The notes under the pieces are model-generated. The model did not search any database. It was not told the DNA's origin and saw only the letters and a list, made by a program, of their open reading frames with translations. A DNA stretch of 64,000 bases, taken from NCBI GenBank assembly GCA_937139405.1, contig CAKZPV010000031.1, positions 1 to 64,000 of the forward strand. The letters are read 5' to 3'. A program made the position numbers and the translations under genes. Positions 1 through 64,000 of the stretch are shown in pieces. This DNA is from an uncultured Nitrospirota bacterium. Its GTDB lineage: Bacteria > Nitrospirota > Nitrospiria > Nitrospirales > UBA8639. Every line of letters begins with the position of its first letter. The stretch's first letter is position 1.

Positions 1-110
1 ACTTCGATGACGGGTTGCAACGCAGTCAAAGCCAACGCCTTATCTGCTAATGCCACGGCCGCCACGGTCCCCGCAGAAACCTTTAAAAATTGCCGTCTAG
101 AGATAAACAT
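1..110 (-). CDS. Tat-exported protein, N-terminal fragment
   Basis: This is the first 36 codons of a gene that runs off the left edge. The start at 110 follows a GGGAGGA ribosome site about 8 bases away, while the nearby in-frame-looking ATG at 113 hits a stop after five codons. Residues 4-10 read SRRQFLK, a twin-arginine (Tat) motif, followed by an Ala/Val-rich hydrophobic stretch and an ALA-like cleavage region. Such signals export folded cofactor proteins, and in this phylum often molybdopterin or iron-sulfur oxidoreductases. The family cannot be fixed from 36 residues. Confidence 0.75.
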   Translation of the reverse strand, partial: MFISRRQFLKVSAGTVAAVALADKALALTALQPVIE

Positions 111-387
111 TCATTAATCCTCCCTATTGATGATAGCAGTGACTCAAAGAAGCATTTTCAACTCTGTATAAATTACTCCACCTCATCTCTCGCCACTCGT
201 CTCTTTCCGTTTAAAAACTGCTTAATGGTTTGTGTGTTAGGAAATATTTTGGCATCTTGATGATTCCATTCCATGGTCATTGAGTATGTGCAATCACCAT
301 TCCTAACTTCACCAAAACCTCAAAAACGATTAAGCCTATGATTCACAATGACAAATAAGACACTCGTGGTTTCCCTTCAAAAAAACT

Positions 388-437
388 ACCCGCAAGTTTT
401 TGGAATAATTCTGATTTTACCCGCAAGTTTTTGCGGG
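388..437. repeat. 15-bp direct repeat, second copy in a hairpin
   Basis: The 15-mer ACCCGCAAGTTTTTG occurs at 388-402 and 419-433, 31 bases apart. The second copy continues into CGGG, so CCCGCAA (420-426) can pair with TTGCGGG (431-437) around a GTTT loop. There is no T tract after it, so it is not a standard terminator. Confidence 0.55.
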
Positions 438-694
438 CAGAATTTACTCAAACATTTCAACATGTGCCTTCCTGCATGCAATTGGTTTCATGTAGATTTC
501 CTCGCTGAGAGGAAACTTTCTTCAACGCACCAGTGGCAAAATATCGAAACAGCACAAAAATTACTGAGAATAATTTTCTTGTTCCGTTGTATTTTTTTGT
601 GAATAGTTTTTAGAAATAACCAACAAAATAGAGGGAAAAGGAAAAGAATCCAAAGAAAAACGGTTTGTGGTTTTATCGAGAAAGGAGGAAAATT

Positions 695-730
695 ATGTGC
701 TCGCAGATGAAGAAAACGGTAGGAGACTGA
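695..730 (+). other. 11-codon ORF behind a consensus ribosome site
   Basis: AAAGGAGG at 681-688 sits about 6 bases before an ATG at 695, one of the best Shine-Dalgarno sequences in the window. The frame stops after 11 residues (MCSQMKKTVGD). It could be a leader peptide or the start of a gene that has since decayed. Nothing downstream supports either option strongly. Confidence 0.25.
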
Positions 731-1486
731 ATAGCCTCGCGAATGGGCTTACTGGAAAAAACTCGCTCTTATGAGTAAAGTTAATGCAACACCATGGGAT
801 GTAAATGAGAAGCATTCCAAAGTCCTAAAATCATTTCTCATGTGCAGACCACCTCTGTTTAAACCTGAAATCCCCGACCAACAAATAGACGAAAGTTGAC
901 GACCTGGAAAAGAATGCCCCGACACCTAAAAGTCTATAAGCGAAGCTACAGCTATCCAAAATTCGTTGCAGTTAAGACAGGGAGTTGAACCCCACATCAC
1001 TCTGTCGTTTCGTAGATATTCATGCAAAGTCCTACTATCACTTCAAAATTATGAAATGGCATGGAAAGACATGGTGATAGTTCGTTCGGCAAAGGCAACT
1101 GATCAATTACACGAAACTCTTGAGATGTGCGAGAACTCCTCAAAACACAATGCCTAGTCATTGTTGAGGAAAAACAAACACTCAGGGTAGGTTTAGGGTT
1201 CAGCCACCCCGCAAACCTTGGTTCATGTGGAAATTCTGGTCGGCGTGTTCAAAAATGGATCAGGAAACGTTTAACGGACCGCCAAAGACAATCTTAAGGA
1301 ATCACACGAAGTAGCTACCAGGAAAAACGAATGCTTCTCTTGCCCAGACAGACTTTAGTAGGTAGTTGTAAGGCAAATCGATGGGGACTATGACACGTTC
1401 TCTGGGCTGTTAATAATTAATGCCTTGGCTCAGAATCGTTCGGATCTCTACGGCTCTTGCGGATTTGGATGGGTGTGTCGAAAAAT

Positions 1487-2016
1487 TCAAAAGACTTCTA
1501 TTTCACATTCTGGGCAATACCCATGAGAGAAATTTGCTTCTGAGTGTTGCGTGATATAGCTTTCCAGTCTTTGCCAAATTCCACTCTTGTCTCGTATTTT
1601 TTACAATCCAGACAAATTGGGAGGATACCTTCTAAAGAGCGAATCTGTTGAAGAGCTGATTCTCGTTGATTTCGAAGTTGGTTGTGATAGTAACTCAAGA
1701 TAGCGGTCACCCAAATTGCAAACAGAGCCAGACCACGATTGGCCAAGACTTTCCAATTAATAGTATCAATCTCTGGAGAGTAGAATATGCCGAACACCGT
1801 CAGTAGAGAACAAATAATGCTGACCGTAATTAATGTGAATTTTAGCGGCAAGAAGGCCGCTAGTAGAACTGGCGCGATGTACGGTACGCCTCCTGCGACG
1901 CCAACAGGGACAAATACGTCTATGATAACAGTACCAATGATCAATACAATACAAAGGGGAAGAAGCCAACTGAACCATTGAGAATTGTTCTTATGTGGTA
2001 GGTTTATCGAATCCAT
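1487..2016 (-). pseudogene. membrane protein with Cys-motif tail, frameshifted near its 3' end
   Basis: The start at 2016 is preferred over 2058 because GAGAGG precedes it closely. The product has about four membrane helices in residues 15-125, of the kind found as N-terminal sensor modules in kinases. A short coiled linker then leads to a tail beginning LPICLDCKK. In proteins with this tail, LPIC-x2-CKK is normally followed some 30 residues later by SHG-[VIY]-CP-[ED]-C. The uninterrupted frame here instead ends QISLMGIAQNVK at 1498. Removing one TC from the CTCTC run (plus-strand GAGAGA, 1525-1530) restores QISHGYCPECEIEVF with a stop at 1487-1489. The second Cys pair is therefore out of frame. 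This may be decay, a phase-variable tract or a sequencing error. Confidence 0.7.
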
Positions 2017-2221
2017 GTACCTCTCTTCAAATAAACGAAAAATAATTTGAAAAACCACAAACTTTTTTAGCTAATCAATTGGATACTAAGATTCACAAGG
2101 CTCCAACATTGACAATTCGTTTTCAAATTTTCTGTTGTGAGTGGTTTTGAAATTTTACCGCTCAGTTTCGGAATAATCCATCAATAAATGATGAAAACCA
2201 AAACCCGGAACAGCACAATAC

Positions 2222-3745
2222 GTGGACATCATTAAAAGAAATTATCAGGCTTTGTTAGCTGTTGCCATTGAACTGAACTCACAACGAGATACTCAGAGTC
2301 TTTGGCAAACTATCACGGAACAGATGACGAAGGTCATTCCCTGGGCCCGGGTGAGTGTCACGCTTTTTGACCGCGAAACTGATGGTTTCAAATTTTATGT
2401 CGTGACCACAACAATGGCGAACGTGGTGTTGCAGCGAGATGCGGTCATCCCTAGGGAGGGAAGTGGAATGGGGTGGGCCTATGAGCATCAAGCCATGCAT
2501 ATCCGCCCTCGCTTACGGGAAACACAGGTCTTTCTAGAAGACCCATGGTATGTGGAAGAAGGCTTGGGCCGGATAATCAATGTTCCACTTCTGGTCAAAA
2601 AGACCTGTATTGGTATTCTGAATATTGGGAGTGTGGATTCTGGGGAACTCGATCCTGTTGATGAGGAGTTTCTGGCCCAAGTCGCGATGCAAATGGCCTA
2701 TGCCATTGATCATGTCCAGGCGTACGAACAGATTGACCGTTTAAGGAAGCAACTCACGAAAGAAAATGTGTATCTCACAGAAGAACTCCGTTTCACAAAG
2801 AATCTTGGAAACTTTGTAGGAAAGAGCCAGATATTCCAACAGGTCTTGGAACTCGCGAGAGATGTGGCGTCAACTCCGGCCACTGTGTTGATCACGGGTG
2901 AAACCGGAACGGGTAAAGAGCTGTTGGCTCAAGCCATTCATGATTGGAGTCCTCGGAAACAGAAACCCATGGTTCGAGTCAATTGTGCTGCCTTTCCCGC
3001 CGGATTAGTCGAGAGCGAACTCTTCGGCCACGAAAAAGGAGCGTTTACTGGAGCCGATCATCGCCGTGAAGGCCGCTTTGAGTTGGCGCAGGACGGGACG
3101 CTGTTTTTGGATGAAATTGGGGAAATGCCCTTGGAAACTCAGGCTAAACTGCTCCGCGTGCTTCAAGATGGAATGGTGGATCGATTGGGTGGAAAACAGC
3201 CGATACCCGTGGATGTCCGTGTGATTGCAGCCACGAATGCTAATTTACCTCAAGCGGTCAAAGAAGGAAAATTTCGGAGTGACCTGTTTTATCGGCTCAA
3301 TGTGTTTCCCATCGGAATTCCGCCCCTCAGAAATCGCCCAGAAGATATTCCGTTATTGGCACGACACTTTCTTGAGCAGTCCCGTCCAAAACTCAATCGT
3401 TCGTTCGACGAGATTGAACCAGATTCCCTTGATCGCATGATTCAGTACAGTTGGCCAGGCAACGTTCGTGAGCTAGAAAATGTCATTGAACGAGCCATGA
3501 TTGTCTCGAAGGGACACCGTTTACGTATTGAGCAACGGTTCTTGACGCCTGACGAATCTGATTCTTTTCCCTCTTCGCAGACCACGCTGCAAGATGTAGA
3601 ACGACATCATATTGCCTCCACCCTGGCTTCAACAAATTGGCAAATCGAGGGGCCAGGTGGCACCGCACAACAACTCGGTATAGCCCCCAGTACACTTCGA
3701 AGTCGCATCAAAAAGCTTGGCCTTCAACGCCCTACGCGTTCCTGA
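2222..3745 (+). CDS. sigma-54-dependent transcriptional activator with GAF domain
   Basis: This is an enhancer-binding protein of the NorR/FhlA type. A GAF sensor domain (about residues 10-165) is followed by a short coiled coil (165-190). The AAA+ core carries Walker A GETGTGKE (226-233), the sigma-54 contact loop GAFTGA (273-278) and Walker B LFLDE (ending 298). A Fis-type helix-turn-helix closes the protein (about 465-500, with TAQQLGIAPSTLRSRI). There is no receiver domain, so it probably responds to a ligand or redox state through GAF rather than to a kinase. The start is GTG at 2222, with no strong ribosome site. A GG-N10-GC element lies about 200 bases after the gene, before the 4048 gene, making that gene a candidate target. 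Confidence 0.92.
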   Translation: MDIIKRNYQALLAVAIELNSQRDTQSLWQTITEQMTKVIPWARVSVTLFDRETDGFKFYVVTTTMANVVLQRDAVIPREGSGMGWAYEHQAMHIRPRLRETQVFLEDPWYVEEGLGRIINVPLLVKKTCIGILNIGSVDSGELDPVDEEFLAQVAMQMAYAIDHVQAYEQIDRLRKQLTKENVYLTEELRFTKNLGNFVGKSQIFQQVLELARDVASTPATVLITGETGTGKELLAQAIHDWSPRKQKPMVRVNCAAFPAGLVESELFGHEKGAFTGADHRREGRFELAQDGTLFLDEIGEMPLETQAKLLRVLQDGMVDRLGGKQPIPVDVRVIAATNANLPQAVKEGKFRSDLFYRLNVFPIGIPPLRNRPEDIPLLARHFLEQSRPKLNRSFDEIEPDSLDRMIQYSWPGNVRELENVIERAMIVSKGHRLRIEQRFLTPDESDSFPSSQTTLQDVERHHIASTLASTNWQIEGPGGTAQQLGIAPSTLRSRIKKLGLQRPTRS

Positions 3746-3950
3746 CTAAGATCCCTACCCCCAGTTCTTCATTTCTGGATCATCGTTCCAGGCTCAAATT
3801 CCTATCACCCACCTTATATCGTGGCTTGTGCGCACGAAGCCACCACCATTGATCGTGGGAAGTCACCACGCGTTTGAACTTCTTCTGACCAACAGTTCGT
3901 AACCCATTCATTGTATTGATGTTTGACTCGTCAGCTTTGAAACGTGAACA

Positions 3951-3967
3951 AGGCATGATAGCTGCAA
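3951..3967 (+). promoter_or_regulatory. candidate sigma-54 (-24/-12) promoter
   Basis: AGGCATGATAGCTGCAA has GG (3952-3953) and GC (3964-3965) separated by exactly 10 bases, with CA after GG and AA after GC, as in TGGCAC-N5-TTGCA. Initiation would fall near 3977, about 70 bases before the 4048 start. The sigma-54 activator is the gene just upstream. The match outside the GG/GC core is only partial. Confidence 0.45.
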
Positions 3968-4047
3968 AACTACTGAGGTAACTCGCTGAACGATAAAAAG
4001 TATCTTCGAGTTTTCTGAAGCAACTTTTATTCACAAAGGAGGATCTC

Positions 4048-4884
4048 ATGACGACATCTCGTATTCCTATCGACCCAAACAGTGGTCTCAAGAGATTATC
4101 TTTTGGCGTGCATCTTTTTCTGGCTCTGGCGATACTCGCATTGGTGTTGCCGACATCAGGGGTGAAGGCCAATGAAACCTCCGGAGAAACGCATCATGAC
4201 CTGATCTCAGGAGACCGAACAATTTTTGGGACCGTTCTGGAAGTTCGTAGCGGTCAATACAAGGTTTATACCGGAGCGGGGCAAGACCGGTTTATCCCGG
4301 TAAAAATGCGCAAGGACAAGGGGCTTCCTGACCTGAAGAAAGGAGATCGAATCACGATCAGCCTCAATGATCAGAATCTTATCATTGATGTACATCTGGT
4401 CGGAGAGGCAAGCCACCATCGCATCATCAAGGGACAACTTGCTCAATCATTGAACACAGGCCATAGCAAGGCGGTGATTCTCACCAAAGCGGGGCAACAA
4501 GAACCGTATTTTATCCGACCTCTTGCGAGGAGTAAGGTCGCGTCTATTCCGGTCGGAATCGACGCCATCTTTCTGATCGATGAAATCAATACGATCATCG
4601 ATATCACATACGCAAGCAAGGAAGAGGCTAATCACGCATCACACTTTAGCAATCAAAAGTCTCCACTCAAAGGCAATTTCCGGCAGGTCACAGGAGTCAT
4701 TGTGACATCCTTGAACAACAATATGATTTCCATCAGAACAGACAAGGGTCAGGAGGAACACTTTGAGGTCCGTCAACTCATTCAACAAAAGATGGAAGGA
4801 TTATTACAAGGTCAAACGGTGGTGCTGTTTGTCGATCAAGATAATATGGTCACCGATATCTCAAGTCGGTACTTTAAGGGTTAG
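4048..4884 (+). CDS. secreted protein with three similar small beta domains
   Basis: An AAAGGAGG site 7 bases before the ATG fixes the start. Residues 20-42 form a signal or anchor helix ending near VKA. The mature part divides into three units of about 65 residues beginning GTVLEVRSGQYKV, IKGQLAQSLNTGHSK and VTGVIVTSLNNNMIS. Each runs to a [IV]-x-D-[IV] strand (IIDVHL, IIDITY, VTDISS). This layout is typical of small OB-like (DUF5666-type) barrels, but no ligand motif is visible and the function is unknown. It sits 43 bases before the CBS gene, probably in one transcript, behind a candidate sigma-54 promoter. Confidence 0.8.
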   Translation: MTTSRIPIDPNSGLKRLSFGVHLFLALAILALVLPTSGVKANETSGETHHDLISGDRTIFGTVLEVRSGQYKVYTGAGQDRFIPVKMRKDKGLPDLKKGDRITISLNDQNLIIDVHLVGEASHHRIIKGQLAQSLNTGHSKAVILTKAGQQEPYFIRPLARSKVASIPVGIDAIFLIDEINTIIDITYASKEEANHASHFSNQKSPLKGNFRQVTGVIVTSLNNNMISIRTDKGQEEHFEVRQLIQQKMEGLLQGQTVVLFVDQDNMVTDISSRYFKG

Positions 4885-4927
4885 TAAAAAATTTGTCTCA
4901 ACTACCCCCCAAACAAAGGAGATCAAT

Positions 4928-5359
4928 ATGACCACTCAAGGCGTTCCAGAAGAAGGATTGACGACCGTGGGACAAATTGTGAGCACCAATACATTATGTT
5001 TTCACCCTTGGCGAAACGGAGAGTCTGTTGCCATCGCATTACTATCCTCGCACACGGCAGGTGCTCCGGTGGTAGACGATGAAGGACATTATCTTGGGTT
5101 TATCAATGAGTTTGATGCCCTCCGAACTCTCGACGAGGGAAAAGACCTCGACGCACTTACTGCGAAAGACATCATGCGCAAGGATCGGCTAGTCGTGACA
5201 GGCTCAACAACGATCGCTGAAGCCGCAAAACTGATGGAAGAGCATCACGTGGTAAATTTACCGGTTGAAAGTGACGGGATCGTGACCTATTCAGTTTCCC
5301 GACATGATCTTCTACGAGCGCGGATCGGCCTGGGCGTCGGCATGGGACTTGACTCGTAA
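4928..5359 (+). CDS. CBS-domain pair protein
   Basis: The start at 4928 is chosen because AAAGGAG lies 7 bases upstream. A longer open frame begins at 4763 but overlaps the previous gene. The 143-residue product is essentially two CBS motifs (about residues 10-72 and 76-136), containing the strand patterns GAPVVDDEGHYLGFI and VVNLPVESDGIVTYSVS. Paired CBS motifs form a Bateman module that binds adenine nucleotides or similar ligands. With no attached enzyme or channel, this is likely a stand-alone sensor or regulator. It probably shares a transcript with the secreted protein upstream. Confidence 0.85.
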   Translation: MTTQGVPEEGLTTVGQIVSTNTLCFHPWRNGESVAIALLSSHTAGAPVVDDEGHYLGFINEFDALRTLDEGKDLDALTAKDIMRKDRLVVTGSTTIAEAAKLMEEHHVVNLPVESDGIVTYSVSRHDLLRARIGLGVGMGLDS

Positions 5360-5384
5360 AAATGAGGCTGATCCACAGATATCA

Positions 5385-6016
5385 GATATAAGGAGCATAC
5401 GAAACTTGCTCACGGCGCCACTCTTTCCCCGAACAGGGGTGTGTTCAGAGTGGGAAAATGGTCGATGGAGCCTTTGCCCGGAAAATGCTGGTCGTTCGTA
5501 TTACAACATCCACTTTATCGAAACCCAGATTGAGATAACCGCAAAGCAGGGAGATCAAGCTGCGGTGGTCGATTCCAAGGGGTTGATTTTTGTGGCGCAT
5601 GAAGAGGAAGAGGCCATTCAAGGAAACAATGATCTGAAGCTCCCCTTGGTCTTTCGTGCCAATATCTATGATTGTGTGGATTATGTTCTGCCGAGTGAAT
5701 GCGAAGACGACGACATTACAAATTTTCAATCCTCAAAAATCAATACTCATTTCCATTTCGTGCAATTCGATACACAATCCTCGGACGGCGTGATTACGGG
5801 AATGTCCTATGAGCAATCCGTCCGCCCGTTTACCATGCTAGAGAAACCATCAAGAAATGGACTGCCAGTACCCATAAATACCGTACTACTTGAGCAAGCC
5901 AAAACAGGGAGACTTAAGCATGCGAGTCTCCAATGCCGGGCAATACCATCATGACACCCTTCTTCTGGTTGGAGCAGACAACGTTGAAGGCAATGAAATA
6001 CGTCAGTCTGCAATGA
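5385..6016 (+). pseudogene. remnant of a multicopper-oxidase-like protein, frameshifted
   Basis: An open frame to 5954 has no ribosome site, and its first residues overlap the end of the CBS gene in another frame. The reliable part reads as the middle of a larger protein. It includes FRANIYDCVDYVL followed by KINTHFHFVQFDTQSSDG, a His-x-His pattern like the copper sites of multicopper oxidases. At about 5895-5925 the sense switches to the +1 frame, which continues RVSNAGQYHHDTLLLVG and NVEGNEIRQ before losing coherence. Both ends and the frame are missing, so this is a decayed internal fragment. The family call rests on motif recall, not a search. Confidence 0.55.
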
Positions 6017-6146
6017 TTCGGCCTTTTTGTACGGTGCCCGGCATAGGCGCGGAGAAGCAGGGGTTTTGGCTTCCCCGTCCTATCCCACATTCAAGAAGGA
6101 TTAATTCCTATCACACTTCATGGATTTATTATTGATGGAGGACCGA

Positions 6147-7073
6147 ATGAGAAACACAGTGATACAAACTATTGGGATGACCTTGGGTATTTTGGGAATT
6201 TTTACAATCCCGGCGTGGTCCTATGAAGAAAGCCAGGTCGAACAAGGTGGAACGATTCGTGGGCAGGTCACCTTGGCCGGTGGAATGCCTAAAGCCATGG
6301 CCTTTAATCTGGTGACGATTCCAGATCCAGTATTTTGTGGAAGGATTTCAACCGGCACAGGATGGCGTATTGTTGAGGACTTTATTGTTGGATCTCAGGG
6401 GGCCCTAAAGGATACTGTCGTAATGCTCAAGGGCATAAGAAAGGGAAAAAATTTTGAATTGCCGAAGGTAACAATTGAGGCCAAGGATTGCGACTTTCTT
6501 CCTTTTGTCAATGTCATGAAAGATCAAGATGAATTGACTGTTATTAATATGGATCCAGTAGAACATGACATTCAAGGATATGAGACTGCCCGTGAGCGTG
6601 GTGCCAGGGTCTTGTTTAATCGCCCTCTTCCAATGAATCCGTTTCATAAAGTATTGAATATGGTCAATAGCCATGATCATTTACCTGGCAAACCTATGGT
6701 CGAGAAAATCCATTTACAAAAAGAACGAAATATCTTTGTGATGCAATGTGGATTTCATCCTTACATGTTTTCATGGGGAATCGTTGTAGAAAATCCGTAT
6801 TACGCGATTACCACTCAAGATGGTCAATTCGAAATATCCGATATTCCGCCCGGAACTTACACCTTAACCGCTTGGCATGCAGGCATGAAAAAGTATTTAC
6901 ACCGTGAAGTCACCATTGAACCAAATAGGACGATCTCTGTGAATTTTGAATATCAATCTCCAATCGGCCGTCGTAGTGTTCACGAAATGCAAGAAAATCC
7001 TCACTTTGGATTAGAAATTTTAGGGGAAAATGTGGAGATCACTCCCTCTCTGCGTCTTCAAGAGTCCTCGTGA
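6147..7073 (+). CDS. periplasmic cupredoxin-like protein with carboxypeptidase-regulatory-like domain
   Basis: GGAGG 6 bases upstream supports the ATG at 6147 over an in-frame ATG at 6120. A signal peptide ends near PAWS. The middle of the protein carries EHDIQ and MQCGFHPYMFSWG, a spaced His and Cys-x2-His-x2-Met set that fits a type-1 copper site. The C-terminal third contains a CarboxypepD_reg-like sandwich (GQFEISDIPPGTYTLTAWHAG). It is probably an exported copper or electron-transfer protein. It follows the multicopper-oxidase-like remnant, so the two may once have formed a copper locus. Confidence 0.75.
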   Translation: MRNTVIQTIGMTLGILGIFTIPAWSYEESQVEQGGTIRGQVTLAGGMPKAMAFNLVTIPDPVFCGRISTGTGWRIVEDFIVGSQGALKDTVVMLKGIRKGKNFELPKVTIEAKDCDFLPFVNVMKDQDELTVINMDPVEHDIQGYETARERGARVLFNRPLPMNPFHKVLNMVNSHDHLPGKPMVEKIHLQKERNIFVMQCGFHPYMFSWGIVVENPYYAITTQDGQFEISDIPPGTYTLTAWHAGMKKYLHREVTIEPNRTISVNFEYQSPIGRRSVHEMQENPHFGLEILGENVEITPSLRLQESS

Positions 7074-7299
7074 GACAATTCAACCTTCATCACGTTCATA
7101 TCTCATTTTTGTAATTCCTCTGAACCATTACAGCCCACTCCAATTCATTTTATGAGCAATCGCACAGCGATCAGCGGCAACGTTCAACATCTAAGATGTA
7201 CAGGACGTCGTTTTAAGGCACATGGTTCACGTGAAGCAATCGGTTGAAAGAAATGGATAATGGACTTAGAAAACTAATTCGTCATAGGGACACGCAAAG

Positions 7300-8181
7300 T
7301 TGGAAGAACAAAAGAAATACGAGCACAAGCTGATAAATGGCAAAATTGTTGCTGCAGAGATACGGAATAATTGTGCATCAAAAGTTGTACGCCATAGAAA
7401 AGAAACAGGAAAGAGTCCTTGCCTCGCAACGGTACTTGTCAGTGATGACTCTCGGTCACTGAATTATATACGGATGAAGCATGCGCAGTGCCATGAATTA
7501 GGAATAATAACTCGTCATATTTCACTTCCGATTACTACAACGACGGCTACATTGGTCAGTACAGTAGAGACACTTTCAGAAGATCCAGACGTTCATGGAA
7601 TATTCTTGCAATATCCATTGCCTGCCCAGATAAATGCATATTTAGCATTTAATGCGATTGCACCTGAAAAGGATGTTGACGGGTTGACCGTGCATTCGTT
7701 TGGGACCATGGCATACGGTGCTTCTGGGTTTCAAAGCTGTGCAGCCTATGGAATTATGCGGCTCCTGGCGACGTATGGAGTTAATCCAAAAGGGAGCCAT
7801 GCCGCTGTAATCACGCAAAATCCAGCATTTGGGAATCCTATGTGCATGCTACTTCTGGCTGGTGGCGCAACAGTGACTTATTGCCAAGATCGGATTCAAG
7901 ACCTACCCAATCATACAGGAAAGGCAGATATCGTGGTGGTTGCTGTCAATCAACCAAAACTCGTAAGAGGAGCCTGGATAAAAAAAGGGGCCGTGGTATT
8001 AGATGCAGGTTGCAATACAGGAAATATTGGTGATGTCGATTTTCACACGGCCGCAGTAAGAGCATCACTGATTGCGCCTGTCCCAGGCGGCGTGGGACCG
8101 GTAACCATCGCACTCTTGCTCGAACAGACAGCCGACGCTGCCATTCAACAGCGATGGCGCGCGCCATTTAACAATTTATGA
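7300..8181 (+). CDS. folD: divergent FolD: methylene-THF dehydrogenase/cyclohydrolase homologue
   Basis: FolD normally oxidises methylene-tetrahydrofolate with NADP and hydrolyses the methenyl form in the cytosol. The 293-residue length fits. Conserved features include INGK near the start, Tyr56/Lys60 (YIRMK, the catalytic Y-x3-K), QYPLP for QLPLP, KDVDG (Asp125/127) and VPGGVGPVTIA. Two normally invariant motifs are changed: the CTP-x-G segment is CAAYG, and the GRSxxVGxP nucleotide motif reads TQNPAFGNP. It may be a specialised or partly inactive paralogue. The start is TTG at 7300 with AGGGA about 10 bases before. It is 226 bases after the previous gene and appears to be transcribed alone. 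Confidence 0.8.
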   Translation: MEEQKKYEHKLINGKIVAAEIRNNCASKVVRHRKETGKSPCLATVLVSDDSRSLNYIRMKHAQCHELGIITRHISLPITTTTATLVSTVETLSEDPDVHGIFLQYPLPAQINAYLAFNAIAPEKDVDGLTVHSFGTMAYGASGFQSCAAYGIMRLLATYGVNPKGSHAAVITQNPAFGNPMCMLLLAGGATVTYCQDRIQDLPNHTGKADIVVVAVNQPKLVRGAWIKKGAVVLDAGCNTGNIGDVDFHTAAVRASLIAPVPGGVGPVTIALLLEQTADAAIQQRWRAPFNNL

Positions 8182-8535
8182 TGTGACAATTTCCATATTC
8201 TCTTGATGTTCGTTAGTAAGATTAGGACAAGAAAAGTGACGAGACCCTACACTCTCTAGCTGATTATCGGTGGCACCAGCATCGAGTCATTGATAGCAGT
8301 AGTCATCATTTGTAGCCTAATTCTTTCATCCAGATCACAAGTATGTTAGACAGTTCAAGGATAGGATGGCATATTGGGCAATCTGGAATTCCAATTCCTA
8401 TTGAGAAGTAATGACAAGCCTTTTCGACCGTCATTTTTTTTGGTTTCTGTTTAACTACTATATTTCGCGGTAAAGACGCTTGAAAATTTCAGAAAATGGA
8501 ATCACCGTCGGATAGAGGAAAGAACAATTGTTCAC
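8182..8535. other. intergenic stretch, no gene seen
   Basis: I see no open frame with a ribosome site, no clear hairpin with a T tract and no repeat. It presumably carries the promoter of the broken ankyrin gene that follows. Confidence 0.4.
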
Positions 8536-8942
8536 ATGAAAACGGCAGGAACAATAATCTTGGGTCTCTTGAGCATCATCATCCTTGGTTTAGCTAAGCC
8601 AGATACAACGATCGAAAAAAGGGAACAGCAACTGATTGAGGCCGCTTCCCGAAATGACCTTAGAGCTATTCCAAAACTTGTTCAACGAAAAGCAAATATC
8701 AACGCACAAGATGCACAAGGCCGCACTGCCCTACTGGTCGCGATGGGTGCCAACCAATTGATGGGCAGGCTATTGATTGATGTGGGAGCAATGTGAATGC
8801 TCAAGATTATCACCTGGATAGCCCGTTATTAGTGCCCGGGGCAGAAGGTGTCCTCGAGATTTTGACAAGGAGTTTAGACCAGACAGGAATTCTCTTACGG
8901 ACAGCTAGTGCCGGTCCAGGCATTTCAGAAAATCAGAGGTAG
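8536..8942 (+). pseudogene. ankyrin-repeat secreted protein, frameshifted and truncated
   Basis: The intact frame 8536-8796 encodes a signal helix and the start of an ankyrin domain (EQQLIEAASRNDL, NINAQDAQGRTALL). It closely parallels the complete ankyrin gene at 9928. It stops at GVGAM just after 8790. Shifting frame there gives NAQDYHLDSPLLVPGAEGVLEIL up to a stop at 8940-8942. This matches NLQDDKMDSPLLLAGAEGTVDIM in the 9928 protein, so a short indel broke the gene. Even in the restored frame, homology ends after about 2.5 repeats. It looks like the decayed partner of a tandem duplication, with the cytochrome gene between the copies. Confidence 0.8.
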
Positions 8943-8978
8943 GCAAAGGAGCAGGGAGAGCTGATCAATAAATCTCTG

Positions 8979-9077
8979 ATGAAAACGTGGACGCAGGTCT
9001 GGCTCATGCTCTTTCCCCTCGTCGGCGTGTTTATCTCAATCCAATTCCATAATCCTGAATACAGGAGGAGAAAATAA
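8979..9077 (+). CDS. 32-residue membrane peptide, start-stop overlap with cytochrome c
   Basis: An ATG at 8979 opens a 32-codon frame with one hydrophobic helix (VWLMLFPLVGVFISI) and a basic tail (YRRRK). Its TAA at 9075-9077 overlaps the cytochrome ATG by one base (TAATG), a typical translational-coupling arrangement. The ribosome site of the cytochrome (GGAGGAG) lies inside it. Its own ribosome site is poor: GGGAGAG is about 20 bases upstream. It may be a real small membrane protein or chance. Confidence 0.4.
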   Translation: MKTWTQVWLMLFPLVGVFISIQFHNPEYRRRK

Positions 9078-9427
9078 TGATACAGATTTATCGATGCGCA
9101 GTCGTGTTGGCGTGCTGGATCATGGCAGGCGGAGGACCGTTCGTGCTCGCTGCCGAAGGAGATGCCGCCAGGGGGAAACCGATTTTTCAGGCAACGTGTG
9201 TACCTTGTCACGGTCCACAGGGGAAAGGCGACGGGCCGATTGGACAACAGCTGAAGCCGCCTGCAGCAAATTTTACGAGCGCTGCAAGTAAGAAAAAGTC
9301 GCCTGCTGAGCTGCTCGACATTATTCAAAATGGAAAACCCGGTACCGGCATGGTGGCGTGGAAAAACCAGTTCTCCGAGGGGCAAATTCAGGACCTGCTG
9401 GCCTATGTTCTGATTCTGCGGAAATAA
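9077..9427 (+). CDS. small periplasmic c-type cytochrome
   Basis: A 116-residue class I cytochrome c. The signal peptide ends near VLAAEG. The haem site is CVPCH (Cys41, Cys44, His45) and the likely axial methionine is Met92 in GTGMVAW. The C-terminal helix (QIQDLLAYVLIL) is typical. It should carry single electrons in the periplasm. GGAGGAG sits 7 bases before the ATG. It lies between two ankyrin genes, of which the first is broken, and overlaps a possible small membrane ORF by one base. Confidence 0.93.
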   Translation: MIQIYRCAVVLACWIMAGGGPFVLAAEGDAARGKPIFQATCVPCHGPQGKGDGPIGQQLKPPAANFTSAASKKKSPAELLDIIQNGKPGTGMVAWKNQFSEGQIQDLLAYVLILRK

Positions 9428-9927
9428 AACAGAGAGGAAGGTTCTTGAGGGAGTCACGAAAGGCCTTTTTTTTATCATGAATTTCAAAGGCCACACCCTT
9501 ATGAAAATACTATTTGTGTTTATTCAAGCAGATATTTTGATGAGAGCGAAAACGGTCTAGACAATATTCGGGAATTTATCAGTTATATTAAACCCGAAAA
9601 TAAAAAGCCCATTGCGATGAAGTCTTTTCGTATGGATTTGCGATTGCAGAAGACCAACCGAACAGAAATTTTTTGAATGTAATATTTTATAGAGCCATAC
9701 CATTTTTAGTATATTCCGTTCCCGCCGCCTCAATAATTGAGTCATAATCGTCAGCATGGAAGTTTTTGTTCAGTGTTAGAGAGAGAGAGAGAGCGTGAGA
9801 CAGAAAAACCACCCATTGGTAAGCTGATGAGCGAAACGAGTGCCGTAGTACTAGCATTGCATTCTCGAAGAGGAAGGGTTGGCGGAAGCCCTTCATGCAA
9901 CTATTCCATCGAGGAAGCTCAGAATTT
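9428..9927. other. intergenic stretch with a GA microsatellite
   Basis: No gene is supported. Just after the cytochrome gene the palindrome AAAGGCCTTT leads into a run of T (about 9460-9473), which may act as a weak terminator. Further on lies a (GA)7 tract at 9779-9793. Confidence 0.45.
9779..9793. repeat. (GA)7 dinucleotide tract
   Basis: Seven GA units plus a final G lie about 135 bases before the ankyrin gene at 9928. Tracts of this kind are prone to slippage. The position is compatible with an effect on promoter spacing, but no promoter can be assigned. Confidence 0.8.
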
Positions 9928-10608
9928 ATGAAAATGACCGTCATGCTGAGCCTCTTGGGGATAGGCATACTGGTTGCCGTCCTGAGTTTCGCGAAACCCG
10001 GCCTGTTCATGAGTGACGAAGAACAACGCCTGATCGAGGCCGTCGCAAAAAATAACTTGGCCACCGTTCGGGAACTTGTCAACGCAGGCACCAATGTCAA
10101 CGTTCAGGATACGCGAGGACGTACCGCCTTACTCGCAGCTGTCGAGGGACACCATCTGGACAGTGCCAAGGTATTACTGGATGCAGGTGCAGATGTGAAT
10201 CTTCAGGATGACAAAATGGATAGTCCGCTGCTGTTAGCCGGAGCCGAAGGCACAGTCGATATCATGAAACTTATCCTGCAAGCCAAGCCGGACTTTACTT
10301 TGTATAATCGCTTTGGTGGTACAGCACTCGTCCCAGCCGCTGAACGGGGCCATGTGGAGATGGTCGAATTGTTGGTGAACACGACAGTTGATATCGATCA
10401 TGTGAATCATCTGGGATGGACGGCCTTATTGGAGGCCATTGTTCTCAGTGATGGTGGTCCGCGTCATCAGCACATTGTGCAATTATTGGTTGATGCCGGA
10501 GCAGATATCTATATTGTCGATCACGAAGGCGTCACGCCCTTGGGGCATGCCCGGCAAAAAGGATTTCACGAGATTGTGAAGATGCTGGAATCGGTCGAAA
10601 CCAAATAG
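9928..10608 (+). CDS. secreted ankyrin-repeat protein
   Basis: The ATG at 9928 follows GAGGAA by about 12 bases. An in-frame ATG at 9895 would add residues unlike a signal peptide. After a signal helix (LSLLGIGILVAVLSFA), about six ankyrin repeats cover residues 30-220. They carry the usual D-x-x-GRTALL-A and ADVNLQDD signatures. Ankyrin repeats bind other proteins, here in the periplasm or membrane; the partner is unknown. The pseudogene at 8536 is a related copy. Confidence 0.88.
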   Translation: MKMTVMLSLLGIGILVAVLSFAKPGLFMSDEEQRLIEAVAKNNLATVRELVNAGTNVNVQDTRGRTALLAAVEGHHLDSAKVLLDAGADVNLQDDKMDSPLLLAGAEGTVDIMKLILQAKPDFTLYNRFGGTALVPAAERGHVEMVELLVNTTVDIDHVNHLGWTALLEAIVLSDGGPRHQHIVQLLVDAGADIYIVDHEGVTPLGHARQKGFHEIVKMLESVETK

Positions 10609-10680
10609 TCTGAAGAGAACAATGGAAGACCGGAAGCACACGCACCCCATATCATAATTTTTTGCTGACAGGAGGAGAGG

Positions 10681-11211
10681 ATGATCGCAACACCTGGTAT
10701 CTGTGTAAAACTTGGCCTACTCACATGTTGTGTGGCTGGCTTGCTAATTGGACAGGCCTCGGCGACAGACTTACCGAAAGAAAGTATGCTGCCGCTGGCC
10801 TTAGCGACGAAGGCCGCGCATGCGGCGGTCGGGAAATGTGTCGCGGACGGATATCGGGTGAGCGTGACCGTCGTGGATCAAGGCGGAAATATTCGCGTCG
10901 TCTTGCGGCAGGATGGTACGGGACCCCACACCCTCGAAAGTAGCCGAAAGAAAGCCTATACATCTGCCAGTATGAAACAACCGACAGCCAAGCTCGCAGC
11001 ACTCATTGCGAAAATGCCAGCCCTGCAAGGACTGCAGCGTATGAATGAGCATATGCTGCTCTTAGCTGGTGGGTTACCGATCAAAATCGGTGAGGCGGTG
11101 GTGGGAGGGATTGGCGTGGGCGGCGCACCCGGTGGCCATCTGGATGAAGCCTGTGCGCATGCTGGTCTTGACAGTATTGGCGCAGCTCCACAGATGAAAG
11201 CGAAAGAATAA
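10681..11211 (+). CDS. secreted GlcG/HbpS-like (DUF336) protein
   Basis: GGAGGAGAGG directly precedes the ATG. A signal peptide of about 28 residues ends at QASA. The mature part shows the family pattern: an N-terminal helix (ALATKAAHAAVGKC), VSVTVVDQGGNIRVVLRQDG, a region rich in Ala and Lys (RKKAYTSASMKQPT), and a glycine-rich C-terminal signature (GEAVVGGIGVGGAPGGHLDEACA). Family members include haem-binding HbpS and GlcG. A secreted form next to a cytochrome would fit haem or redox sensing, but the ligand cannot be read from sequence. Confidence 0.85.
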   Translation: MIATPGICVKLGLLTCCVAGLLIGQASATDLPKESMLPLALATKAAHAAVGKCVADGYRVSVTVVDQGGNIRVVLRQDGTGPHTLESSRKKAYTSASMKQPTAKLAALIAKMPALQGLQRMNEHMLLLAGGLPIKIGEAVVGGIGVGGAPGGHLDEACAHAGLDSIGAAPQMKAKE

Positions 11212-11244
11212 ATTTCAGACGGCTTGGTACATCGTCAGAGAAGG

Positions 11245-11273
11245 AAGAGGCGTCCTCAATGAGGCCGCCTCTT
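11245..11273 (+). terminator. hairpin terminator after the GlcG-like gene
   Basis: AAGAGGCG (11245-11252) pairs with CGCCTCTT (11266-11273). Inside, CCTC-AAT-GAGG extends the stem. The T tract is short and mixed, so this is a likely but imperfect terminator. Confidence 0.6.
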
Positions 11274-11956
11274 ATTACAAGAATAATTATCAAATAATGT
11301 ATCGTATCAACAATGGAAAGCACCAAAGGATTTTAGCTAGTCTTTATCTAATGCTATGACTTTTCCGCAAACTTCGCTTCTATGAATTTCACCTCGAAGG
11401 TTTTTTTGAGTATCTGTCCGGAGTGAAAAATCAAAGTTTGTGTTGTATGTTTAATCTGATCTCTCCCATACGTGTGATGCTTGGAATTTTGATCGAGGGA
11501 AGGTACTCAACAAAGAGTGGTTTTTCCTGGACGAGTAAAGACAGAAGAAAAAAAAGACCCAGACTCTCTAAGGCCATCATATGAACCCAATGAGTTTTAG
11601 CTCAGAAAAAGGCTTCACAACAGGTTTCTTCCATTCTAATATCGACGCAACGCCTTCCCTTTAAAAAACGTTTCTTCCACGAATCCACTGACTGTTGATA
11701 ACGAGGCTCTTCAGCACCATTTTTCGGGACATACACCTTTTACCTCTCCCCCCACAAAACGTATCCGAATGCCCTTGCCAAACTAAATTGTAATTTTTCC
11801 CGTCCCATTTTGTTGCAATGATGAGCAAACGTATTGAGTCATCGGTAGACCATCCTGCCTGGGAATCGATAAAAATGGACACCTAGATTCTCACCGTTCA
11901 TTGCACGGCCAATTATCAACTTCCTTTCTTTAAGGGAATATTTTGAGGGGGTTCGA
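11274..11956. other. 680-bp intergenic stretch, no gene seen
   Basis: Open frames here are short, lack ribosome sites and show no recognisable motif. I see no tRNA-like fold or strong repeat. The last bases hold the leader of the secreted protein at 11957. Confidence 0.4.
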
Positions 11957-12772
11957 ATGATGAAGTTCACTGGTGCCTTTCACCCAAGTTCTCTCATGAT
12001 CTGCATAACCGGGCTTTCATTTATCTTTGGAGTCAATGCCGCAAATGACGCCTGGGCCAATCCACACACCACCATCCTGAAAAAGAATAATCCCGTAAGG
12101 TACGACTCGAGAGATGAAATTGAAGGGAGTGGTGGGGTCCTCAACCATATCCGCATCTCGCATGGGTGTAATGATAAAACTGTTAAGGCAATGGGAGTTG
12201 TTTTTCCGAATGGGCAGGACTCGTTGGCCACAGACAAAAGTACCGGCGAGGAGGTGGATTTGCAGACACACATCACCGGGGCCCCGATTGCCGTTCATCC
12301 CGTCCAAGACGACGATGTCTTTGAAAAAATTCGCGTACAAGAAGGATCAATCAATAACGTGGGAAACGGACCAAGCTTTGGAGTTCGAGCTATTCATTAC
12401 AAAGACGGAACGTTACAACATAATAATATCGGTCATATCCCCTTCGATGCGGCCTTCCCCTCCTTCAATGCCAATTCTTGTGTGGGGTCCCTACAGGTAA
12501 ACATCGCCATAGGGAATTACTGCACTCACTCCAAAAAAAAGGAGAATCGAGCGGATATTTGGATAGGCCACTTGACACCAAAATTTGATGATCCGGCCGT
12601 CGTAGTTCAAAGCCCTCCTGGCTTCTGGCCTCAATTAACCGTCGTTCGGGACACAGAAAATAATCCTCTCCCAGCCAACTGCCCCGCAGGAGGTATCCAC
12701 CTAACAGTGACTCCAGCATCTCATGAAATCGACCACTTTTTGCCTATCCGCGGGTTTTGGCCAAATAATTAA
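11957..12772 (+). CDS. secreted protein of unknown function, weakly YcnI-like (DUF1775)
   Basis: A 271-residue exported protein with a signal peptide ending near NAANDAWA. The stretch HIRISHGCNDKTVKAMGVVFPNG resembles the HGC-containing strand region of YcnI/DUF1775 proteins, which bind copper outside the cell in some bacteria. Further His, Cys and Trp residues are scattered through the rest, including a NYCTHS segment and two GFWP motifs. The resemblance is limited and the fold is not certain. The gene stands alone and ends at a strong hairpin. Confidence 0.65.
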   Translation: MMKFTGAFHPSSLMICITGLSFIFGVNAANDAWANPHTTILKKNNPVRYDSRDEIEGSGGVLNHIRISHGCNDKTVKAMGVVFPNGQDSLATDKSTGEEVDLQTHITGAPIAVHPVQDDDVFEKIRVQEGSINNVGNGPSFGVRAIHYKDGTLQHNNIGHIPFDAAFPSFNANSCVGSLQVNIAIGNYCTHSKKKENRADIWIGHLTPKFDDPAVVVQSPPGFWPQLTVVRDTENNPLPANCPAGGIHLTVTPASHEIDHFLPIRGFWPNN

Positions 12773-12823
12773 TGACGACAAACGGGCAAGGAGAATGGTG
12801 GGATTCTCCTTGCCCATGTCATT
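12772..12823 (+). terminator. strong hairpin after the YcnI-like gene
   Basis: GGGCAAGGAGAAT (12784-12796) pairs perfectly with ATTCTCCTTGCCC (12803-12815) around a 6-base loop. AATGAC (12772-12777) can also pair with GTCATT (12818-12823). No long T run follows. Confidence 0.75.
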
Positions 12824-13243
12824 TAGTCAAAACTTGGATTCTGTAGCTGCCGACCCGTTCAAAACAGGTTTCGCGAAATTGATCCTGACGCCACGGCTTC
12901 TCCAACAAGGACTTTTCACCCCTAGGCCCACTGAATGTTGATCAACTGCTCTGTTTCCTATCCTACCTGAGTCACTATCCTTTTTATTTTCCTCCCTCTG
13001 TTCCCATCATCTCCAAAAACCTCCCACTCGTGTAGCACAAGAAGATTTAGAGGTACCCTTATCGAACTATCCCGCACCTGATAGATCAAGAACTCGGCAG
13101 AGAGTCTGATTCTCAAGGAGATCTGACTTTGTTTTCTATTGTTCCTAGTCTATCGTTCCCGTCTTTGTTTTTCCTACATTCCCTTTTTCCCCATAATTTT
13201 GTATGGTGTGAGAGGGAAGATCTAGATCAATCAGAAACACGCT
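12824..13243. other. intergenic stretch, no gene seen
   Basis: Pyrimidine-rich sequence around 12950-13190 without a supported gene. A plus-strand frame starting at 13129 overlaps the small membrane gene in another frame and looks non-coding. Confidence 0.4.
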
Positions 13244-13447
13244 GTGAAGGAATTTTTCGCAATAATAAAACAGGGGATTGGAATATTCCTTGGAGCGTTA
13301 TTACTCGTGATCGGGGGTGGGATTGGATTGGAGAACCTGCAAGCTCCGGGAACCATCAATATCCCCATCATGCTTTTTTCTTTGGCTGCAATACTTGTGG
13401 GTGTAATCATGCTATGGATAAGTTTTACAAAGTACGGGAACAGATAG
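13244..13447 (+). CDS. small protein with two membrane helices
   Basis: A GTG at 13244 opens a 67-residue frame with two hydrophobic helices (GIGIFLGALLLVIGGGIG and IMLFSLAAILVGVIMLWI) separated by a short loop. It has a basic N-terminus and ends KYGNR, as expected for an inner-membrane hairpin. The ribosome site is unclear. Function is unknown. Confidence 0.6.
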   Translation: MKEFFAIIKQGIGIFLGALLLVIGGGIGLENLQAPGTINIPIMLFSLAAILVGVIMLWISFTKYGNR

Positions 13448-13583
13448 CCTAAATGGTATATCAATTCCATTGCAAACCTCGAGTGAAAGAGTGCTCACTT
13501 CGCCTCGTTCAACTTGGCACCTTACTCAAAAGCTAGTACCCCTCTTGGGATTTAAAGAGCTATAGGCTGCCGTCAAGGGAAAT

Positions 13584-14063
13584 ATGGTCAAAACACTGCT
13601 CAGCATTGTGACCCTGATCTCTGTACTCATTGTCGTTGGGTCTTTTCTCCTGGGCCATATGTCCCATACTGGAAAAGCTCCAGGGTTAGTATCCGAACGC
13701 CTATCTGCTTGTGCTGATACACCCAACTGTGTCCTTAGTGAAATTGCTGAGGATGGCACACATTACATTTCACCCTTACGTTATCCAGCTGCCATGACAG
13801 AAAACACAATGGACCTCATCACACAGATTATTCAGGAGGTTGGCGGTGAGGTATTAATAGAAAAGGAGGCGTATATTGCGGCCAGGTTCACGTCAACTTT
13901 TTTTGCGTTTGTCGATGATCTGGAGTGCAGGCATGATCCCTTAAGCCACACCATTCACCTCCGTTCTGCCTCACGGGTTGGAGATAGTGATTTTGGAGCG
14001 AACAGAAAACGGGTGGCCTTCATCTCTAATCTTTTCTATCAACGTGTCAAACAGATTACATAA
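13584..14063 (+). CDS. DUF1499 family protein
   Basis: A 159-residue protein with an N-terminal membrane or signal helix (LLSIVTLISVLIVVGSFLLG). Family marks are CADTPNCV early in the mature part, the H-Y-I-x-P segment, FFAFVDDLECRHD, and the C-terminal SRVGDSDFGANRKRV. The function of DUF1499 is unknown. Members are exported or membrane-anchored. The next gene begins 42 bases on, so the two may be co-transcribed. Confidence 0.88.
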   Translation: MVKTLLSIVTLISVLIVVGSFLLGHMSHTGKAPGLVSERLSACADTPNCVLSEIAEDGTHYISPLRYPAAMTENTMDLITQIIQEVGGEVLIEKEAYIAARFTSTFFAFVDDLECRHDPLSHTIHLRSASRVGDSDFGANRKRVAFISNLFYQRVKQIT

Positions 14064-14105
14064 GAGATGCCTCTTTCGAACACCAAACTCTCAGGTCATC
14101 GGTAA

Positions 14106-14778
14106 ATGTGTGGCCGCTTCACTCGAAAGTAAAACTTTAAAGATCTTGCCGGCACTGCTAGGTCTACCAATTCCCCCAACCTTGGCCCCTCACTACAACA
14201 TAGCACCTTCGCAACCCATCGCGTGCGTGCGCACTGATCCTCAAACTGCTGAACGTAAATGCATCGAATTGAAATGGGGCCTGGTACCGTCCTGGGCCAA
14301 GGATGGCAGCATCGGCAACAAAATGATTAACGCCCGATCGGAAACGGCAGCTGAGAAGCCTTCGTTTAAAAATGCCTTCAAGCAGCAACGCTGTGTGGTG
14401 TTAGCTGATGGATTTTTTGAATGGAAACGCGAAGGGAAAGCGAAGGAACCCTACTATTTTCGATTCAAAGACCGGCGCCCTTTCTGTTTCGCCGGACTAT
14501 GGGAACGCTGGGATAAAAGACCTGAAGATCCTCTTGAAACATGCGCCATGCTGACCATTGGGCCAAATACACTCATGAAACCCATTAACCACCGAATGCC
14601 GGTAATTCTTCAGGAAAAAGACTATGAGACTTGGTTGGACCCCAAGATTCAAGATCCGCGATTCCTGGCATGCTTGCTTCAGCCCTATCCACCAGAAGAT
14701 ATGGAAGCGTTTCCTGTAAGTCCAATAGTGAACAATCCGAAAAATGACAGTGAAAGATGCATTGAACTATTTGGCTAA
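14106..14778 (+). pseudogene. SRAP (YedK/HMCES-like) gene with catalytic Cys out of frame
   Basis: SRAP proteins use Cys2, exposed after removal of Met1, to crosslink to abasic sites in single-stranded DNA. An ATG at 14106 encodes MCGRFT and then runs into a stop after two more codons. The body of the protein lies in the next frame, with no good start of its own. It contains HYNIAPSQP, WGLVPSWAKD, INARSETAAEKPSFK, DGFFEWKREG, CFAGLWE, and NHRMPVIL with the catalytic His. Skipping one C at 14124 joins MCGRFT to ESKTLKILPALLGL. One extra base therefore separates the active-site Cys from an otherwise complete domain. This is a frameshift mutation or a sequence error. Confidence 0.8.
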
Positions 14779-14870
14779 TCGTTCTGTCCCGACGAAAATA
14801 TTCCCCGCATGTATATGAAACAGATCTAATATTTCTTACACAATGGGGCATAACTAAAACGGTGAATATC

Positions 14871-15590
14871 ATGCCCACCCCTAATTATCAAAACAGGGAC
14901 ATCCCGTCTTCAAAGGATTTCCACGTGAATGCCGATTTCCAAAAACGTGCGGTGATCAAACCCGAAGACTATTTATGGACGCCTTCAGCAATACCTGGGG
15001 TTGAAGAAATAATGTTGGATCGGATAGACGATGGCATGACACCGACGACTACCGTTGCTCGGTATCTCGCCAATAGCGAATTCCCTTCGTCTACTCATAA
15101 GGACGGCCAAGAGATTTTCGTTCTCGATGGTTCATTTGCCGATGAACACCGGGAATATTTAGCTGGAACCTATGTCCGTAAACCGATGGGAATAGCCTCT
15201 ACGCTAAGAGTAGGGGCCAATGGTTCCACCATGTTCATTAAGTCCCATCAAATTCCTAAGAACGATACGCAGCGCACGGTTATCGAGACGAACAAAGCGA
15301 AATGGCGTCCAGGGGTCATAACCGGGCTTCAGGTGATGCCCTTGCATGAATTTGGAGGTGAACATGTGGCGCTTGTGCGATGGGCACCCAATACACAGTT
15401 CACACTCCACTCCCACCGAGGCGGCGAGGAAATATTGGTCCTGGATGGTGTCTTTTTTGACGAGCATGATCGTTATCCAAAAGGCACGTGGATTCGCTCC
15501 CCACATTTGAGTCACCATACTCCTTTTACCAAACAGGAAGGCGCTTTAATTTATGTGAAGGTCGGACACTTATTGCCGCTTAGCATATAA
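14871..15590 (+). CDS. double-cupin protein, ChrR-like
   Basis: Two tandem cupin domains of the ChrR C-terminal type cover about residues 25-125 and 135-235. The second is canonical, with LHSHRGGEEILVLDGVFFDEHDRYPKGTWIRSP and a later SHHTPFT. The first is similar but has THKDGQEIFVLDG in place of H-x-H-x-GGEE, so its metal site is probably altered. There is no anti-sigma zinc domain. Double cupins of this kind may be metal-dependent dioxygenase-like proteins or sensors. A GTG at 14862 is the alternative start. Confidence 0.8.
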   Translation: MPTPNYQNRDIPSSKDFHVNADFQKRAVIKPEDYLWTPSAIPGVEEIMLDRIDDGMTPTTTVARYLANSEFPSSTHKDGQEIFVLDGSFADEHREYLAGTYVRKPMGIASTLRVGANGSTMFIKSHQIPKNDTQRTVIETNKAKWRPGVITGLQVMPLHEFGGEHVALVRWAPNTQFTLHSHRGGEEILVLDGVFFDEHDRYPKGTWIRSPHLSHHTPFTKQEGALIYVKVGHLLPLSI

Positions 15591-15743
15591 GAGGGAATTG
15601 AAAATTTATGCCGAATTGGGATCAATTCATCGAGGGAGCTGAAAAACTCAGGACCATTCAATGAATACATTTCGGAGAATAGTCTGTTTAGGGTCTAATG
15701 CTGATGAAGATGCCTCTATCGACTGAATGCAGGTTGACATCGA

Positions 15744-18260
15744 TCACGACCCCCGTCCCTTATTCTTGTCTGGACCCAAGGGCTTAAAAAGAATCAGCAA
15801 TGCCGCCAACAATGTCAAATTGCTCAAGAGCGCGACAACCATGGCAAACCCCGTTAAGAGCCCGAAATAAATTGTTGGAATAAAGCTGGATAAGGCAAGG
15901 ATGGAAAACCCTGCGGCAATAGTGAAAGACGTATAATACATTGCAATGCCAATACTACCATGACAAGCCTTCACAGTTGCCAAATAGTTCCCATGTTGTT
16001 GAAATTCGAGCTGAAATCGATGGATATAGTGAATCGTATCATCAACTGCAATTCCAATCGTAATGGCCGCAATCGTGATAGTCATCAGATCTAACGGTAT
16101 GCCCACCCACCCCATAAGGCCAAGGACCATTCCTGCCGCCAGCAAATTGGGAAGGATCGCCAGAGAAGAGATTAACATGCCTCGAAAAAGGACGAAAAAC
16201 ATTGCCAGAATGCTTAAGAACACCGCACCCAGCGTAAGGATTTGTGACTTATACAAACTTTGCAGCAAATTATTATAGAGAACGGCTAAACCGGTCAGAT
16301 GGACATCGGTCTCGGCAAACCCCAAATCGTTCACCAGGTATGCCTTGAGTTTATGGATGAGTTCCTTCCGCTTAAGCATGGGGGCTGACTCTATGAGACG
16401 CATCGTAATACGGGTTTGATTCCCATCCTCGGAAAGGTACGGGGTGATTAGAGCATTGTTCACTTCTTCTGGAACCCACTTTCGAAGGACCGCTAATTCA
16501 TAGTCATCTGGCATACGCCCATCGTTCAGCTGCAGAAAGACTTTCATGCCGGTGGCAATCGACAGCACTTTTCCAATCTCTGGGAGTTGCTCCAAGTAAT
16601 CATGAATTTCTTCGACTTTTCGCAGTCCATCGCCGTTGAACCAATAGGTCGTCTCGCTGGAATTTGCTTCTTCGTCTGCGAACGGATCATCAAAGGCTTT
16701 GTCGGCCTCTTTTGATTCTTCCAGGGATGCATAGAAGTCCGCATCAGCGTCAATGACAAATTCTAACGGAATCGTTCCTCCTAGTTGCGTATCAATAAGC
16801 TCCATCCCCTTATAGATTTCTGTTGTGCTCTTAAAATGATCAATGAAGCGATTTTCTACTTCTAATTGCGCAATACCCAGAACCCCGACGACAGCTAACG
16901 CCCCACATAACGAGACGATACTCTTCGGGTACTGTTGGGTAAGAGAAGCCAATCTATTTGTAAAAGATTGGGTAAAATCTCGACGAGACGTATTTTTCTC
17001 AGGTGGCAAAAACGTCAAAACCGCAGGGAAAAGAATAAAATTACTGACGAAAGCCACTGAGATCCCAATGGTCATCGTCCAACCAAAATCAATAACTGGA
17101 CGAATATCGCTCACCACAAGAGACGCGAACGCCACAATAGTTGTGATAGCCGTATAAAAACATGGCACGGCCATAATTCGCATCGTCTCAAAAACGATAG
17201 TTTTTTGATCGGCTGCGGGATTTTGTTCAATGACAATCCGATATCGCACAATGAGGTGGATGGTTAACGACATAGTAATAATGAGCAAGAGAGAAATGAA
17301 ATTCGAAGAAATAACCGTGATGGGCCAATTAAGCCACCCAAGAATCCCCACCATCACGACAATCGAAGTCAGGCAACACAACAAAGGGAAAACGACCCAC
17401 CGCAACTTTCTGAAAAAAAACACAAGGGCAAGAATGAGGAAACAGACCACTCCTATGCCAAAGACGCCAATATCGTGTTTAATAAAGCTGATCATGTCGG
17501 TGGTAATCATTCGAGCACCACCCAAATGAATCTTCGCTTTTTCCTGATAGGTATCTATGATTCCCCGTATGACTTGAATGTCTTGACGTTCGCCCTCAAC
17601 AACCCGGGCATGGTGGTCCTGAAATGCTGTCGTGACGGTCCTTAACTGGTCAGACTCCTCAGCAGTGAGTCCTGTCAATACGTTCTTTTCTCTGAGTACA
17701 TTCCGTGCTGATAAGAGTGTCACATATTCTTCATCACGCTTGAAGTTCACCAGGAGGGCGGTCGTTTGACCGTTTGGACTGACAAGATTATTTTGGTAAA
17801 TAGGACTTTCTAAAAATTCTTTTCGTGCTAATCCTTTGTCTACCCCCGGGGTCTCCAATGTTCTTACTTCGGCATTGTCCGTCAATTCGGCAATACTCAC
17901 TTTAGGACTATTTAACAAGGGAACGTCTAAAATAGTGACCACCGAAGAGACTCTTGTTAATTGACGCAAGTCATCTCGTAGTCCTTTCAGATTGGCGAGA
18001 GAGGCCGGAGATAGGAGATCTTCTGAGGGGGTGTAGGTAATGATGACGAAATCGTCGGATCCATAGATTTCACGAATGGATCGGTGATACCGCAAATCCG
18101 GGTCGTTCTCCAAAACAATAGATTCCGCGGAGGCATCGAGTTTAATGTCCGGACCATGATAACCAAAAAACATCACCACCAGCACAAAGACTAATAGAGT
18201 AATGGTAGGTCTCTCAATGACCGTGTTTTTGTAATAACGCAGAAATCTAGACTCTATCAT
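15744..18260 (-). CDS. RND-superfamily exporter (MMPL/HpnN type)
   Basis: An 838-residue inner-membrane protein with the duplicated RND plan: one helix, a periplasmic loop of about 210 residues, five to six helices, then the same again. The second half carries GIAVDDTIHYIHRF, the usual helix-4 signature of MMPL-type exporters. Relatives move lipids, hopanoids or other hydrophobic compounds outward using the proton gradient. No adaptor or outer-membrane channel gene is adjacent, as is usual for this subgroup. The substrate cannot be read from sequence. Confidence 0.88.
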   Translation of the reverse strand: MIESRFLRYYKNTVIERPTITLLVFVLVVMFFGYHGPDIKLDASAESIVLENDPDLRYHRSIREIYGSDDFVIITYTPSEDLLSPASLANLKGLRDDLRQLTRVSSVVTILDVPLLNSPKVSIAELTDNAEVRTLETPGVDKGLARKEFLESPIYQNNLVSPNGQTTALLVNFKRDEEYVTLLSARNVLREKNVLTGLTAEESDQLRTVTTAFQDHHARVVEGERQDIQVIRGIIDTYQEKAKIHLGGARMITTDMISFIKHDIGVFGIGVVCFLILALVFFFRKLRWVVFPLLCCLTSIVVMVGILGWLNWPITVISSNFISLLLIITMSLTIHLIVRYRIVIEQNPAADQKTIVFETMRIMAVPCFYTAITTIVAFASLVVSDIRPVIDFGWTMTIGISVAFVSNFILFPAVLTFLPPEKNTSRRDFTQSFTNRLASLTQQYPKSIVSLCGALAVVGVLGIAQLEVENRFIDHFKSTTEIYKGMELIDTQLGGTIPLEFVIDADADFYASLEESKEADKAFDDPFADEEANSSETTYWFNGDGLRKVEEIHDYLEQLPEIGKVLSIATGMKVFLQLNDGRMPDDYELAVLRKWVPEEVNNALITPYLSEDGNQTRITMRLIESAPMLKRKELIHKLKAYLVNDLGFAETDVHLTGLAVLYNNLLQSLYKSQILTLGAVFLSILAMFFVLFRGMLISSLAILPNLLAAGMVLGLMGWVGIPLDLMTITIAAITIGIAVDDTIHYIHRFQLEFQQHGNYLATVKACHGSIGIAMYYTSFTIAAGFSILALSSFIPTIYFGLLTGFAMVVALLSNLTLLAALLILFKPLGPDKNKGRGS

Positions 18261-18618
18261 TATTGGTGTACGCTCTCGTTGGGAAGTGTAAAAAACTTAA
18301 CGATTGACTGACTTATGTCGTCAGCTTTTATACCGTGTCTTTGAATATTTATATATTCTTTACGATAGATCGTTTGTTGTTCGCAGTAGCAGTATACGAC
18401 CTTGCGAAGTCCCAGGCGAATTCCTTCTCATCCCTGCCAGAAAACATCTCCATCGGGATAGCGTATTCGTGTCTTGTTAACTTAGTCCACACGAGTATCA
18501 ATTCAACCGTGAGGCTGAGAATCTGATCCCTAATACATCAAGAGATTATACCAATGTGTATTGCCGGCTGCGCATCGAACTTTCATTAAGGAGGGATACC
18601 GAAAGAAGTTTGGTGAGA
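18261..18618. other. intergenic stretch, no gene seen
   Basis: It separates two minus-strand genes and must hold the promoter of the RND gene. The plus-strand AAGGAGGGATACC near 18590 resembles a ribosome site but no reading frame follows it. Confidence 0.4.
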
Positions 18619-20175
18619 TTATATATTTGAGAGAGATGCTTGGCTCATGAGGTCCACAGACGTTGCCTCAAAAATTCTGCAATTATTTCGTCCGTTTTGT
18701 TTCACCTGGTACAACGCATCATCAGCGGCTTTGATCAGAGCGCCAATATTTGAGAAAGGGCATTCTGGTGTGTGCGTCGCGAATCCAATAGAGACGGTCA
18801 CTTCAAGCTGTTGGCCAGCATTAATATCATGGCGTGTCTGGCGAAAGGTCTCCAGAATGCGAAGAAAGACGTCTTGGGCACCAACTGCCGGCGTCTCTGG
18901 CAAGACAATTAAAAACTCTTCCCCTCCATATCGACCTACGATATCGCTGCTTCTGACTTGTGCTTGCAAGATGTCAGCAGCTGCCTTAATGATCAGGTCA
19001 CCCACAGAATGTCCATGGGCATCATTCACCTGCTTAAAATGATCAAGATCTAAAAACCCAAGAGTGAAAATACTTCTCTCGCGTAACGATTGTTTAAACA
19101 TTTTGTCCAAATATTCGTCCACGAAACTCCGATTATACAACTTGGTCAGGCCATCTCGTTGGGCAGAATTCTCCAATTGTTCGCACTGGGCTTCGAGGTT
19201 CAGAGTCCCTTCTTTTAATTTTTCAACTTCCTGACAGATGCGAAGATTGGCGAACAATTGGCTTTCACGTGCCATTTCGATGAGGTCCTCGGAATTCACC
19301 TCTTGGCTAATTTTCATATCAAAGAGATTGTCCACTTCGATCAACACCGGCTGCATTTGTTCAAGAAGGTTGGGCAACTGTTCAGCCGTGATTCCTAACC
19401 ACCTCTCTAATTTATCTGTCGTGTCTTGCAGAGTATCGTCTTGACCTCCATTGAGAAGCAGATTGGCCAAAACCCCAGCCCCAGCAGCACACCGCACAAA
19501 CTTTGCTAGCTCATTATCCAATGAAACTTGTATGGGGTCCTCACTATAGGTGGCCGCCATATGCAGTCTTTCAGGGAGACGCCATTGAGCCAAGAGCCAG
19601 CCTCCCACTGTTGCATGACTACACCCTAACTGTTGCTGTTCGTGCTCCACGACCTTGGCATGGCAATGCTGGGCGAGAGCAGAATCGGCATACAGTCCAG
19701 GATTGAGCCGGTCTAGAGCCAACATACCAATGTCCTGAAGCAGGGCAGCGATAAAGAGTTCTTCCAAGCATGGGAGTTCACAATAGTTACTGAGGACACG
19801 GCTGGCAGCACCAGCGAGTCCCGAGCGTTTCCAATAAAGAGAATGATTCAACGTGGCATCCTGATTTCCTTTGCGCAATCCAGAGACTAAGGAAAACGAC
19901 AATGCAAGAGAAATCGTCGCATTGAGGCCTAGGTGTATAATCGCCATCTGTAGCGTATCCACTTTTCTTTGGCTAGCATAAAGCGGAGAATTGGCAATTC
20001 GAAGAATTTTACTCACAATTGCCGGGTCAAGAGAGAACACTTTCACTGCTTCGTCAATATCCAATTCTGGATCATTCACCAATTCAATCACCTTCAGAGC
20101 AAAGGTGGGTGGACTCGGTAGGCCGCGGCAGGTTTTGAGCTTTCGCTCGAGTTCCGGTGAAATTTTTTCAGTCAT
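18619..20175 (-). CDS. HDOD-GGDEF diguanylate cyclase
   Basis: The 518-residue protein starts with an HDOD domain (about residues 10-210: LPSPPTFALKVIELVNDP, LDPAIVSKILRIANSPLY). A helical linker with coiled-coil character follows (to about 340), then a GGDEF domain. The active site reads GGEEF (417-421), so cyclase activity is likely. RSSD (408-411) five residues before it is an intact c-di-GMP inhibitory site. There are no membrane helices. HDOD domains bind partners rather than act as phosphohydrolases, so the N-terminus probably sets localisation or input. It should produce c-di-GMP for surface or motility control. Confidence 0.92.
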   Translation of the reverse strand: MTEKISPELERKLKTCRGLPSPPTFALKVIELVNDPELDIDEAVKVFSLDPAIVSKILRIANSPLYASQRKVDTLQMAIIHLGLNATISLALSFSLVSGLRKGNQDATLNHSLYWKRSGLAGAASRVLSNYCELPCLEELFIAALLQDIGMLALDRLNPGLYADSALAQHCHAKVVEHEQQQLGCSHATVGGWLLAQWRLPERLHMAATYSEDPIQVSLDNELAKFVRCAAGAGVLANLLLNGGQDDTLQDTTDKLERWLGITAEQLPNLLEQMQPVLIEVDNLFDMKISQEVNSEDLIEMARESQLFANLRICQEVEKLKEGTLNLEAQCEQLENSAQRDGLTKLYNRSFVDEYLDKMFKQSLRERSIFTLGFLDLDHFKQVNDAHGHSVGDLIIKAAADILQAQVRSSDIVGRYGGEEFLIVLPETPAVGAQDVFLRILETFRQTRHDINAGQQLEVTVSIGFATHTPECPFSNIGALIKAADDALYQVKQNGRNNCRIFEATSVDLMSQASLSNI

Positions 20176-21046
20176 AACGGAAAGAAACCAGCCTCTCTTA
20201 ACGAAGTGAACAGATCTCTACTGTCTCTATCGTCGCTTTTTACAATGATCTAAAGGACTCTTTTGGATATTTCCTAAACAAAAAGCAAGATGAATGGCTT
20301 AATCAAGCTAAAGTGTGAGGTATTTGGAAAGTACTGCTCTTAAGAATGGGTTATGTTCTGAAGCCGTATCAACAGCCACCAAAATTGTACTCTGGACCTT
20401 TCTAGACAGCCTCACCTGACAATAGACCGCCTCAGTCTATCAAAAAAAATAAAGTAAATTACCAGCCAATTTTCTTGAGGTCGTTCATCTTCCGATTCTA
20501 GATGAAATAAACGAACGCCTAGCCTAATTGGAATTGAGGAGGGGAAGAGGGAACCCGGAAAACTTTAAATGCCGTGCTCATCAGTGATACGGCGATACAC
20601 TGTTAGAATCATGATGCCATCTAGATCCCAAGATTGAGACACTATTTCCTCTCACTTGCGATACACTGCTCTTGAGCCAATTCTCACCGAACAATAGCTT
20701 AGAAAGGGAAAGTATCTAAACTCAGCTACTCTTATTGGCTTGCCAGAAATACTCATTGAGCATAAAGACAAGGACCATAATCCTCATTGATCAATTTTTG
20801 ATAACGTCCAGCGCCTACCGTACTGAAATACATAGCCCAAACGTGCAGGGTCATTCCTACGGCGATGATCTCGCGTTTACAACACGCCCCAATCATTTTC
20901 AGCATCAATTCACTTGATTTATAGAACAAATTTCTTTGTTCCTTTATTTAGGTATATTTTTTGCTCCATAAACCTATCACGCGTATTGTTCATCAAGCCC
21001 TGGGGTATTTTAATTTACCATCGCATCAACGCCACGGAGGTCTATT
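20176..21046. other. 870-bp intergenic stretch between divergent genes
   Basis: No supported gene. Short AT-rich frames near 20735-21135 lack ribosome sites, apart from the true start at 21047. I see no structured RNA that I can name. Confidence 0.4.
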
Positions 21047-21334
21047 ATGAAAAAACTATTCAGCATACTCGCGATGTTCTGTATATTCGGATTCACCACT
21101 GCTTCCTTTGTCCAGAGTGCCCCGACGATCAATGAGAGCATCCCAATCGTACAAGGCACATTAAAGGCCATTGATGGTCCTTTTTTCGTTATCATGGATA
21201 GCACGGGTAAAGAACAACGTGTGCATGTCGATAAGAGCACCATGATCATCGGACAAGTTCAACTAGGGTCTAAGATCAAAGCCTCGGTGACCAAAGATGG
21301 CCATGCCTCTGCTATTAAGAATGTGGGAAGTTAA
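21047..21334 (+). CDS. small secreted OB-like protein
   Basis: ACGGAGG lies 8 bases before the ATG. The 95-residue product has a signal peptide ending at VQSA and one small beta domain (IVQGTLKAIDGPFFVIMDSTGKEQRVHVDKSTMI and GSKIKASVTKDGHASAI). The domain resembles the repeated units of the protein at 4048. Such DUF5666-like domains have no assigned reaction. A good terminator follows directly. Confidence 0.75.
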   Translation: MKKLFSILAMFCIFGFTTASFVQSAPTINESIPIVQGTLKAIDGPFFVIMDSTGKEQRVHVDKSTMIIGQVQLGSKIKASVTKDGHASAIKNVGS

Positions 21335-21359
21335 TCACCTAATTTATGGTGATTTTTTT
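21334..21359 (+). terminator. rho-independent terminator
   Basis: ATCACC (21334-21339) pairs with GGTGAT (21348-21353), followed by an uninterrupted run of T to 21359. Confidence 0.85.
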
Positions 21360-21374
21360 CACCACGGCACAACC

Positions 21375-21406
21375 CGCGAACCAGACCTGCATAGGGCTGG
21401 TTCGCG
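21375..21406. terminator. hairpin between convergent genes
   Basis: CGCGAACCAG (21375-21384) pairs perfectly with CTGGTTCGCG (21397-21406), with an inner CCT/AGG extension. It lies 110 bases after the stop of the CHAT gene (minus strand) and may end that transcript, though no T tract is adjacent. Confidence 0.5.
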
Positions 21407-21515
21407 AGAGTTTACGTACAAAGAAAACATTGCGGATTACGCTATTTTTTAAGAAAACTTATGAAGGTAGGCGATATTTGCTAATCGAAAGCTAAAGAAA
21501 CAGTCCACCACGATA

Positions 21516-24500
21516 TCACAGATCAGTTTTACCTAGACCTTCACCAACAAGGGAAAATGCCGCCCAGGCATAAGGGTGAGCAAAGTAACGATACTTCGGG
21601 GTTTTTCTTGCTTTCTCTAATAATGCGAGCATGCCCTCTTGAAGAGCCTTAACAGGTGATAGTGAGGACGCGCCCCCGTAGCGCTTAAAAATTTCGCTCA
21701 TCAGCACCTTCGTCGCCTCATCATCCACACTCCATTGCGAAACTAAAAGAGCCTTAGCACCCGCAAAGAAGAAAGCACGGGCCAAGCCAGACAAACTTTC
21801 TCCACTTCCATCATCTCCTGCGGTATTGCAAGCGGAGAGAATCACCCAATCTGTATTTGGGAGTTTGAGCTGTAGAATATCTTCCATAGATAAGAGCCCG
21901 TCATTTTCTTCGGTCGGAAGGGCCGGAGGGGTGAGGACGAGTGCTGGTTGAGTCACACCCTGGACTTCGCCTGCAAGTAAGCCGTGGGTAGAAAACGCAA
22001 GTACCTTCGCTTGGCCAAGTCTTCCACTCTCATTGAGGCGACGTACTTCACTTTCGGTTGCATGCGGACCGAGAAACACCGCAGCGTCCGGGTCTACATC
22101 CAGAATTGATGCCACAGTCAATAATTCTTCCCGGGTTCCAGGCAAGCGATCAAGCGCATGTAAGGAGTCCATGGCTACGCGCATCCCTCGGCTGGCCATC
22201 ATTTTTCCTCCGCGCTGATTACCCCTGCCGCGCAGTACCGGGTCACCAAATCCGAGAAACGGCTCCCCTTCGCCTTGATGCTCGACCAGGTTATCTCGGA
22301 GCAATTTGAGTGCCGAAACCGATGGCAAGATAGTCAAGGCATAGGATTGGACCAGCCACGGTAACCTTGCATAATCCGCAAAGTCTTGCTCCGTGGGTGC
22401 CTGCCTGCGATGATAGAGATCGTCTAAATGGGAAAACGCGGACCCCTCAGCATGCGCGAGCAAAGCCGCGAAGGGGAGAGGAAGAAGCACCTCGTCGGGA
22501 ACCAAGATGATGTGTTTGATTTCCGTAAGTGATGAAAGGATGGGCGCGAAGAGATGTTGGAACAATTCTGCTGAGCTTTCTACGTCATAAGGAGCAAGCG
22601 TGGCTTCACCCGTATCCATACTGATCGCTCCTTCGAGGCTTCCTCGAATTTTTTGAACAAGGCCGCTCAGCTTTGCTCGCGGAATTCCCACTTGGCGGTA
22701 CAGTATAGGATGCTCAGCTCGAAGCAGCCAAATCTGGAGCCGATCACCTAATGTAGAAAAGCTCACAAGCGCTTCATTAGCTCTTAGCAAGCGTTGGGCG
22801 TGCTCAATGCTTAATGATTCAGGCTGGGATAACTCTGCATAGCGTGGTACCTCAGCTTTGAGGCGCAGGTTCATCTGAGTCAGAGCGCCTTGTACCTCAG
22901 CGAGTTGATGCTTCAGAACAGCTAATTCCTCAGCGGACCGTTGCTTGTCAGGTAACCCATAGAGCCCATTCAGGTGAGTCCACAGTTCCTCCCGGTTACG
23001 GCGTAATCCCTTGACCAGTTTCACGAGACTTCTTTCCGTGGCAGTTCCAACCTCCCGCTGTACAAGCACGTTGGCGACAGCAGCCTGCATCAACCAGCCT
23101 CGTGCCTGTTGAGAGACTAGAAAACCCTCCGCAATTGCAGATCGCTGTTCAGAGTTTTTTTGTGAATCATGTGCCTGAGTTGCAAGAAGCAACGCATAAT
23201 CTTGGAGGCCCTTCATGTCTATTTTCCAAATCCGACTCAAAGCCTTATCATCAAGTCCAGGGTTCAGACCCTGTTGGCTTTGAATGATACGGCGCGCCCG
23301 TTCATACAACGAACGAGCGATGGTGAAATGCCCCAAAGCATGCTCAACCCGGGCCAAATCGAGGAGACTCGCAGCGCCGTCGCGGTGAGATGTCCCTAAG
23401 GATTTTTCGCGAATCTCTACAGCACGGGCGAAGCGTGATTTGGCGAAGGACAAATTTTGATTGCGAGCCTCCAGATAGCCTAACCTGGTTAATGTCTGAG
23501 CGACCGATGTATGCTCGCGACCCAAAGATTGCTCCTGGATGTGAAGCGCTTGCTGCAGAAGCTCCCCTGCGGCCTTACGATCACCTTGTCGGCGCTTTAC
23601 TTCAGCCAGCTCGATGAGGGAGAGAGCCACAAAAGGATGAGTAGAACCAACAGTCGCATTCTGGATTTCTATCGCTCGCTCAAATTGACGACCAGCATCA
23701 GCCACTTTTCCCAAGCTTAGCTTTATCAAACCAATCTCATAAAGAATCCCAGCTACTTCCGGATTGTTCTTCCCGTAGCGATCTTCAGTGATGACCAGAG
23801 CCTGCTTCAGTAGTGGCAACGCTGCGACGGCATTCCCTTGTTTTCGTTCAAGCATGGCAAGTTGGGCCAGAGCTCCAGCAAAATCAGGATGATGAGAACC
23901 TGAGATCTGTTCAAAGAGCTGCAACGATTCCTCAAGAGACGAACGAGCACCTTCAAAATTCCCGAGACGCGCAAGGATATTGCCTTCCACGTTTACTGCC
24001 ATAGCCAATTCCTGAGATCGAGGCGGACTCGCGGCGCGCAGAATTATGAGGGCTCTTTCAGCCAATTTCTGCGAGTGCTCCAGTCGACTTAACCCTCGTT
24101 GCGCTATGGCCAAATGCGTGAGTGTTACGGCCACTTCAGGGTGAGAGGGACCGAGCGCTTTCTCGCGAATCTCAAGACTCTGCTCGAGGGTGCGGATGGC
24201 TCGCACGAAATCTCCCGCGGCGTACATCACCGTAGCCAAATTCGTCAGGCTCTCACCTACTTTCAGATCGTGGCCTTCCTTTGCCGTCAGTCGGTATATG
24301 GCGAGGGCCCGTTCAAGCAAAGTTTTTGCTTGAGGCAACTCGACAAGTGTGCCATGGATTAAACCCAGGGTGGTCAATGCTGAAGCTAAGTCTATATGGG
24401 TAGAGCCGAGAAACTGTTCACGAAGAGTCACGGCTTGATGAGCCAACGGCAAAGCCTTCAGGTAGTGGCCTTGTTCAAAGAGCAACTGAGCTTGGTCATG

Positions 24501-24686
24501 CTGAACGTTAGCTTTTTGCAGGCGTTCAATTTGTTCGGGGTGGAGTAAGGCGGAGTGAGAGACAGGAGCAGAACGCATGCTTGCACCGGCCAAGAAAAGT
24601 TGGCCAGTGCTCATGAACACAATAGTAAGTAAGAGAGTTGGCAATAGCCTATCTTGCCAACCCTGATTTTGCCCCTTCCTCACCAT
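21516..24686 (-). CDS. TPR-CHAT caspase-like peptidase, exported
   Basis: A 1056-residue protein starting with a membrane or signal segment (LLPTLLLTIVFMSTGQLFLAGA). About ten 42-residue TPR units of the kinesin-light-chain type fill residues 60-480, with the repeating A-x-x-YERALAI pattern. A helical bridge leads to the CHAT domain (about 720-1050). Both catalytic residues are present: His901 in FSTHGLL and Cys953 in LSACNTAG. CHAT is a caspase-related cysteine peptidase, and the TPRs probably select the partner. It is the second gene after the TPR-barrel gene, 43 bases away, and both diverge from a large secreted FecR protein. Confidence 0.9.
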   Translation of the reverse strand: MVRKGQNQGWQDRLLPTLLLTIVFMSTGQLFLAGASMRSAPVSHSALLHPEQIERLQKANVQHDQAQLLFEQGHYLKALPLAHQAVTLREQFLGSTHIDLASALTTLGLIHGTLVELPQAKTLLERALAIYRLTAKEGHDLKVGESLTNLATVMYAAGDFVRAIRTLEQSLEIREKALGPSHPEVAVTLTHLAIAQRGLSRLEHSQKLAERALIILRAASPPRSQELAMAVNVEGNILARLGNFEGARSSLEESLQLFEQISGSHHPDFAGALAQLAMLERKQGNAVAALPLLKQALVITEDRYGKNNPEVAGILYEIGLIKLSLGKVADAGRQFERAIEIQNATVGSTHPFVALSLIELAEVKRRQGDRKAAGELLQQALHIQEQSLGREHTSVAQTLTRLGYLEARNQNLSFAKSRFARAVEIREKSLGTSHRDGAASLLDLARVEHALGHFTIARSLYERARRIIQSQQGLNPGLDDKALSRIWKIDMKGLQDYALLLATQAHDSQKNSEQRSAIAEGFLVSQQARGWLMQAAVANVLVQREVGTATERSLVKLVKGLRRNREELWTHLNGLYGLPDKQRSAEELAVLKHQLAEVQGALTQMNLRLKAEVPRYAELSQPESLSIEHAQRLLRANEALVSFSTLGDRLQIWLLRAEHPILYRQVGIPRAKLSGLVQKIRGSLEGAISMDTGEATLAPYDVESSAELFQHLFAPILSSLTEIKHIILVPDEVLLPLPFAALLAHAEGSAFSHLDDLYHRRQAPTEQDFADYARLPWLVQSYALTILPSVSALKLLRDNLVEHQGEGEPFLGFGDPVLRGRGNQRGGKMMASRGMRVAMDSLHALDRLPGTREELLTVASILDVDPDAAVFLGPHATESEVRRLNESGRLGQAKVLAFSTHGLLAGEVQGVTQPALVLTPPALPTEENDGLLSMEDILQLKLPNTDWVILSACNTAGDDGSGESLSGLARAFFFAGAKALLVSQWSVDDEATKVLMSEIFKRYGGASSLSPVKALQEGMLALLEKARKTPKYRYFAHPYAWAAFSLVGEGLGKTDL

Positions 24687-24729
24687 AAGATCTTAGCGGA
24701 AAGTTGTCTGGCACCCTCTGTCTCAGGAG

Positions 24730-26406
24730 CTAATACGCCCAGGTGACCAAGCCGGTAAAGACATTTTGTTTATAAGCATAAAGAGGAACATCACTGTTAT
24801 TGAACACATGCTGATATTGCGCCGTGACCGACCAATGCTCACTGAAGGGATAGACTAGCTGAGCCGTGTGAGTCTGTTGCGTATCATCACGCCGACTAAA
24901 TTGTCCGTTATCATCCCGAAAGAGCGTTTGGGAATTCTTATAATCGCGACGGTGCACATCATAGTCATAGCGGACAATCAACCCACCAAAAGGGAGCGTC
25001 GATTGCACCCCGGCTTGCAGCCGATGGCCTCGATAAGAGAAAGCCGTACCCTTCGCACTTTCGTTGTCATATTGGTATCCCACTCGTACAATGTGCTTAT
25101 CCTGTGCGAACCGAAAGGCGTGGACGATCCCGAACAAGTTGTTATAGGCATCTCGCTGTTCGCTCGTGAAACGAAAATCGGTATTAGCAGGTTCCCGAAA
25201 AAAGTCTTTCTTCTGCCACCGGCCAATCGCACTAGTAAGATTGCCCACCGTCCCCAAGCCTGGCACAGAAAACGAAGGGGGCACGACAGAAACAGTCAAC
25301 GTGGGACTGTGCGACGACGTAAAACCCGCATCCTCTAAAAAGATATAGTTATAGGTATATTGCACCCCAATCTGAAAGGGGACATTCCCAAAAAGCCCGC
25401 GATAAAAACCGCTCACACTCGGTAGGTGACTCTGAATATTGAACTCGTCCAAATCATCCTTGAAATTGAGCGTTTGAAGAAAGGCATAATTCACGGTAGC
25501 TTCAAAGGGCCCTTCGCGGTAAAACGCGTAGTTGCCCACTAACGACCCAATAAATCCAGGGGATTTGGTTTTCCGATCCCTCAACGAGCCGAGAAGAGCA
25601 TTGGTTCCCGGATCAGGGGTCATGTCACTGCGAGGATTGACCGCCACGTTGTCATTATAAAACCCGCCGGCACTGATTTGGAGCGTTAACCGCTTAGCTT
25701 CATCGATTCCTCGACGAGCAGCAATGGCTTGTTGGATTTGCAGGGCTGGTCCGCTAAAGGGTAGCCCACCATCGGTCTGTTCCAGTTGTCGCAACTCTGC
25801 AGAGGCTTCATCGGACAAACCTAAGACCCCGAGCGCAAGACCTCGATAAAATGTTGTCAACTGCTGAAGATTGGAATCCGTCGTCTTTGTGGCATTAAAG
25901 GCTTCAACAGCCTGTTCATAATTCTTCTGCCGGTATCGACTCAACCCTACGTAGTATCCAAGATTTTCTGATGAGGGATCGGCCTGATAGGCCTGCTCCA
26001 AGAGCGGCGTGGCCTCGTCGTATTGCCCAGCTGTAAAATAGGCGATACCGAGTTGATACCCAATGGTCGGATCGGTGGGCTGAAGTTCTCGGGCCGCTTC
26101 CAAAGCGGTCACCGCCTCAATCGGGTCCTTAAGAGCCAGCTGAGTCAGTCCCAGATAATAGAGCCCTCGAGCATCCTGAGGGTTTAACTCTCGGGCCTCG
26201 GCAAGCAGTCGTTGGGCATCTTCATAGCGCTTTTCGTCATAGGCGACGACTCCCTGAGCAACAAGGACTTCCGAGTCTGCTAACTGAGTGTCCGCAGCAA
26301 CAGCAATTCCACCTTCCAGAGCCAGGAACAACACAAAAACCGAATGAATCAGCATTAATGCATATTTAAAGGAACACGAGTTTCCCTTCCCTCTCATGTA
26401 AGCCAC
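24730..26406 (-). CDS. TPR plus outer-membrane beta-barrel protein (Slam-like layout)
   Basis: The 558-residue product has a signal peptide ending near AVAA, about five TPR units (residues 45-215), then roughly 320 residues of alternating aromatic/polar strands. It ends VTWAY, close to an outer-membrane barrel signature. A periplasmic TPR module joined to a barrel of this size is the layout of Slam (surface lipoprotein assembly modulator, DUF560) exporters. Similarity in architecture is clear; sequence identity to Slam cannot be judged by eye. It is the promoter-proximal gene of the operon with CHAT and lies back to back with the FecR gene, which could encode its client. Confidence 0.8.
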   Translation of the reverse strand: MAYMRGKGNSCSFKYALMLIHSVFVLFLALEGGIAVAADTQLADSEVLVAQGVVAYDEKRYEDAQRLLAEARELNPQDARGLYYLGLTQLALKDPIEAVTALEAARELQPTDPTIGYQLGIAYFTAGQYDEATPLLEQAYQADPSSENLGYYVGLSRYRQKNYEQAVEAFNATKTTDSNLQQLTTFYRGLALGVLGLSDEASAELRQLEQTDGGLPFSGPALQIQQAIAARRGIDEAKRLTLQISAGGFYNDNVAVNPRSDMTPDPGTNALLGSLRDRKTKSPGFIGSLVGNYAFYREGPFEATVNYAFLQTLNFKDDLDEFNIQSHLPSVSGFYRGLFGNVPFQIGVQYTYNYIFLEDAGFTSSHSPTLTVSVVPPSFSVPGLGTVGNLTSAIGRWQKKDFFREPANTDFRFTSEQRDAYNNLFGIVHAFRFAQDKHIVRVGYQYDNESAKGTAFSYRGHRLQAGVQSTLPFGGLIVRYDYDVHRRDYKNSQTLFRDDNGQFSRRDDTQQTHTAQLVYPFSEHWSVTAQYQHVFNNSDVPLYAYKQNVFTGLVTWAY

Positions 26407-26596
26407 CTACCTTCCTAGTAAGTTTAAATAACACTAATGGAATTATTATGCTGCTATTGGTACAGTCATGTGAATTTATCAGGAAAGCGAAGGCGCCATC
26501 TTTACGAGAATGACAAAAAGAGTCAAGAGAAAAATTGAAAATTTTAGGTATAGGCCAAGCAAAAAACCGTCTCACATGAACGAAGGAGTTTCCTCC

Positions 26597-29284
26597 ATGT
26601 CTAAGTCACTACTTTCAAGGGCATTTGTCCTGCTACTCATTGCGACGCAGATTTTGGGTCCAGGTGTCTTGTGGGCGGCTGAGCAACGCGGCATTCAAAT
26701 CGAAGCCAACGACCGCATAATAATTTCAGCCCTTAATGAAGGAACCTTGATCGGGGAGTCTAGCAACGAGTCAAGAACACTCCATTTTGGTGATGCGGTA
26801 AACGTGGGAGAGCAAATCAAGACGGGAGACAACACCATGGCCGAAGTGCTCATCGGCAATCGCGTGGTGGTCACCTTGGGAATGAACACGACTGCTCAGT
26901 TGACGACCCTAAACCGAGAGCAGGCAACTTTACAAGTAAATAAAGGCATCGTCCGAGTAGCAGCTTCATCAGAAGCATTAGGGGAAGAGGGCTTGGTAAT
27001 CATTCAAACACCCACCAATCAAGTCAGAACACGTGGTGGCATTGTTCGAGTGATGATCAAGACTCCCAATGACTCGATCGTGCACCAACCCCGAGAAGCG
27101 AAGCTTCATTACGTGTCCTTCACACCCTATACCCTGGTAGCAGCCCTTGATGCTGATGGCGACATCATCCAGATCGAAGAGGGCACCGCTGAGATTCCCG
27201 AAGCTGGTCCCGGAGGTGAATCCCTCACCATGCATTCAGGTCAGAGTATGACATTTCCGTCTGAACAGACTGGCTCGGTGGCGGAGCTAGAACCACAAGA
27301 CAACATGCGGACTGGAGTCTTGGCCAACACCAAACATTCTGATACCCCACAAGAAGGTCTAGATAATCTCATCGCTCTTCAGGTAGATCAGGCAACCCAA
27401 TTGGGCCAGGCATTGACCGGTGCGGAAAAAACAGGGCAAGACGAATCGGGCAAGGGAGACGACAGTGAAAACGTCATCAATGGCGCCACGGGGGGAGTGC
27501 AAGTGGCCAATGTTGTCAGCACATTGTTTAGTAATGGAAATGCATCGGATCCAGGCTCCTCCAATCCGGTTAACTCCCTTGGGGGAGGGTTTTCCAAACT
27601 AAAAAGCAATGGCACAGAACCAGCTGTAGGCTCAACCCAAGGCTACACGGTGAGTGTGAACGGAGGAGAAAAACCCTTGCTAATATTTACCAAACAGGAA
27701 CCAGTCCAAACGCATTTTAATGGTGCTCCATGTGGCTTAGATTGCGTCGGAACTGTACCTAGTCTGAATGATCTGGAGTTCGTACCTCTTCTACCACCAG
27801 TTACCAGCAAGATCACGGTGGAGAGAGAATTAGTATTGGTGGGAGGGATACCTAATAACTTTCATGGCGGGATAGCCCCAATAGATAGACTTATTGTTAG
27901 GGGAGTCAATTCAGTATCTAATATTGACATCCCCGCTACAACAACTAACGATCCATTCCAGGACATGACAGGCTTGAGTCCCTTAGCAATTCGAGAGGCC
28001 AACAGCACCTTCGTATTTCGGGAAGGACTTGATCAGTTCGGCAATAGTACCCTAGGAGTACAAGGGAGTGAAATTGATACTTTTGTTGGGGGAGGAGGTC
28101 CTCTTTATGGAGGAATTTTGGGGCAATTCTCTAACGATTCAGCTGGACCTGCCACGACATTTCTGAATCTCCCCACGACAGAACAGTTGATTGGGAAGGT
28201 CACCCGTTCTATTGAGGGTCTAAACGGGAAAGGAGTTACTGGTGCCATCACTGCCACCGGAGCTAATGTAATTCTCACTGGAGGAGTGACTTTGGATCGA
28301 GGGACTGTGGCGACCATTGGTGAGACCGCCGCGACCAAAGCATATTTCACAAGCCCTGGTGGGCCAGGTGCTATGTTTACGGACTCCGCCGCCCTCTTTA
28401 GCGGGTCTCTGCTGGCGGTCATCGATGGACAAACGGGCCCCGCTGCCGTGACAGTGGAAGATCGACTACTTGGCGTCTACGATGGCAGTGAGATCCTGAT
28501 TCCCGAGAATGGGGAAAATAAGGCCCTCTTGAGTGTGTTGGATGCTAAGCTCAAAGGACCACCTAACATACCACTGATTGAGATTAATAACGCGTTTAAG
28601 GATGCGGATATGAGTAACGGCTCAGAGTCCGGCGATACTCCTAAAGTCACGGTCACCTCTGCCGTAGTCACACGTTCCACCATTCCGTTAGATAGCGCTC
28701 TGGTTGAAGCCTCCGCTCCCTTACTAGCTCTAACACAGGCGACAATGACCACCAACAGTCACTTCGCCGACTTGGCAGGGAACCAGGCAACTTCGATCCA
28801 GTTGAATAAGGATGCCCTCGTGGCCCTCAATGCGTCACAGTTGATGATTAACAATGGGCACCTGCTAAATTTATTTAGTGCCTCCGCCACTGTAGAAGGT
28901 TTTCTCTTCTCCTTGAATGACACTAGCAGTCTAACGATCGCCGATGGAACGCTCTTTAGCTTAAACGAGGGGTCAGCGTTAAACCTAACGGCCAGTGCCT
29001 TTGGTGTGTTTGGGAATGGAAACAATACCCTGGCAATTACAAACGATTTGTGCGCAACTGCATGCGGCACCTTGGTGAACAGCGCGAATAATCCATTCAT
29101 GCTGCCTAATGGCTCACCCTTACAGGCTGCAGGGGTGACACAAAACGTAGTACTGCCAGACGGCTTTAAGCCGTTCGCATTAGCTGACGGCGCACCCACA
29201 CCGAATATTACCGTAGAAGGCGCCCTCTTCGAGGTCAATACAGGCTCCACCCTGACCATCAACCAGACGGCCGTAGTGAACTAG
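26597..29284 (+). CDS. large secreted FecR-domain protein with a beta-rich repetitive tail
   Basis: The ATG at 26597 is chosen because GGAG lies about 9 bases upstream and a signal peptide ending VLWAAEQ follows at once. In-frame ATGs at 26510 and 26576 add an unlikely basic extension. Residues 30-230 form a FecR-type domain (VNVGEQIKTGDNTMAEVLIGNRVVVTLG, QVNKGIVRVAA, QTPTNQVRTRGG). Here it lacks a sigma-factor-binding region, so it is probably structural. The remaining 660 residues are low in charge and rich in Thr/Ser/Asn/Gly. Short units such as LFSLNDTSSLTIADGTLFSLNEG recur, as in beta-helix surface proteins. It is likely a cell-surface or secreted passenger of the neighbouring barrel. 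Confidence 0.8.
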   Translation: MSKSLLSRAFVLLLIATQILGPGVLWAAEQRGIQIEANDRIIISALNEGTLIGESSNESRTLHFGDAVNVGEQIKTGDNTMAEVLIGNRVVVTLGMNTTAQLTTLNREQATLQVNKGIVRVAASSEALGEEGLVIIQTPTNQVRTRGGIVRVMIKTPNDSIVHQPREAKLHYVSFTPYTLVAALDADGDIIQIEEGTAEIPEAGPGGESLTMHSGQSMTFPSEQTGSVAELEPQDNMRTGVLANTKHSDTPQEGLDNLIALQVDQATQLGQALTGAEKTGQDESGKGDDSENVINGATGGVQVANVVSTLFSNGNASDPGSSNPVNSLGGGFSKLKSNGTEPAVGSTQGYTVSVNGGEKPLLIFTKQEPVQTHFNGAPCGLDCVGTVPSLNDLEFVPLLPPVTSKITVERELVLVGGIPNNFHGGIAPIDRLIVRGVNSVSNIDIPATTTNDPFQDMTGLSPLAIREANSTFVFREGLDQFGNSTLGVQGSEIDTFVGGGGPLYGGILGQFSNDSAGPATTFLNLPTTEQLIGKVTRSIEGLNGKGVTGAITATGANVILTGGVTLDRGTVATIGETAATKAYFTSPGGPGAMFTDSAALFSGSLLAVIDGQTGPAAVTVEDRLLGVYDGSEILIPENGENKALLSVLDAKLKGPPNIPLIEINNAFKDADMSNGSESGDTPKVTVTSAVVTRSTIPLDSALVEASAPLLALTQATMTTNSHFADLAGNQATSIQLNKDALVALNASQLMINNGHLLNLFSASATVEGFLFSLNDTSSLTIADGTLFSLNEGSALNLTASAFGVFGNGNNTLAITNDLCATACGTLVNSANNPFMLPNGSPLQAAGVTQNVVLPDGFKPFALADGAPTPNITVEGALFEVNTGSTLTINQTAVVN

Positions 29285-29645
29285 AGGCTAGTCTGGGGCA
29301 TTGCCAGAGGTCATGGAACACCAGAGCAACAGCGCTGAATTCTTTTTAGGCGCCATTAAGGTTGTTGAGTGTACTGGCTACATTGCCTAAAACAGCGTTA
29401 GGATGACATACGGGATTTATCCTTATTACAGATCATTCTTGCCAACTCCAGGGCCGATATGCCTCGTTAATTCTTACGAATTCAAAAGTATGTCCCGTGA
29501 AGGGTTAGGCTCAAAAAGTGACTTCTTTAACCCCCCAAGACCTGCCACTTATGGAACGGTTTTGTTCTAGTCTGCGATTCACCCCCATGTAAGACAAAGG
29601 TCCTCCGCAATTTTTACGACATTCAAATACATTGTCTGTGGTGTT
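29285..29645. other. intergenic stretch, no gene seen
   Basis: No supported gene. The frame of the next protein stays open from 29571, and residues encoded before its first ATG look like the start of a signal peptide, so the true start may lie in this stretch. Confidence 0.5.
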
Positions 29646-31517
29646 ATGTGGGCCTTATCTTATTTTTCTTCTGCTACTGCTCTGGCAGACGTTCAATCAC
29701 TTACTGCAAAGACCCTGTTTCAACAAGAAAAAATTTCCAAACTTACGGACCCTTATGCCATTTTGTCGGCGCACTATGTCGCCATCGGAGGCCTAGAACG
29801 TCTAAAAAACGAAAAAACTTCCTATATGCGGGGAACCATACGCTTTGCAGAAATGGATGGTGAACTTCAGGTGTGGGCAGAGGGAATACGATATCGTCGA
29901 GAAGTTGATTACCCCGCTTTTTCTCAAATTGAAGGGGATAATGGCTCCTACATGTGGTCGGTGGATCTGAATAACAAACAGCTAGTTTATAAAGATCCTG
30001 AAACGTTAAAGAGGAGGAAAATCAGAGAATTACTTGAAGACTTTGAAAATTTTAATCCCATGAGTGAATACTTTGAGCTGATATTTAAGGGCATCGACGA
30101 TGTAAACGGTGAACAATGCTATGTCATTGAGACCCGCAATACGATCAATCGCGATGTTTACTATGATTACTTCAGTATCGAAACTTTTCGGCTATTACGA
30201 CAGACCATCCAAGAACCGTATTTGAAAATTACGACCCATTACAGCGATTTTAGAACTTTGAATGAGATGACGTATGCCTTCCGAAGTGAAACAGACATTT
30301 CTCCAACCGGGAAAAACATCCTCATCCAAACGGAGAAACTCTCAATTAATCTCCCCGTTAAGCAAGAAACATTTGCACTTCCTGAAAAAGACGTTCGAGA
30401 TTTCTCTTTTGACAACACTTTCAATACGGAAGCCATCCCTTTTCTCTTTGTTGAGAATACGATATTTCTTCCTGTCGCACTTCATGGCGAGACACATTAT
30501 TGGGTGCTTGATAGCGGTGCTGATATGTCGGTTATCGACGCCGATTATGCCAATAGGCTTGGCCTTACACAAAAGGGGGTGCTTTTAGGAAACGCTACAA
30601 ATAGCTTGGCAGAGTTTTCTTTTGTGAACCTGGCAGCGTATCAGGTACAAGGACTCAAGCTTTATGATCAAACCATATTGTCCTACAAGGGCTTGGCTTC
30701 CAAATTCTATGAACCTGAAATTGTGGGGATTTTAGGGTATGATTTTTTATCACGTTTTATCACCAAAGTTGATTATTCCAAACGTCACGTCTCTTTCTAC
30801 GATCCTGAGACCTTTGTTTATAAGGGCCAAGGGCATCGTATTGATGCTCCATTGCAAAATAGGCTTTTTATGCTGCCGATGCGAGTCAATGAAACCTTTG
30901 ACGGTCGGTTTGGGTTAGATCTCGGGTCATTCGATGTCACAATGAATTATCGTTTTGCCAGCAAGCATGGGTTTTTAGAGAAAACAGGAATTAAACGACT
31001 AAGCTCGGATATTTCAGGCATGTTTTATGAGTATCAGATTAAAACACAGTCATTAGAGTTAGCCGGCTATCAAGTCAGAAATGAATTAATGAGCTTCCCT
31101 TTAGCAGAGGGAATTGGCACAAATTCCAATGAAGAATTAGACGGGCTGATCGGGAATACGCTTTTGCGGCATTTTACCCTCTATCTCGATTATAAAAATC
31201 AACAACTGATCTTTGAAAAAGGGGAAAATTTTGACCATGGGTTCCCCGTAGACAAAAGTGGAATGACTATTGGCTTATCTCCCAATAATCAGACCCAAAT
31301 TTTTTTGGTGGTCGACAATACCCCTGCGCATGACGGAGGTTTTTTACCAGGAGATATTATTCTCGGGATTAATGATCTTGAAGGCGAATCGTTGCCGAGC
31401 ATTGTTAAATTAAAGCACATGTTTCAGGCCGAATCTGGAACAGATTACACACTCAAGCTCTTGAGAGATAAACAGAAAATAATATTACCCATACGACTGA
31501 AAGACCTCTATGAATAA
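29646..31517 (+). CDS. retropepsin-like aspartyl protease with LolA-like and PDZ domains
   Basis: A 623-residue exported protein. Residues 30-240 resemble the LolA/outer-membrane lipoprotein-sorting fold (ERLKNEKTSYMRGTIRFAEM, YVIETRNTINRD). Residues 265-390 form a retropepsin-like half with catalytic WVLDSGAD (Asp289) and a later VGILGYDFLSRF. A second half at 395-530 has GLDLGS where DSG or DTG is expected and then DGLIGNTLLRHF. The C-terminal 75 residues form a PDZ domain (GFLPGDIILGIND). The sequence before the ATG (IFTTFKYIVCGV) reads like the missing start of the signal peptide, so translation may begin at a non-ATG codon such as ATT 29610. Its substrate is unknown. Confidence 0.82.
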   Translation: MWALSYFSSATALADVQSLTAKTLFQQEKISKLTDPYAILSAHYVAIGGLERLKNEKTSYMRGTIRFAEMDGELQVWAEGIRYRREVDYPAFSQIEGDNGSYMWSVDLNNKQLVYKDPETLKRRKIRELLEDFENFNPMSEYFELIFKGIDDVNGEQCYVIETRNTINRDVYYDYFSIETFRLLRQTIQEPYLKITTHYSDFRTLNEMTYAFRSETDISPTGKNILIQTEKLSINLPVKQETFALPEKDVRDFSFDNTFNTEAIPFLFVENTIFLPVALHGETHYWVLDSGADMSVIDADYANRLGLTQKGVLLGNATNSLAEFSFVNLAAYQVQGLKLYDQTILSYKGLASKFYEPEIVGILGYDFLSRFITKVDYSKRHVSFYDPETFVYKGQGHRIDAPLQNRLFMLPMRVNETFDGRFGLDLGSFDVTMNYRFASKHGFLEKTGIKRLSSDISGMFYEYQIKTQSLELAGYQVRNELMSFPLAEGIGTNSNEELDGLIGNTLLRHFTLYLDYKNQQLIFEKGENFDHGFPVDKSGMTIGLSPNNQTQIFLVVDNTPAHDGGFLPGDIILGINDLEGESLPSIVKLKHMFQAESGTDYTLKLLRDKQKIILPIRLKDLYE

Positions 31518-31769
31518 TAGGTATGTTACGCGTTGCCCTTTATCTGAATATCTTTTCTTTATCTTCTTTTTAGCATCCTGAAATCCAAGCTTTCTCGGAA
31601 AATCCATAACTCCAGGGGCTTCCTCAGCCTTTCCAGCTACCTTGCATGACAACAGGGTGCTCCCAAGGTGTACAATTTAACGTGAAAACTCTCGTGGAAT
31701 TTATGTTGAACAATTTAGCAAAGACAAAAAACAGAAACGATCCCAAGCAAAACTTTTTATCACGAGCTC

Positions 31770-32201
31770 ATGAATAGAATTGAGAATGTAACGATGATGT
31801 TGCATAGATTTTTGAAATTTCCATTACCAAAAAGTAACACATTCACTCTTTTAATAATCAGCGTATGTGTATGGATGATAGGTTCGTTGGCCATGGCGAC
31901 TCCATCAGGCCTGCGCATTACGATTCGGACATTCGCCCCATATTACTCCCCAACAGTCGTTCATATTGACACAGGAACCTCAATTTCCTGGGATAACCCA
32001 ACAAATGCTCTTCACTCAATCACCCACGACCAGTGTAAAACGGGTGCAGTATGTGTTTTTGATTCCGGGCCGCTTGGTCCTAATGGAACATTCACCATTC
32101 GCTATCTCCCGCCAGGCTCCTACCCCTACCATTGTTCCTTCCATCCCATTATGCAAGGTGTTCTCCTGGTCCAAGAATCTGATAAGACCAGACAAACATG
32201 A
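31770..32201 (+). CDS. plastocyanin-like cupredoxin
   Basis: A 143-residue exported copper protein. A hydrophobic segment (LLIISVCVWMIGSLAMA) is the signal peptide or anchor. The copper ligands of a type-1 site are all present: the first His in NALHSITHD, then Cys, His and Met in YHCSFHPIMQG near the C-terminus. It should transfer electrons in the periplasm or buffer copper. A strong ribosome site is not obvious at the ATG. It stands alone before a Fur-type promoter region. Confidence 0.88.
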   Translation: MNRIENVTMMLHRFLKFPLPKSNTFTLLIISVCVWMIGSLAMATPSGLRITIRTFAPYYSPTVVHIDTGTSISWDNPTNALHSITHDQCKTGAVCVFDSGPLGPNGTFTIRYLPPGSYPYHCSFHPIMQGVLLVQESDKTRQT

Positions 32202-32414
32202 AATTCTTTCCACTTTGGGCGAATTCCCCCAGCCCTTAACTCCTCTATAGATACGTCTTCTTGATCAATGAAGTGTAGGCCTGCACCTTTTCTATTCAAT
32301 TTTTTTAGCTTAACTGTACTGACGTTCACCACACCGAGCATGAAGCCCGAGTAAAAAACAGGCAACTCTCGCACCTTTCTTGTACATCCATTTAAACCGC
32401 GCTTCTTTTATTTC

Positions 32415-32474
32415 TTGACACTGCTAGAACCTGTTGGTAAATTATTAATGAAATTAATAATGATTCTCATATTC
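32415..32474 (+). promoter_or_regulatory. sigma-70-type promoter with Fur box
   Basis: TTGACA (32415-32420) is a perfect -35. With a 17-base spacer, TAAATT (32438-32443) is a fair -10. AATAATGATTCTCATATTC (32456-32474) matches the 19-base Fur consensus GATAATGATAATCATTATC at 14 positions and would cover the transcription start, a classic place for iron-dependent repression. The transcript would enter the leader hairpins and the peroxiredoxin-like gene at 32655. Confidence 0.7.
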
Positions 32475-32561
32475 ATAATTAATTAAACCCTATAACAAGA
32501 TGAACCAACTACAGACTTTTTTCATACACACAACTCAGCGTTCTTCCCGGGCGAGGGTTCT

Positions 32562-32619
32562 CCTCTCCCATTGTGGGGTGAGGCACTTTCCCTCCTGTGG
32601 AGCGCCTCACCCCATTTTT
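32562..32619 (+). promoter_or_regulatory. attenuator-like leader: terminator with competing hairpin
   Basis: TGGGGTGAGGC (32574-32584) pairs perfectly with GCCTCACCCCA (32604-32614) and is followed by TTTTT, a strong terminator only 40 bases before the ATG of the next gene. The same left arm can pair instead with CCTCTCCCA (32562-32570) across a 3-base loop with one bulge. The two folds exclude each other. This suggests control of read-through inside the Fur-regulated leader; the signal is unknown. Confidence 0.6.
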
Positions 32620-32654
32620 CTTTAGTCGTTAACAAAACCAAGGAGATTTCACTG

Positions 32655-33167
32655 ATGAAAATTGGACATTCCACAATACCACGCATGCGCGTACCTGCTT
32701 TATTGAAAGGCAAGATGACCTTGTTCGACTTGGCTAGCCTGCAAGGACGATGGAGCATGATTTGCTCCCTGCCTCCATTTGAGTTTGGCGAAGCAGTCTT
32801 TCTCAATCAGTATCATCGAACTGTTCAGCAAAAAGGAGCGACGCTTTTAGGGATGTTGTCATGCACCGACCCTTTTCCCGACCCAAACCTTCCTAAGATT
32901 AAAGTCCTCCGCATTCCCTTATTAGCAGATCCACTACAACGATTACGGAGAAAATTCGGGTTGGACGGGAAACCTTGCAGCAACCGCTGCCAGAGTTTCA
33001 TCCTTGATCCACAAGGCATAATCAGATACCACCTCGTCCATCAGCTAAATTGGCGTGGACTCTCTTTTCTTATGGAAATCCTGAAACATTGCCAAGACCA
33101 ACTTTCTCTCTCTACTAAACCCTCTCTTAACCTTCGACTGACAACAAGCCCGATCGTTGGACGATAA
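32655..33167 (+). CDS. degenerate peroxiredoxin-fold protein
   Basis: AAGGAG before the ATG at 32655 sets the start. An in-frame ATG at 32571 falls within the leader hairpins. The 170-residue product follows the AhpC/TSA fold: LQGRWSMICSLPPFEF, QKGATLLGMLS, RIPLLADPLQRLRRKFGL, CQSFILDPQGIIRYHLVHQLNWRG. At the place of the peroxidatic F-V-C-P-T segment it reads FEFGEAVF, so the catalytic Cys is absent. Other cysteines exist (MICS and PCSNRC) but not in the family position. It may be a binding or regulatory relative rather than a peroxidase. It is the first gene of an apparently iron-controlled operon. Confidence 0.72.
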   Translation: MKIGHSTIPRMRVPALLKGKMTLFDLASLQGRWSMICSLPPFEFGEAVFLNQYHRTVQQKGATLLGMLSCTDPFPDPNLPKIKVLRIPLLADPLQRLRRKFGLDGKPCSNRCQSFILDPQGIIRYHLVHQLNWRGLSFLMEILKHCQDQLSLSTKPSLNLRLTTSPIVGR

Positions 33168-33180
33168 CGTCAGACGACTA

Positions 33181-33198
33181 AAACCATTTCCATGGTTT
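33181..33198 (+). other. intercistronic hairpin
   Basis: AAACCAT pairs with ATGGTTT around TTCC between the peroxiredoxin-like gene and the next small ORF. It may affect mRNA stability or relative expression. Confidence 0.4.
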
Positions 33199-33235
33199 AA
33201 TCATCAACCATAAGGGATAGAAGGAGAAACATACG

Positions 33236-33424
33236 ATGCCACTGAACCAGCGACTGAAACTGAATATTTGTGAATGTGGTGACCTCCACCTGACCTATCA
33301 ATCCATGACCTTTCATTTTACTCAAGAAGACTTTCTGTACTTTGCGACACATGTGGGCCGAATGGCCACTCATGTATCAAGCCGGGCTAGATCTCGACAA
33401 ACAATGTCTTTCACTGATTCATAA
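33236..33424 (+). CDS. small protein with N-terminal Cys pair
   Basis: A 62-residue ORF after GAAGGAG (8-9 bases before ATG). It has CECGDLHLTYQSMTFHFTQEDFLYFATHVGRM, a compact pattern of a Cys-x-Cys pair and predicted beta-beta-alpha elements that looks like a conserved small family. I cannot name it. It lies 68 bases after the peroxiredoxin-like gene, so it is probably in the Fur-controlled transcript. Confidence 0.65.
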   Translation: MPLNQRLKLNICECGDLHLTYQSMTFHFTQEDFLYFATHVGRMATHVSSRARSRQTMSFTDS

Positions 33425-33459
33425 AATTCCAATTATCATTGAAAGGAGAAGAAAAACCT

Positions 33460-33600
33460 GTGGACGAGTTTATCGGGAAACCCTACTATGTTCAGGTGAC
33501 TAAATCGCAAGACAGAGGGCGCAGCCGCCACTCAACATTCTGTAGCCACTTGTGGACTGGAAGAACCTTTTTCGAATCAGAGGAAGGTCGATCTACCTAA
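33460..33600 (+). CDS. 46-residue ORF in the same operon
   Basis: AAAGGAGAA is placed 9 bases before a GTG at 33460. The 46-residue product (starting MDEFIGKPYYVQVTK) is polar, with one Cys and several His and Arg, and no membrane helix. It could be a small protein or a shortened remnant. No family is recognised. Confidence 0.4.
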   Translation: MDEFIGKPYYVQVTKSQDRGRSRHSTFCSHLWTGRTFFESEEGRST

Positions 33601-33621
33601 ATCATACGAGGCACAGCCACA

Positions 33622-34113
33622 ATGATACCTTGGAATTCAATCATCCAACTATTCCAGCCTCTGACATTGGCATCTTTTGTTGCCTGCTTGGGTATTGCGG
33701 CATTTCATCAGCCCGCCCTCGCTAATCCTGGACTTTCGAATGAACCTATCATCGTGACTCTTAAAGATTTTCAGATTCATACCAGTATAACTCAGGCCAA
33801 AAGTGGGGGGCTCACGTTCAAAGCTGTGAATGAAGGGAAAAATATCCACGAATTGGTGATCATCCAAACTGCCATGAACCCGGCTGAACTTCCCCGAAAG
33901 GAAGCCGAGAATCAGGAAGGGATTGTCACTGGATACCTGGTGAATGAAGAAGACACGCGCCTTGAGACAATTGACGAAATTGAGGAATTCCCTCCCGGCT
34001 CCAGCCAGGAGAAAAAGGTACTCTTAAAACCAGGGCACTAAGTGCTTTTCTGTAATATCCCTGGACATTATGACCAAGGAATGTATTCCTCTTTTCTCAT
34101 CCTGCCAGAGTAA
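33622..34113 (+). pseudogene. cupredoxin gene with in-frame TAA before the copper ligands
   Basis: The uninterrupted frame gives a signal peptide ending PALA and a cupredoxin beta-sandwich (IIVTLKDFQIHTSITQAKSGGLTFKAVNEGKNIHELVII). It ends LLKPGH at a TAA (34039-34041). Reading through the same frame gives VLFCNIPGHYDQGMYSSFLILPE to a stop at 34111-34113. That segment is the expected C-terminal end, with Cys, His and Met ligands. The usual residue at the stop is an aromatic, so TAA probably replaced a Tyr codon. The truncated product keeps one His ligand (NIHEL) but not the other three. Either this is a disabled gene, a sequence error or read-through. Confidence 0.82.
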
Positions 34114-34607
34114 GATCCTCTATTGTCTTGCCTCACCATCAACATACGTCGGACCAACTATCGGTAACTGTCTTTTTATAGATCTAGATTCTTTCTTTGT
34201 AGACAAAGTTCTTTTCGACGAAAAGTTGACTTGGTCAATGATTAATCGGGCGTTGTGATAGACCAAATACAATCCCCCCATCCTCCAAGGGATAGCTTTA
34301 GTCTCCTGAATTTTGACTCGTAAGACAATGCACGGTCTAAGCAATCCTGCACATACACGATCCGAAAAAGGCTAGGAAGAATCCTGGCCTTGTTGTTTTC
34401 GCATCCCCCTTTGTCTTTATCACATCCTGCAGAAGGTTTTACTCATACCCGATGTGCTCGTGTTCATTCTTCGAGTTCCAAAAAGTTGCATTCTGGCATC
34501 TGAATAAGTCTTCCATGCGAGGGGATCAACTGTTCAATCTCGTTCATTCGGGTAATGGATGCGAGGGAATTGAAGGGGATAAGATAATTACCAAATAAAG
34601 GAACGTT
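34114..34607. other. intergenic stretch, no gene seen
   Basis: No supported gene. Short frames on both strands lack ribosome sites. It contains the leader of the 34-residue ORF at 34608. Confidence 0.4.
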
Positions 34608-34712
34608 ATGGCAAAACGATATTGCTATCGTAGTGAAGGAGAAAAACTCTCGATGAGTGTAGGGTGGTGGCTTTTGATCTTCTCTGTAATTTTTGTCTGG
34701 CTATGGAAATAA
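34608..34712 (+). CDS. 34-residue single-helix membrane protein
   Basis: AAAGGA lies 5 bases before the ATG. The peptide begins MAKRYCYRSEGEKLSM, basic and soluble, then forms one helix (VGWWLLIFSVIFVWLW) and ends in Lys. The length, N-terminal charge and final aromatic belt look like a real small inner-membrane protein. It stands alone and its function is unknown. Confidence 0.5.
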   Translation: MAKRYCYRSEGEKLSMSVGWWLLIFSVIFVWLWK

Positions 34713-35091
34713 GAATTTCCTGATAACAGACATTATTTACCTCTCCCCCTCTCTAAATGCTTCCCGAATATTTCTTTTGCCGTTGTGCTTGACCGAATGC
34801 AGATCCACCGTTCAATGTTGAAAATTATCGCTCTTCTTCGCTAGGATTCAGTCCGACTCCTGAGCGCCCTAAGATCCACCACCTCGAAGAAGGCTTGCAC
34901 GATCTCAAAAATTAATTCGCCCTCCCTAAAGTGACAAGAGTGTCTTGCTAAAGCTTAGCCATTCTAAAAATCTCACCGACAGGACTCTAAACCACCACAA
35001 CAAGGGTATCGGCAGGCTAGCTGAATTACCTACAATTAATTTCGGAGATCACCAATTTCAAGTGACCTCAAATTCGTGAGGAGAGTAAAAG
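34713..35091. other. intergenic stretch, no gene seen
   Basis: No supported gene or clear hairpin. It must contain the promoter of the deformylase gene. Confidence 0.4.
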
Positions 35092-35631
35092 ATGGCTCAT
35101 GCTCTTGAAATTGCACAACTTGGTGCTCCAGTCATACGCAAAGAGGCCGTCAAGGTCACAGATATTCAAAACCCTGAACTTCAGGCTTTTATTGATGATC
35201 TGCTAGTAACCGTAGCAGATGAGGGTGGTATGGGCATCGCCGCCCCACAAGTCTCTGTATCCAAGCGTATCATCATACTTTCTCCCAAACCTAATACCCG
35301 ATATCCCTATGCGCCACTCATGGAACCGACGATCATGATCAACCCAGAATTGACATGGGCTTCAACAGAAAAGGAAAAAGATTGGGAAGGCTGCCTCACG
35401 GTGCCTGGCATTCGAGGGCTCGTATCGCGACATCAAACCATTCGTATCCGTTATCAAGATCGTAATGGTCTCTTGCTCGAAACCGAATATCATGGGTTTC
35501 TGGCCAGAGTCTTTCAACATGAAGTCGATCATTTGGACGGCCTGGTTTTTTTAGATCGCGCGGAGTCAACCAAAGACCTCGTTACCGAAAAGGAATGGAA
35601 GAGGATCATGGCGTCACACAACCAAGCTTAA
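35092..35631 (+). CDS. def: peptide deformylase
   Basis: Removes the formyl group from the N-terminus of new proteins on the ribosome. The 179-residue length fits. All three motifs are present: GMGIAAPQ (46-53), EGCLTVPG (Cys101 as metal ligand) and QHEVDHLDG with His143, Glu144 and His147. EGCLT instead of EGCLS is common outside the main bacterial type. GTGAGGAGAG precedes the ATG. It is not beside fmt, its frequent partner, so it may be an additional copy. Confidence 0.95.
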   Translation: MAHALEIAQLGAPVIRKEAVKVTDIQNPELQAFIDDLLVTVADEGGMGIAAPQVSVSKRIIILSPKPNTRYPYAPLMEPTIMINPELTWASTEKEKDWEGCLTVPGIRGLVSRHQTIRIRYQDRNGLLLETEYHGFLARVFQHEVDHLDGLVFLDRAESTKDLVTEKEWKRIMASHNQA

Positions 35632-36055
35632 TTGTCTCAAAACCATTCTAAAATTGGACTACTCAAAAATGCTTTCCTACTCATCAGGAAAAAATATCGC
35701 AGTCTCCTTTCTTCCTTTTTATTTCAAAAAAATCCTAGTCATTTTAAAATTGCACTCCTCCCCTCAATCTAATTTCCTTGGAGATTTTTGTAATGGGTAA
35801 AATCTTTGGCAAATTTGTGAACGATAATTGCGGAAGTCTGTCTTAAAGATGCCACTTGCCTTTACAGCACGTAGCAGTGCTCATTGATTCAAGATCTCAT
35901 AATCAACCTACAACGTTCGCTATCCTGCTAGAAAACTCGCTTGTGGGGTATAAATATTGACTTTATTCAGGAATTATGCAAAAAACTCAAACGTAGATAT
36001 AAATGTAGATTCAATAGATTTCGTCCATCGCATTCCCTTTAACAAGAGGTCAATT
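35632..36055. other. intergenic stretch, no gene seen
   Basis: No supported gene. The frame of the next lipoprotein is open from 35957, but the extra residues are not a signal peptide. Confidence 0.4.
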
Positions 36056-36940
36056 ATGAAGTTCCGCCCTTTTCTCATTATCTTTTCCATAGTTCTGTTA
36101 ACAGGATGTTCGAAGCCACTGACCCATATTATGAATGAGCATGGCTTTCAAAGGTTCCAACCTCCACATAAAATAATTGAACCAGGAACACTGATCGTCA
36201 TAGAGAACGTCGATGAAAAAGTTGTTTCTGTCATACCAGTTTGCTGGAGACAGCAAGCTTTTCCAACATTATTAACTCCTAAATCTAATCCGACAGCTGA
36301 ATTGGAATTTAAGAATAAGGTCAAGGACACCTACAGCTTGGAACCTGCGTATTTACAAAGAGTGAAGGCGAAGTACCCAGATGTTGATGAAATTGAACTT
36401 CTTCTTTCCAACCCATCAATCCTTGAATATCCTGATGCTAAACTCTATGAAGGCATCGCTTCACGATCAAATGCATGCAAGGATGCTGTGACAGCACGAG
36501 AAGCCAAAGGCGATAGGGTTTATACTGTCTTAAGAGTTTTAAAAGCAGACGCTACATACAAAATCATTGGGGAAGACCGGACAAGACATGTAAAGGGCAA
36601 ATTGCCGCAAAAAGTCCTTGAAGACTTAAAAAAAGAATTAGGTGGATCATCAATAAGCACCTTTGGACAAACGATTAAAGGGGCTTCACTTCACTGGGGA
36701 CTTCAACCTGATATTATTGCATTTGAATCGCTTCCTGCTGCAATGGCCGCGGCGGCGGCTACCCCTGATGCTAATCCTACGGAAGCCACTGCCCCTGATG
36801 CTAACCCAGCGGAAGCTGCTGCCTCTAGCCCAATGGAGGCTATTAAGGCTGCCCGATTATCAGAAATGGAACGAAAATCAATTATTCAGAAAGTCGCTAT
36901 TTTAAAATACGGCAAGTCTGATGCGGATCGCCTGAAATAG
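36056..36940 (+). CDS. lipoprotein of unknown function
   Basis: The ATG at 36056 follows AAGAGG and starts directly with a lipoprotein signal (FLIIFSIVLLTGCS, lipobox Cys at about residue 18). The mature 275 residues show no known domain to me. A short HGFQRFQPP segment after the Cys resembles GEGFRTFTP in the next gene's product. Near the end two 10-residue units (PDANPTEATA, PDANPAEAAA) form an Ala/Pro spacer. A very strong terminator follows. Confidence 0.75.
   Translation: MKFRPFLIIFSIVLLTGCSKPLTHIMNEHGFQRFQPPHKIIEPGTLIVIENVDEKVVSVIPVCWRQQAFPTLLTPKSNPTAELEFKNKVKDTYSLEPAYLQRVKAKYPDVDEIELLLSNPSILEYPDAKLYEGIASRSNACKDAVTAREAKGDRVYTVLRVLKADATYKIIGEDRTRHVKGKLPQKVLEDLKKELGGSSISTFGQTIKGASLHWGLQPDIIAFESLPAAMAAAAATPDANPTEATAPDANPAEAAASSPMEAIKAARLSEMERKSIIQKVAILKYGKSDADRLK
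36762..36821 (+). repeat. tandem 30-bp repeat inside the lipoprotein gene
   Basis: Two 30-base units (36762-36791 and 36792-36821) differ at a few positions and encode a 10-residue Ala/Pro/Asp/Asn unit twice. This is a small in-frame duplication in a flexible region. Confidence 0.75.
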
Positions 36941-37009
36941 TATTTCCTCAAGCTACACTCTCTCTCATTATCTTTCGCTTTAACAGAGACTCCAGAGTAA
37001 TAATTTGAG

Positions 37010-37045
37010 AAGTGCGGGGGGAGTATCCCCCCCGCACTTTTTTTT
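37010..37045 (+). terminator. strong rho-independent terminator
   Basis: AAGTGCGGGGGG (37010-37021) pairs with CCCCCCGCACTT around a short AGTAT-type loop, followed by eight T. Confidence 0.95.
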
Positions 37046-37236
37046 GAGTGGACCCCCTAAAAAGAATGGCTAGAGCCAAAAGATCAGCCATGTTAGGATT
37101 TCTAAAAATTGTCTCGTATGATTAGATTTCAGACCAATTTAATCAGAAATATGAAGCGGGGTTACTAGACTTCTCTCAAGATTTTACTTGCAGGTAAGCA
37201 GTTGCATTAGAGGAATTTCTCAGGAATATAGCCTTT

Positions 37237-38349
37237 GTGGAAAACCGGACGAAGTATTCAAGAAATTTTCGACTACTGATTTTGTGCATAGGTATTATTG
37301 CTGCTGGATGTACGCCGCACAAATATAGTGACGAAAGATTTATAGGAGAGGGATTTCGAACCTTCACCCCCAGCATGCAGACCCAAGTCGTAGTAGGGGG
37401 AAATCGCTATGAAGCTGTGAACCAAGCAATCCACTGGTTGAATGATAATAAATTTCTAGTCGTACACCGATGGGTTACAGACGAAACAAACGGAAAAGAC
37501 CCCAGCTTTAAAGCCAACAAGCGTGCTCAATTACTGTTCTTGGCGCATAAAGTTAGAGCTCCGTTAGCCATCTTTATACAAGTACAGAAAAAACCGTTTA
37601 AGCCAAATGTTGATTTTTCAAGTGTTCATACACAACAGCCAAAAATTATTGAGATTGAAATTAGAGGACTGAATGTGGAAACGGCCGAAATCGTCTTTGA
37701 GGCAAAGGCATGGAATTCTGAGCCCCTAGTTGAATCTCAACAGCTGCTACAAGAACTCACAACCTTTGCCCTATACAAGGCCTTAAAGGACTCTCAAACC
37801 ACTTTGCCTTCTCGGCCGGCAATGCACCAAGACCAGGGCATAAGGGAACAGGCAACGGTCTACCCTATTCCACAACAGGAAGAGATTTCTGAGGAGACTA
37901 TCGCTCCTTCCTCAGCTGAGGATCGCTCTATCACATCTTTACACAAATCTGATGGGTCGCCTCACCATGATAGTAGGAAGAAGACGGAAGAAGGTCCCGA
38001 TACCCTTCTTGCCAAGGCTCCTGATGAAACCACGACCAATGCAGAACTCCGACAATCTCAACATGATAAACCTGATGATGGAATGCCTTCTGAAAACTCG
38101 TCTCTAAGGCTTCAAATTGCCAGTGGCGCCTTGTCAGTTCTATATCTGCCATTCAAGGCTACTTATGCCGTGCTTGGAGGATTCTTTGGTGGTTTCGCCT
38201 ATGCCTTAACAGCCGGCGATGAAACAGTGGCTGATTCAATTTGGAATGCGAGTCTGGGTGGAACGTACTGGCTGACACCCCAACATCTGGGTGGAGATCG
38301 ACCAGTTTATTTTATGGGACAGTCCGATAATGAGGAAGGATCTCCTTAA
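37237..38349 (+). CDS. lipoprotein with C-terminal membrane-associated domain
   Basis: The start is GTG at 37237 with AGGA about 10 bases upstream. A lipoprotein signal ends IIAAGC. Residues 30-185 form a mixed alpha/beta domain (RYEAVNQAIHWLNDNKFLVVHRW, KIIEIEIRGLNVETAEIVFEAKAW). A charged, Glu/Ser-rich spacer follows (190-285). The last 75 residues (LSVLYLPFKATYAVLGGFFGGFAYALTAGD, then SLGGTYWLTPQHLGGDRPVYFMG) look like a family usually seen as a separate small membrane protein, so this appears to be a fusion. Function is unknown, probably envelope-related. Confidence 0.75.
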   Translation: MENRTKYSRNFRLLILCIGIIAAGCTPHKYSDERFIGEGFRTFTPSMQTQVVVGGNRYEAVNQAIHWLNDNKFLVVHRWVTDETNGKDPSFKANKRAQLLFLAHKVRAPLAIFIQVQKKPFKPNVDFSSVHTQQPKIIEIEIRGLNVETAEIVFEAKAWNSEPLVESQQLLQELTTFALYKALKDSQTTLPSRPAMHQDQGIREQATVYPIPQQEEISEETIAPSSAEDRSITSLHKSDGSPHHDSRKKTEEGPDTLLAKAPDETTTNAELRQSQHDKPDDGMPSENSSLRLQIASGALSVLYLPFKATYAVLGGFFGGFAYALTAGDETVADSIWNASLGGTYWLTPQHLGGDRPVYFMGQSDNEEGSP

Positions 38350-38696
38350 GTAAACTCGTTGAAATAACGCCCTGCATAGAAAAGATCTAAGACAATACAT
38401 TATTCGTCCCTGCATTTAAACTACCCTCCTATCCTGATACTCTCGGTCTGTAAATTTTTTGGTAGCTTTATACGGTGAACTCTTGCTAATCAATCAAATC
38501 CATTTCCCTTTTTCCCTTCTTTTTTTCTTGGTTGATCAAATATTTTGGCTAATTTGATAAATAATTCTGAAAATTCCATGTTCAGGTCATAATTTTTAAA
38601 TTGTCAATTAGACATTTTAAACTTACTGTATTTTCTCAAAATCCAAGATGGGCAACTCATAACATATACATTCTTCGAATACGGAGGCATAAAAAG
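38350..38696. other. AT-rich intergenic stretch, no gene seen
   Basis: Contains long pyrimidine runs near 38500-38530. The porin's reading frame is open from 38601, but the ribosome site points to 38697. It must hold the promoter of the porin-modA unit. Confidence 0.4.
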
Positions 38697-40193
38697 ATGC
38701 CAACATGGAGAAACATTCTCCTAGGAAGTTTGATCCTCTTGGCTTCTACCCTTCTAGGGACAGCCGACGGTTCTCCTGAAATCCCACTCAACTTCAAAAA
38801 CACTACGCCTAATAGCCAAACCTTTTCTGATGGAATAATAGAAAGAGTCCGAGTTACCGCAACAAAACCCCCCAAAGAATCTGCCGATGCCGTGCTTATT
38901 CAAGGAGCGGAATGGCAGTGGAATCGCTATCTCAAGAACGCATTGGATCTCCCCGATTGGCTGGATTTGGGGCTAGAACACCGAACGCGCTTTGAAGTCT
39001 ATGATCACCCCTGGCGATCTAGCCAGAGATTAGGGAGGACTGACCCACAAATTCAACAGCGTTCCCGTGTTCGCCTTGGTCTGAATGGGGAGACATTCCA
39101 ATTTTTATTTGAAGGGCAAGATTCAAGAGTGCATCTTAGTAAAGCGAGTCAATTTGACTTTCTCAACACCGAAACTCGGAATGAATACGACATTCTGCAA
39201 CTCTTCGTTTCAGCCACAGCAAAGAATGTATTCGGGACCGGCCTCCGAACTGACTTACATCTGGGTCGCCTCACCATGGACTTTGGCAATCGCCGGTTGA
39301 TTGCCCGGAACAATTTTCGCAACACCATCAACGCGTTCGATGGCGTGCATTGGCAACTGGCTAGAGAAAAGCTCTGGCGAATTCGCACGTTTCTTGTTGA
39401 ACCGGTCATACGAAATCAGGTCCAGCTTGATGAACAATCGAAACGATTTGTGTTCTGGGGGACATATGTAGAAACGCATCATATGCCATGGTTGCGCCTC
39501 AACGCCTATTATTTTGGACTAAACGATCAGCGCAACTCTGGTATCAGTTCCCAACGAACATTTTCCACCTTTGGCCTGCGTCTTTATAAAAATCCCCTCA
39601 ACAGCCAGATGGACTATGAAATCGAGACGGTGTGGCAAACGGGGAAACGAGGCAATACCGATCACTTTGCGCACTTTCAGCATCTCAATCTAGGTTATAC
39701 CTTCGATTTTCCTTGGTCGCCAAGATTATTATTTCATTACGACTATGCAAGTGGAGACCGAAACTCGAGTGATAACCAAGACTCGACATTTGACACACTC
39801 TTCGGAGCTCGGCGTTTTGAATATGCTCCCACAAGTACCTTCGGGCCGTTCTTCCGATCCAATATCAGTTCCCCAGGGTGGCGCCTAATCGTAAATCCAG
39901 CCAAGGGCTGGAAATTCCAGTTAAAGCAACGATTCTGGTATCTGGCTACTTCACGTGGTGCTTTTGCTGGTAGCGGACTCCATAATGCCACTGGTGAGTC
40001 GGGAAATTATCTAGGGCATGATGTAGAATTGAGAGTTCAGTGGAAAATCAATAGGAATGTAGAATTCGACGTAGTCTATGACCATTGGTTCAAGGGCAGT
40101 TACTTTAACCGTCTACCCGCCAGCGCAAGTCTGCCTCCCGGTGGAGAGAAAGACACTGACTATTTTTATATTCTGACAAAGTTTAGATTTTAG
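38697..40193 (+). CDS. alginate-export-family outer-membrane porin
   Basis: GGAGG about 11 bases before the ATG at 38697 decides the start. After a signal peptide (LLGSLILLASTLLGTADG), the 498-residue product contains the AlgE-like barrel pattern: LEHRTRFEVYDHPWR, IQQRSRVRLGLNG, FDGVHWQLAREKL, DYASGDRNSSDNQDSTFDTLFGARR. It ends in an aromatic strand, FYILTKFRF, with terminal Phe. The family includes alginate porin AlgE and many porins for unknown anions. Only 24 bases separate it from modA, so the pair probably handles molybdate or a similar oxyanion. Confidence 0.85.
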   Translation: MPTWRNILLGSLILLASTLLGTADGSPEIPLNFKNTTPNSQTFSDGIIERVRVTATKPPKESADAVLIQGAEWQWNRYLKNALDLPDWLDLGLEHRTRFEVYDHPWRSSQRLGRTDPQIQQRSRVRLGLNGETFQFLFEGQDSRVHLSKASQFDFLNTETRNEYDILQLFVSATAKNVFGTGLRTDLHLGRLTMDFGNRRLIARNNFRNTINAFDGVHWQLAREKLWRIRTFLVEPVIRNQVQLDEQSKRFVFWGTYVETHHMPWLRLNAYYFGLNDQRNSGISSQRTFSTFGLRLYKNPLNSQMDYEIETVWQTGKRGNTDHFAHFQHLNLGYTFDFPWSPRLLFHYDYASGDRNSSDNQDSTFDTLFGARRFEYAPTSTFGPFFRSNISSPGWRLIVNPAKGWKFQLKQRFWYLATSRGAFAGSGLHNATGESGNYLGHDVELRVQWKINRNVEFDVVYDHWFKGSYFNRLPASASLPPGGEKDTDYFYILTKFRF

Positions 40194-40217
40194 AAAAAAA
40201 CGAACTAAAGTATCTTC

Positions 40218-40979
40218 ATGATCACTAGAATATTTTCAATTCTCCTCTTGGTCACTTTTTATATTTTTTTGACAATGGCATCGGCGGGCGAAGTGCGAGT
40301 AGCCGTCGCCGCAAATTTCCAATCAACCCTCCATGAAATTACCACTCATTTTGAGCAAGATACCGAGCATACAACTCTGATCAGCTCTGGGTCGAGCGGA
40401 AAATTTTATGCTCAAATCAAACATGGGGCCCCCTTTGATGTGTTCTTTTCCGCCGATGTGACACGCCCACAGTTAATTGAAGAAGAAGGACTCGCAGTAC
40501 AGGGGAGCCGATTTACATATGCCATTGGACGTCTAACGTTATGGAGTCCTGATCCCAAATTACTCATAGAAAATGGACCCAGGATCTTGTCGAAAAACCG
40601 CTTCGCGCATCTGGCTATTGCCAATCCGAAGACAGCCCCCTATGGCATGGCGGCTCAACAAACTTTGGTCGCGCTAGACTTGTGGAATCATGTGAAAGAT
40701 CGAATCGTGCAAGGAGAAAATATTGGCCAAACCTTTCACTTTGTATTCTCTCAAAATGCGCAACTCGGTTTTGTGGCACGCTCTCAAGTATTGGATCCTA
40801 AAATCAATGGAACCGGAAGTCGGTGGGATGTGCCAGAGAATTTATATGACCCTCTACACCAACAAGCCGTGCTCCTGACCCACGGTCAACATAATAACGC
40901 GGCCAAAGCTTTTCTTGATTATGCCCAAAGCCCAAAGGCCAGAAAGATCATTAAACAGTTTGGATATGGGCTTGAATAG
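40218..40979 (+). CDS. modA: molybdate-binding periplasmic protein ModA
   Basis: The substrate-binding part of a molybdate (or tungstate) ABC importer. A signal peptide ends ASAG. The mature protein shows the family order: VRVAVAANFQSTLHEI, LISSGSSGKFYAQIKHGAPFDVFFSADVTRP, YAIGRLTLWSP, LAIANPKTAPYGMAAQQTL and GQHNNAAKAFLDYAQSPKARKII. Ligand-site serines in SSGSSGK are present. No permease (modB) or ATPase (modC) lies in the window. Its tight coupling to a porin suggests one pathway from outside to periplasm. Confidence 0.93.
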   Translation: MITRIFSILLLVTFYIFLTMASAGEVRVAVAANFQSTLHEITTHFEQDTEHTTLISSGSSGKFYAQIKHGAPFDVFFSADVTRPQLIEEEGLAVQGSRFTYAIGRLTLWSPDPKLLIENGPRILSKNRFAHLAIANPKTAPYGMAAQQTLVALDLWNHVKDRIVQGENIGQTFHFVFSQNAQLGFVARSQVLDPKINGTGSRWDVPENLYDPLHQQAVLLTHGQHNNAAKAFLDYAQSPKARKIIKQFGYGLE

Positions 40980-41041
40980 TTTCAGGCCGACTCAGGATGC
41001 TGGTTGAAAAATAAATAATAGCCGACAGGCTTAACAAAACT

Positions 41042-41818
41042 TTACTCATCTTTTCGTTTGTCCTCGCGTATTTTGTTATACCGCCTCTCATCATCTTCAT
41101 ATTGAGGCAATTGATACGTCTTATCGATTTGCTGCACCCTCTCCAAGCAACGTAGTGCAGAAATCTTGTCGCCACGCTCTTCATACACGTCTGCAAGCAA
41201 ACGCAAGGCTCCGGCTTCTCCTGGGCCGTTCCCTAACTTAATGAAATGTTCGGTCGCATTATTGAGGCAGGCTTCTGCTTTTTCGAAACGACTGGTCAAG
41301 AGAAATGTTTTCCCGAGTTGGCCGTAGGTTGTAGCCAACCCATCCTCATTGCCTACTTTTCGGTGATATTCCAAAGCAGTATAAAACGCCTCAATGGCCA
41401 CGTCAGAATTGTGCAATTGAAGTTCTTGAAGGGCGAGATTGCTGTAGAGAATACCGAGGGCTTGATCACTGTCGAGGGGCTCTAACGTATCTAAGGCCTC
41501 TAGATAAAACGCTCGCGCTTTCTCCGGTTGACCAGTGTCCGCTTTCAAATTTCCAAGATTCACCAGCGTTTCACCAATAATATTATGTTCTAGCAGCCCG
41601 CGCTGAATATCTAAGACCTCTCGATAACATGTCTCTGCTTGCGCATGATCTTCAAGTAGAGCACACACATTGCCTAAATTGCCCAAAGCATCAGACAAGT
41701 CCTTGGGGGACCCCTCATCTCTTGTTTCAGTGACGGCCTGTTCATACCAAAGACGTGCCTGAGTCAAATCTCCACGATGCAGAAATATTTCTCCACGGCG
41801 AGCAGCTTGGCTGGGCAT
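41042..41818 (-). CDS. cytosolic TPR protein
   Basis: A 258-residue protein made almost entirely of about six TPR units (residues 5-235). They carry the NLGNV, NLGNL, NLALQ and QLGKT core patterns and spacing near 40 residues. There is no signal peptide or enzyme domain. The C-terminus is short and charged. TPRs bind other proteins; the partner is unknown. It is convergent with modA. Confidence 0.8.
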   Translation of the reverse strand: MPSQAARRGEIFLHRGDLTQARLWYEQAVTETRDEGSPKDLSDALGNLGNVCALLEDHAQAETCYREVLDIQRGLLEHNIIGETLVNLGNLKADTGQPEKARAFYLEALDTLEPLDSDQALGILYSNLALQELQLHNSDVAIEAFYTALEYHRKVGNEDGLATTYGQLGKTFLLTSRFEKAEACLNNATEHFIKLGNGPGEAGALRLLADVYEERGDKISALRCLERVQQIDKTYQLPQYEDDERRYNKIREDKRKDE

Positions 41819-41946
41819 TGGATCCGAGAGAATTTTGAAAAGGTTAAGAACCGCGGAGAACTATTAAGGAGACTTTAAAGCCATGTCGCTTCTTGCACAA
41901 AGAGTAAGTCTAGCATATCAAGAAGACATATGACTCCCTATGGAGG

Positions 41947-42339
41947 TCAAAATTTTGAGGGAACTTCAGGCCCAAACATTTGGGGGGATTCCTCTATTCC
42001 CTCTTGCGGAATATTTCCATCTTGTTCAATGAATTGGCTTTCATCTACAAAATGAGTACGAAAGACATTGGGCACTTGATGCGTATTATATGTTCGCCCC
42101 GTTTCCTCTTTTTCGTCTTCTTTGATGATGACTCGACCTCGTGGCGTGATTTTCCATTTCTCAAAATCTTTTCGACATTGCTCTAAATCTAATTCGCACC
42201 AGACGAAATGTTTATCGTCTAACGTGCTGAGATAGAGATCGACCTGCTCCTCATTATCGGCGTAATTCGGCGAATACGTGGCGCATCCGCTGAAGAATAA
42301 GAAAATACCCACCATGGCCATTACACAGGAGTTTCGCAT
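41947..42339 (-). CDS. small lipoprotein
   Basis: The start at 42339 follows CGGAGG by 6 bases and opens directly with a lipoprotein signal (MVGIFLFFSGCA). The mature part of about 110 residues is acidic, with HFVWCELDLEQCRKDFEKW holding two Cys. No family is recognised. It probably anchors at the inner or outer membrane. Confidence 0.7.
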   Translation of the reverse strand: MRNSCVMAMVGIFLFFSGCATYSPNYADNEEQVDLYLSTLDDKHFVWCELDLEQCRKDFEKWKITPRGRVIIKEDEKEETGRTYNTHQVPNVFRTHFVDESQFIEQDGNIPQEGIEESPQMFGPEVPSKF

Positions 42340-42639
42340 TCCAACCTCCGACTTTTTACTTCTATCGGCTAATACCGAAATTCCTGTATGAAGAAACAAA
42401 TTACTCCGAAATTTCCTCTAAATTCCTTGAACTCATTGTTCAGTCCTCTCAGTTGATCTTCGTTTCTTACACGGCTCGCTTCAGCAATATGCTATACTCA
42501 GACGCGGAAAACTTGACTAAATCAAAGACAGTTTCGTCCTTCCAACGTGAGCTATCTTTGACAATCATCTGAAAATTTTATTTGTAAATAAAATTCACAT
42601 TGACGGAAGATAAAGTTAAAACTTTACAACACTTCACAC
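42340..42639. other. divergent intergenic stretch, no gene seen
   Basis: Holds the promoters of the small lipoprotein (minus) and the TPR protein (plus). No clear operator or repeat is visible. Confidence 0.4.
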
Positions 42640-44433
42640 ATGTCTAAACTGACCCCTTTCAAAAATTTGATGTCGATTTCCGGCCTTGTCATGTTTTTGA
42701 TGACACTGCTTGGAACTGTCATCTTCGCCCAAGATACTCAAATTGTCTCTGGAGACGCCGTAATAGATCGTGCGAGACAGGCCTGGATTGATGGGTCTAT
42801 ACCTCATGCCTTGGATATGCTGGAAGATGGACTTCGTGAAACTCCTCAGTCACTTCCCCTTATGAAATTACGCGGAGATATCCTGACCACCACGCGTCGC
42901 AATCAAGAGGCCCTGGAAAGCTATGAGGCCATTCTCAAAGAATTCCCAGATTCTTTAGCTGTTCGCTGGGCAAAATGGAGTGTCTTAACTCGCATGGGAA
43001 ACGGAGATTTAGCCATTGACGAATTGCGACGAATAGCCAAACAAGAAGCCAACAATCCCTTGGTTCATTTGCGGTTAGCCCATGAACTTCGGAAACTTGA
43101 CCGATTAGAGGAATCTGTTGAGGGATACCAGAAAGCGGTGAAATTGGCTCCAGAGATGGCAGGTTGGCGTTTGAGTCTCGCTCGTGCTCTGTTTGATGTC
43201 TTACAATATGAGGATGCCCGTAAAGCCGTGCAACATGTCTTGAAAACCGCACAACGTGGCTCACCAATAGAATTAGCTGCCCGTAACCTCTTAATGATTA
43301 CTTACGGCGCCACCAAAGAGCGAGGCCGACGGTATCAACCAATTTTTAGCCCTGGTGGATCTGCCAAAGAGCGCAAGCGATGGGGCTTGATTCGGCATCA
43401 AGGCTGGGAACATTTTGCCAAGGGACGCTATCAGGAGGCCGAACCAATCCTTCGGGAACTTCTTTTATTGAAGCCAACCGATCATCGAGTCACCTATGAA
43501 TTAGGAAGTACATTGATGGAGCTTGGTCAACATGAGGAAGCCGTTGCCCTTCTTCAGAAAAGTATTGGACTGGGACCGACCAGTGAGAGTTTTTCTGAGA
43601 TCTTCTTAGATTCTATTTTTCGTATCGGCCAAAGCCTTGTGGCACTAGAACGTTGGGAAGAAGCCTTACTCCATTTTGAGATTCTTCAAGAAATTGCGAC
43701 TGTCCCTCCAGAAATACTCAATGCCACACCACCAAAAGAGTTGGAGCCACCGGCGCTCGATCCGGAGTCAGGGGAAAACATTGATGTCCCCTCGGCTACA
43801 TTCAGTGGAAAAATTATTGATCAGGAAAAACTTGCTCCTTGGCTAGAAAAAGTTTGGCAACATATCCCCAAACCAGAAAAGCCCCCTCAAGACGCCAACG
43901 AAACTTTACCGGCAGCTGATCCCACGGAAATACCTCCAGATTACTATACGAATCTCGCCGCGAAAAAGTTTAAACCTGATGTACTGATCCACACACGGGC
44001 ATCGTTAATGGGTCGGGACGCCGATTTTAGCTGGTTTCGATTTGTGATACCTGCTAGTCGAGTCATGCGAGATGATCTCCAAGTCGGAAACCATGAATTC
44101 ATTCCTATCGACCCCAAAGACACGTTTCATCCAAATCAAGAAGAGATTTATTTGGTCTTTGCCCTGGTAACAGCTTCCTACGATGCTGTGCCATTAACTG
44201 CTGAATGCTATCTTGAACCATCCAAAATTACGTGGGGACAACCCCCACTGGTTCACGATCAAGTTGTGATGTCCATGAATGAACAATCAGGGTATTTTGT
44301 CTTATCATCCCCAGAATCCGGATGGTCTCCTGGACTCTATCGCTGTGGACTGTTTGTAGGAGACGAAGTCTCTGCGTACACACAAGCCGATGAAGTTCGA
44401 TTTAGAATTATAGAGCCGAGTCAACCTTCTTAA
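42640..44433 (+). CDS. exported TPR protein with beta-rich C-terminal part
   Basis: A 597-residue protein with a signal peptide (LVMFLMTLLGTVIFAQ). About eight TPR units form two blocks (residues 40-215 and 245-345), separated by a basic linker. A Pro-rich linker follows. The last 150 residues (KPDVLIHTRASLMGRDADFSW to the end) look like a beta sandwich and include a YRCGLFVGD strand. Its end overlaps the converging porin gene by 4 bases. The role is unknown, possibly an envelope assembly scaffold. Confidence 0.78.
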   Translation: MSKLTPFKNLMSISGLVMFLMTLLGTVIFAQDTQIVSGDAVIDRARQAWIDGSIPHALDMLEDGLRETPQSLPLMKLRGDILTTTRRNQEALESYEAILKEFPDSLAVRWAKWSVLTRMGNGDLAIDELRRIAKQEANNPLVHLRLAHELRKLDRLEESVEGYQKAVKLAPEMAGWRLSLARALFDVLQYEDARKAVQHVLKTAQRGSPIELAARNLLMITYGATKERGRRYQPIFSPGGSAKERKRWGLIRHQGWEHFAKGRYQEAEPILRELLLLKPTDHRVTYELGSTLMELGQHEEAVALLQKSIGLGPTSESFSEIFLDSIFRIGQSLVALERWEEALLHFEILQEIATVPPEILNATPPKELEPPALDPESGENIDVPSATFSGKIIDQEKLAPWLEKVWQHIPKPEKPPQDANETLPAADPTEIPPDYYTNLAAKKFKPDVLIHTRASLMGRDADFSWFRFVIPASRVMRDDLQVGNHEFIPIDPKDTFHPNQEEIYLVFALVTASYDAVPLTAECYLEPSKITWGQPPLVHDQVVMSMNEQSGYFVLSSPESGWSPGLYRCGLFVGDEVSAYTQADEVRFRIIEPSQPS

Positions 44434-45533
44434 AATCCCCACGTAAGCTGCAGAGCGATAAAATGATGTGCCGTTTGTGCATTGTCAAAATCGTCAAAGA
44501 CAAACTTGTTTTTATATCGTCCATATAAGTAATCGGCCGATACCGTCATATTTTCCCATAGAGCCCAGGTACCTGATATGCCGTATTGCCATTTCGGTTC
44601 ATCCATCAGTTCTTCGCTATGCTCTATACGAGTAGCAACCTGAATCGATTGAGTTGGGAAATACGCTAACTCCAAGTTATAGGCAAAGGGTTGATTGGCA
44701 TTTTTAGGAAATTCTTTAAATGTATGAGCTGCTCGGAGAATTTCGGCAGTGACTTCTAAAGACGTCATGCCGATAAGCACATAGGCATTCCATGCCGGGA
44801 CACGACGCAAAAAATTATTATTGAAATCTAGTAGTAATTCATCTTGACTCTCCGCCAAATCAGAAAGATATCCTACTCCCATCCGTATCGATTCATCTTT
44901 TGAGACATACTCAAGATTCACACCCCAATCAATTTCATTATGATTCTCACGCCTATCGACTTTGCTATTAAACATATAGGCAGCAAGTTCGACTGAATCC
45001 GTAAATGTATAATCCATGAGAACGGCATCTCCCCGTGTTTGTCCAAACTCAAGTAACGGGCCCGTCACAAAATGGCTAAAGTAGGCCCCAAATGGGACAT
45101 AGAGCCGGCCGATCTTTATACCCAATTCATCTAGATTCACACCCACGAGGCCTTCATCCAATTCCTGATAATGCCGACGACCATTCTCTTCAATTGCAAA
45201 GAGGACTTCTGCTTCAAGCCAATCGTGGTAGTCCACTTCGAAGCCTAATTCAATGGCTAGCTCAGGATCTGTATTCTCTAAATCATTTTTTCCTTTAATA
45301 ATATTTTTCTTCCATTCTTTTTCTAGTTCGACCACTCCGCCGAATTTTAACCACTCAGTGATCTGCTTGCCTAAACCAGCTTCTCGTCGCTCCTCCGGGT
45401 TTCGATAAATTCTCACACGTTCAGGTGGAGCCATTTCTTGATCATTGGATGCTGGCACTTCGGCAAAACCAGGAGTAGTCCATACCACCATGATGAAAAG
45501 AATAAGGATCAACATGCTCAGCCAGAATTTCAT
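44430..45533 (-). CDS. outer-membrane porin, LbtU-like
   Basis: A 367-residue barrel with a signal peptide ending PGFAE. The mature N-terminus has a short periplasmic stretch and then FGGVVELEKEWKK, DYHDWLEAEVLFAIEE, LGIKIGRLYVPFGAYFSHFVTGPLLEFGQTRGDAVLMDYTF and a terminal aromatic strand ending TWGF. The motif order fits LbtU-type porins, first described for siderophore uptake in Legionella, but substrate range in the family is unclear. It is divergent from a two-component system 270 bases away, which may control it. Confidence 0.78.
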   Translation of the reverse strand: MKFWLSMLILILFIMVVWTTPGFAEVPASNDQEMAPPERVRIYRNPEERREAGLGKQITEWLKFGGVVELEKEWKKNIIKGKNDLENTDPELAIELGFEVDYHDWLEAEVLFAIEENGRRHYQELDEGLVGVNLDELGIKIGRLYVPFGAYFSHFVTGPLLEFGQTRGDAVLMDYTFTDSVELAAYMFNSKVDRRENHNEIDWGVNLEYVSKDESIRMGVGYLSDLAESQDELLLDFNNNFLRRVPAWNAYVLIGMTSLEVTAEILRAAHTFKEFPKNANQPFAYNLELAYFPTQSIQVATRIEHSEELMDEPKWQYGISGTWALWENMTVSADYLYGRYKNKFVFDDFDNAQTAHHFIALQLTWGF

Positions 45534-45803
45534 ATCTGAACAATACCCATTTTCACAAAAAGATAATGTACGGATTCTAGAAAAATCGGCAAGTCTATAG
45601 CTGCCTAAACAACAACTTTATGACAAGTTCACCAGATCGTAATGTCGTGACTCTAAACGTTTGGGCTACAATACATCATTTCATATAATCACCCAACGAA
45701 CTTTGAACATTCCGTGCAAGAGAAGTAAGAACCTTGACTTATTGTCCAGGTATTCGGGCAAGATACTCGGGAACTACAGTCTTGTCGCGCAGAAAAAGTC
45801 TTT

Positions 45804-46484
45804 ATGAGAATTCTATTAATTGAAGATGATCAGATCATTGCTGATTTCATTCAGAAGGGCATGAAAGAAGCTGGTTTTACTATTGACCATTTCAGTGACG
45901 GATCGATAGGGCTTCACGCCGCACTCACCGGCAGTTATGACGTCGGCATCCTTGATTTGATGCTGCCTGGCTTAGATGGGCTGAGAATCCTAGATCGCTT
46001 ACGGCAAGAGAAAAAAAATCTTCCTATTATTATTTTAAGTGCAAAACGATCCGTTGATGATCGCATTAAAGGGCTGCGCCATGGCGGTGACGATTACCTC
46101 ACGAAACCCTTTTCGTTTAGTGAACTCCTTGCCCGAGTAGAGTCGCTTCTTCGAAGGGCTCAACATATCCTCGAGCCCACGAGCCTGATATTTCACGATT
46201 TATCGTTAGACTTGCTGGCCCGTACCGTCGTCCGTGATGGAATAAAAGTTGATCTCCAGCCAAAAGAATTCTCCCTTTTAGAATACTTGATTCGCAATGC
46301 CGGACATGTCGTGTCCAAAACCATGATTATGGAGCGAGTCTGGGATTATAACTTCGACCCTGGCACTAATGTCGTTGAAGCACGAATTAGCAAACTTCGA
46401 GAAAAAATTGACAAGGATTTTTCAACCCCTCTCATTCATACGATTCGAGGCCTAGGATATGTCTTGAAAGCACATCATGATTAG
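45804..46484 (+). CDS. OmpR-family response regulator
   Basis: A 226-residue regulator. The receiver domain (1-115) has the acidic pair EDD (7-9), phospho-acceptor Asp51 in LDLMLPG, and the conserved Lys in TKPFSF. The winged-helix domain (130-222) shows LQPKEFSLLEYLIRNAG, VVSKTMIMERVWDYNFDPGTNVVEARISKLREKID and IRGLGYVL. It overlaps the sensor kinase by 8 bases, so the two are translated together. Likely targets are the divergent porin and the phosphoesterase downstream, by position only. Confidence 0.95.
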   Translation: MRILLIEDDQIIADFIQKGMKEAGFTIDHFSDGSIGLHAALTGSYDVGILDLMLPGLDGLRILDRLRQEKKNLPIIILSAKRSVDDRIKGLRHGGDDYLTKPFSFSELLARVESLLRRAQHILEPTSLIFHDLSLDLLARTVVRDGIKVDLQPKEFSLLEYLIRNAGHVVSKTMIMERVWDYNFDPGTNVVEARISKLREKIDKDFSTPLIHTIRGLGYVLKAHHD

Positions 46485-47877
46485 AATCCCGAAAACGCTC
46501 GGCTTTCGCCTCACGCTGTGGTATGCCTCGGCCTTTCTCGTGTGTTTAATTGTCGCATTCGTAGGCCTGTATCTCTCACTGAATTCTATTCTCAATAGTC
46601 GAATGGATAATGATTTACGGGAGGACATTGAAGAGTTTCAGGAATTTTTAAACGAAAATGGGACCGACAAGGTTATCACCGAAATTAAACGTGAAATGAA
46701 ATTAAGTGATGTCGGTGAAGTATTTTTTCGAGTGTATGATGCCAAAAGAAACTTAGTGTACAGCTCTAATACATCTGAATGGGCAGGCCTCGATTCTGCA
46801 ATGACTCTTCCATCTCTTGACAGTCTTACCACATCAGGCCCTTGGTTGGAGACTATTAAACTAGTCAGCCAGGATTATCCTACGAGAGTCGTTTCCGGTC
46901 TCATTAGTCCTTCCATCACATTGCAGATCGGAGAGACCCTCGAAAAAAAAGAAGAAATCATGGAACTGCTTTTAACTGTCTTCGGTTCCATGCTTTTATT
47001 TGGCATTCCTGTGGCTTCAAGTGTCGGTTGGATGATCGCCAGAAAGGCCGTGAGCGGAATTACAGAAGTGAGTCGAGGTGCAAAGGCAATCGAGCAAGGC
47101 AATTTAGACCATCGTGTATTGGTCAATGCGAAAGGAGATGAGATTCAAACTTTAGCTGACACCTTTAATGCGATGGCCAGTCGAATTAAACACGTCATCA
47201 ATGAAATGCGAGAGATGACTGATAATATCGCACACGACCTTCGAAGCCCTCTCGCACGAATTCGCGCTATGTCTGAAACCGTCCTTACAAAGGGGAACAA
47301 CAAGGCAGACTCTTCAAAGATGGCCGCCGCTACCCTCAAAGAATGTGATCGGCTGCTACATCTTATTAATACTACCTTAGACATGGCAGAATTCGACGCG
47401 GGAGTCACAAATGTCCAAAAGGAGCCAATTCCCCTTGATAGACTTATTGCTGATCTCGTGGAACTATTTGAACCATTAGCAGAAGCAAAACACGTCACGT
47501 TTAAGGTAATACTTGCCCAAAACTGTCAAATGGTTGGTGACAAACACAACCTTCAACGGATGATTGCCAATCTTTTGGATAATGCCATTAAGTATACCCC
47601 CCAAGGGGGTCAAGTGAGCATCACGTTGGAACAAACATCACATGAATTTCGGCTCACGGTAGCTGATACGGGACTAGGCATTCCTCTTCCAGATCAGCCC
47701 CGAGTCTTTGATCGTTTTTTCAGATGTGACCACAGTCGCTCCCAAGAGGGCTGCGGGCTAGGATTAAGCTTTGCACGTTCTGTAGCACGCGCTCATGGAG
47801 GTGATATTACCCTGATGAGTGATGCCTCCAAAGGGAGTAGCTTCACGAGCATTCTTCCCTTCACACCCTCCATCTAG
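46477..47877 (+). CDS. membrane sensor histidine kinase
   Basis: A 466-residue kinase of the CusS/QseC type. A first helix (about 14-36), a periplasmic sensor of about 125 residues and a second helix (165-188) are followed by HAMP (190-242). HisKA follows with phospho-acceptor His253 in IAHDLRSPLARI. The ATPase domain has NLLDNAIKYTPQGG, DTGLGIP and GCGLGLSFARSVARAHGG. The periplasmic domain has no known ligand motif. It overlaps the response-regulator gene and has its own stop just before an intergenic stretch of 100 bases. Confidence 0.95.
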   Translation: MIRIPKTLGFRLTLWYASAFLVCLIVAFVGLYLSLNSILNSRMDNDLREDIEEFQEFLNENGTDKVITEIKREMKLSDVGEVFFRVYDAKRNLVYSSNTSEWAGLDSAMTLPSLDSLTTSGPWLETIKLVSQDYPTRVVSGLISPSITLQIGETLEKKEEIMELLLTVFGSMLLFGIPVASSVGWMIARKAVSGITEVSRGAKAIEQGNLDHRVLVNAKGDEIQTLADTFNAMASRIKHVINEMREMTDNIAHDLRSPLARIRAMSETVLTKGNNKADSSKMAAATLKECDRLLHLINTTLDMAEFDAGVTNVQKEPIPLDRLIADLVELFEPLAEAKHVTFKVILAQNCQMVGDKHNLQRMIANLLDNAIKYTPQGGQVSITLEQTSHEFRLTVADTGLGIPLPDQPRVFDRFFRCDHSRSQEGCGLGLSFARSVARAHGGDITLMSDASKGSSFTSILPFTPSI

Positions 47878-47977
47878 GCTCTCTTCTTTCCTCAGCAAAT
47901 TACTACCTGGTAATAACAGGGTCAGCTTACGGTGAACCTGTCTTTGTAGGCTTCATGGTAAATCTCACGGATTTATC

Positions 47978-49222
47978 ATGGCCTCAAAACAATTTCAGCT
48001 CTCATGCTTAGCAGAATGCTTCAAACCATGCGTTAAGAGCGTAGTTTTTCGGGCATTGATGAGTGGCATCGCATTTTTGATTGCTCTGTGGATTGTCAGT
48101 GTTACCGCTTTTGACCATAAATTTTTTGAATCCACACATCACCAAGCGCCTAAGGGTAAAGTCCTTACCTATGTTGGTCATTCCTCGCAATTACATAGTT
48201 TTAATGTAGAAAGACAGGTCTCAAAATATGAAAAAAGATTACCTGCTTCCAGGAATACCCAAGACTTTCCTGCAACAATTCTTGCCGCCGGGGATATCGC
48301 CAAATGCGATGGTGAGGATACTTGGAAAGATAAATTCCTGAAACTAGCAAAACTATTACCTGACGACAGTCCGCATGAACCTTTTCTAGAAAACTTTCTT
48401 GAGTTGCTCTCCATTAGCGAAGAAACCGACTATCCAGCTAATGCAGCATTGACTGCCAATCTAGTCCTTCGTCTACCTGGGAGAGTGCTTGCCCTAGGAG
48501 ACTTAGTGTACCCAACAGGGTCAACACAGCAATTTCGAGAATGTTACGAATCAACCTGGGGTCAATTTAAAAAAAGGACATATCCCGTTCCCGGCAACCA
48601 TGAATACAAACAAAAAAATGCCCAGCCTTATTTCGATTACTGGGGAACTCAAGCGGGGGAAATTGGAAAGGGTTATTACAGTTTTGACATAGGGGAGTGG
48701 CACATCATTGCTTTAAATAGCAAAATTGAAAAAGCCAAACACGAGCGCTCCATTTCTGCACAACATCGGTGGCTTCAAAACGACCTAACAGATACAAACG
48801 CTCGCTGTATTCTGGCATATTGGCACCATCCGGTTTTTAGTTCGGGGCAGCATTCGGGCACCGCCAGAATGAAGAACATTTTGCGAACCCTTTACAAGTT
48901 CGGTGTGACAGTGATCCTAACTGGACATGCGCATCATTATGAACGATTTGCTCCTCAGAATCCTGAAGGGGGGAGAGACCTAATCCGTGGCTTCCGTCAA
49001 TTTGTCGTCGGGACCGGAGGGGTTCCTCTCCGGCCTTTAAAGAAGCGCCACCGAAACAGCGAGAATTTTCAGGCGGATTCATTTGGCGTCCTAAGGCTTG
49101 ATCTACATCCTAATCACTACGTATGGAAATTTTTATCTGTCGATAAAGTTCAACCATATGATAAGGGCAAAGGAAGATGTATCACTCCCCCAAAGCCTAA
49201 GGCATTACAACAACGGACCTAA
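47978..49222 (+). CDS. membrane-anchored metallophosphoesterase
   Basis: A 414-residue calcineurin-like phosphoesterase with an N-terminal helix (FLIALWIVSVTAF). All metal-binding motifs appear in order: AAGDIAKC, ALGDLVYPTG, PGNHEY, WHHPVFSSG and GHAHHYER. The arrangement resembles acid phosphatases of the purple type and alkaline-phosphatase-like PhoD-unrelated enzymes. It should act on phosphate esters outside the membrane. It lies 100 bases after the kinase and may be in the same transcript. Confidence 0.9.
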   Translation: MASKQFQLSCLAECFKPCVKSVVFRALMSGIAFLIALWIVSVTAFDHKFFESTHHQAPKGKVLTYVGHSSQLHSFNVERQVSKYEKRLPASRNTQDFPATILAAGDIAKCDGEDTWKDKFLKLAKLLPDDSPHEPFLENFLELLSISEETDYPANAALTANLVLRLPGRVLALGDLVYPTGSTQQFRECYESTWGQFKKRTYPVPGNHEYKQKNAQPYFDYWGTQAGEIGKGYYSFDIGEWHIIALNSKIEKAKHERSISAQHRWLQNDLTDTNARCILAYWHHPVFSSGQHSGTARMKNILRTLYKFGVTVILTGHAHHYERFAPQNPEGGRDLIRGFRQFVVGTGGVPLRPLKKRHRNSENFQADSFGVLRLDLHPNHYVWKFLSVDKVQPYDKGKGRCITPPKPKALQQRT

Positions 49223-49393
49223 CGTTATTCATCCTCAATGTGGACGAATAAACCTTCTATGCCCTCCCCTAGATGAGCGATAGGGTAACTGGCAAATAGG
49301 CTCACATTTCATGGAAATGTCAACCTAACGAACATTCCAGACTTCGCAAGTAATTCCCCTAGATTATTGTCCTTTGATTAATCAAGAATCAGA

Positions 49394-50572
49394 TTGAGAA
49401 CTCCACATATCCAAATCAGAAAATCCTGGCTTCAATTGACAAGCTCTTCATTTCTTCAAAAAAGACCACTCAAGCTTTCTATCGCCTCTTTTTTAATTGG
49501 TTGCACTGTCACGCTCTTAAGTGGGGAGATCCTCTTTCGTTTTTTACCAACCGCAGAAAGTCGCCATCCGTTGCCAGTCAACAAGGCCAATCCCATAATT
49601 CGTTTCGAAGCGAACAGAGATTTCATATACTCCAAAGGGTGGGATTTTTCCATCATAGCCAAAAAACATTCGAACAATTATGGATTCCTGAATGATTCTG
49701 ACTATGGAAAGAATTCAATGACACCGTTAATGGCAATTATCGGCGATAGTTTTGTTGAGGCGAGGCAGGTAGAAAATAAACAGACCATGCATGGAATATT
49801 GTCTAGTTTGTATCGACCCAAATGCGGTGTCTATAGCTTTGGCGCTTCAGGAGCCCCTCTGTCCCAATATCTTGCTTATGCCGAATATGCTCAAAAAGAA
49901 TTTCGTCCTTCTCGCTTTGTCTTTATCATCGTTGGAAATGATTTTGATGAAAGTTTAGTGAAATACCGAGGTCGCCATGCTTTTCATTATTTTTCAGAAA
50001 CTTCGAATGATCTATCAAAGAAGATCGAGTTAAAGCTTATCGATTATCAGCCTCAGAAAACAGCGATTGCTCTGAGAGAGTCTGCCTTATACCGATATCT
50101 TTCTTTAAATCTAGGAATAAAACAGCTTCTTAAGATACGAAAAAGATATTCCACAGAAGCTCAAAAAAGAATGTATGCTGGAAATGCGTTAGCCTTGGTA
50201 GAAGATGAACGCATGAACGATTCGCATTTTGTCGTCAAGACATTCTTCAAACAGCTTCCCATGAGAACCGGCTTATCACCAAAGGATATTCTGTTCATAC
50301 TTGATGGCATACGCCCTCATCTCTATTCTAATCGGGAACTAAAAGCAGCCAATGGGAGCTACTTCTCTTTAATGAGAAAATTCTTCATGAAATACGCCGG
50401 CTCAAAAGGATACGAAGTCATCGATATGCAACCTATATTCATGGCTAACTACCAACAAAACGGAATGAGGTTTGAATTTCCCAATGATGGGCATTGGAAT
50501 GAATTAGGACATCAAGTAGTGGCTGACTCAATACATCGTTCCACCGCGATCTCGCGTTCAAGCTGTTCATAA
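49394..50572 (+). CDS. membrane-anchored SGNH-hydrolase-like protein
   Basis: No ATG precedes the membrane helix (LSIASFLIGCTVTLLSGEILFRF), so TTG at 49394 is taken as the start. The extracytoplasmic part has IIGDSFVEARQ (Ser119 as nucleophile), FIIVGNDFDES (block III Asn) and GHWNELGHQVVADSI near the end with the final His. These positions fit the SGNH catalytic set used by esterases and sugar O-acetyl hydrolases. The substrate is not readable. Confidence 0.78.
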   Translation: MRTPHIQIRKSWLQLTSSSFLQKRPLKLSIASFLIGCTVTLLSGEILFRFLPTAESRHPLPVNKANPIIRFEANRDFIYSKGWDFSIIAKKHSNNYGFLNDSDYGKNSMTPLMAIIGDSFVEARQVENKQTMHGILSSLYRPKCGVYSFGASGAPLSQYLAYAEYAQKEFRPSRFVFIIVGNDFDESLVKYRGRHAFHYFSETSNDLSKKIELKLIDYQPQKTAIALRESALYRYLSLNLGIKQLLKIRKRYSTEAQKRMYAGNALALVEDERMNDSHFVVKTFFKQLPMRTGLSPKDILFILDGIRPHLYSNRELKAANGSYFSLMRKFFMKYAGSKGYEVIDMQPIFMANYQQNGMRFEFPNDGHWNELGHQVVADSIHRSTAISRSSCS

Positions 50573-50635
50573 TGATTTTTGCTCATTTAAAATTTACGGA
50601 ATAGTCCTACTGAAAAAAATGTCGCCCCCCAAAAG

Positions 50636-51022
50636 TTACTTCTCGGAGTTTTCACAGACTCGAGCAACTAGATCAAGAAACTCCTTGAGAGGGAATGGTT
50701 TTTCCAAAACCTCTGACGCCCCTGCTTGCAATGCCTGTACTCTCAATTGCTTAGTCAATTGACCGCTATAAAAGATAATCGGCAACGCATCGGTCTTCTG
50801 TTGACTTCTTACACTTTTCACAAGTTCCAAACCTGTAACTCGTGGCATCTGATGGTCAGTCACAATCAGATCGACAAGATATCCTCCCTTTAACCAATCA
50901 CTCGCATCACCGCCATCTATTGCTTCACTACAAAGATACCCCGCCATCTCCAAACAGGTTCGCAGGGTGGTCCGCAGGCTCGAATCATCATCAACAAGAA
51001 GTATTCGTTTGCTTGTAGACAT
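50636..51022 (-). CDS. single-domain response regulator
   Basis: A 128-residue stand-alone receiver with the acidic DDD (11-13), phospho-acceptor Asp56 in VTDHQMP, and Lys in EKPFP. There is no output domain. The sequence resembles the receiver at 53035, and both may pass phosphate to or from partner kinases outside the window. Confidence 0.93.
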   Translation of the reverse strand: MSTSKRILLVDDDSSLRTTLRTCLEMAGYLCSEAIDGGDASDWLKGGYLVDLIVTDHQMPRVTGLELVKSVRSQQKTDALPIIFYSGQLTKQLRVQALQAGASEVLEKPFPLKEFLDLVARVCENSEK

Positions 51023-51141
51023 GGCACCTCTTTTCTATTGTACACCCTGAATCTAATTCCATGCGCAGAAGATTATGAGTTGACTTGCATCCATGATTCC
51101 GAAAACCTTTCACGCCATGACTCCTTCCGTTACAATCATGA

Positions 51142-51912
51142 ATGAGACCGATGATGATCACCACTCCCTGGACCTCCCCTCCACAAGATTTATTGAACAG
51201 TCTCTCTCCACAGTTGGTCCATGTTTGGCGAGCACCACTCGATGACTCACCTGAACGAGCTTCTCGATTTCGGCGCTACCTATCTGATGCTGAACGCACT
51301 AAAGCCGATCGGTGCCGTACGCCCCACCCTCAATATCAATTTGTGATTACGCGCAGTATTCTCAGGATACTGTTGAGCCAATATCTGGGAGTCCTTCCGA
51401 CTCACATCCAGTTCAACACTCAACCTCAGGGGAAGCCAATTTTGGTGAAGCCTTCCTCCATTCCCATTCAATTTAATGTATCGCATACCCGAGGAATGGC
51501 ATTGATTGCGTTGACTCTCCAATATGCCATCGGCATTGATGTGGAAGGAATAGATCGAAAAATTCAGGCCAGTGACATTGCCAAACGATATTTTTCTGCA
51601 CAGGAATCGGCGTACTTGGCATCTCTGTCGCCACCAGAACGTCTCCATCAATTCTTTTCGCATTGGACCTGCAAAGAAGCGTATCTCAAGATGGGAGGAG
51701 AAGGAATTACAGGAGGGTTAGCACAATGTGAGCTGACATTTGATTCTCAAGAATGCCAGGTTGGGCTCTTGAACCATGATCCACAAAGCCAAGGAAAACA
51801 TTGTTCGCTGTATCAAATAACAGCTGGGGCAGGACATGTCGGAGCGGTTGCTATCGATTGTTCCTCAGCTCAGATCTCTTATTTGAATTGGCAGGATGAA
51901 TATGTGACCTGA
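51142..51912 (+). CDS. 4'-phosphopantetheinyl transferase, Sfp family
   Basis: Transfers phosphopantetheine from CoA to a Ser of a carrier protein. The 256-residue length and pseudo-dimeric pattern fit Sfp. Motifs: FNVSHTRGMALIAL, GIDVEGID (metal ligands Asp133, Glu135) and WTCKEAYLKMGGEGI (Lys178, Glu179, Lys183). No polyketide or non-ribosomal synthase or carrier gene is in the window, so its target is elsewhere. An in-frame ATG at 51154 is an alternative start. Confidence 0.93.
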   Translation: MRPMMITTPWTSPPQDLLNSLSPQLVHVWRAPLDDSPERASRFRRYLSDAERTKADRCRTPHPQYQFVITRSILRILLSQYLGVLPTHIQFNTQPQGKPILVKPSSIPIQFNVSHTRGMALIALTLQYAIGIDVEGIDRKIQASDIAKRYFSAQESAYLASLSPPERLHQFFSHWTCKEAYLKMGGEGITGGLAQCELTFDSQECQVGLLNHDPQSQGKHCSLYQITAGAGHVGAVAIDCSSAQISYLNWQDEYVT

Positions 51913-52099
51913 CACGTTCTTTTACTTCAATACTTTTTTTGAAAAATAACCTCAAAAAATAATTCAATGAAAATCTTGGATGTTGTAAAACTTCTACATC
52001 CTGTGCTGTTTGAAAGGGCCATTCCATCCAGCTATGCTACTTGTTACTATGCTAAGCTCTTAACAATTTCAAACGCGGCCTTTTCGCGCTTTCCCACGT

Positions 52100-52570
52100 A
52101 TGCCATTAAGAATCCTTTCTTTTGTCAATGAACATCTGACGTGGCGAATAGCACAGACTCCCGATGGTTATTTTCACCGAGAGCTCTCAGGCATGCCAGA
52201 ATGGCTCATAGGCCTCCCCTCTGAAATAAGTTCCGATGTTGTGGAAGGTACGTTTCAACAATTTCCGGCAACCGATACTTCTCTCCAACCCACAAACCTC
52301 TCCTTCAAATTGACGTATCGAGAGGGACATTCCAACGTGGAATGTTTTATTTTTGCTTCTTCTGAAGGAGACCAATTTTTAGTCAAAATCCCACCAACAA
52401 CATTTGTTGCCCTGCAAGATGCGTTTCCCTCCCACACCCTTCCCCGAATGCGAGTCGCACGCCTTGTCGTGAAACAGGCTATGAACTTAGGCTTTCCAAG
52501 CGTCGAACTGCGACCTGGAACCCCATTGTATAAAACCCTACAATCTCAACTATCTGAATCCTTTTCCTAA
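52100..52570 (+). CDS. hypothetical protein
   Basis: A 156-residue soluble protein with no signal peptide, beta-rich in the first two thirds (LSFKLTYREGHSNVECFIFASSEGDQFLVKIPP). A helix follows (PRMRVARLVVKQAMNLGF). No family is recognised. Codon use and frame statistics look like a real gene and no competing frame exists. Confidence 0.65.
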   Translation: MPLRILSFVNEHLTWRIAQTPDGYFHRELSGMPEWLIGLPSEISSDVVEGTFQQFPATDTSLQPTNLSFKLTYREGHSNVECFIFASSEGDQFLVKIPPTTFVALQDAFPSHTLPRMRVARLVVKQAMNLGFPSVELRPGTPLYKTLQSQLSESFS

Positions 52571-53034
52571 AAAAACTCCAGCTAAGTTCGTTGATCCATG
52601 ACTCGAACTTTGGACACACCGAGTATCTTTCGGCACAATCTACCCTAAAAAAATCATGTGGTTCGAATACCTGTTTATGAGTGAGGGAATTTTTCCGTAG
52701 AATGGGTTTGAATATCTAATTGATAATTCAAATTTTTCAATAACTTATGGGAATTTTCCCTAATCCACTAATTCTGTGGATATTACTGTTGGTAAACGGC
52801 CTAATTTTTAAATGATTCGTTCATTCATAGACCAATTCATCACTTTGCCCATTAATTAAGCATTGTGCTGTTAAACAAAAGCTCCCACAAAATATATGGT
52901 GAGGGTATTCCCCAGGGCGTATTACGTATGTACAATGCATAATTAGCAAATGCATCTTGACGTTTGAGCGTGACGAGTCAATTTTAAATTTTTATCAGTC
53001 AATGTTGATTGCCCTTTCTAAATAGGCTATTTAG
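52571..53034. other. AT-rich intergenic stretch, no gene seen
   Basis: Very AT-rich from 52680 to 53030. No supported gene, and no tRNA despite a GGTTCGAAT-like string near 52660. It must contain the promoter of the receiver gene at 53035. Confidence 0.45.
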
Positions 53035-53424
53035 ATGACCAATAGGCCCACAGAAGTAAGTCGGCATGTTCTCATTGTGGATGACGAACCAGCAGTTCGT
53101 CGCACAGTCCGGGGTGTATTGGAATCATCAGGGTTTCAATGTGAAGAATCTGAAAATGGCGCTTCAGCGCTAGAATGGTTGGCAGACCATCATACCGATG
53201 TGATCATAGCTGATTATCATATGCCCATCATGAACGGACTGAATCTCCTCGAAAAAGTACAAAAAAGGCTCAATGGGGATACGCCACGTGTCATCATGCT
53301 GAGCGGAGTCATAGAAGAAAAAGAAAAACTCAAAGCGATCGATCTTGGTGCTTATGCCATCATTGATAAACCGTGTAATTTTCGCGAGCTCGTTGTGAAG
53401 GTCAACGAGGCGATTACCCCCTAG
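53035..53424 (+). CDS. single-domain response regulator
   Basis: A 129-residue stand-alone receiver with acidic DDE (16-18), phospho-acceptor Asp60 in IADYHMP and the conserved Lys in DKPCNF. There is no output domain. It is related to the product at 50636; both may feed a shared phosphorelay. Confidence 0.93.
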   Translation: MTNRPTEVSRHVLIVDDEPAVRRTVRGVLESSGFQCEESENGASALEWLADHHTDVIIADYHMPIMNGLNLLEKVQKRLNGDTPRVIMLSGVIEEKEKLKAIDLGAYAIIDKPCNFRELVVKVNEAITP

Positions 53425-53555
53425 CTTCTCTCGTTGACTGCATATCTTTCTCCCCTCATTTGGTTTGACATCATTATAGTCTGATGGTAACAAAATTCCT
53501 TCAGGGTGTATTCGCAACATTACGGTTCGAGAATTTGTGAAAGCCTTCTAGCGCA

Positions 53556-54539
53556 GTGCTGAACTTTATTTCTCTTGTCATCAAAACAAAAATCTTTTTA
53601 GCACTTCTTCTTTTTGGATGCGATCATCTGCTTCCTCCAGCAGTGAAAGGAGAAACACCTGCCCCGTTCATTCATTGGGGAGCATTATCCTACCCAAACC
53701 AAGAGCCTGAACTTACCATAGGCCTTTCACTCTTTCGATTCACGGAATTTAATGGGGAAGGCGAACGATTCAATGGTATCGGTGAAACTATTGGGCTAAA
53801 TCTCATCACGCTCAGCTGGACTGAACATGGGGAAGATCGGCTTGAAGACTGGAGTACCAATTTCACCTTAGGAGTTGGACCAACAAGGAATCAGCCTACA
53901 GAATGGCTACAAAACGACCTCATTCACGACGGAGTCTGGGGCATTGATTCAGTGCCCGTCGGTAACAAACGAAAACAAACAGATTTCTCCATCTCAGGTT
54001 CGCTGACGCATTGGTGGGACCTTACCGGACAGAAACGTATTCTGTATTTGAGTGGCGGTGGCCAATCTGGAAGCTTATTCCATGAATTATTTGCGAGAAC
54101 GGGATTTCGACGTTGGTCACCAGTCAAAACCATTGAACATCTGAATGGACATCATGATGGAATTGTAGCCAGCGTATTGCGCCCACTACGGTTCTCAGGA
54201 ATGGTGCGAGCTTCTCGCATCGAAACGGGAGCAGCATTCCATGACTTGGCAAATAGTGCCTACTCGGCGCAAGGCTCCGTTAGTTATGGATGGTATGATG
54301 AGCACACACTTCGCCCATGGTTTGAAGTGGAAATCGGCGCCACCATTGATTCCGGAATTTTTAACGGCGCTTTCGGCGACTCATTGGAAGAACGATTTTG
54401 GACCGCTGCCCTGCGCGCCTATCCATTTACGATCGAAACCTGGAATGACCAACTCAACAGCAAAGATTTTGGTCCCACCTATGGCGCCCGCCTCATCATG
54501 GACCTCTACTTCCTCCTCCCTGATTCCTGGAAGAGTTAA
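53556..54539 (+). CDS. envelope beta-barrel-like protein, unknown
   Basis: A GTG at 53556 begins a 327-residue protein with an export signal containing a Cys (LALLLFGCD). It may be a lipoprotein or a normal signal peptide ending near VKG. The mature part alternates aromatic and polar residues in many strands (FTEFNGEGERFNGIGETIGLN, GSVSYGWYDEHTLRPWFEVEIGATI), as in outer-membrane barrels. The general plan recalls LpxR-type lipid A deacylases but I cannot align catalytic residues, so that is only a suggestion. Confidence 0.6.
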   Translation: MLNFISLVIKTKIFLALLLFGCDHLLPPAVKGETPAPFIHWGALSYPNQEPELTIGLSLFRFTEFNGEGERFNGIGETIGLNLITLSWTEHGEDRLEDWSTNFTLGVGPTRNQPTEWLQNDLIHDGVWGIDSVPVGNKRKQTDFSISGSLTHWWDLTGQKRILYLSGGGQSGSLFHELFARTGFRRWSPVKTIEHLNGHHDGIVASVLRPLRFSGMVRASRIETGAAFHDLANSAYSAQGSVSYGWYDEHTLRPWFEVEIGATIDSGIFNGAFGDSLEERFWTAALRAYPFTIETWNDQLNSKDFGPTYGARLIMDLYFLLPDSWKS

Positions 54540-54661
54540 GAAATTCCCCATATAACGTCCTCTAGCTAGAATGCTCACGCTCTCGATTCCTCAACTCACA
54601 AAAACTCGTCAACCTTTTCAAAAGAAGAAAGATGACTCATGAAAGAATGGGGAAGGAATTT

Positions 54662-54691
54662 GGCTAGGCTATGAAAGATCATAGCCCAGCC
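54662..54691. terminator. bidirectional hairpin terminator
   Basis: GGCT-A-GGCTATG (54662-54673) pairs with CATAGCC-C-AGCC (54680-54691) around AAAGAT. It sits between two converging barrel genes and can serve both. Confidence 0.75.
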
Positions 54692-54714
54692 CTAAATTTT
54701 CGAAAAGATCAAGG

Positions 54715-55323
54715 TCAAAAGGTATACCTGACTCCAACAAGGAAGTTCAGGGAAGATCCATCAAAATTTCCATTTGAATTGCCCACTTCGATATCACCCC
54801 TGTTACGCTTCCAGGCAATTTCTCCATTGAGCATTAAATTCTTCGTTACCATCTCCAAGGGATAATTGACTCCTCCGGCAAGGCGCCACGCGAATGTATT
54901 ATCGATATCAAAATCTGTGACACCCGAATCCTCATCAAAGGTATTGATGTTGACTCCAATAGCCGTGGAAAGATAGGGAAAAACGGATTTATAGGAACCC
55001 AAATGCCATAGGGCCATAGGCATGAGCGAGATGGTATTTAAGCTTCCTAAATCATTGCTATTCTCGTTTTCGAAGGACCGATGCTCCCATTCAAAAAGAA
55101 ACCCTGCTGACAGCACTGAGCTGAGTCCATATGATATTTGGGCGTTTATCAATGGTCCGACGTCACCATCCGTTCCCTCAACAGCTTCTTGGGTTAATAT
55201 GCTCAGACCCGTATTAAATCCTGCGGTCCACTTTCCTTCTTCCGCTTGAGCCACTTCAAGTCCACTCAGGCTGGTCGTAAGCACACACACCATTAAAAAA
55301 TGATTGACACAACTCCGCCGCAT
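54715..55323 (-). CDS. small outer-membrane beta-barrel protein
   Basis: A 202-residue protein with a signal peptide ending VAQAEEG and about eight amphipathic strands (WTAGFNTGLSILT, QISYGLSSVLSAGFLFEWEH, AWRLAGGVNYPLE), ending LVGVRYTF with terminal Phe. This is the OmpW/OmpA-type eight-strand layout. No catalytic residue pattern is visible. Function is unknown. Confidence 0.8.
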   Translation of the reverse strand: MRRSCVNHFLMVCVLTTSLSGLEVAQAEEGKWTAGFNTGLSILTQEAVEGTDGDVGPLINAQISYGLSSVLSAGFLFEWEHRSFENENSNDLGSLNTISLMPMALWHLGSYKSVFPYLSTAIGVNINTFDEDSGVTDFDIDNTFAWRLAGGVNYPLEMVTKNLMLNGEIAWKRNRGDIEVGNSNGNFDGSSLNFLVGVRYTF

Positions 55324-55585
55324 AAAAAACCTCCCTACTTATTAATAGTATTATAAAATTTGGGGGCCTCAGCACACCACAGATAGTAACGCATGCAGTG
55401 AGTCTCATATTTACATTGATCGATTATAACTCTGGTATTGGGCACAAATAAACGCTGTTTACTTTTTTTCATCAGCGATTTTTTAGTTAGGTTTTGGGAA
55501 ACGCTGACAATACTTAAGCGGGGGATCTTTTCTCGTCGGATGAACTGACCAATCGAATTCTTTGGCGAGATGGGTGCTGGCTGTA

Positions 55586-56707
55586 TCACAGGGCTGAAGC
55601 AGGGATCAACGGTAGTCGACTCCACGATTCACCAGCATCTGCAGTCCGATAAAGCCCGCCCCCGTTAGTACCCACATACAGCACTTGAGTGTTACTGGGG
55701 CTAATCTGCAAGCTACGAATGCTCGTGGCATCTAGTCCATTTACTTTCGAGTACCATGTGACACCGGAATCTTCACTTTTTTGCACTCGATCACTCGTAG
55801 CCAGATACAATGTGGAAGGTTGAGAAGGGTCCAATTGAATCGCACTGACATAGGAATCTTGAATACTCCCCTCAATCTTTTCCCAATGCTCACCTTGATC
55901 TTTGGATTTATAGAGACCCTTTGTGGTGCCAGCATACACAACATCACTATTTGTGGGGTCAACAGCTAATCCATTCACTCCCAACGCCATGGATGCCATC
56001 TTGGCATCGGCAGCAACCATCCCACTAGACTTCTTCTCCCAACTCTCTGTGCCATTGATGGTGCGATACACACCACCCGTCGTCCCCGCATACAACACAT
56101 TTGGGCGTTGAGGATCCATCGCTAACGACACGACAAAATTCACTTCATTCATCCCAACCATCCGCTCTACCCAATTCCGACCCCCATCCAAACTGCGAAA
56201 CACTCCAACTGTGGTCGCAGCATAGACCATTTCCGTTCCCCTGGGATTAAACACGACTTGATTAACAATGGCCGAAATCGTTCCCTTCTGAATACCCGCA
56301 TTAAATTGATACCAGTTTCTCCCACCATCTGGGCTTTTGTACGTCCCGTCCCCCATCGTTCCAGCAAAGACTGTGGCTGATAACTTGGGATCAATGGCCA
56401 AACTAATCACTCGAGTGCGTGCCAATTCCCCAGCAAATCGCGTCCACGTCTCTCCCGTATCGCTCGATTTATAGACAGCTTCATCTGTCGCCACATAGAT
56501 GATGTTAGATTTCGTCGGATGAAGAGCGATCGACACAATGGTATCACTACGCTGTCCGCAAGCTGCGAACTGCAACACAATGGCTGTAATCAAACAGATA
56601 CAAGTGGAAAATGGGAAGTGAAAAGTTCTGAATAAGGAAGGAGGAGTCTGGACAAAGGAGAAAAAGCGAGGAGAACTATCAAGCACTTCTTTTTTCCTCC
56701 ATCTCAC
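55586..56707 (-). CDS. lipoprotein with BNR/sortilin-type beta-propeller
   Basis: A 373-residue exported protein. The Cys of QFAACGQ near residue 50 suggests a lipoprotein; the true start may be downstream of the annotated one because the signal helix begins about residue 33. The rest is six to seven repeats containing S-x-D-x-G-x-T/N-W (SSDTGETW, SPDGGRNW, SLDGGRNW, SKDQGEHW, SEDSGVTW, TADAGESW) and DP-x3-V-YAGT. This is the Asp-box propeller of the sialidase/YCF48/Vps10 group. Only a binding or scaffold role can be inferred. It overlaps the CrtC-like gene by 4 bases. Confidence 0.85.
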   Translation of the reverse strand: MRWRKKEVLDSSPRFFSFVQTPPSLFRTFHFPFSTCICLITAIVLQFAACGQRSDTIVSIALHPTKSNIIYVATDEAVYKSSDTGETWTRFAGELARTRVISLAIDPKLSATVFAGTMGDGTYKSPDGGRNWYQFNAGIQKGTISAIVNQVVFNPRGTEMVYAATTVGVFRSLDGGRNWVERMVGMNEVNFVVSLAMDPQRPNVLYAGTTGGVYRTINGTESWEKKSSGMVAADAKMASMALGVNGLAVDPTNSDVVYAGTTKGLYKSKDQGEHWEKIEGSIQDSYVSAIQLDPSQPSTLYLATSDRVQKSEDSGVTWYSKVNGLDATSIRSLQISPSNTQVLYVGTNGGGLYRTADAGESWSRLPLIPASAL

Positions 56708-57840
56708 TTTTTACTTTTTCCTCCTCCGGCATAGGGTTCAGCATAGCCCGTTAATTCCACATAGCCTTGCCCTTTGATATCCTGCCCCTTCCATTGTCCT
56801 GCCACCTCAACAGCGCCTTCCCAATAAGTCACCCCTGTACTTCGTGTCGTGACCAGTTCTTGGTTGGACATGCGTGGGGACAGCGTTAGCGCTATCTGTT
56901 TATCGGGAATCGAAAAGGTCCATTGATGAGGATATCGAGCTCCACTCACAGGGCTGGACCAATATTTATTGACGGAGATCAGCAGATCGTTCAAAGCCAA
57001 GGCCTTTGACGATCCATCAGGTAAGACAAATGTCCCGCTCGACGCAGGATCAAACGTTCCATCAGCTCGACGCAGTCCATACGCCATGATTTCATGCTCA
57101 TTGTCCAGTTGGAGACTGAACCAATCCCAACCGACCAAATTCTTAGCTAATTCTCCTGAACCAAATTCATGATCCATCCAACTCTCACCTTGAACGGTCA
57201 TCATCTCGTCACCCACTCCCACCGACCCTGTGGTGTGAAGACGTGTGAGAGAATAGTAATGAGAGGTCTGACCAGGTTGCGACCCCTTGAAACTCACACC
57301 GTCAACTCCATGCATGACTGGAGGCTTTTGTGATTCAACAATGAGATCAATGGAAAATTCCTCAACTTTGGCTTGGAGATGAAATTGTCGATGAGCAGGA
57401 CTCACAGCCTTAACACTCCACTGGTCGATCCAGACATCTAAGACATCGGCCCGGGCTCCAGCTTTGTGGATGCCAGCCCGACTCATTTTCTCGGCAACCC
57501 GAAATTGATCGGCAGATTCATCAGTCAAGGCGAAATGCGCCAAATACACATGCCGCAGCGACCATTCAGACGGGTTAGCCCAAACATGTGGTGAGTCAAT
57601 TCCACGACGAAAAAAAGTTAATTCATAGCCAAAACGACGTCCGTTGGCCTCCTGCAAATGCCCTGTAAAATACCACCATTCAGTCTGAAACTGGTCATGG
57701 CTCCCATGGTCACGGGGAAAATCATACGTATAACCGGGCTTTGCAGGAGAAAACTGGCGACTAATAAGAGGGGATTCAGCCGCAAAGATTTCCGAACAAC
57801 CCAAACAATACATCATCACAACAAGCATGGTTGTTTTCAT
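56704..57840 (-). CDS. exported CrtC/AttH-like lipocalin-type protein
   Basis: A 378-residue protein starting at 57840, directly before a signal peptide (LVVMMYCLGCSEIFAAE). It shows the duplicated lipocalin-like fold of carotenoid 1,2-hydratase relatives: HDQFQTEWWYFTGHLQ, RFGYELTFFRRGI, GESWMDHEFGSGEL, GWDWFSLQLDNEHEIMAYGLRR. AttH-type members of this family are exported and act beside lipid or ABC systems rather than in carotenoid synthesis. No carotenoid genes are present. A longer frame begins at 57876. It overlaps the BNR lipoprotein by 4 bases and diverges from the LON-N/ABC operon. Confidence 0.85.
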   Translation of the reverse strand: MKTTMLVVMMYCLGCSEIFAAESPLISRQFSPAKPGYTYDFPRDHGSHDQFQTEWWYFTGHLQEANGRRFGYELTFFRRGIDSPHVWANPSEWSLRHVYLAHFALTDESADQFRVAEKMSRAGIHKAGARADVLDVWIDQWSVKAVSPAHRQFHLQAKVEEFSIDLIVESQKPPVMHGVDGVSFKGSQPGQTSHYYSLTRLHTTGSVGVGDEMMTVQGESWMDHEFGSGELAKNLVGWDWFSLQLDNEHEIMAYGLRRADGTFDPASSGTFVLPDGSSKALALNDLLISVNKYWSSPVSGARYPHQWTFSIPDKQIALTLSPRMSNQELVTTRSTGVTYWEGAVEVAGQWKGQDIKGQGYVELTGYAEPYAGGGKSKK

Positions 57841-57971
57841 TCTGTCGTTTATACCACGATGTCGTAAAGCGTACAAATCCCTTGTCCCACAAGCATTTTC
57901 TCATTTTGTCAATCATTCTGCTGGAAGTTCGCTACGTTGACTTTCAAGAAAATGCTCGGCTATCGTACCGC

Positions 57972-58628
57972 ATGTCTTTGCATTTTTCTTCAGAAGAGTC
58001 CGAGACGTTTTCCGTACCGGATATCGTGCCGATTTTTCCGCTTCCGACAGTCGTTTTTTTCCCAAAAACCTATTTGCCACTTCACATCTTTGAACCCAGG
58101 TACCGGGAAATGATTCAAGATGCTGCAACGCACGAACAGTGCATTGGTATGGCATTATTGAAAGATGGATGGGAAGACGAATACGAGCAGGCACCACCAA
58201 TTCATCCTATTGGGTGCGTTGGGCGGATTATTAGCTCTCATAAGCTCTCGGATGGTCGATATAACATTGTCTTACAAGGACTATATCGATGTAGCTATGA
58301 AGAACAGACGGTCATGACGAATTATCGACAAGCTCGTATCACTCCGCATATACCTGAAACTTCCCCGTCGTTGACATCAGACGTCCGGCGCCACCTCGAA
58401 CAGACCGCACAGGACTATCTTACGTCCAAGAAAGCGAACGAACTCTGTGACATCATAGGTTCCGCCAATCTCACGGATCCGATCCTCGTCCACAATCTGT
58501 CCGCGGGGCTTGATTTATCACCGCTCGAAAAGCAATTCTTGCTGGAGTCTGATGACCTCACGCAGCAAGCACGCCGACTGATTGATCTCATCCGCTTCAA
58601 ACTCGCCGATCTCCAAACGCAAGGCTAA
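57972..58628 (+). CDS. LON N-terminal-domain protein
   Basis: A 218-residue cytosolic protein starting at ATG 57972; the longer upstream frame overlaps the promoter of the CrtC-like gene. Residues 15-110 contain the LON substrate-binding PUA-like domain (IVPIFPLPTVVFFPKTYLPLHIFEPRYREMI, GCVGRI). A helical part follows. The AAA+ and protease domains of Lon are absent, as in the stand-alone family. Its role is unclear. It lies 5 bases before the ABC ATPase gene. Confidence 0.88.
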   Translation: MSLHFSSEESETFSVPDIVPIFPLPTVVFFPKTYLPLHIFEPRYREMIQDAATHEQCIGMALLKDGWEDEYEQAPPIHPIGCVGRIISSHKLSDGRYNIVLQGLYRCSYEEQTVMTNYRQARITPHIPETSPSLTSDVRRHLEQTAQDYLTSKKANELCDIIGSANLTDPILVHNLSAGLDLSPLEKQFLLESDDLTQQARRLIDLIRFKLADLQTQG

Positions 58629-58633
58629 CTCAC

Positions 58634-59614
58634 ATGTCCACTGCTGCTGCCATTGAAGTCTCGAACCTCGGCAAAGTCTATGGTACTGTCGAGGCCGTTA
58701 AAAATCTTTCGTTAAGCGTGCAGCACGGGGAAATCTTCGGACTCTTAGGACCAAACGGAGCAGGGAAAAGTACGACCCTCCGAATCCTGATTACCACGCT
58801 CAATCCCACAACGGGCACAGCTACCATCCTCGGACACGATGTCGTCAAAGAAGCCGATACCGTTCGACGACTCATCGGCTATGTGGCACAAGAACGTGCC
58901 ATTGATCGATTTCTGACAGGACGAGAACACCTGCTGCTCTTTGCCGAACTCTATCATCTACCCAAACAAGAGGCGCTAAGCCGCATCAGCTCTCTCTTGA
59001 AGCTTGTGAACCTGGAGGACGATGCCGATCGAGTCGCGAAAGGTTATTCAGGCGGCATGAAGCGAAAACTAGATATTGCCTGCGGATTGCTCCCGCATCC
59101 CAAAATACTCTTTCTTGATGAACCCACTCTGGGGTTAGATGTCCAAAGCCGCCTCAATATTTGGGAGCACATTCGGCAATTAAAACAGCAGGGGATCACC
59201 ATTGTCATCACCACGAATTATTTAGATGAAGCCGACCAACTTTGTGATCGGATTGCGATCATTGATCGCGGAGAAGTTCGTGCAATCGGTGCCCCCAAAG
59301 ATCTCAAAGCCAGTCTGGGGGGAGATGGGGTATGGCTGACCTTAAGCGATGCAACTCCCGAAGCTCTTGCTCAACTGACCACGGCCCTTCAGGGCTTACC
59401 CTTCGTTCGAGCTATCCGTCCTAGAGAACAAGGTCTAGATATTCGTGTGGATGGACCAGAAAAAGCCCTCCCGGCCATCATGGAGACAACCAACACTGTC
59501 CCTGGTTGTCGATTAGATGGCATTGAATATCATCGACCCCGCTTAGACGACGTGTTTGTAGCCCACACCGGACGATCTCTCAAAGACGAACCCCCTGCCC
59601 CCGCCGCGGACTAA
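58634..59614 (+). CDS. ABC transporter ATPase, DrrA type
   Basis: A 326-residue ATPase with Walker A GPNGAGKST (39-47), Q-loop region GYVAQE, signature SGGMKRK (about 139-145), Walker B ILFLDEP and an extra C-terminal domain of about 100 residues. The switch position reads TTNYLDEA (Asn195) where most ABC ATPases have His. The DrrA group often has Gln there, so this is within its range. It pairs with the ABC-2 permease that follows by 38 bases and likely exports a hydrophobic or drug-like compound. Confidence 0.93.
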   Translation: MSTAAAIEVSNLGKVYGTVEAVKNLSLSVQHGEIFGLLGPNGAGKSTTLRILITTLNPTTGTATILGHDVVKEADTVRRLIGYVAQERAIDRFLTGREHLLLFAELYHLPKQEALSRISSLLKLVNLEDDADRVAKGYSGGMKRKLDIACGLLPHPKILFLDEPTLGLDVQSRLNIWEHIRQLKQQGITIVITTNYLDEADQLCDRIAIIDRGEVRAIGAPKDLKASLGGDGVWLTLSDATPEALAQLTTALQGLPFVRAIRPREQGLDIRVDGPEKALPAIMETTNTVPGCRLDGIEYHRPRLDDVFVAHTGRSLKDEPPAPAAD

Positions 59615-59652
59615 TCCTCTCGATCATTTTATCTCTTAGGAACAATTCAGCC

Positions 59653-60432
59653 ATGAATGAACAAATACAAGAAGTACTGGCCCTGACCAACCGATGGGTC
59701 AAGCGGCTAAGTCGAGAAAAATTTAGTATGCTCTTTACCCTTGCTCAGCCTATGATTTTTTGGCTCATCTTCTTTGGCAACTTATTCCAACGAGCAGCGG
59801 ATATCCAAGTACTGCAAGCCCCAAACTACATGAGCTTTCTCGCTGCCGGGGTCGTGGTGATGACCGTGCTCAACAATGGATTAGCCGGAGGAATCGACTT
59901 GCTATTCGATAAAGAAAATGGATTTCTCGAACGCCTCATGTCCACTCCCATTCGTCGCTCTTCAGTGATTCTCAGCCGTTTCCTCTTTGTCATGGCCATT
60001 ACTGGAATGCAAATTCTTGTCATTTTAGCCGTAGCATTTCTCTTTGGAGTCATTCCAGAAACCGGCATTTTGGGTATAACCGTCATCCTCCTCATCGGCA
60101 TGCTATTTGGAGTCGGATTAACAGCCATTTCTATGGCCATGGCCTTTACCGTCAAGAGTCATGGAGATTTCTTCTCTGTGCTCGGCTTTCTTTCACTGCC
60201 CATGATTTTTCTCAGCTCCGCGCTTGTGCCGTTGGCGGCCATGCCAGGCTGGATGCAAGCCATGGCCTTTTTTAATCCCATGACTTGGGTCATTGATGCC
60301 GTACGCCCACTCATTATCTCGGGTTGGAGTCAAGCACTTCCACAGGTTGGCATGGCGCTCGTGGTCCTCGTCGCCTTTGACGCCTTGTGCCTCTACGGTG
60401 GAGCCAAAGCTTTCAAACGGTCCGTTGGTTAA
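59653..60432 (+). CDS. ABC-2 type permease
   Basis: A 259-residue inner-membrane protein with six predicted helices and the ABC-2 pattern: GVVVMTVLNNGLAGGIDLLFDKENGFLERLMSTPIRRSSVILSR, FLSLPMIFLSSALVPLAAMPGWMQAMAFFNPMTWVIDAVRPL. It is the partner of the ATPase just upstream. The substrate is unknown. Confidence 0.93.
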   Translation: MNEQIQEVLALTNRWVKRLSREKFSMLFTLAQPMIFWLIFFGNLFQRAADIQVLQAPNYMSFLAAGVVVMTVLNNGLAGGIDLLFDKENGFLERLMSTPIRRSSVILSRFLFVMAITGMQILVILAVAFLFGVIPETGILGITVILLIGMLFGVGLTAISMAMAFTVKSHGDFFSVLGFLSLPMIFLSSALVPLAAMPGWMQAMAFFNPMTWVIDAVRPLIISGWSQALPQVGMALVVLVAFDALCLYGGAKAFKRSVG

Positions 60433-60475
60433 ACTGACATTTACTTGAAAAATTCCTAGAAAAGGCTGGGACGCA

Positions 60476-61375
60476 GTGCCTAAAGACAAGCCCGTGCCAT
60501 CCGATACCACCATTGTGAGTCTTCCTCCAGATACCACCATCCACGCACTTCTTCGTTTACTCTCTGACCCAAACGAACAGGTCGCTCGCACCATCCAAGA
60601 CCAATTGGCACGCCTTGGATCAAATGTCCTCCCCTTTCTTGAAAAAGCGGGGAACGACGATGCGGCGTTGCAACCGCGAGTGGCATTCATCAAAGAGGAA
60701 ATTCGCTTTGGACAATTACAAGATGAGTTTCAACAATTTGTTTCCAAAAGCGCCCGGCAAGGAGATTGGGAATACGGTGCCCTTTTAATCGGGAAGTTAG
60801 CCTATCCAGATCTTTCCATTCCACATTACATCGAATGCCTTGATCAGCTAGCCGAGGAATTTCGCACCAAGTGGCATTCCCCGGAATCCCCATCAGGAAA
60901 AGCAGCACGTTTACTCAGCAACTTCCTGTTTAAAGATAAAGGGTATTCAGGGAACCGCGAGGAGTATTACGAGCCGGATAACAGCTATTTGAATCGCGTT
61001 ATTGACACCCGCCAAGGCATTCCAATTAGCTTATCAGCTCTCTATGTCTTTGTGGGAACACGACTGGGACTTCCACTTGTCGGAGTAGGGATGCCAGGAC
61101 ATTTCCTCGTCAAGATTGAAGATGAAACGCCAGCTCAATTCGTCGATTGTTTCAATGGTGGAACGTTCCTGCGAGAGAAAGACTGCGAACAATTTATCAC
61201 GGCTTCTGGCTTGGACTATGACCCAAGATTTCTGGAAAAGACCTCAACGCCAACGATGTTAGCGCGCATGCTCAGAAATCTGTTGAGTATTTATGAACAG
61301 GAGCCTGATGAACAGATGGCCCGCCGGGTTCGATCATTCCTCGAGTTGCTAGAAAACGAACAGCCTGACCCTTGA
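60476..61375 (+). CDS. SirB1/transglutaminase-like family protein
   Basis: A 299-residue protein starting at GTG 60476. Residues 15-80 resemble a short HEAT-like helix pair (LRLLSDPNEQVARTIQDQLARLG). The main domain (85-260) has the SirB1 pattern: YLNRVIDTRQGIPISLSALYVFVGTRLGLPLVGVGMPGHFLVKI and FVDCFNGGTFL. The Cys of bacterial transglutaminases is not at the usual place, and enzymatic activity of this family is unproven. It is the fourth gene of the LON-N/ABC operon. Confidence 0.88.
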   Translation: MPKDKPVPSDTTIVSLPPDTTIHALLRLLSDPNEQVARTIQDQLARLGSNVLPFLEKAGNDDAALQPRVAFIKEEIRFGQLQDEFQQFVSKSARQGDWEYGALLIGKLAYPDLSIPHYIECLDQLAEEFRTKWHSPESPSGKAARLLSNFLFKDKGYSGNREEYYEPDNSYLNRVIDTRQGIPISLSALYVFVGTRLGLPLVGVGMPGHFLVKIEDETPAQFVDCFNGGTFLREKDCEQFITASGLDYDPRFLEKTSTPTMLARMLRNLLSIYEQEPDEQMARRVRSFLELLENEQPDP

Positions 61376-61465
61376 ATGATCTCACTGACTAGCTTTCCGT
61401 TCAGAATCCTCTCTAAAAAAAACAAAACTCCTCAACAAAACCTGATTACTATTTTGTGTGTCAGT

Positions 61466-61942
61466 TCAAGGAACAATATTGACACCAATTTCCGCAATAA
61501 TGTTCCTTCCATAAGCAATTGTTATCAAAGCTATATCCAACTTCTTTTCTTTCAGAGAAGGGAAGGGCAACTTCTCCGGCCGAACAAAAGACACTTCCCC
61601 TGTTTGCTTAAGCAGAGTCGAGCCTGAATCTGTTGAATGGTAAAAAGTATAGAGAGTTTGTGTCACATCTCTTCGGCTTCCATCTTCATATTCCGCCTCA
61701 ACACGAAGCTGAACCGTCGTTCCGACCTTCGCATGAAAAATTTTTCCATGCGAGCGTCTCAGTATTTCATCAACGGATAGCGGTGGCTCAGTCCGCACAT
61801 GCAGGGTAATAGGCTTTGGGACATCCGCCGGTAACTCAGGCGGCCCAAAAGAGTATTTTTCATCTGCAAACACACTGGAGGAACTCATCAAGACCAAGAC
61901 ATTCACCATGGCCAGCAGAATTACTAATGAGTTTCTCAGCAC
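61466..61942 (-). CDS. secreted beta-sandwich protein, unknown
   Basis: A 158-residue protein with a signal peptide ending SVFADEK. The mature part contains AKVGTTVQLRVEAEYEDGSRRDVTQTLYTFYHSTDSG, resembling the Big2-like (bacterial Ig) pattern, and ends in an acidic/hydrophobic strand (IAEIGVNIVP). It may be a cell-surface module. No partner is evident. It converges on the SirB1-like gene. Confidence 0.65.
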   Translation of the reverse strand: MLRNSLVILLAMVNVLVLMSSSSVFADEKYSFGPPELPADVPKPITLHVRTEPPLSVDEILRRSHGKIFHAKVGTTVQLRVEAEYEDGSRRDVTQTLYTFYHSTDSGSTLLKQTGEVSFVRPEKLPFPSLKEKKLDIALITIAYGRNIIAEIGVNIVP

Positions 61943-62277
61943 AACTTTTTCATTCTCCTTTTAAAAGCTAGAAATAAATAGAGGGAGCAAACACGCTAGT
62001 CAGAGTCTCATCCACCTGATAATTTTGTTTTCGTGTATCGGTTCCAGCTTAACCTTACCACTTGAAAGAGCTGGGTTTCGGCCGGCAGCCTAGGTCCTTT
62101 TCTTTCGGGAAAAGGACCCAAAACCATTTCCGCCCAAATCGGCAAATTGAATCGTTCTGACGCAAGTAAGGGAGGCACGGCCCAACTCGCCAAGCTCAAA
62201 CATGGCCCGTTCCTTAATTTGAGCGTCAGCTCGGTGAGCCGACTTGCAGGCGATAAGTTATACGGTCACCTGCCAAT
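61943..62277. other. intergenic stretch with a hairpin at 62093-62118
   Basis: GGTCCTTTT (62093-62101) pairs with AAAAGGACC (62110-62118). Frames on both strands are short and have an unusual composition (AQIGKLNRSDASKGGTAQLAKLKHGP on plus), which may be a repeat-family element or remnant. No gene is supported. Confidence 0.4.
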
Positions 62278-63051
62278 TTAGACCACTTGAGGTTTTTCCC
62301 CAACTTTTAAGGTCAGAAGATCTTTTCCTTTCACAATCGGTCCTTTGAAGAACCGGCGGGCTTGGGCCACGACATTGGACTGGTCTGCTGTTTCGTAAAA
62401 ATGTGAAAGAACCAGTTTTTTAGCATTGGCCTGTTTGGCCACTTTCCCACATTCTTCGGCATGCATATGCGATCCACCTGGCGCATGAGATGAAAAGGAG
62501 CAATCTAAAATCGCGAGATCGACATCCTGACAGAGACTCACCAAATTCGGAGAGGTCATCGCATCTCCTGAAAAGGCCATCGACCGGCCTTGATACTCAA
62601 GACGATAGCCGAGACAAGTTTGTTGATCAGAGTGGGTCATTGGCAACGGCGAGACTTCAGTCTGGCCAATCGTAAACGACTGGTCTTTGACTTCCTTGAG
62701 CGTCACCCGAAACGGCGGATCAGACCAATTGGGGAACGTTCGGAACATGGTCCGAAAAAGTCGTTTGGTCCCTGGTGGACCATAAATGGTGAAATCAGGT
62801 CGAACATACGAAAAGGCAGAATGGCAAATGGCATCAAAGAAAAACGTCAGAAAATCTGAGAAGTGATCGGTATGATAATGGGTAAACAGTAGGTGTTGAA
62901 TACTATGGCGGTCCACCTCAGTTTTCAGTAAATTAGAGAGCGTTCGTGGACCAAAATCCAGTAGAATAGGCCGGTCCGTCTGGACAAGATAGCCAGCGGC
63001 TGCCCGAGTAGGATGAAGATTGGTCCCTGAACCTAAGATGGTTACTTGCAT
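62278..63051 (-). CDS. metallo-beta-lactamase-fold hydrolase, RNase Z-like subgroup
   Basis: A 257-residue cytosolic hydrolase. The metal site is complete: THYHTDH (58-63), a further His in PMTHSDQQT, the Asp of SGDA and His in LSHFY. It begins VTILGSGTNLHPTRAAAGYLV, the usual start of this subgroup. Family members hydrolyse varied substrates, from tRNA 3' ends to small molecules. The specific substrate is not clear. Confidence 0.9.
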   Translation of the reverse strand: MQVTILGSGTNLHPTRAAAGYLVQTDRPILLDFGPRTLSNLLKTEVDRHSIQHLLFTHYHTDHFSDFLTFFFDAICHSAFSYVRPDFTIYGPPGTKRLFRTMFRTFPNWSDPPFRVTLKEVKDQSFTIGQTEVSPLPMTHSDQQTCLGYRLEYQGRSMAFSGDAMTSPNLVSLCQDVDLAILDCSFSSHAPGGSHMHAEECGKVAKQANAKKLVLSHFYETADQSNVVAQARRFFKGPIVKGKDLLTLKVGEKPQVV

Positions 63052-63113
63052 AAGAACGATCGACTCACGTCATTCACAGACCAAATATGTTAGTTCATTG
63101 AGCGATTGATTAG

Positions 63114-63761
63114 ATGCCAACTCCGACACAAACACAACCGGAAACCAATCGGGCCATCAATCCGTTTGTTGGATTGCTTGGACTTGGCCTGATCGTAGCA
63201 GGTATTTGGGTCTGGCATCATCTCAACTTTGATACCCAAGATTATATCGTTGATGAAATTATTCCTATCATTGGTATCATTGGTATCCTGAGTATCGGAA
63301 TTTTTGTCTTTTGGCGGAAATGGCGTGCTCGCAAAGACCGCCTTCAGCTCCGTGACCGCCTCATCCAACGATTTCAAAAAGAACCGTCTCCACAAAAACA
63401 GCGAGAGCTGGCGTTTACTCTAGTTGAAGTCAATCAATTCGAGCCGAACGGATTGGAAGAAATCGCCGAGACTATGGCTAAACTCTTTATTTGGACGACG
63501 AACACAGCTTTAGGAGATAAGCAACATCGGGTTCGAGGAATGGCCGTCAGCTATTTAGGCATTCTCAAACACGCCGAATCGATTCCGTTACTCATTCGAT
63601 TCCTAGAAGATGATCATGCGCATGTCCGGGCTTGTGCGGCGTTGTCCTTAGGGCGAATGCGAGCCCAAGAAGCGAAAGAAAAATTGGAAGAAAAAATGAA
63701 AGAAGACTGGGATCAAACGGTCCGCAGTCGCTCACGGGAGGCACTCGAACGTCTTAAGTAA
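63114..63761 (+). CDS. membrane protein with C-terminal HEAT repeats
   Basis: A 215-residue protein with two membrane helices (FVGLLGLGLIVAGIWVW and IIPIIGIIGILSIGIFVFW). A basic linker leads to a helical domain with two HEAT-like repeats (RVRGMAVSYLGILKHAESIPLLIRFLEDD, HVRACAALSLGRMRAQEAKEKLEEKM). The HEAT part probably faces the cytosol and binds a partner. The gene starts 63 bases from the divergent MBL gene. Confidence 0.82.
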   Translation: MPTPTQTQPETNRAINPFVGLLGLGLIVAGIWVWHHLNFDTQDYIVDEIIPIIGIIGILSIGIFVFWRKWRARKDRLQLRDRLIQRFQKEPSPQKQRELAFTLVEVNQFEPNGLEEIAETMAKLFIWTTNTALGDKQHRVRGMAVSYLGILKHAESIPLLIRFLEDDHAHVRACAALSLGRMRAQEAKEKLEEKMKEDWDQTVRSRSREALERLK

Positions 63762-63785
63762 GGAGTGAATAGTCCAAAGCACGAA

Positions 63786-63825
63786 ACAAAATGAAAGAAA
63801 GCTCCTCTCTTCATTTTTGTTTTTT
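63786..63825 (+). terminator. rho-independent terminator
   Basis: ACAAAATGAA (63786-63795) pairs with TTCATTTTTGT (63810-63820) with one bulged base, followed by a run of T to 63825. It ends the HEAT-repeat gene. Confidence 0.75.
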
Positions 63826-63865
63826 CATACCTGATTCCCAACGACTTATTTTTTACTTGTGAGAA

Positions 63866-64000
63866 TTATTCTAATTCACGATTCAACGTCGTTTGATCCG
63901 CCTTCGTAAATCTGTACCCTTTGTTCATAAGAGTCTGCATGCTCCCCATTAGAGCAGGGAATTGTACTTCCGGCTGATTGCGATCAAACAAACCAATCAA
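63866..64000 (-). CDS. C-terminal end of a gene entering from the right edge
   Basis: On the minus strand an uninterrupted 44-codon frame reaches a TAA at 63866-63868. It includes MGSMQTLMNKGYRFTKADQTT and ends LNRELE. The sequence looks like a helical, coding C-terminus, but the family is not recognisable from this part. Confidence 0.6.
   Translation of the reverse strand: MIGLFDRNQPEVQFPALMGSMQTLMNKGYRFTKADQTTLNRELE

Follow-up and report, generated by a model that had tools for sequence, protein, structure and literature searches.

How three adjoining genes of an uncultured Nitrospirota bacterium, encoding a TPR-plus-barrel protein, a secreted FecR-domain protein and a TPR-CHAT peptidase, might act together is the question raised by this locus, which lies in a 64,000-nucleotide stretch of DNA (the window). 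A preliminary description had likened the barrel to Slam-type exporters, with the FecR protein as a possible passenger and the CHAT enzyme as a possible processing protease. The gene positions that it gave, the 43-base, operon-like gap between the barrel gene and the CHAT gene downstream of it, and the divergent FecR gene were all found as described:

21516..24686, minus strand: TPR-CHAT peptidase gene, 1056 aa
24730..26406, minus strand: TPR and beta-barrel gene, 558 aa, starting at GTG or at the ATG at 26397
26510..29284, plus strand: FecR-domain protein gene (longest ORF), 924 aa

Since a Shine-Dalgarno motif, AAGGAG, precedes the ATG at 26597, the FecR gene probably starts there, which makes a product of 895 aa likelier than one of 924 and comes close to the 896 residues given earlier. 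As judged by eye, all three proteins have signal-peptide-like N termini. Adjoining the module, at 29646-31517 of the window, is a gene for a 623-aa protein in which two stretches match aspartyl-protease-2 (retropepsin-like) and which also has a PDZ domain.

The 558-aa protein is laid out as a putative signal peptide, a TPR domain (residues ~40-232), a barrel (240-558) and a C-terminal aromatic residue, Tyr. Pfam detects TPR repeats in it, and an AlphaFold model built with 33 homologues (pLDDT 86) places 14 beta strands after the TPR domain, the modelled barrel overlaying the 14-strand porins CymA (Z 22) and OmpG (Z 20). The window protein itself has no match to SlipAM (PF04575) at E ≤ 0.01, nor is SlipAM among the best 25 families listed for it at E ≤ 0.1; the window's own genome contains zero SlipAM matches, and no solved Slam structure appeared among the listed matches of the fold search. 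The connection runs through the relatives of the protein. An orthologue from a CHAT locus of genome G054, 49-50% identical to the window barrel, scores 28.6 bits against SlipAM (cut-off 22), and three FecR-linked relatives reach 37.1 (L215), 48.2 (L223) and 59.5 bits (L236). A barrel-only HMM of the window family detects these proteins at 1e-10 to 1e-19; genuine Slam proteins follow at 4e-5 to 1e-3, and up to E=10 it picks up no unrelated ORF. A profile-profile comparison of the barrel alone with SlipAM gives an E-value of 2.6e-11. On this combination of family scores, profile comparisons and the 14-strand model, we assign the window barrel as a distant relative of SlipAM/DUF560 that shares its TPR-plus-14-strand layout with the barrels of type XI secretion (TXISS), which have 14 strands and periplasmic TPRs (PMC8406197). 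The proposed likeness to Slam is thus borne out by distant homology through the family and by layout, but not by the window protein's own score, which lies below the Pfam cut-off. Nine of the ten SlipAM/DUF560 sequence clusters hold no characterised protein (PMC8406197).

The FecR protein appears to consist, in the numbering of the 924-aa ORF, of a signal peptide, a FecR fold (~70-260), a low-confidence linker (~264-584) and a beta-helix (~585-920). FecR is its only Pfam match and is weak in the window copy (19 bits for the protein and 24.5 bits in the genome search, against a cut-off of 24); the fold is confirmed by the model, in which residues about 98-272 superimpose on anti-sigma periplasmic domains (4m0n, Z 13.7; PupR, 6ovk, Z 13.5). 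The C-terminal part is modelled as a right-handed beta-helix that resembles autotransporter passengers (UpaB, Z 12.6; Vag8, Z 12.4), with no translocator domain found within the protein; mean pLDDT is a modest 59, the helix region lying mostly at 70-90. Across relatives the FecR domain is constant while the whole proteins range from ~250 to 2772 aa, an exoprotein-like pattern. At two CHAT loci the FecR-beta-helix gene occurs as a tandem pair of copies (L041:10932-17317 and L192:1190-6751). As had been noted earlier, the product begins with its signal-peptide-like segment and has no cytosolic sigma-binding N terminus.

The 1056-aa protein, in which an N-terminal hydrophobic segment is followed by a TPR array (~60-490) and a CHAT domain (704-1049), is predicted from its sequence to be an exported caspase-fold peptidase. 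Pfam assigns TPR_12 at 1e-60 and CHAT at 2e-50, the latter far above its cut-off (172 bits vs 24), and the reported catalytic dyad, His901 and Cys953, is intact and kept in 8/8 CHAT proteins of the window type. Lipobox-like N termini in some CHAT and caspase orthologues weakly suggest that these are anchored in the envelope. Secreted proteins processed by caspase-like peptidases are known (PMC3482391), and literature searches on CHAT together with FecR or two-partner secretion found nothing. In a plasmid collection, CHAT relatives are present in rhizobia and cyanobacteria, no FecR or barrel homologue stands beside those examined by HMM, and the window FecR protein has zero matches. A single-protein scan of named genomes returned only a TPR match, in Spirosoma.

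Elsewhere in the same genome (L072:5334-9410; G000:C20:75333-79409), a 1358-aa protein combines an N-terminal TPS secretion domain with a C-terminal CHAT domain, and its gene overlaps a ShlB-type TpsB gene by 4 bases; from this layout it is predicted to be a CHAT peptidase secreted by the two-partner route. In a relative (L179:2338-11318), genes for a TPS-domain exoprotein (917 aa), TpsB, a TPR-CHAT protein and a CHASE2 cyclase follow one another on one strand, closely spaced or slightly overlapping, and CHAT-CHASE2 pairs occur again in L177 and L178. The TPS-CHAT fusion and the L179 gene row thus tie CHAT peptidases of this group to outer-membrane protein export.

Whether the three genes belong together was addressed by counting linkage around barrels with at least 4 kb of flank on both sides (n=62) in a phylum sample supplemented with close relatives. 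A FecR gene lies within 5 kb of 54 of these 62 barrels, and within 1 kb of 47. Chance would produce such linkage in about 1 of 100 cases, according to our own rough estimate from the few FecR genes per genome, and a chance neighbourhood was rejected on the count. FecR is usually the next gene, downstream on the same strand in 44 and divergent in 28 of 80 cases; orientation varies between lineages, so the linkage outlasts rearrangement, and barrel and FecR are a conserved pair across the phylum. CHAT joins this pair as an optional third member, in a minority of cases. The window type was found at eight loci in seven genomes:

the window
L037, a paralogue in the same genome
L039
L041
L057 and L175, one locus split by a contig end
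L190
L192
L193

CHAT directly follows the barrel on the same strand at seven of the eight and adjoins FecR at the rearranged L037; in the first 60 genomes, all five window-type CHATs, recognised by frame and match length, sit at barrel-FecR loci. Recurrence next to each other is consequently the rule for the pair and the exception for the trio, CHASE2 being a commoner companion than CHAT. The barrel nearest to that of the window in a quick tree, L192 (66% identical), comes from a genome that belongs to a different family within the order and is also at a CHAT locus. Between FecR and the barrel at L037 (11651-14260) lies a gene for an 869-aa protein, possibly a second cargo, that has RTX calcium-binding repeats and the domains PKD and DUF4114.

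At the other barrel loci, the third place is taken by a CHASE2 adenylate cyclase in 24 cases, a WD40-caspase (C14) in three and a ShlB-type TpsB in two, with none detected at 59, and cAMP-phosphodiesterase-like genes occur at several. The kind of third gene follows the form of FecR. CHAT or C14 accompanies the beta-helix form at 10 of 18 loci vs 1 of 61 others (Fisher p 3e-7, kinship ignored), whereas that form is found at none of the 24 CHASE2 loci, and CHAT and CHASE2 never share one barrel locus. No protease is present at 8 of the 18 beta-helix loci, which means that export does not depend on CHAT. The caspases include a WD40 protein of 1400 aa whose C-terminal domain is C14 and whose N terminus is lipobox-like, encoded at two barrel-FecR loci that have no CHAT (L051:12053-16255 and L054:3317-7519). 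CHAT and C14 are distinct families within one peptidase clan, and it therefore looks as if each was recruited separately to beta-helix FecR loci.

The most economical account, and the one we prefer while rating its chances slightly below even, is that of an outer-membrane surface-protein module encoded by all three genes. In it, the 558-aa protein would be a divergent Slam-like translocon, with a periplasmic TPR domain and a 14-strand barrel, and the FecR-beta-helix protein its dedicated cargo, which would first be exported by Sec, then dock through its FecR domain on the TPR domain or barrel in the periplasm, and have its beta-helix tail handed over to the cell surface or anchored there. Cleavage of this cargo or of the barrel complex would fall to the exported TPR-CHAT protein, acting as a clan-CD cysteine peptidase, and would lead to maturation, release or turnover. 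The passenger and processing roles suggested for FecR and CHAT are in this sense plausible; both the export of the FecR protein by the barrel and its cleavage by CHAT are inferred. In favour of this account we count the 54/62 linkage, the SlipAM homology and the 14 strands, the variable FecR length, the autotransporter-like tail that lacks a translocator, the RTX/PKD protein of L037, the protease association (10/18 vs 1/61) and the TPS-CHAT protein of L072. Against it stand the missing SlipAM match of the window barrel, a cargo that has no 8-strand barrel, FecR partners of which many have just 300-400 aa and no evident passenger, the lack of a protease at 8 of the 18 beta-helix loci, signal peptides judged by eye, and a recognisable third gene that is mostly a cyclase, which fits sensing better. 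One could go further and speculate that the FecR domain is a docking signal for large beta-helix surface proteins, and that exported caspase-fold peptidases, CHAT and separately C14, were recruited more than once to process them in a protease-coupled Slam-like route, although we regard this extension as rather doubtful.

The cyclases raise a second explanation, which we take as a serious possibility though well short of an even one, namely that barrel and FecR make up an outer-membrane/periplasm sensing unit of a trans-envelope sensor with a swappable output, usually an inner-membrane CHASE2 adenylate cyclase and here an exported CHAT cutting an envelope target. The 24 CHASE2 loci, the phosphodiesterase-like genes and the mutual exclusion of CHAT and CHASE2 at barrel loci agree with this, as do the proposal that a four-gene cluster of Campylobacterota is one signalling pathway (PMC9239204) and the presence of FecR and TPR proteins among the Clr targets of Sinorhizobium meliloti, which has CyaD1 (PMC5498481). 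The window trio, however, has no adjoining cyclase, sigma factor or transmembrane transmitter, its contig contains no CHASE2 match, and the barrel is related to an exporter; the count of 0/24 for the beta-helix form moreover implies that CHAT loci may have changed function. Export and sensing may also be combined: a protein shown on the surface could signal to a cyclase through its periplasmic FecR domain, or have that domain cut by CHAT. It is improbable, by contrast, that CHAT is an unrelated neighbour and the unit only the barrel-FecR pair: most barrel loci do indeed have no CHAT, but this sits badly with the placement of all five CHATs of the first 60 genomes at barrel-FecR loci, and with its fixed position directly downstream of the barrel at all but the rearranged locus. 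We give even less credence to a polysaccharide export porin, a TPR-barrel like PgaA or BcsC whose beta-helix partner binds or trims the polysaccharide. BcsC is the top Foldseek match of the barrel protein, beta-helix folds include lyases and epimerases, and PgaA proteins also touch the SlipAM model (PMC8406197); yet the match to BcsC has a TM-score of only ~0.3 with an rmsd >13, the barrel has 14 strands and not 16, and no polysaccharide synthase was found among the neighbouring genes examined.

That barrel and partner travel together throughout the phylum suggests a little-studied way of displaying large proteins at the surface, or of sensing from it. The FecR-linked barrel family provides a class of cargo that can be tested and perhaps a docking domain; it connects the FecR/TPR/CHASE2 signalling clusters, so far unexplained, with a barrel that resembles protein exporters. 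It also places a CHAT peptidase outside the cytoplasm beside surface-protein genes, a setting on which our literature searches found no paper.

Among known systems, two-partner secretion (TpsA/TpsB) likewise has a large beta-helix exoprotein encoded beside an outer-membrane barrel, but the window barrel has no POTRA/ShlB part and the exoprotein no TPS domain; it was rejected since the trio lacks matches to PF08479, PF03865 and PF05860. Classical FecR anti-sigma/FecA signalling shares the periplasmic FecR fold, whereas here there is no cytosolic sigma-binding part, and no TonB receptor or sigma factor was seen adjacent. It was rejected on the domain layout of the FecR protein, and to that extent the earlier judgement that it is unlikely stands, while the CHASE2 loci and the Campylobacterota cluster (PMC9239204) keep another signalling role under consideration. 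With type XI secretion (Slam; SlipAM, PF04575, DUF560) the module shares the signal peptide, periplasmic TPRs, 14-strand barrel and adjacent secreted partner, together with a barrel homology detectable through family members. It differs in that the window barrel falls below the SlipAM threshold, that cargo known from TXISS has an 8-strand barrel at its C terminus where the partner here is a FecR-beta-helix protein, and that this partner has no evident lipobox. As both the cargo barrel and the protein's own SlipAM match were looked for and neither was found, we do not assign the module to type XI secretion. A close parallel for the core pair is the Campylobacterota cluster of a CHASE2 cyclase, a phosphodiesterase, a FecR 'outer membrane' protein and a TPR protein (PMC9239204), in which a FecR-domain protein is again linked with a TPR protein, the likeness being at the level of the TPRs; barrel relatives in the window's phylum also carry CHASE2 cyclase and cAMP-phosphodiesterase-like genes, but the window locus has no cyclase and has instead an exported CHAT peptidase and a long FecR beta-helix. 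The cAMP regulator Clr of Sinorhizobium meliloti, a species with the CHASE2 cyclase CyaD1, counts a FecR protein and a TPR protein among its targets (PMC5498481). The earlier remark that no described system with this exact trio is known agrees with the literature searches, which returned nothing on CHAT with FecR; the FecR/TPR pair, in contrast, has been reported, together with cyclase and phosphodiesterase. In light of these two precedents, the barrel-FecR core pair is probably of a cluster type already known but still unexplained, with the CHAT version as a variant.
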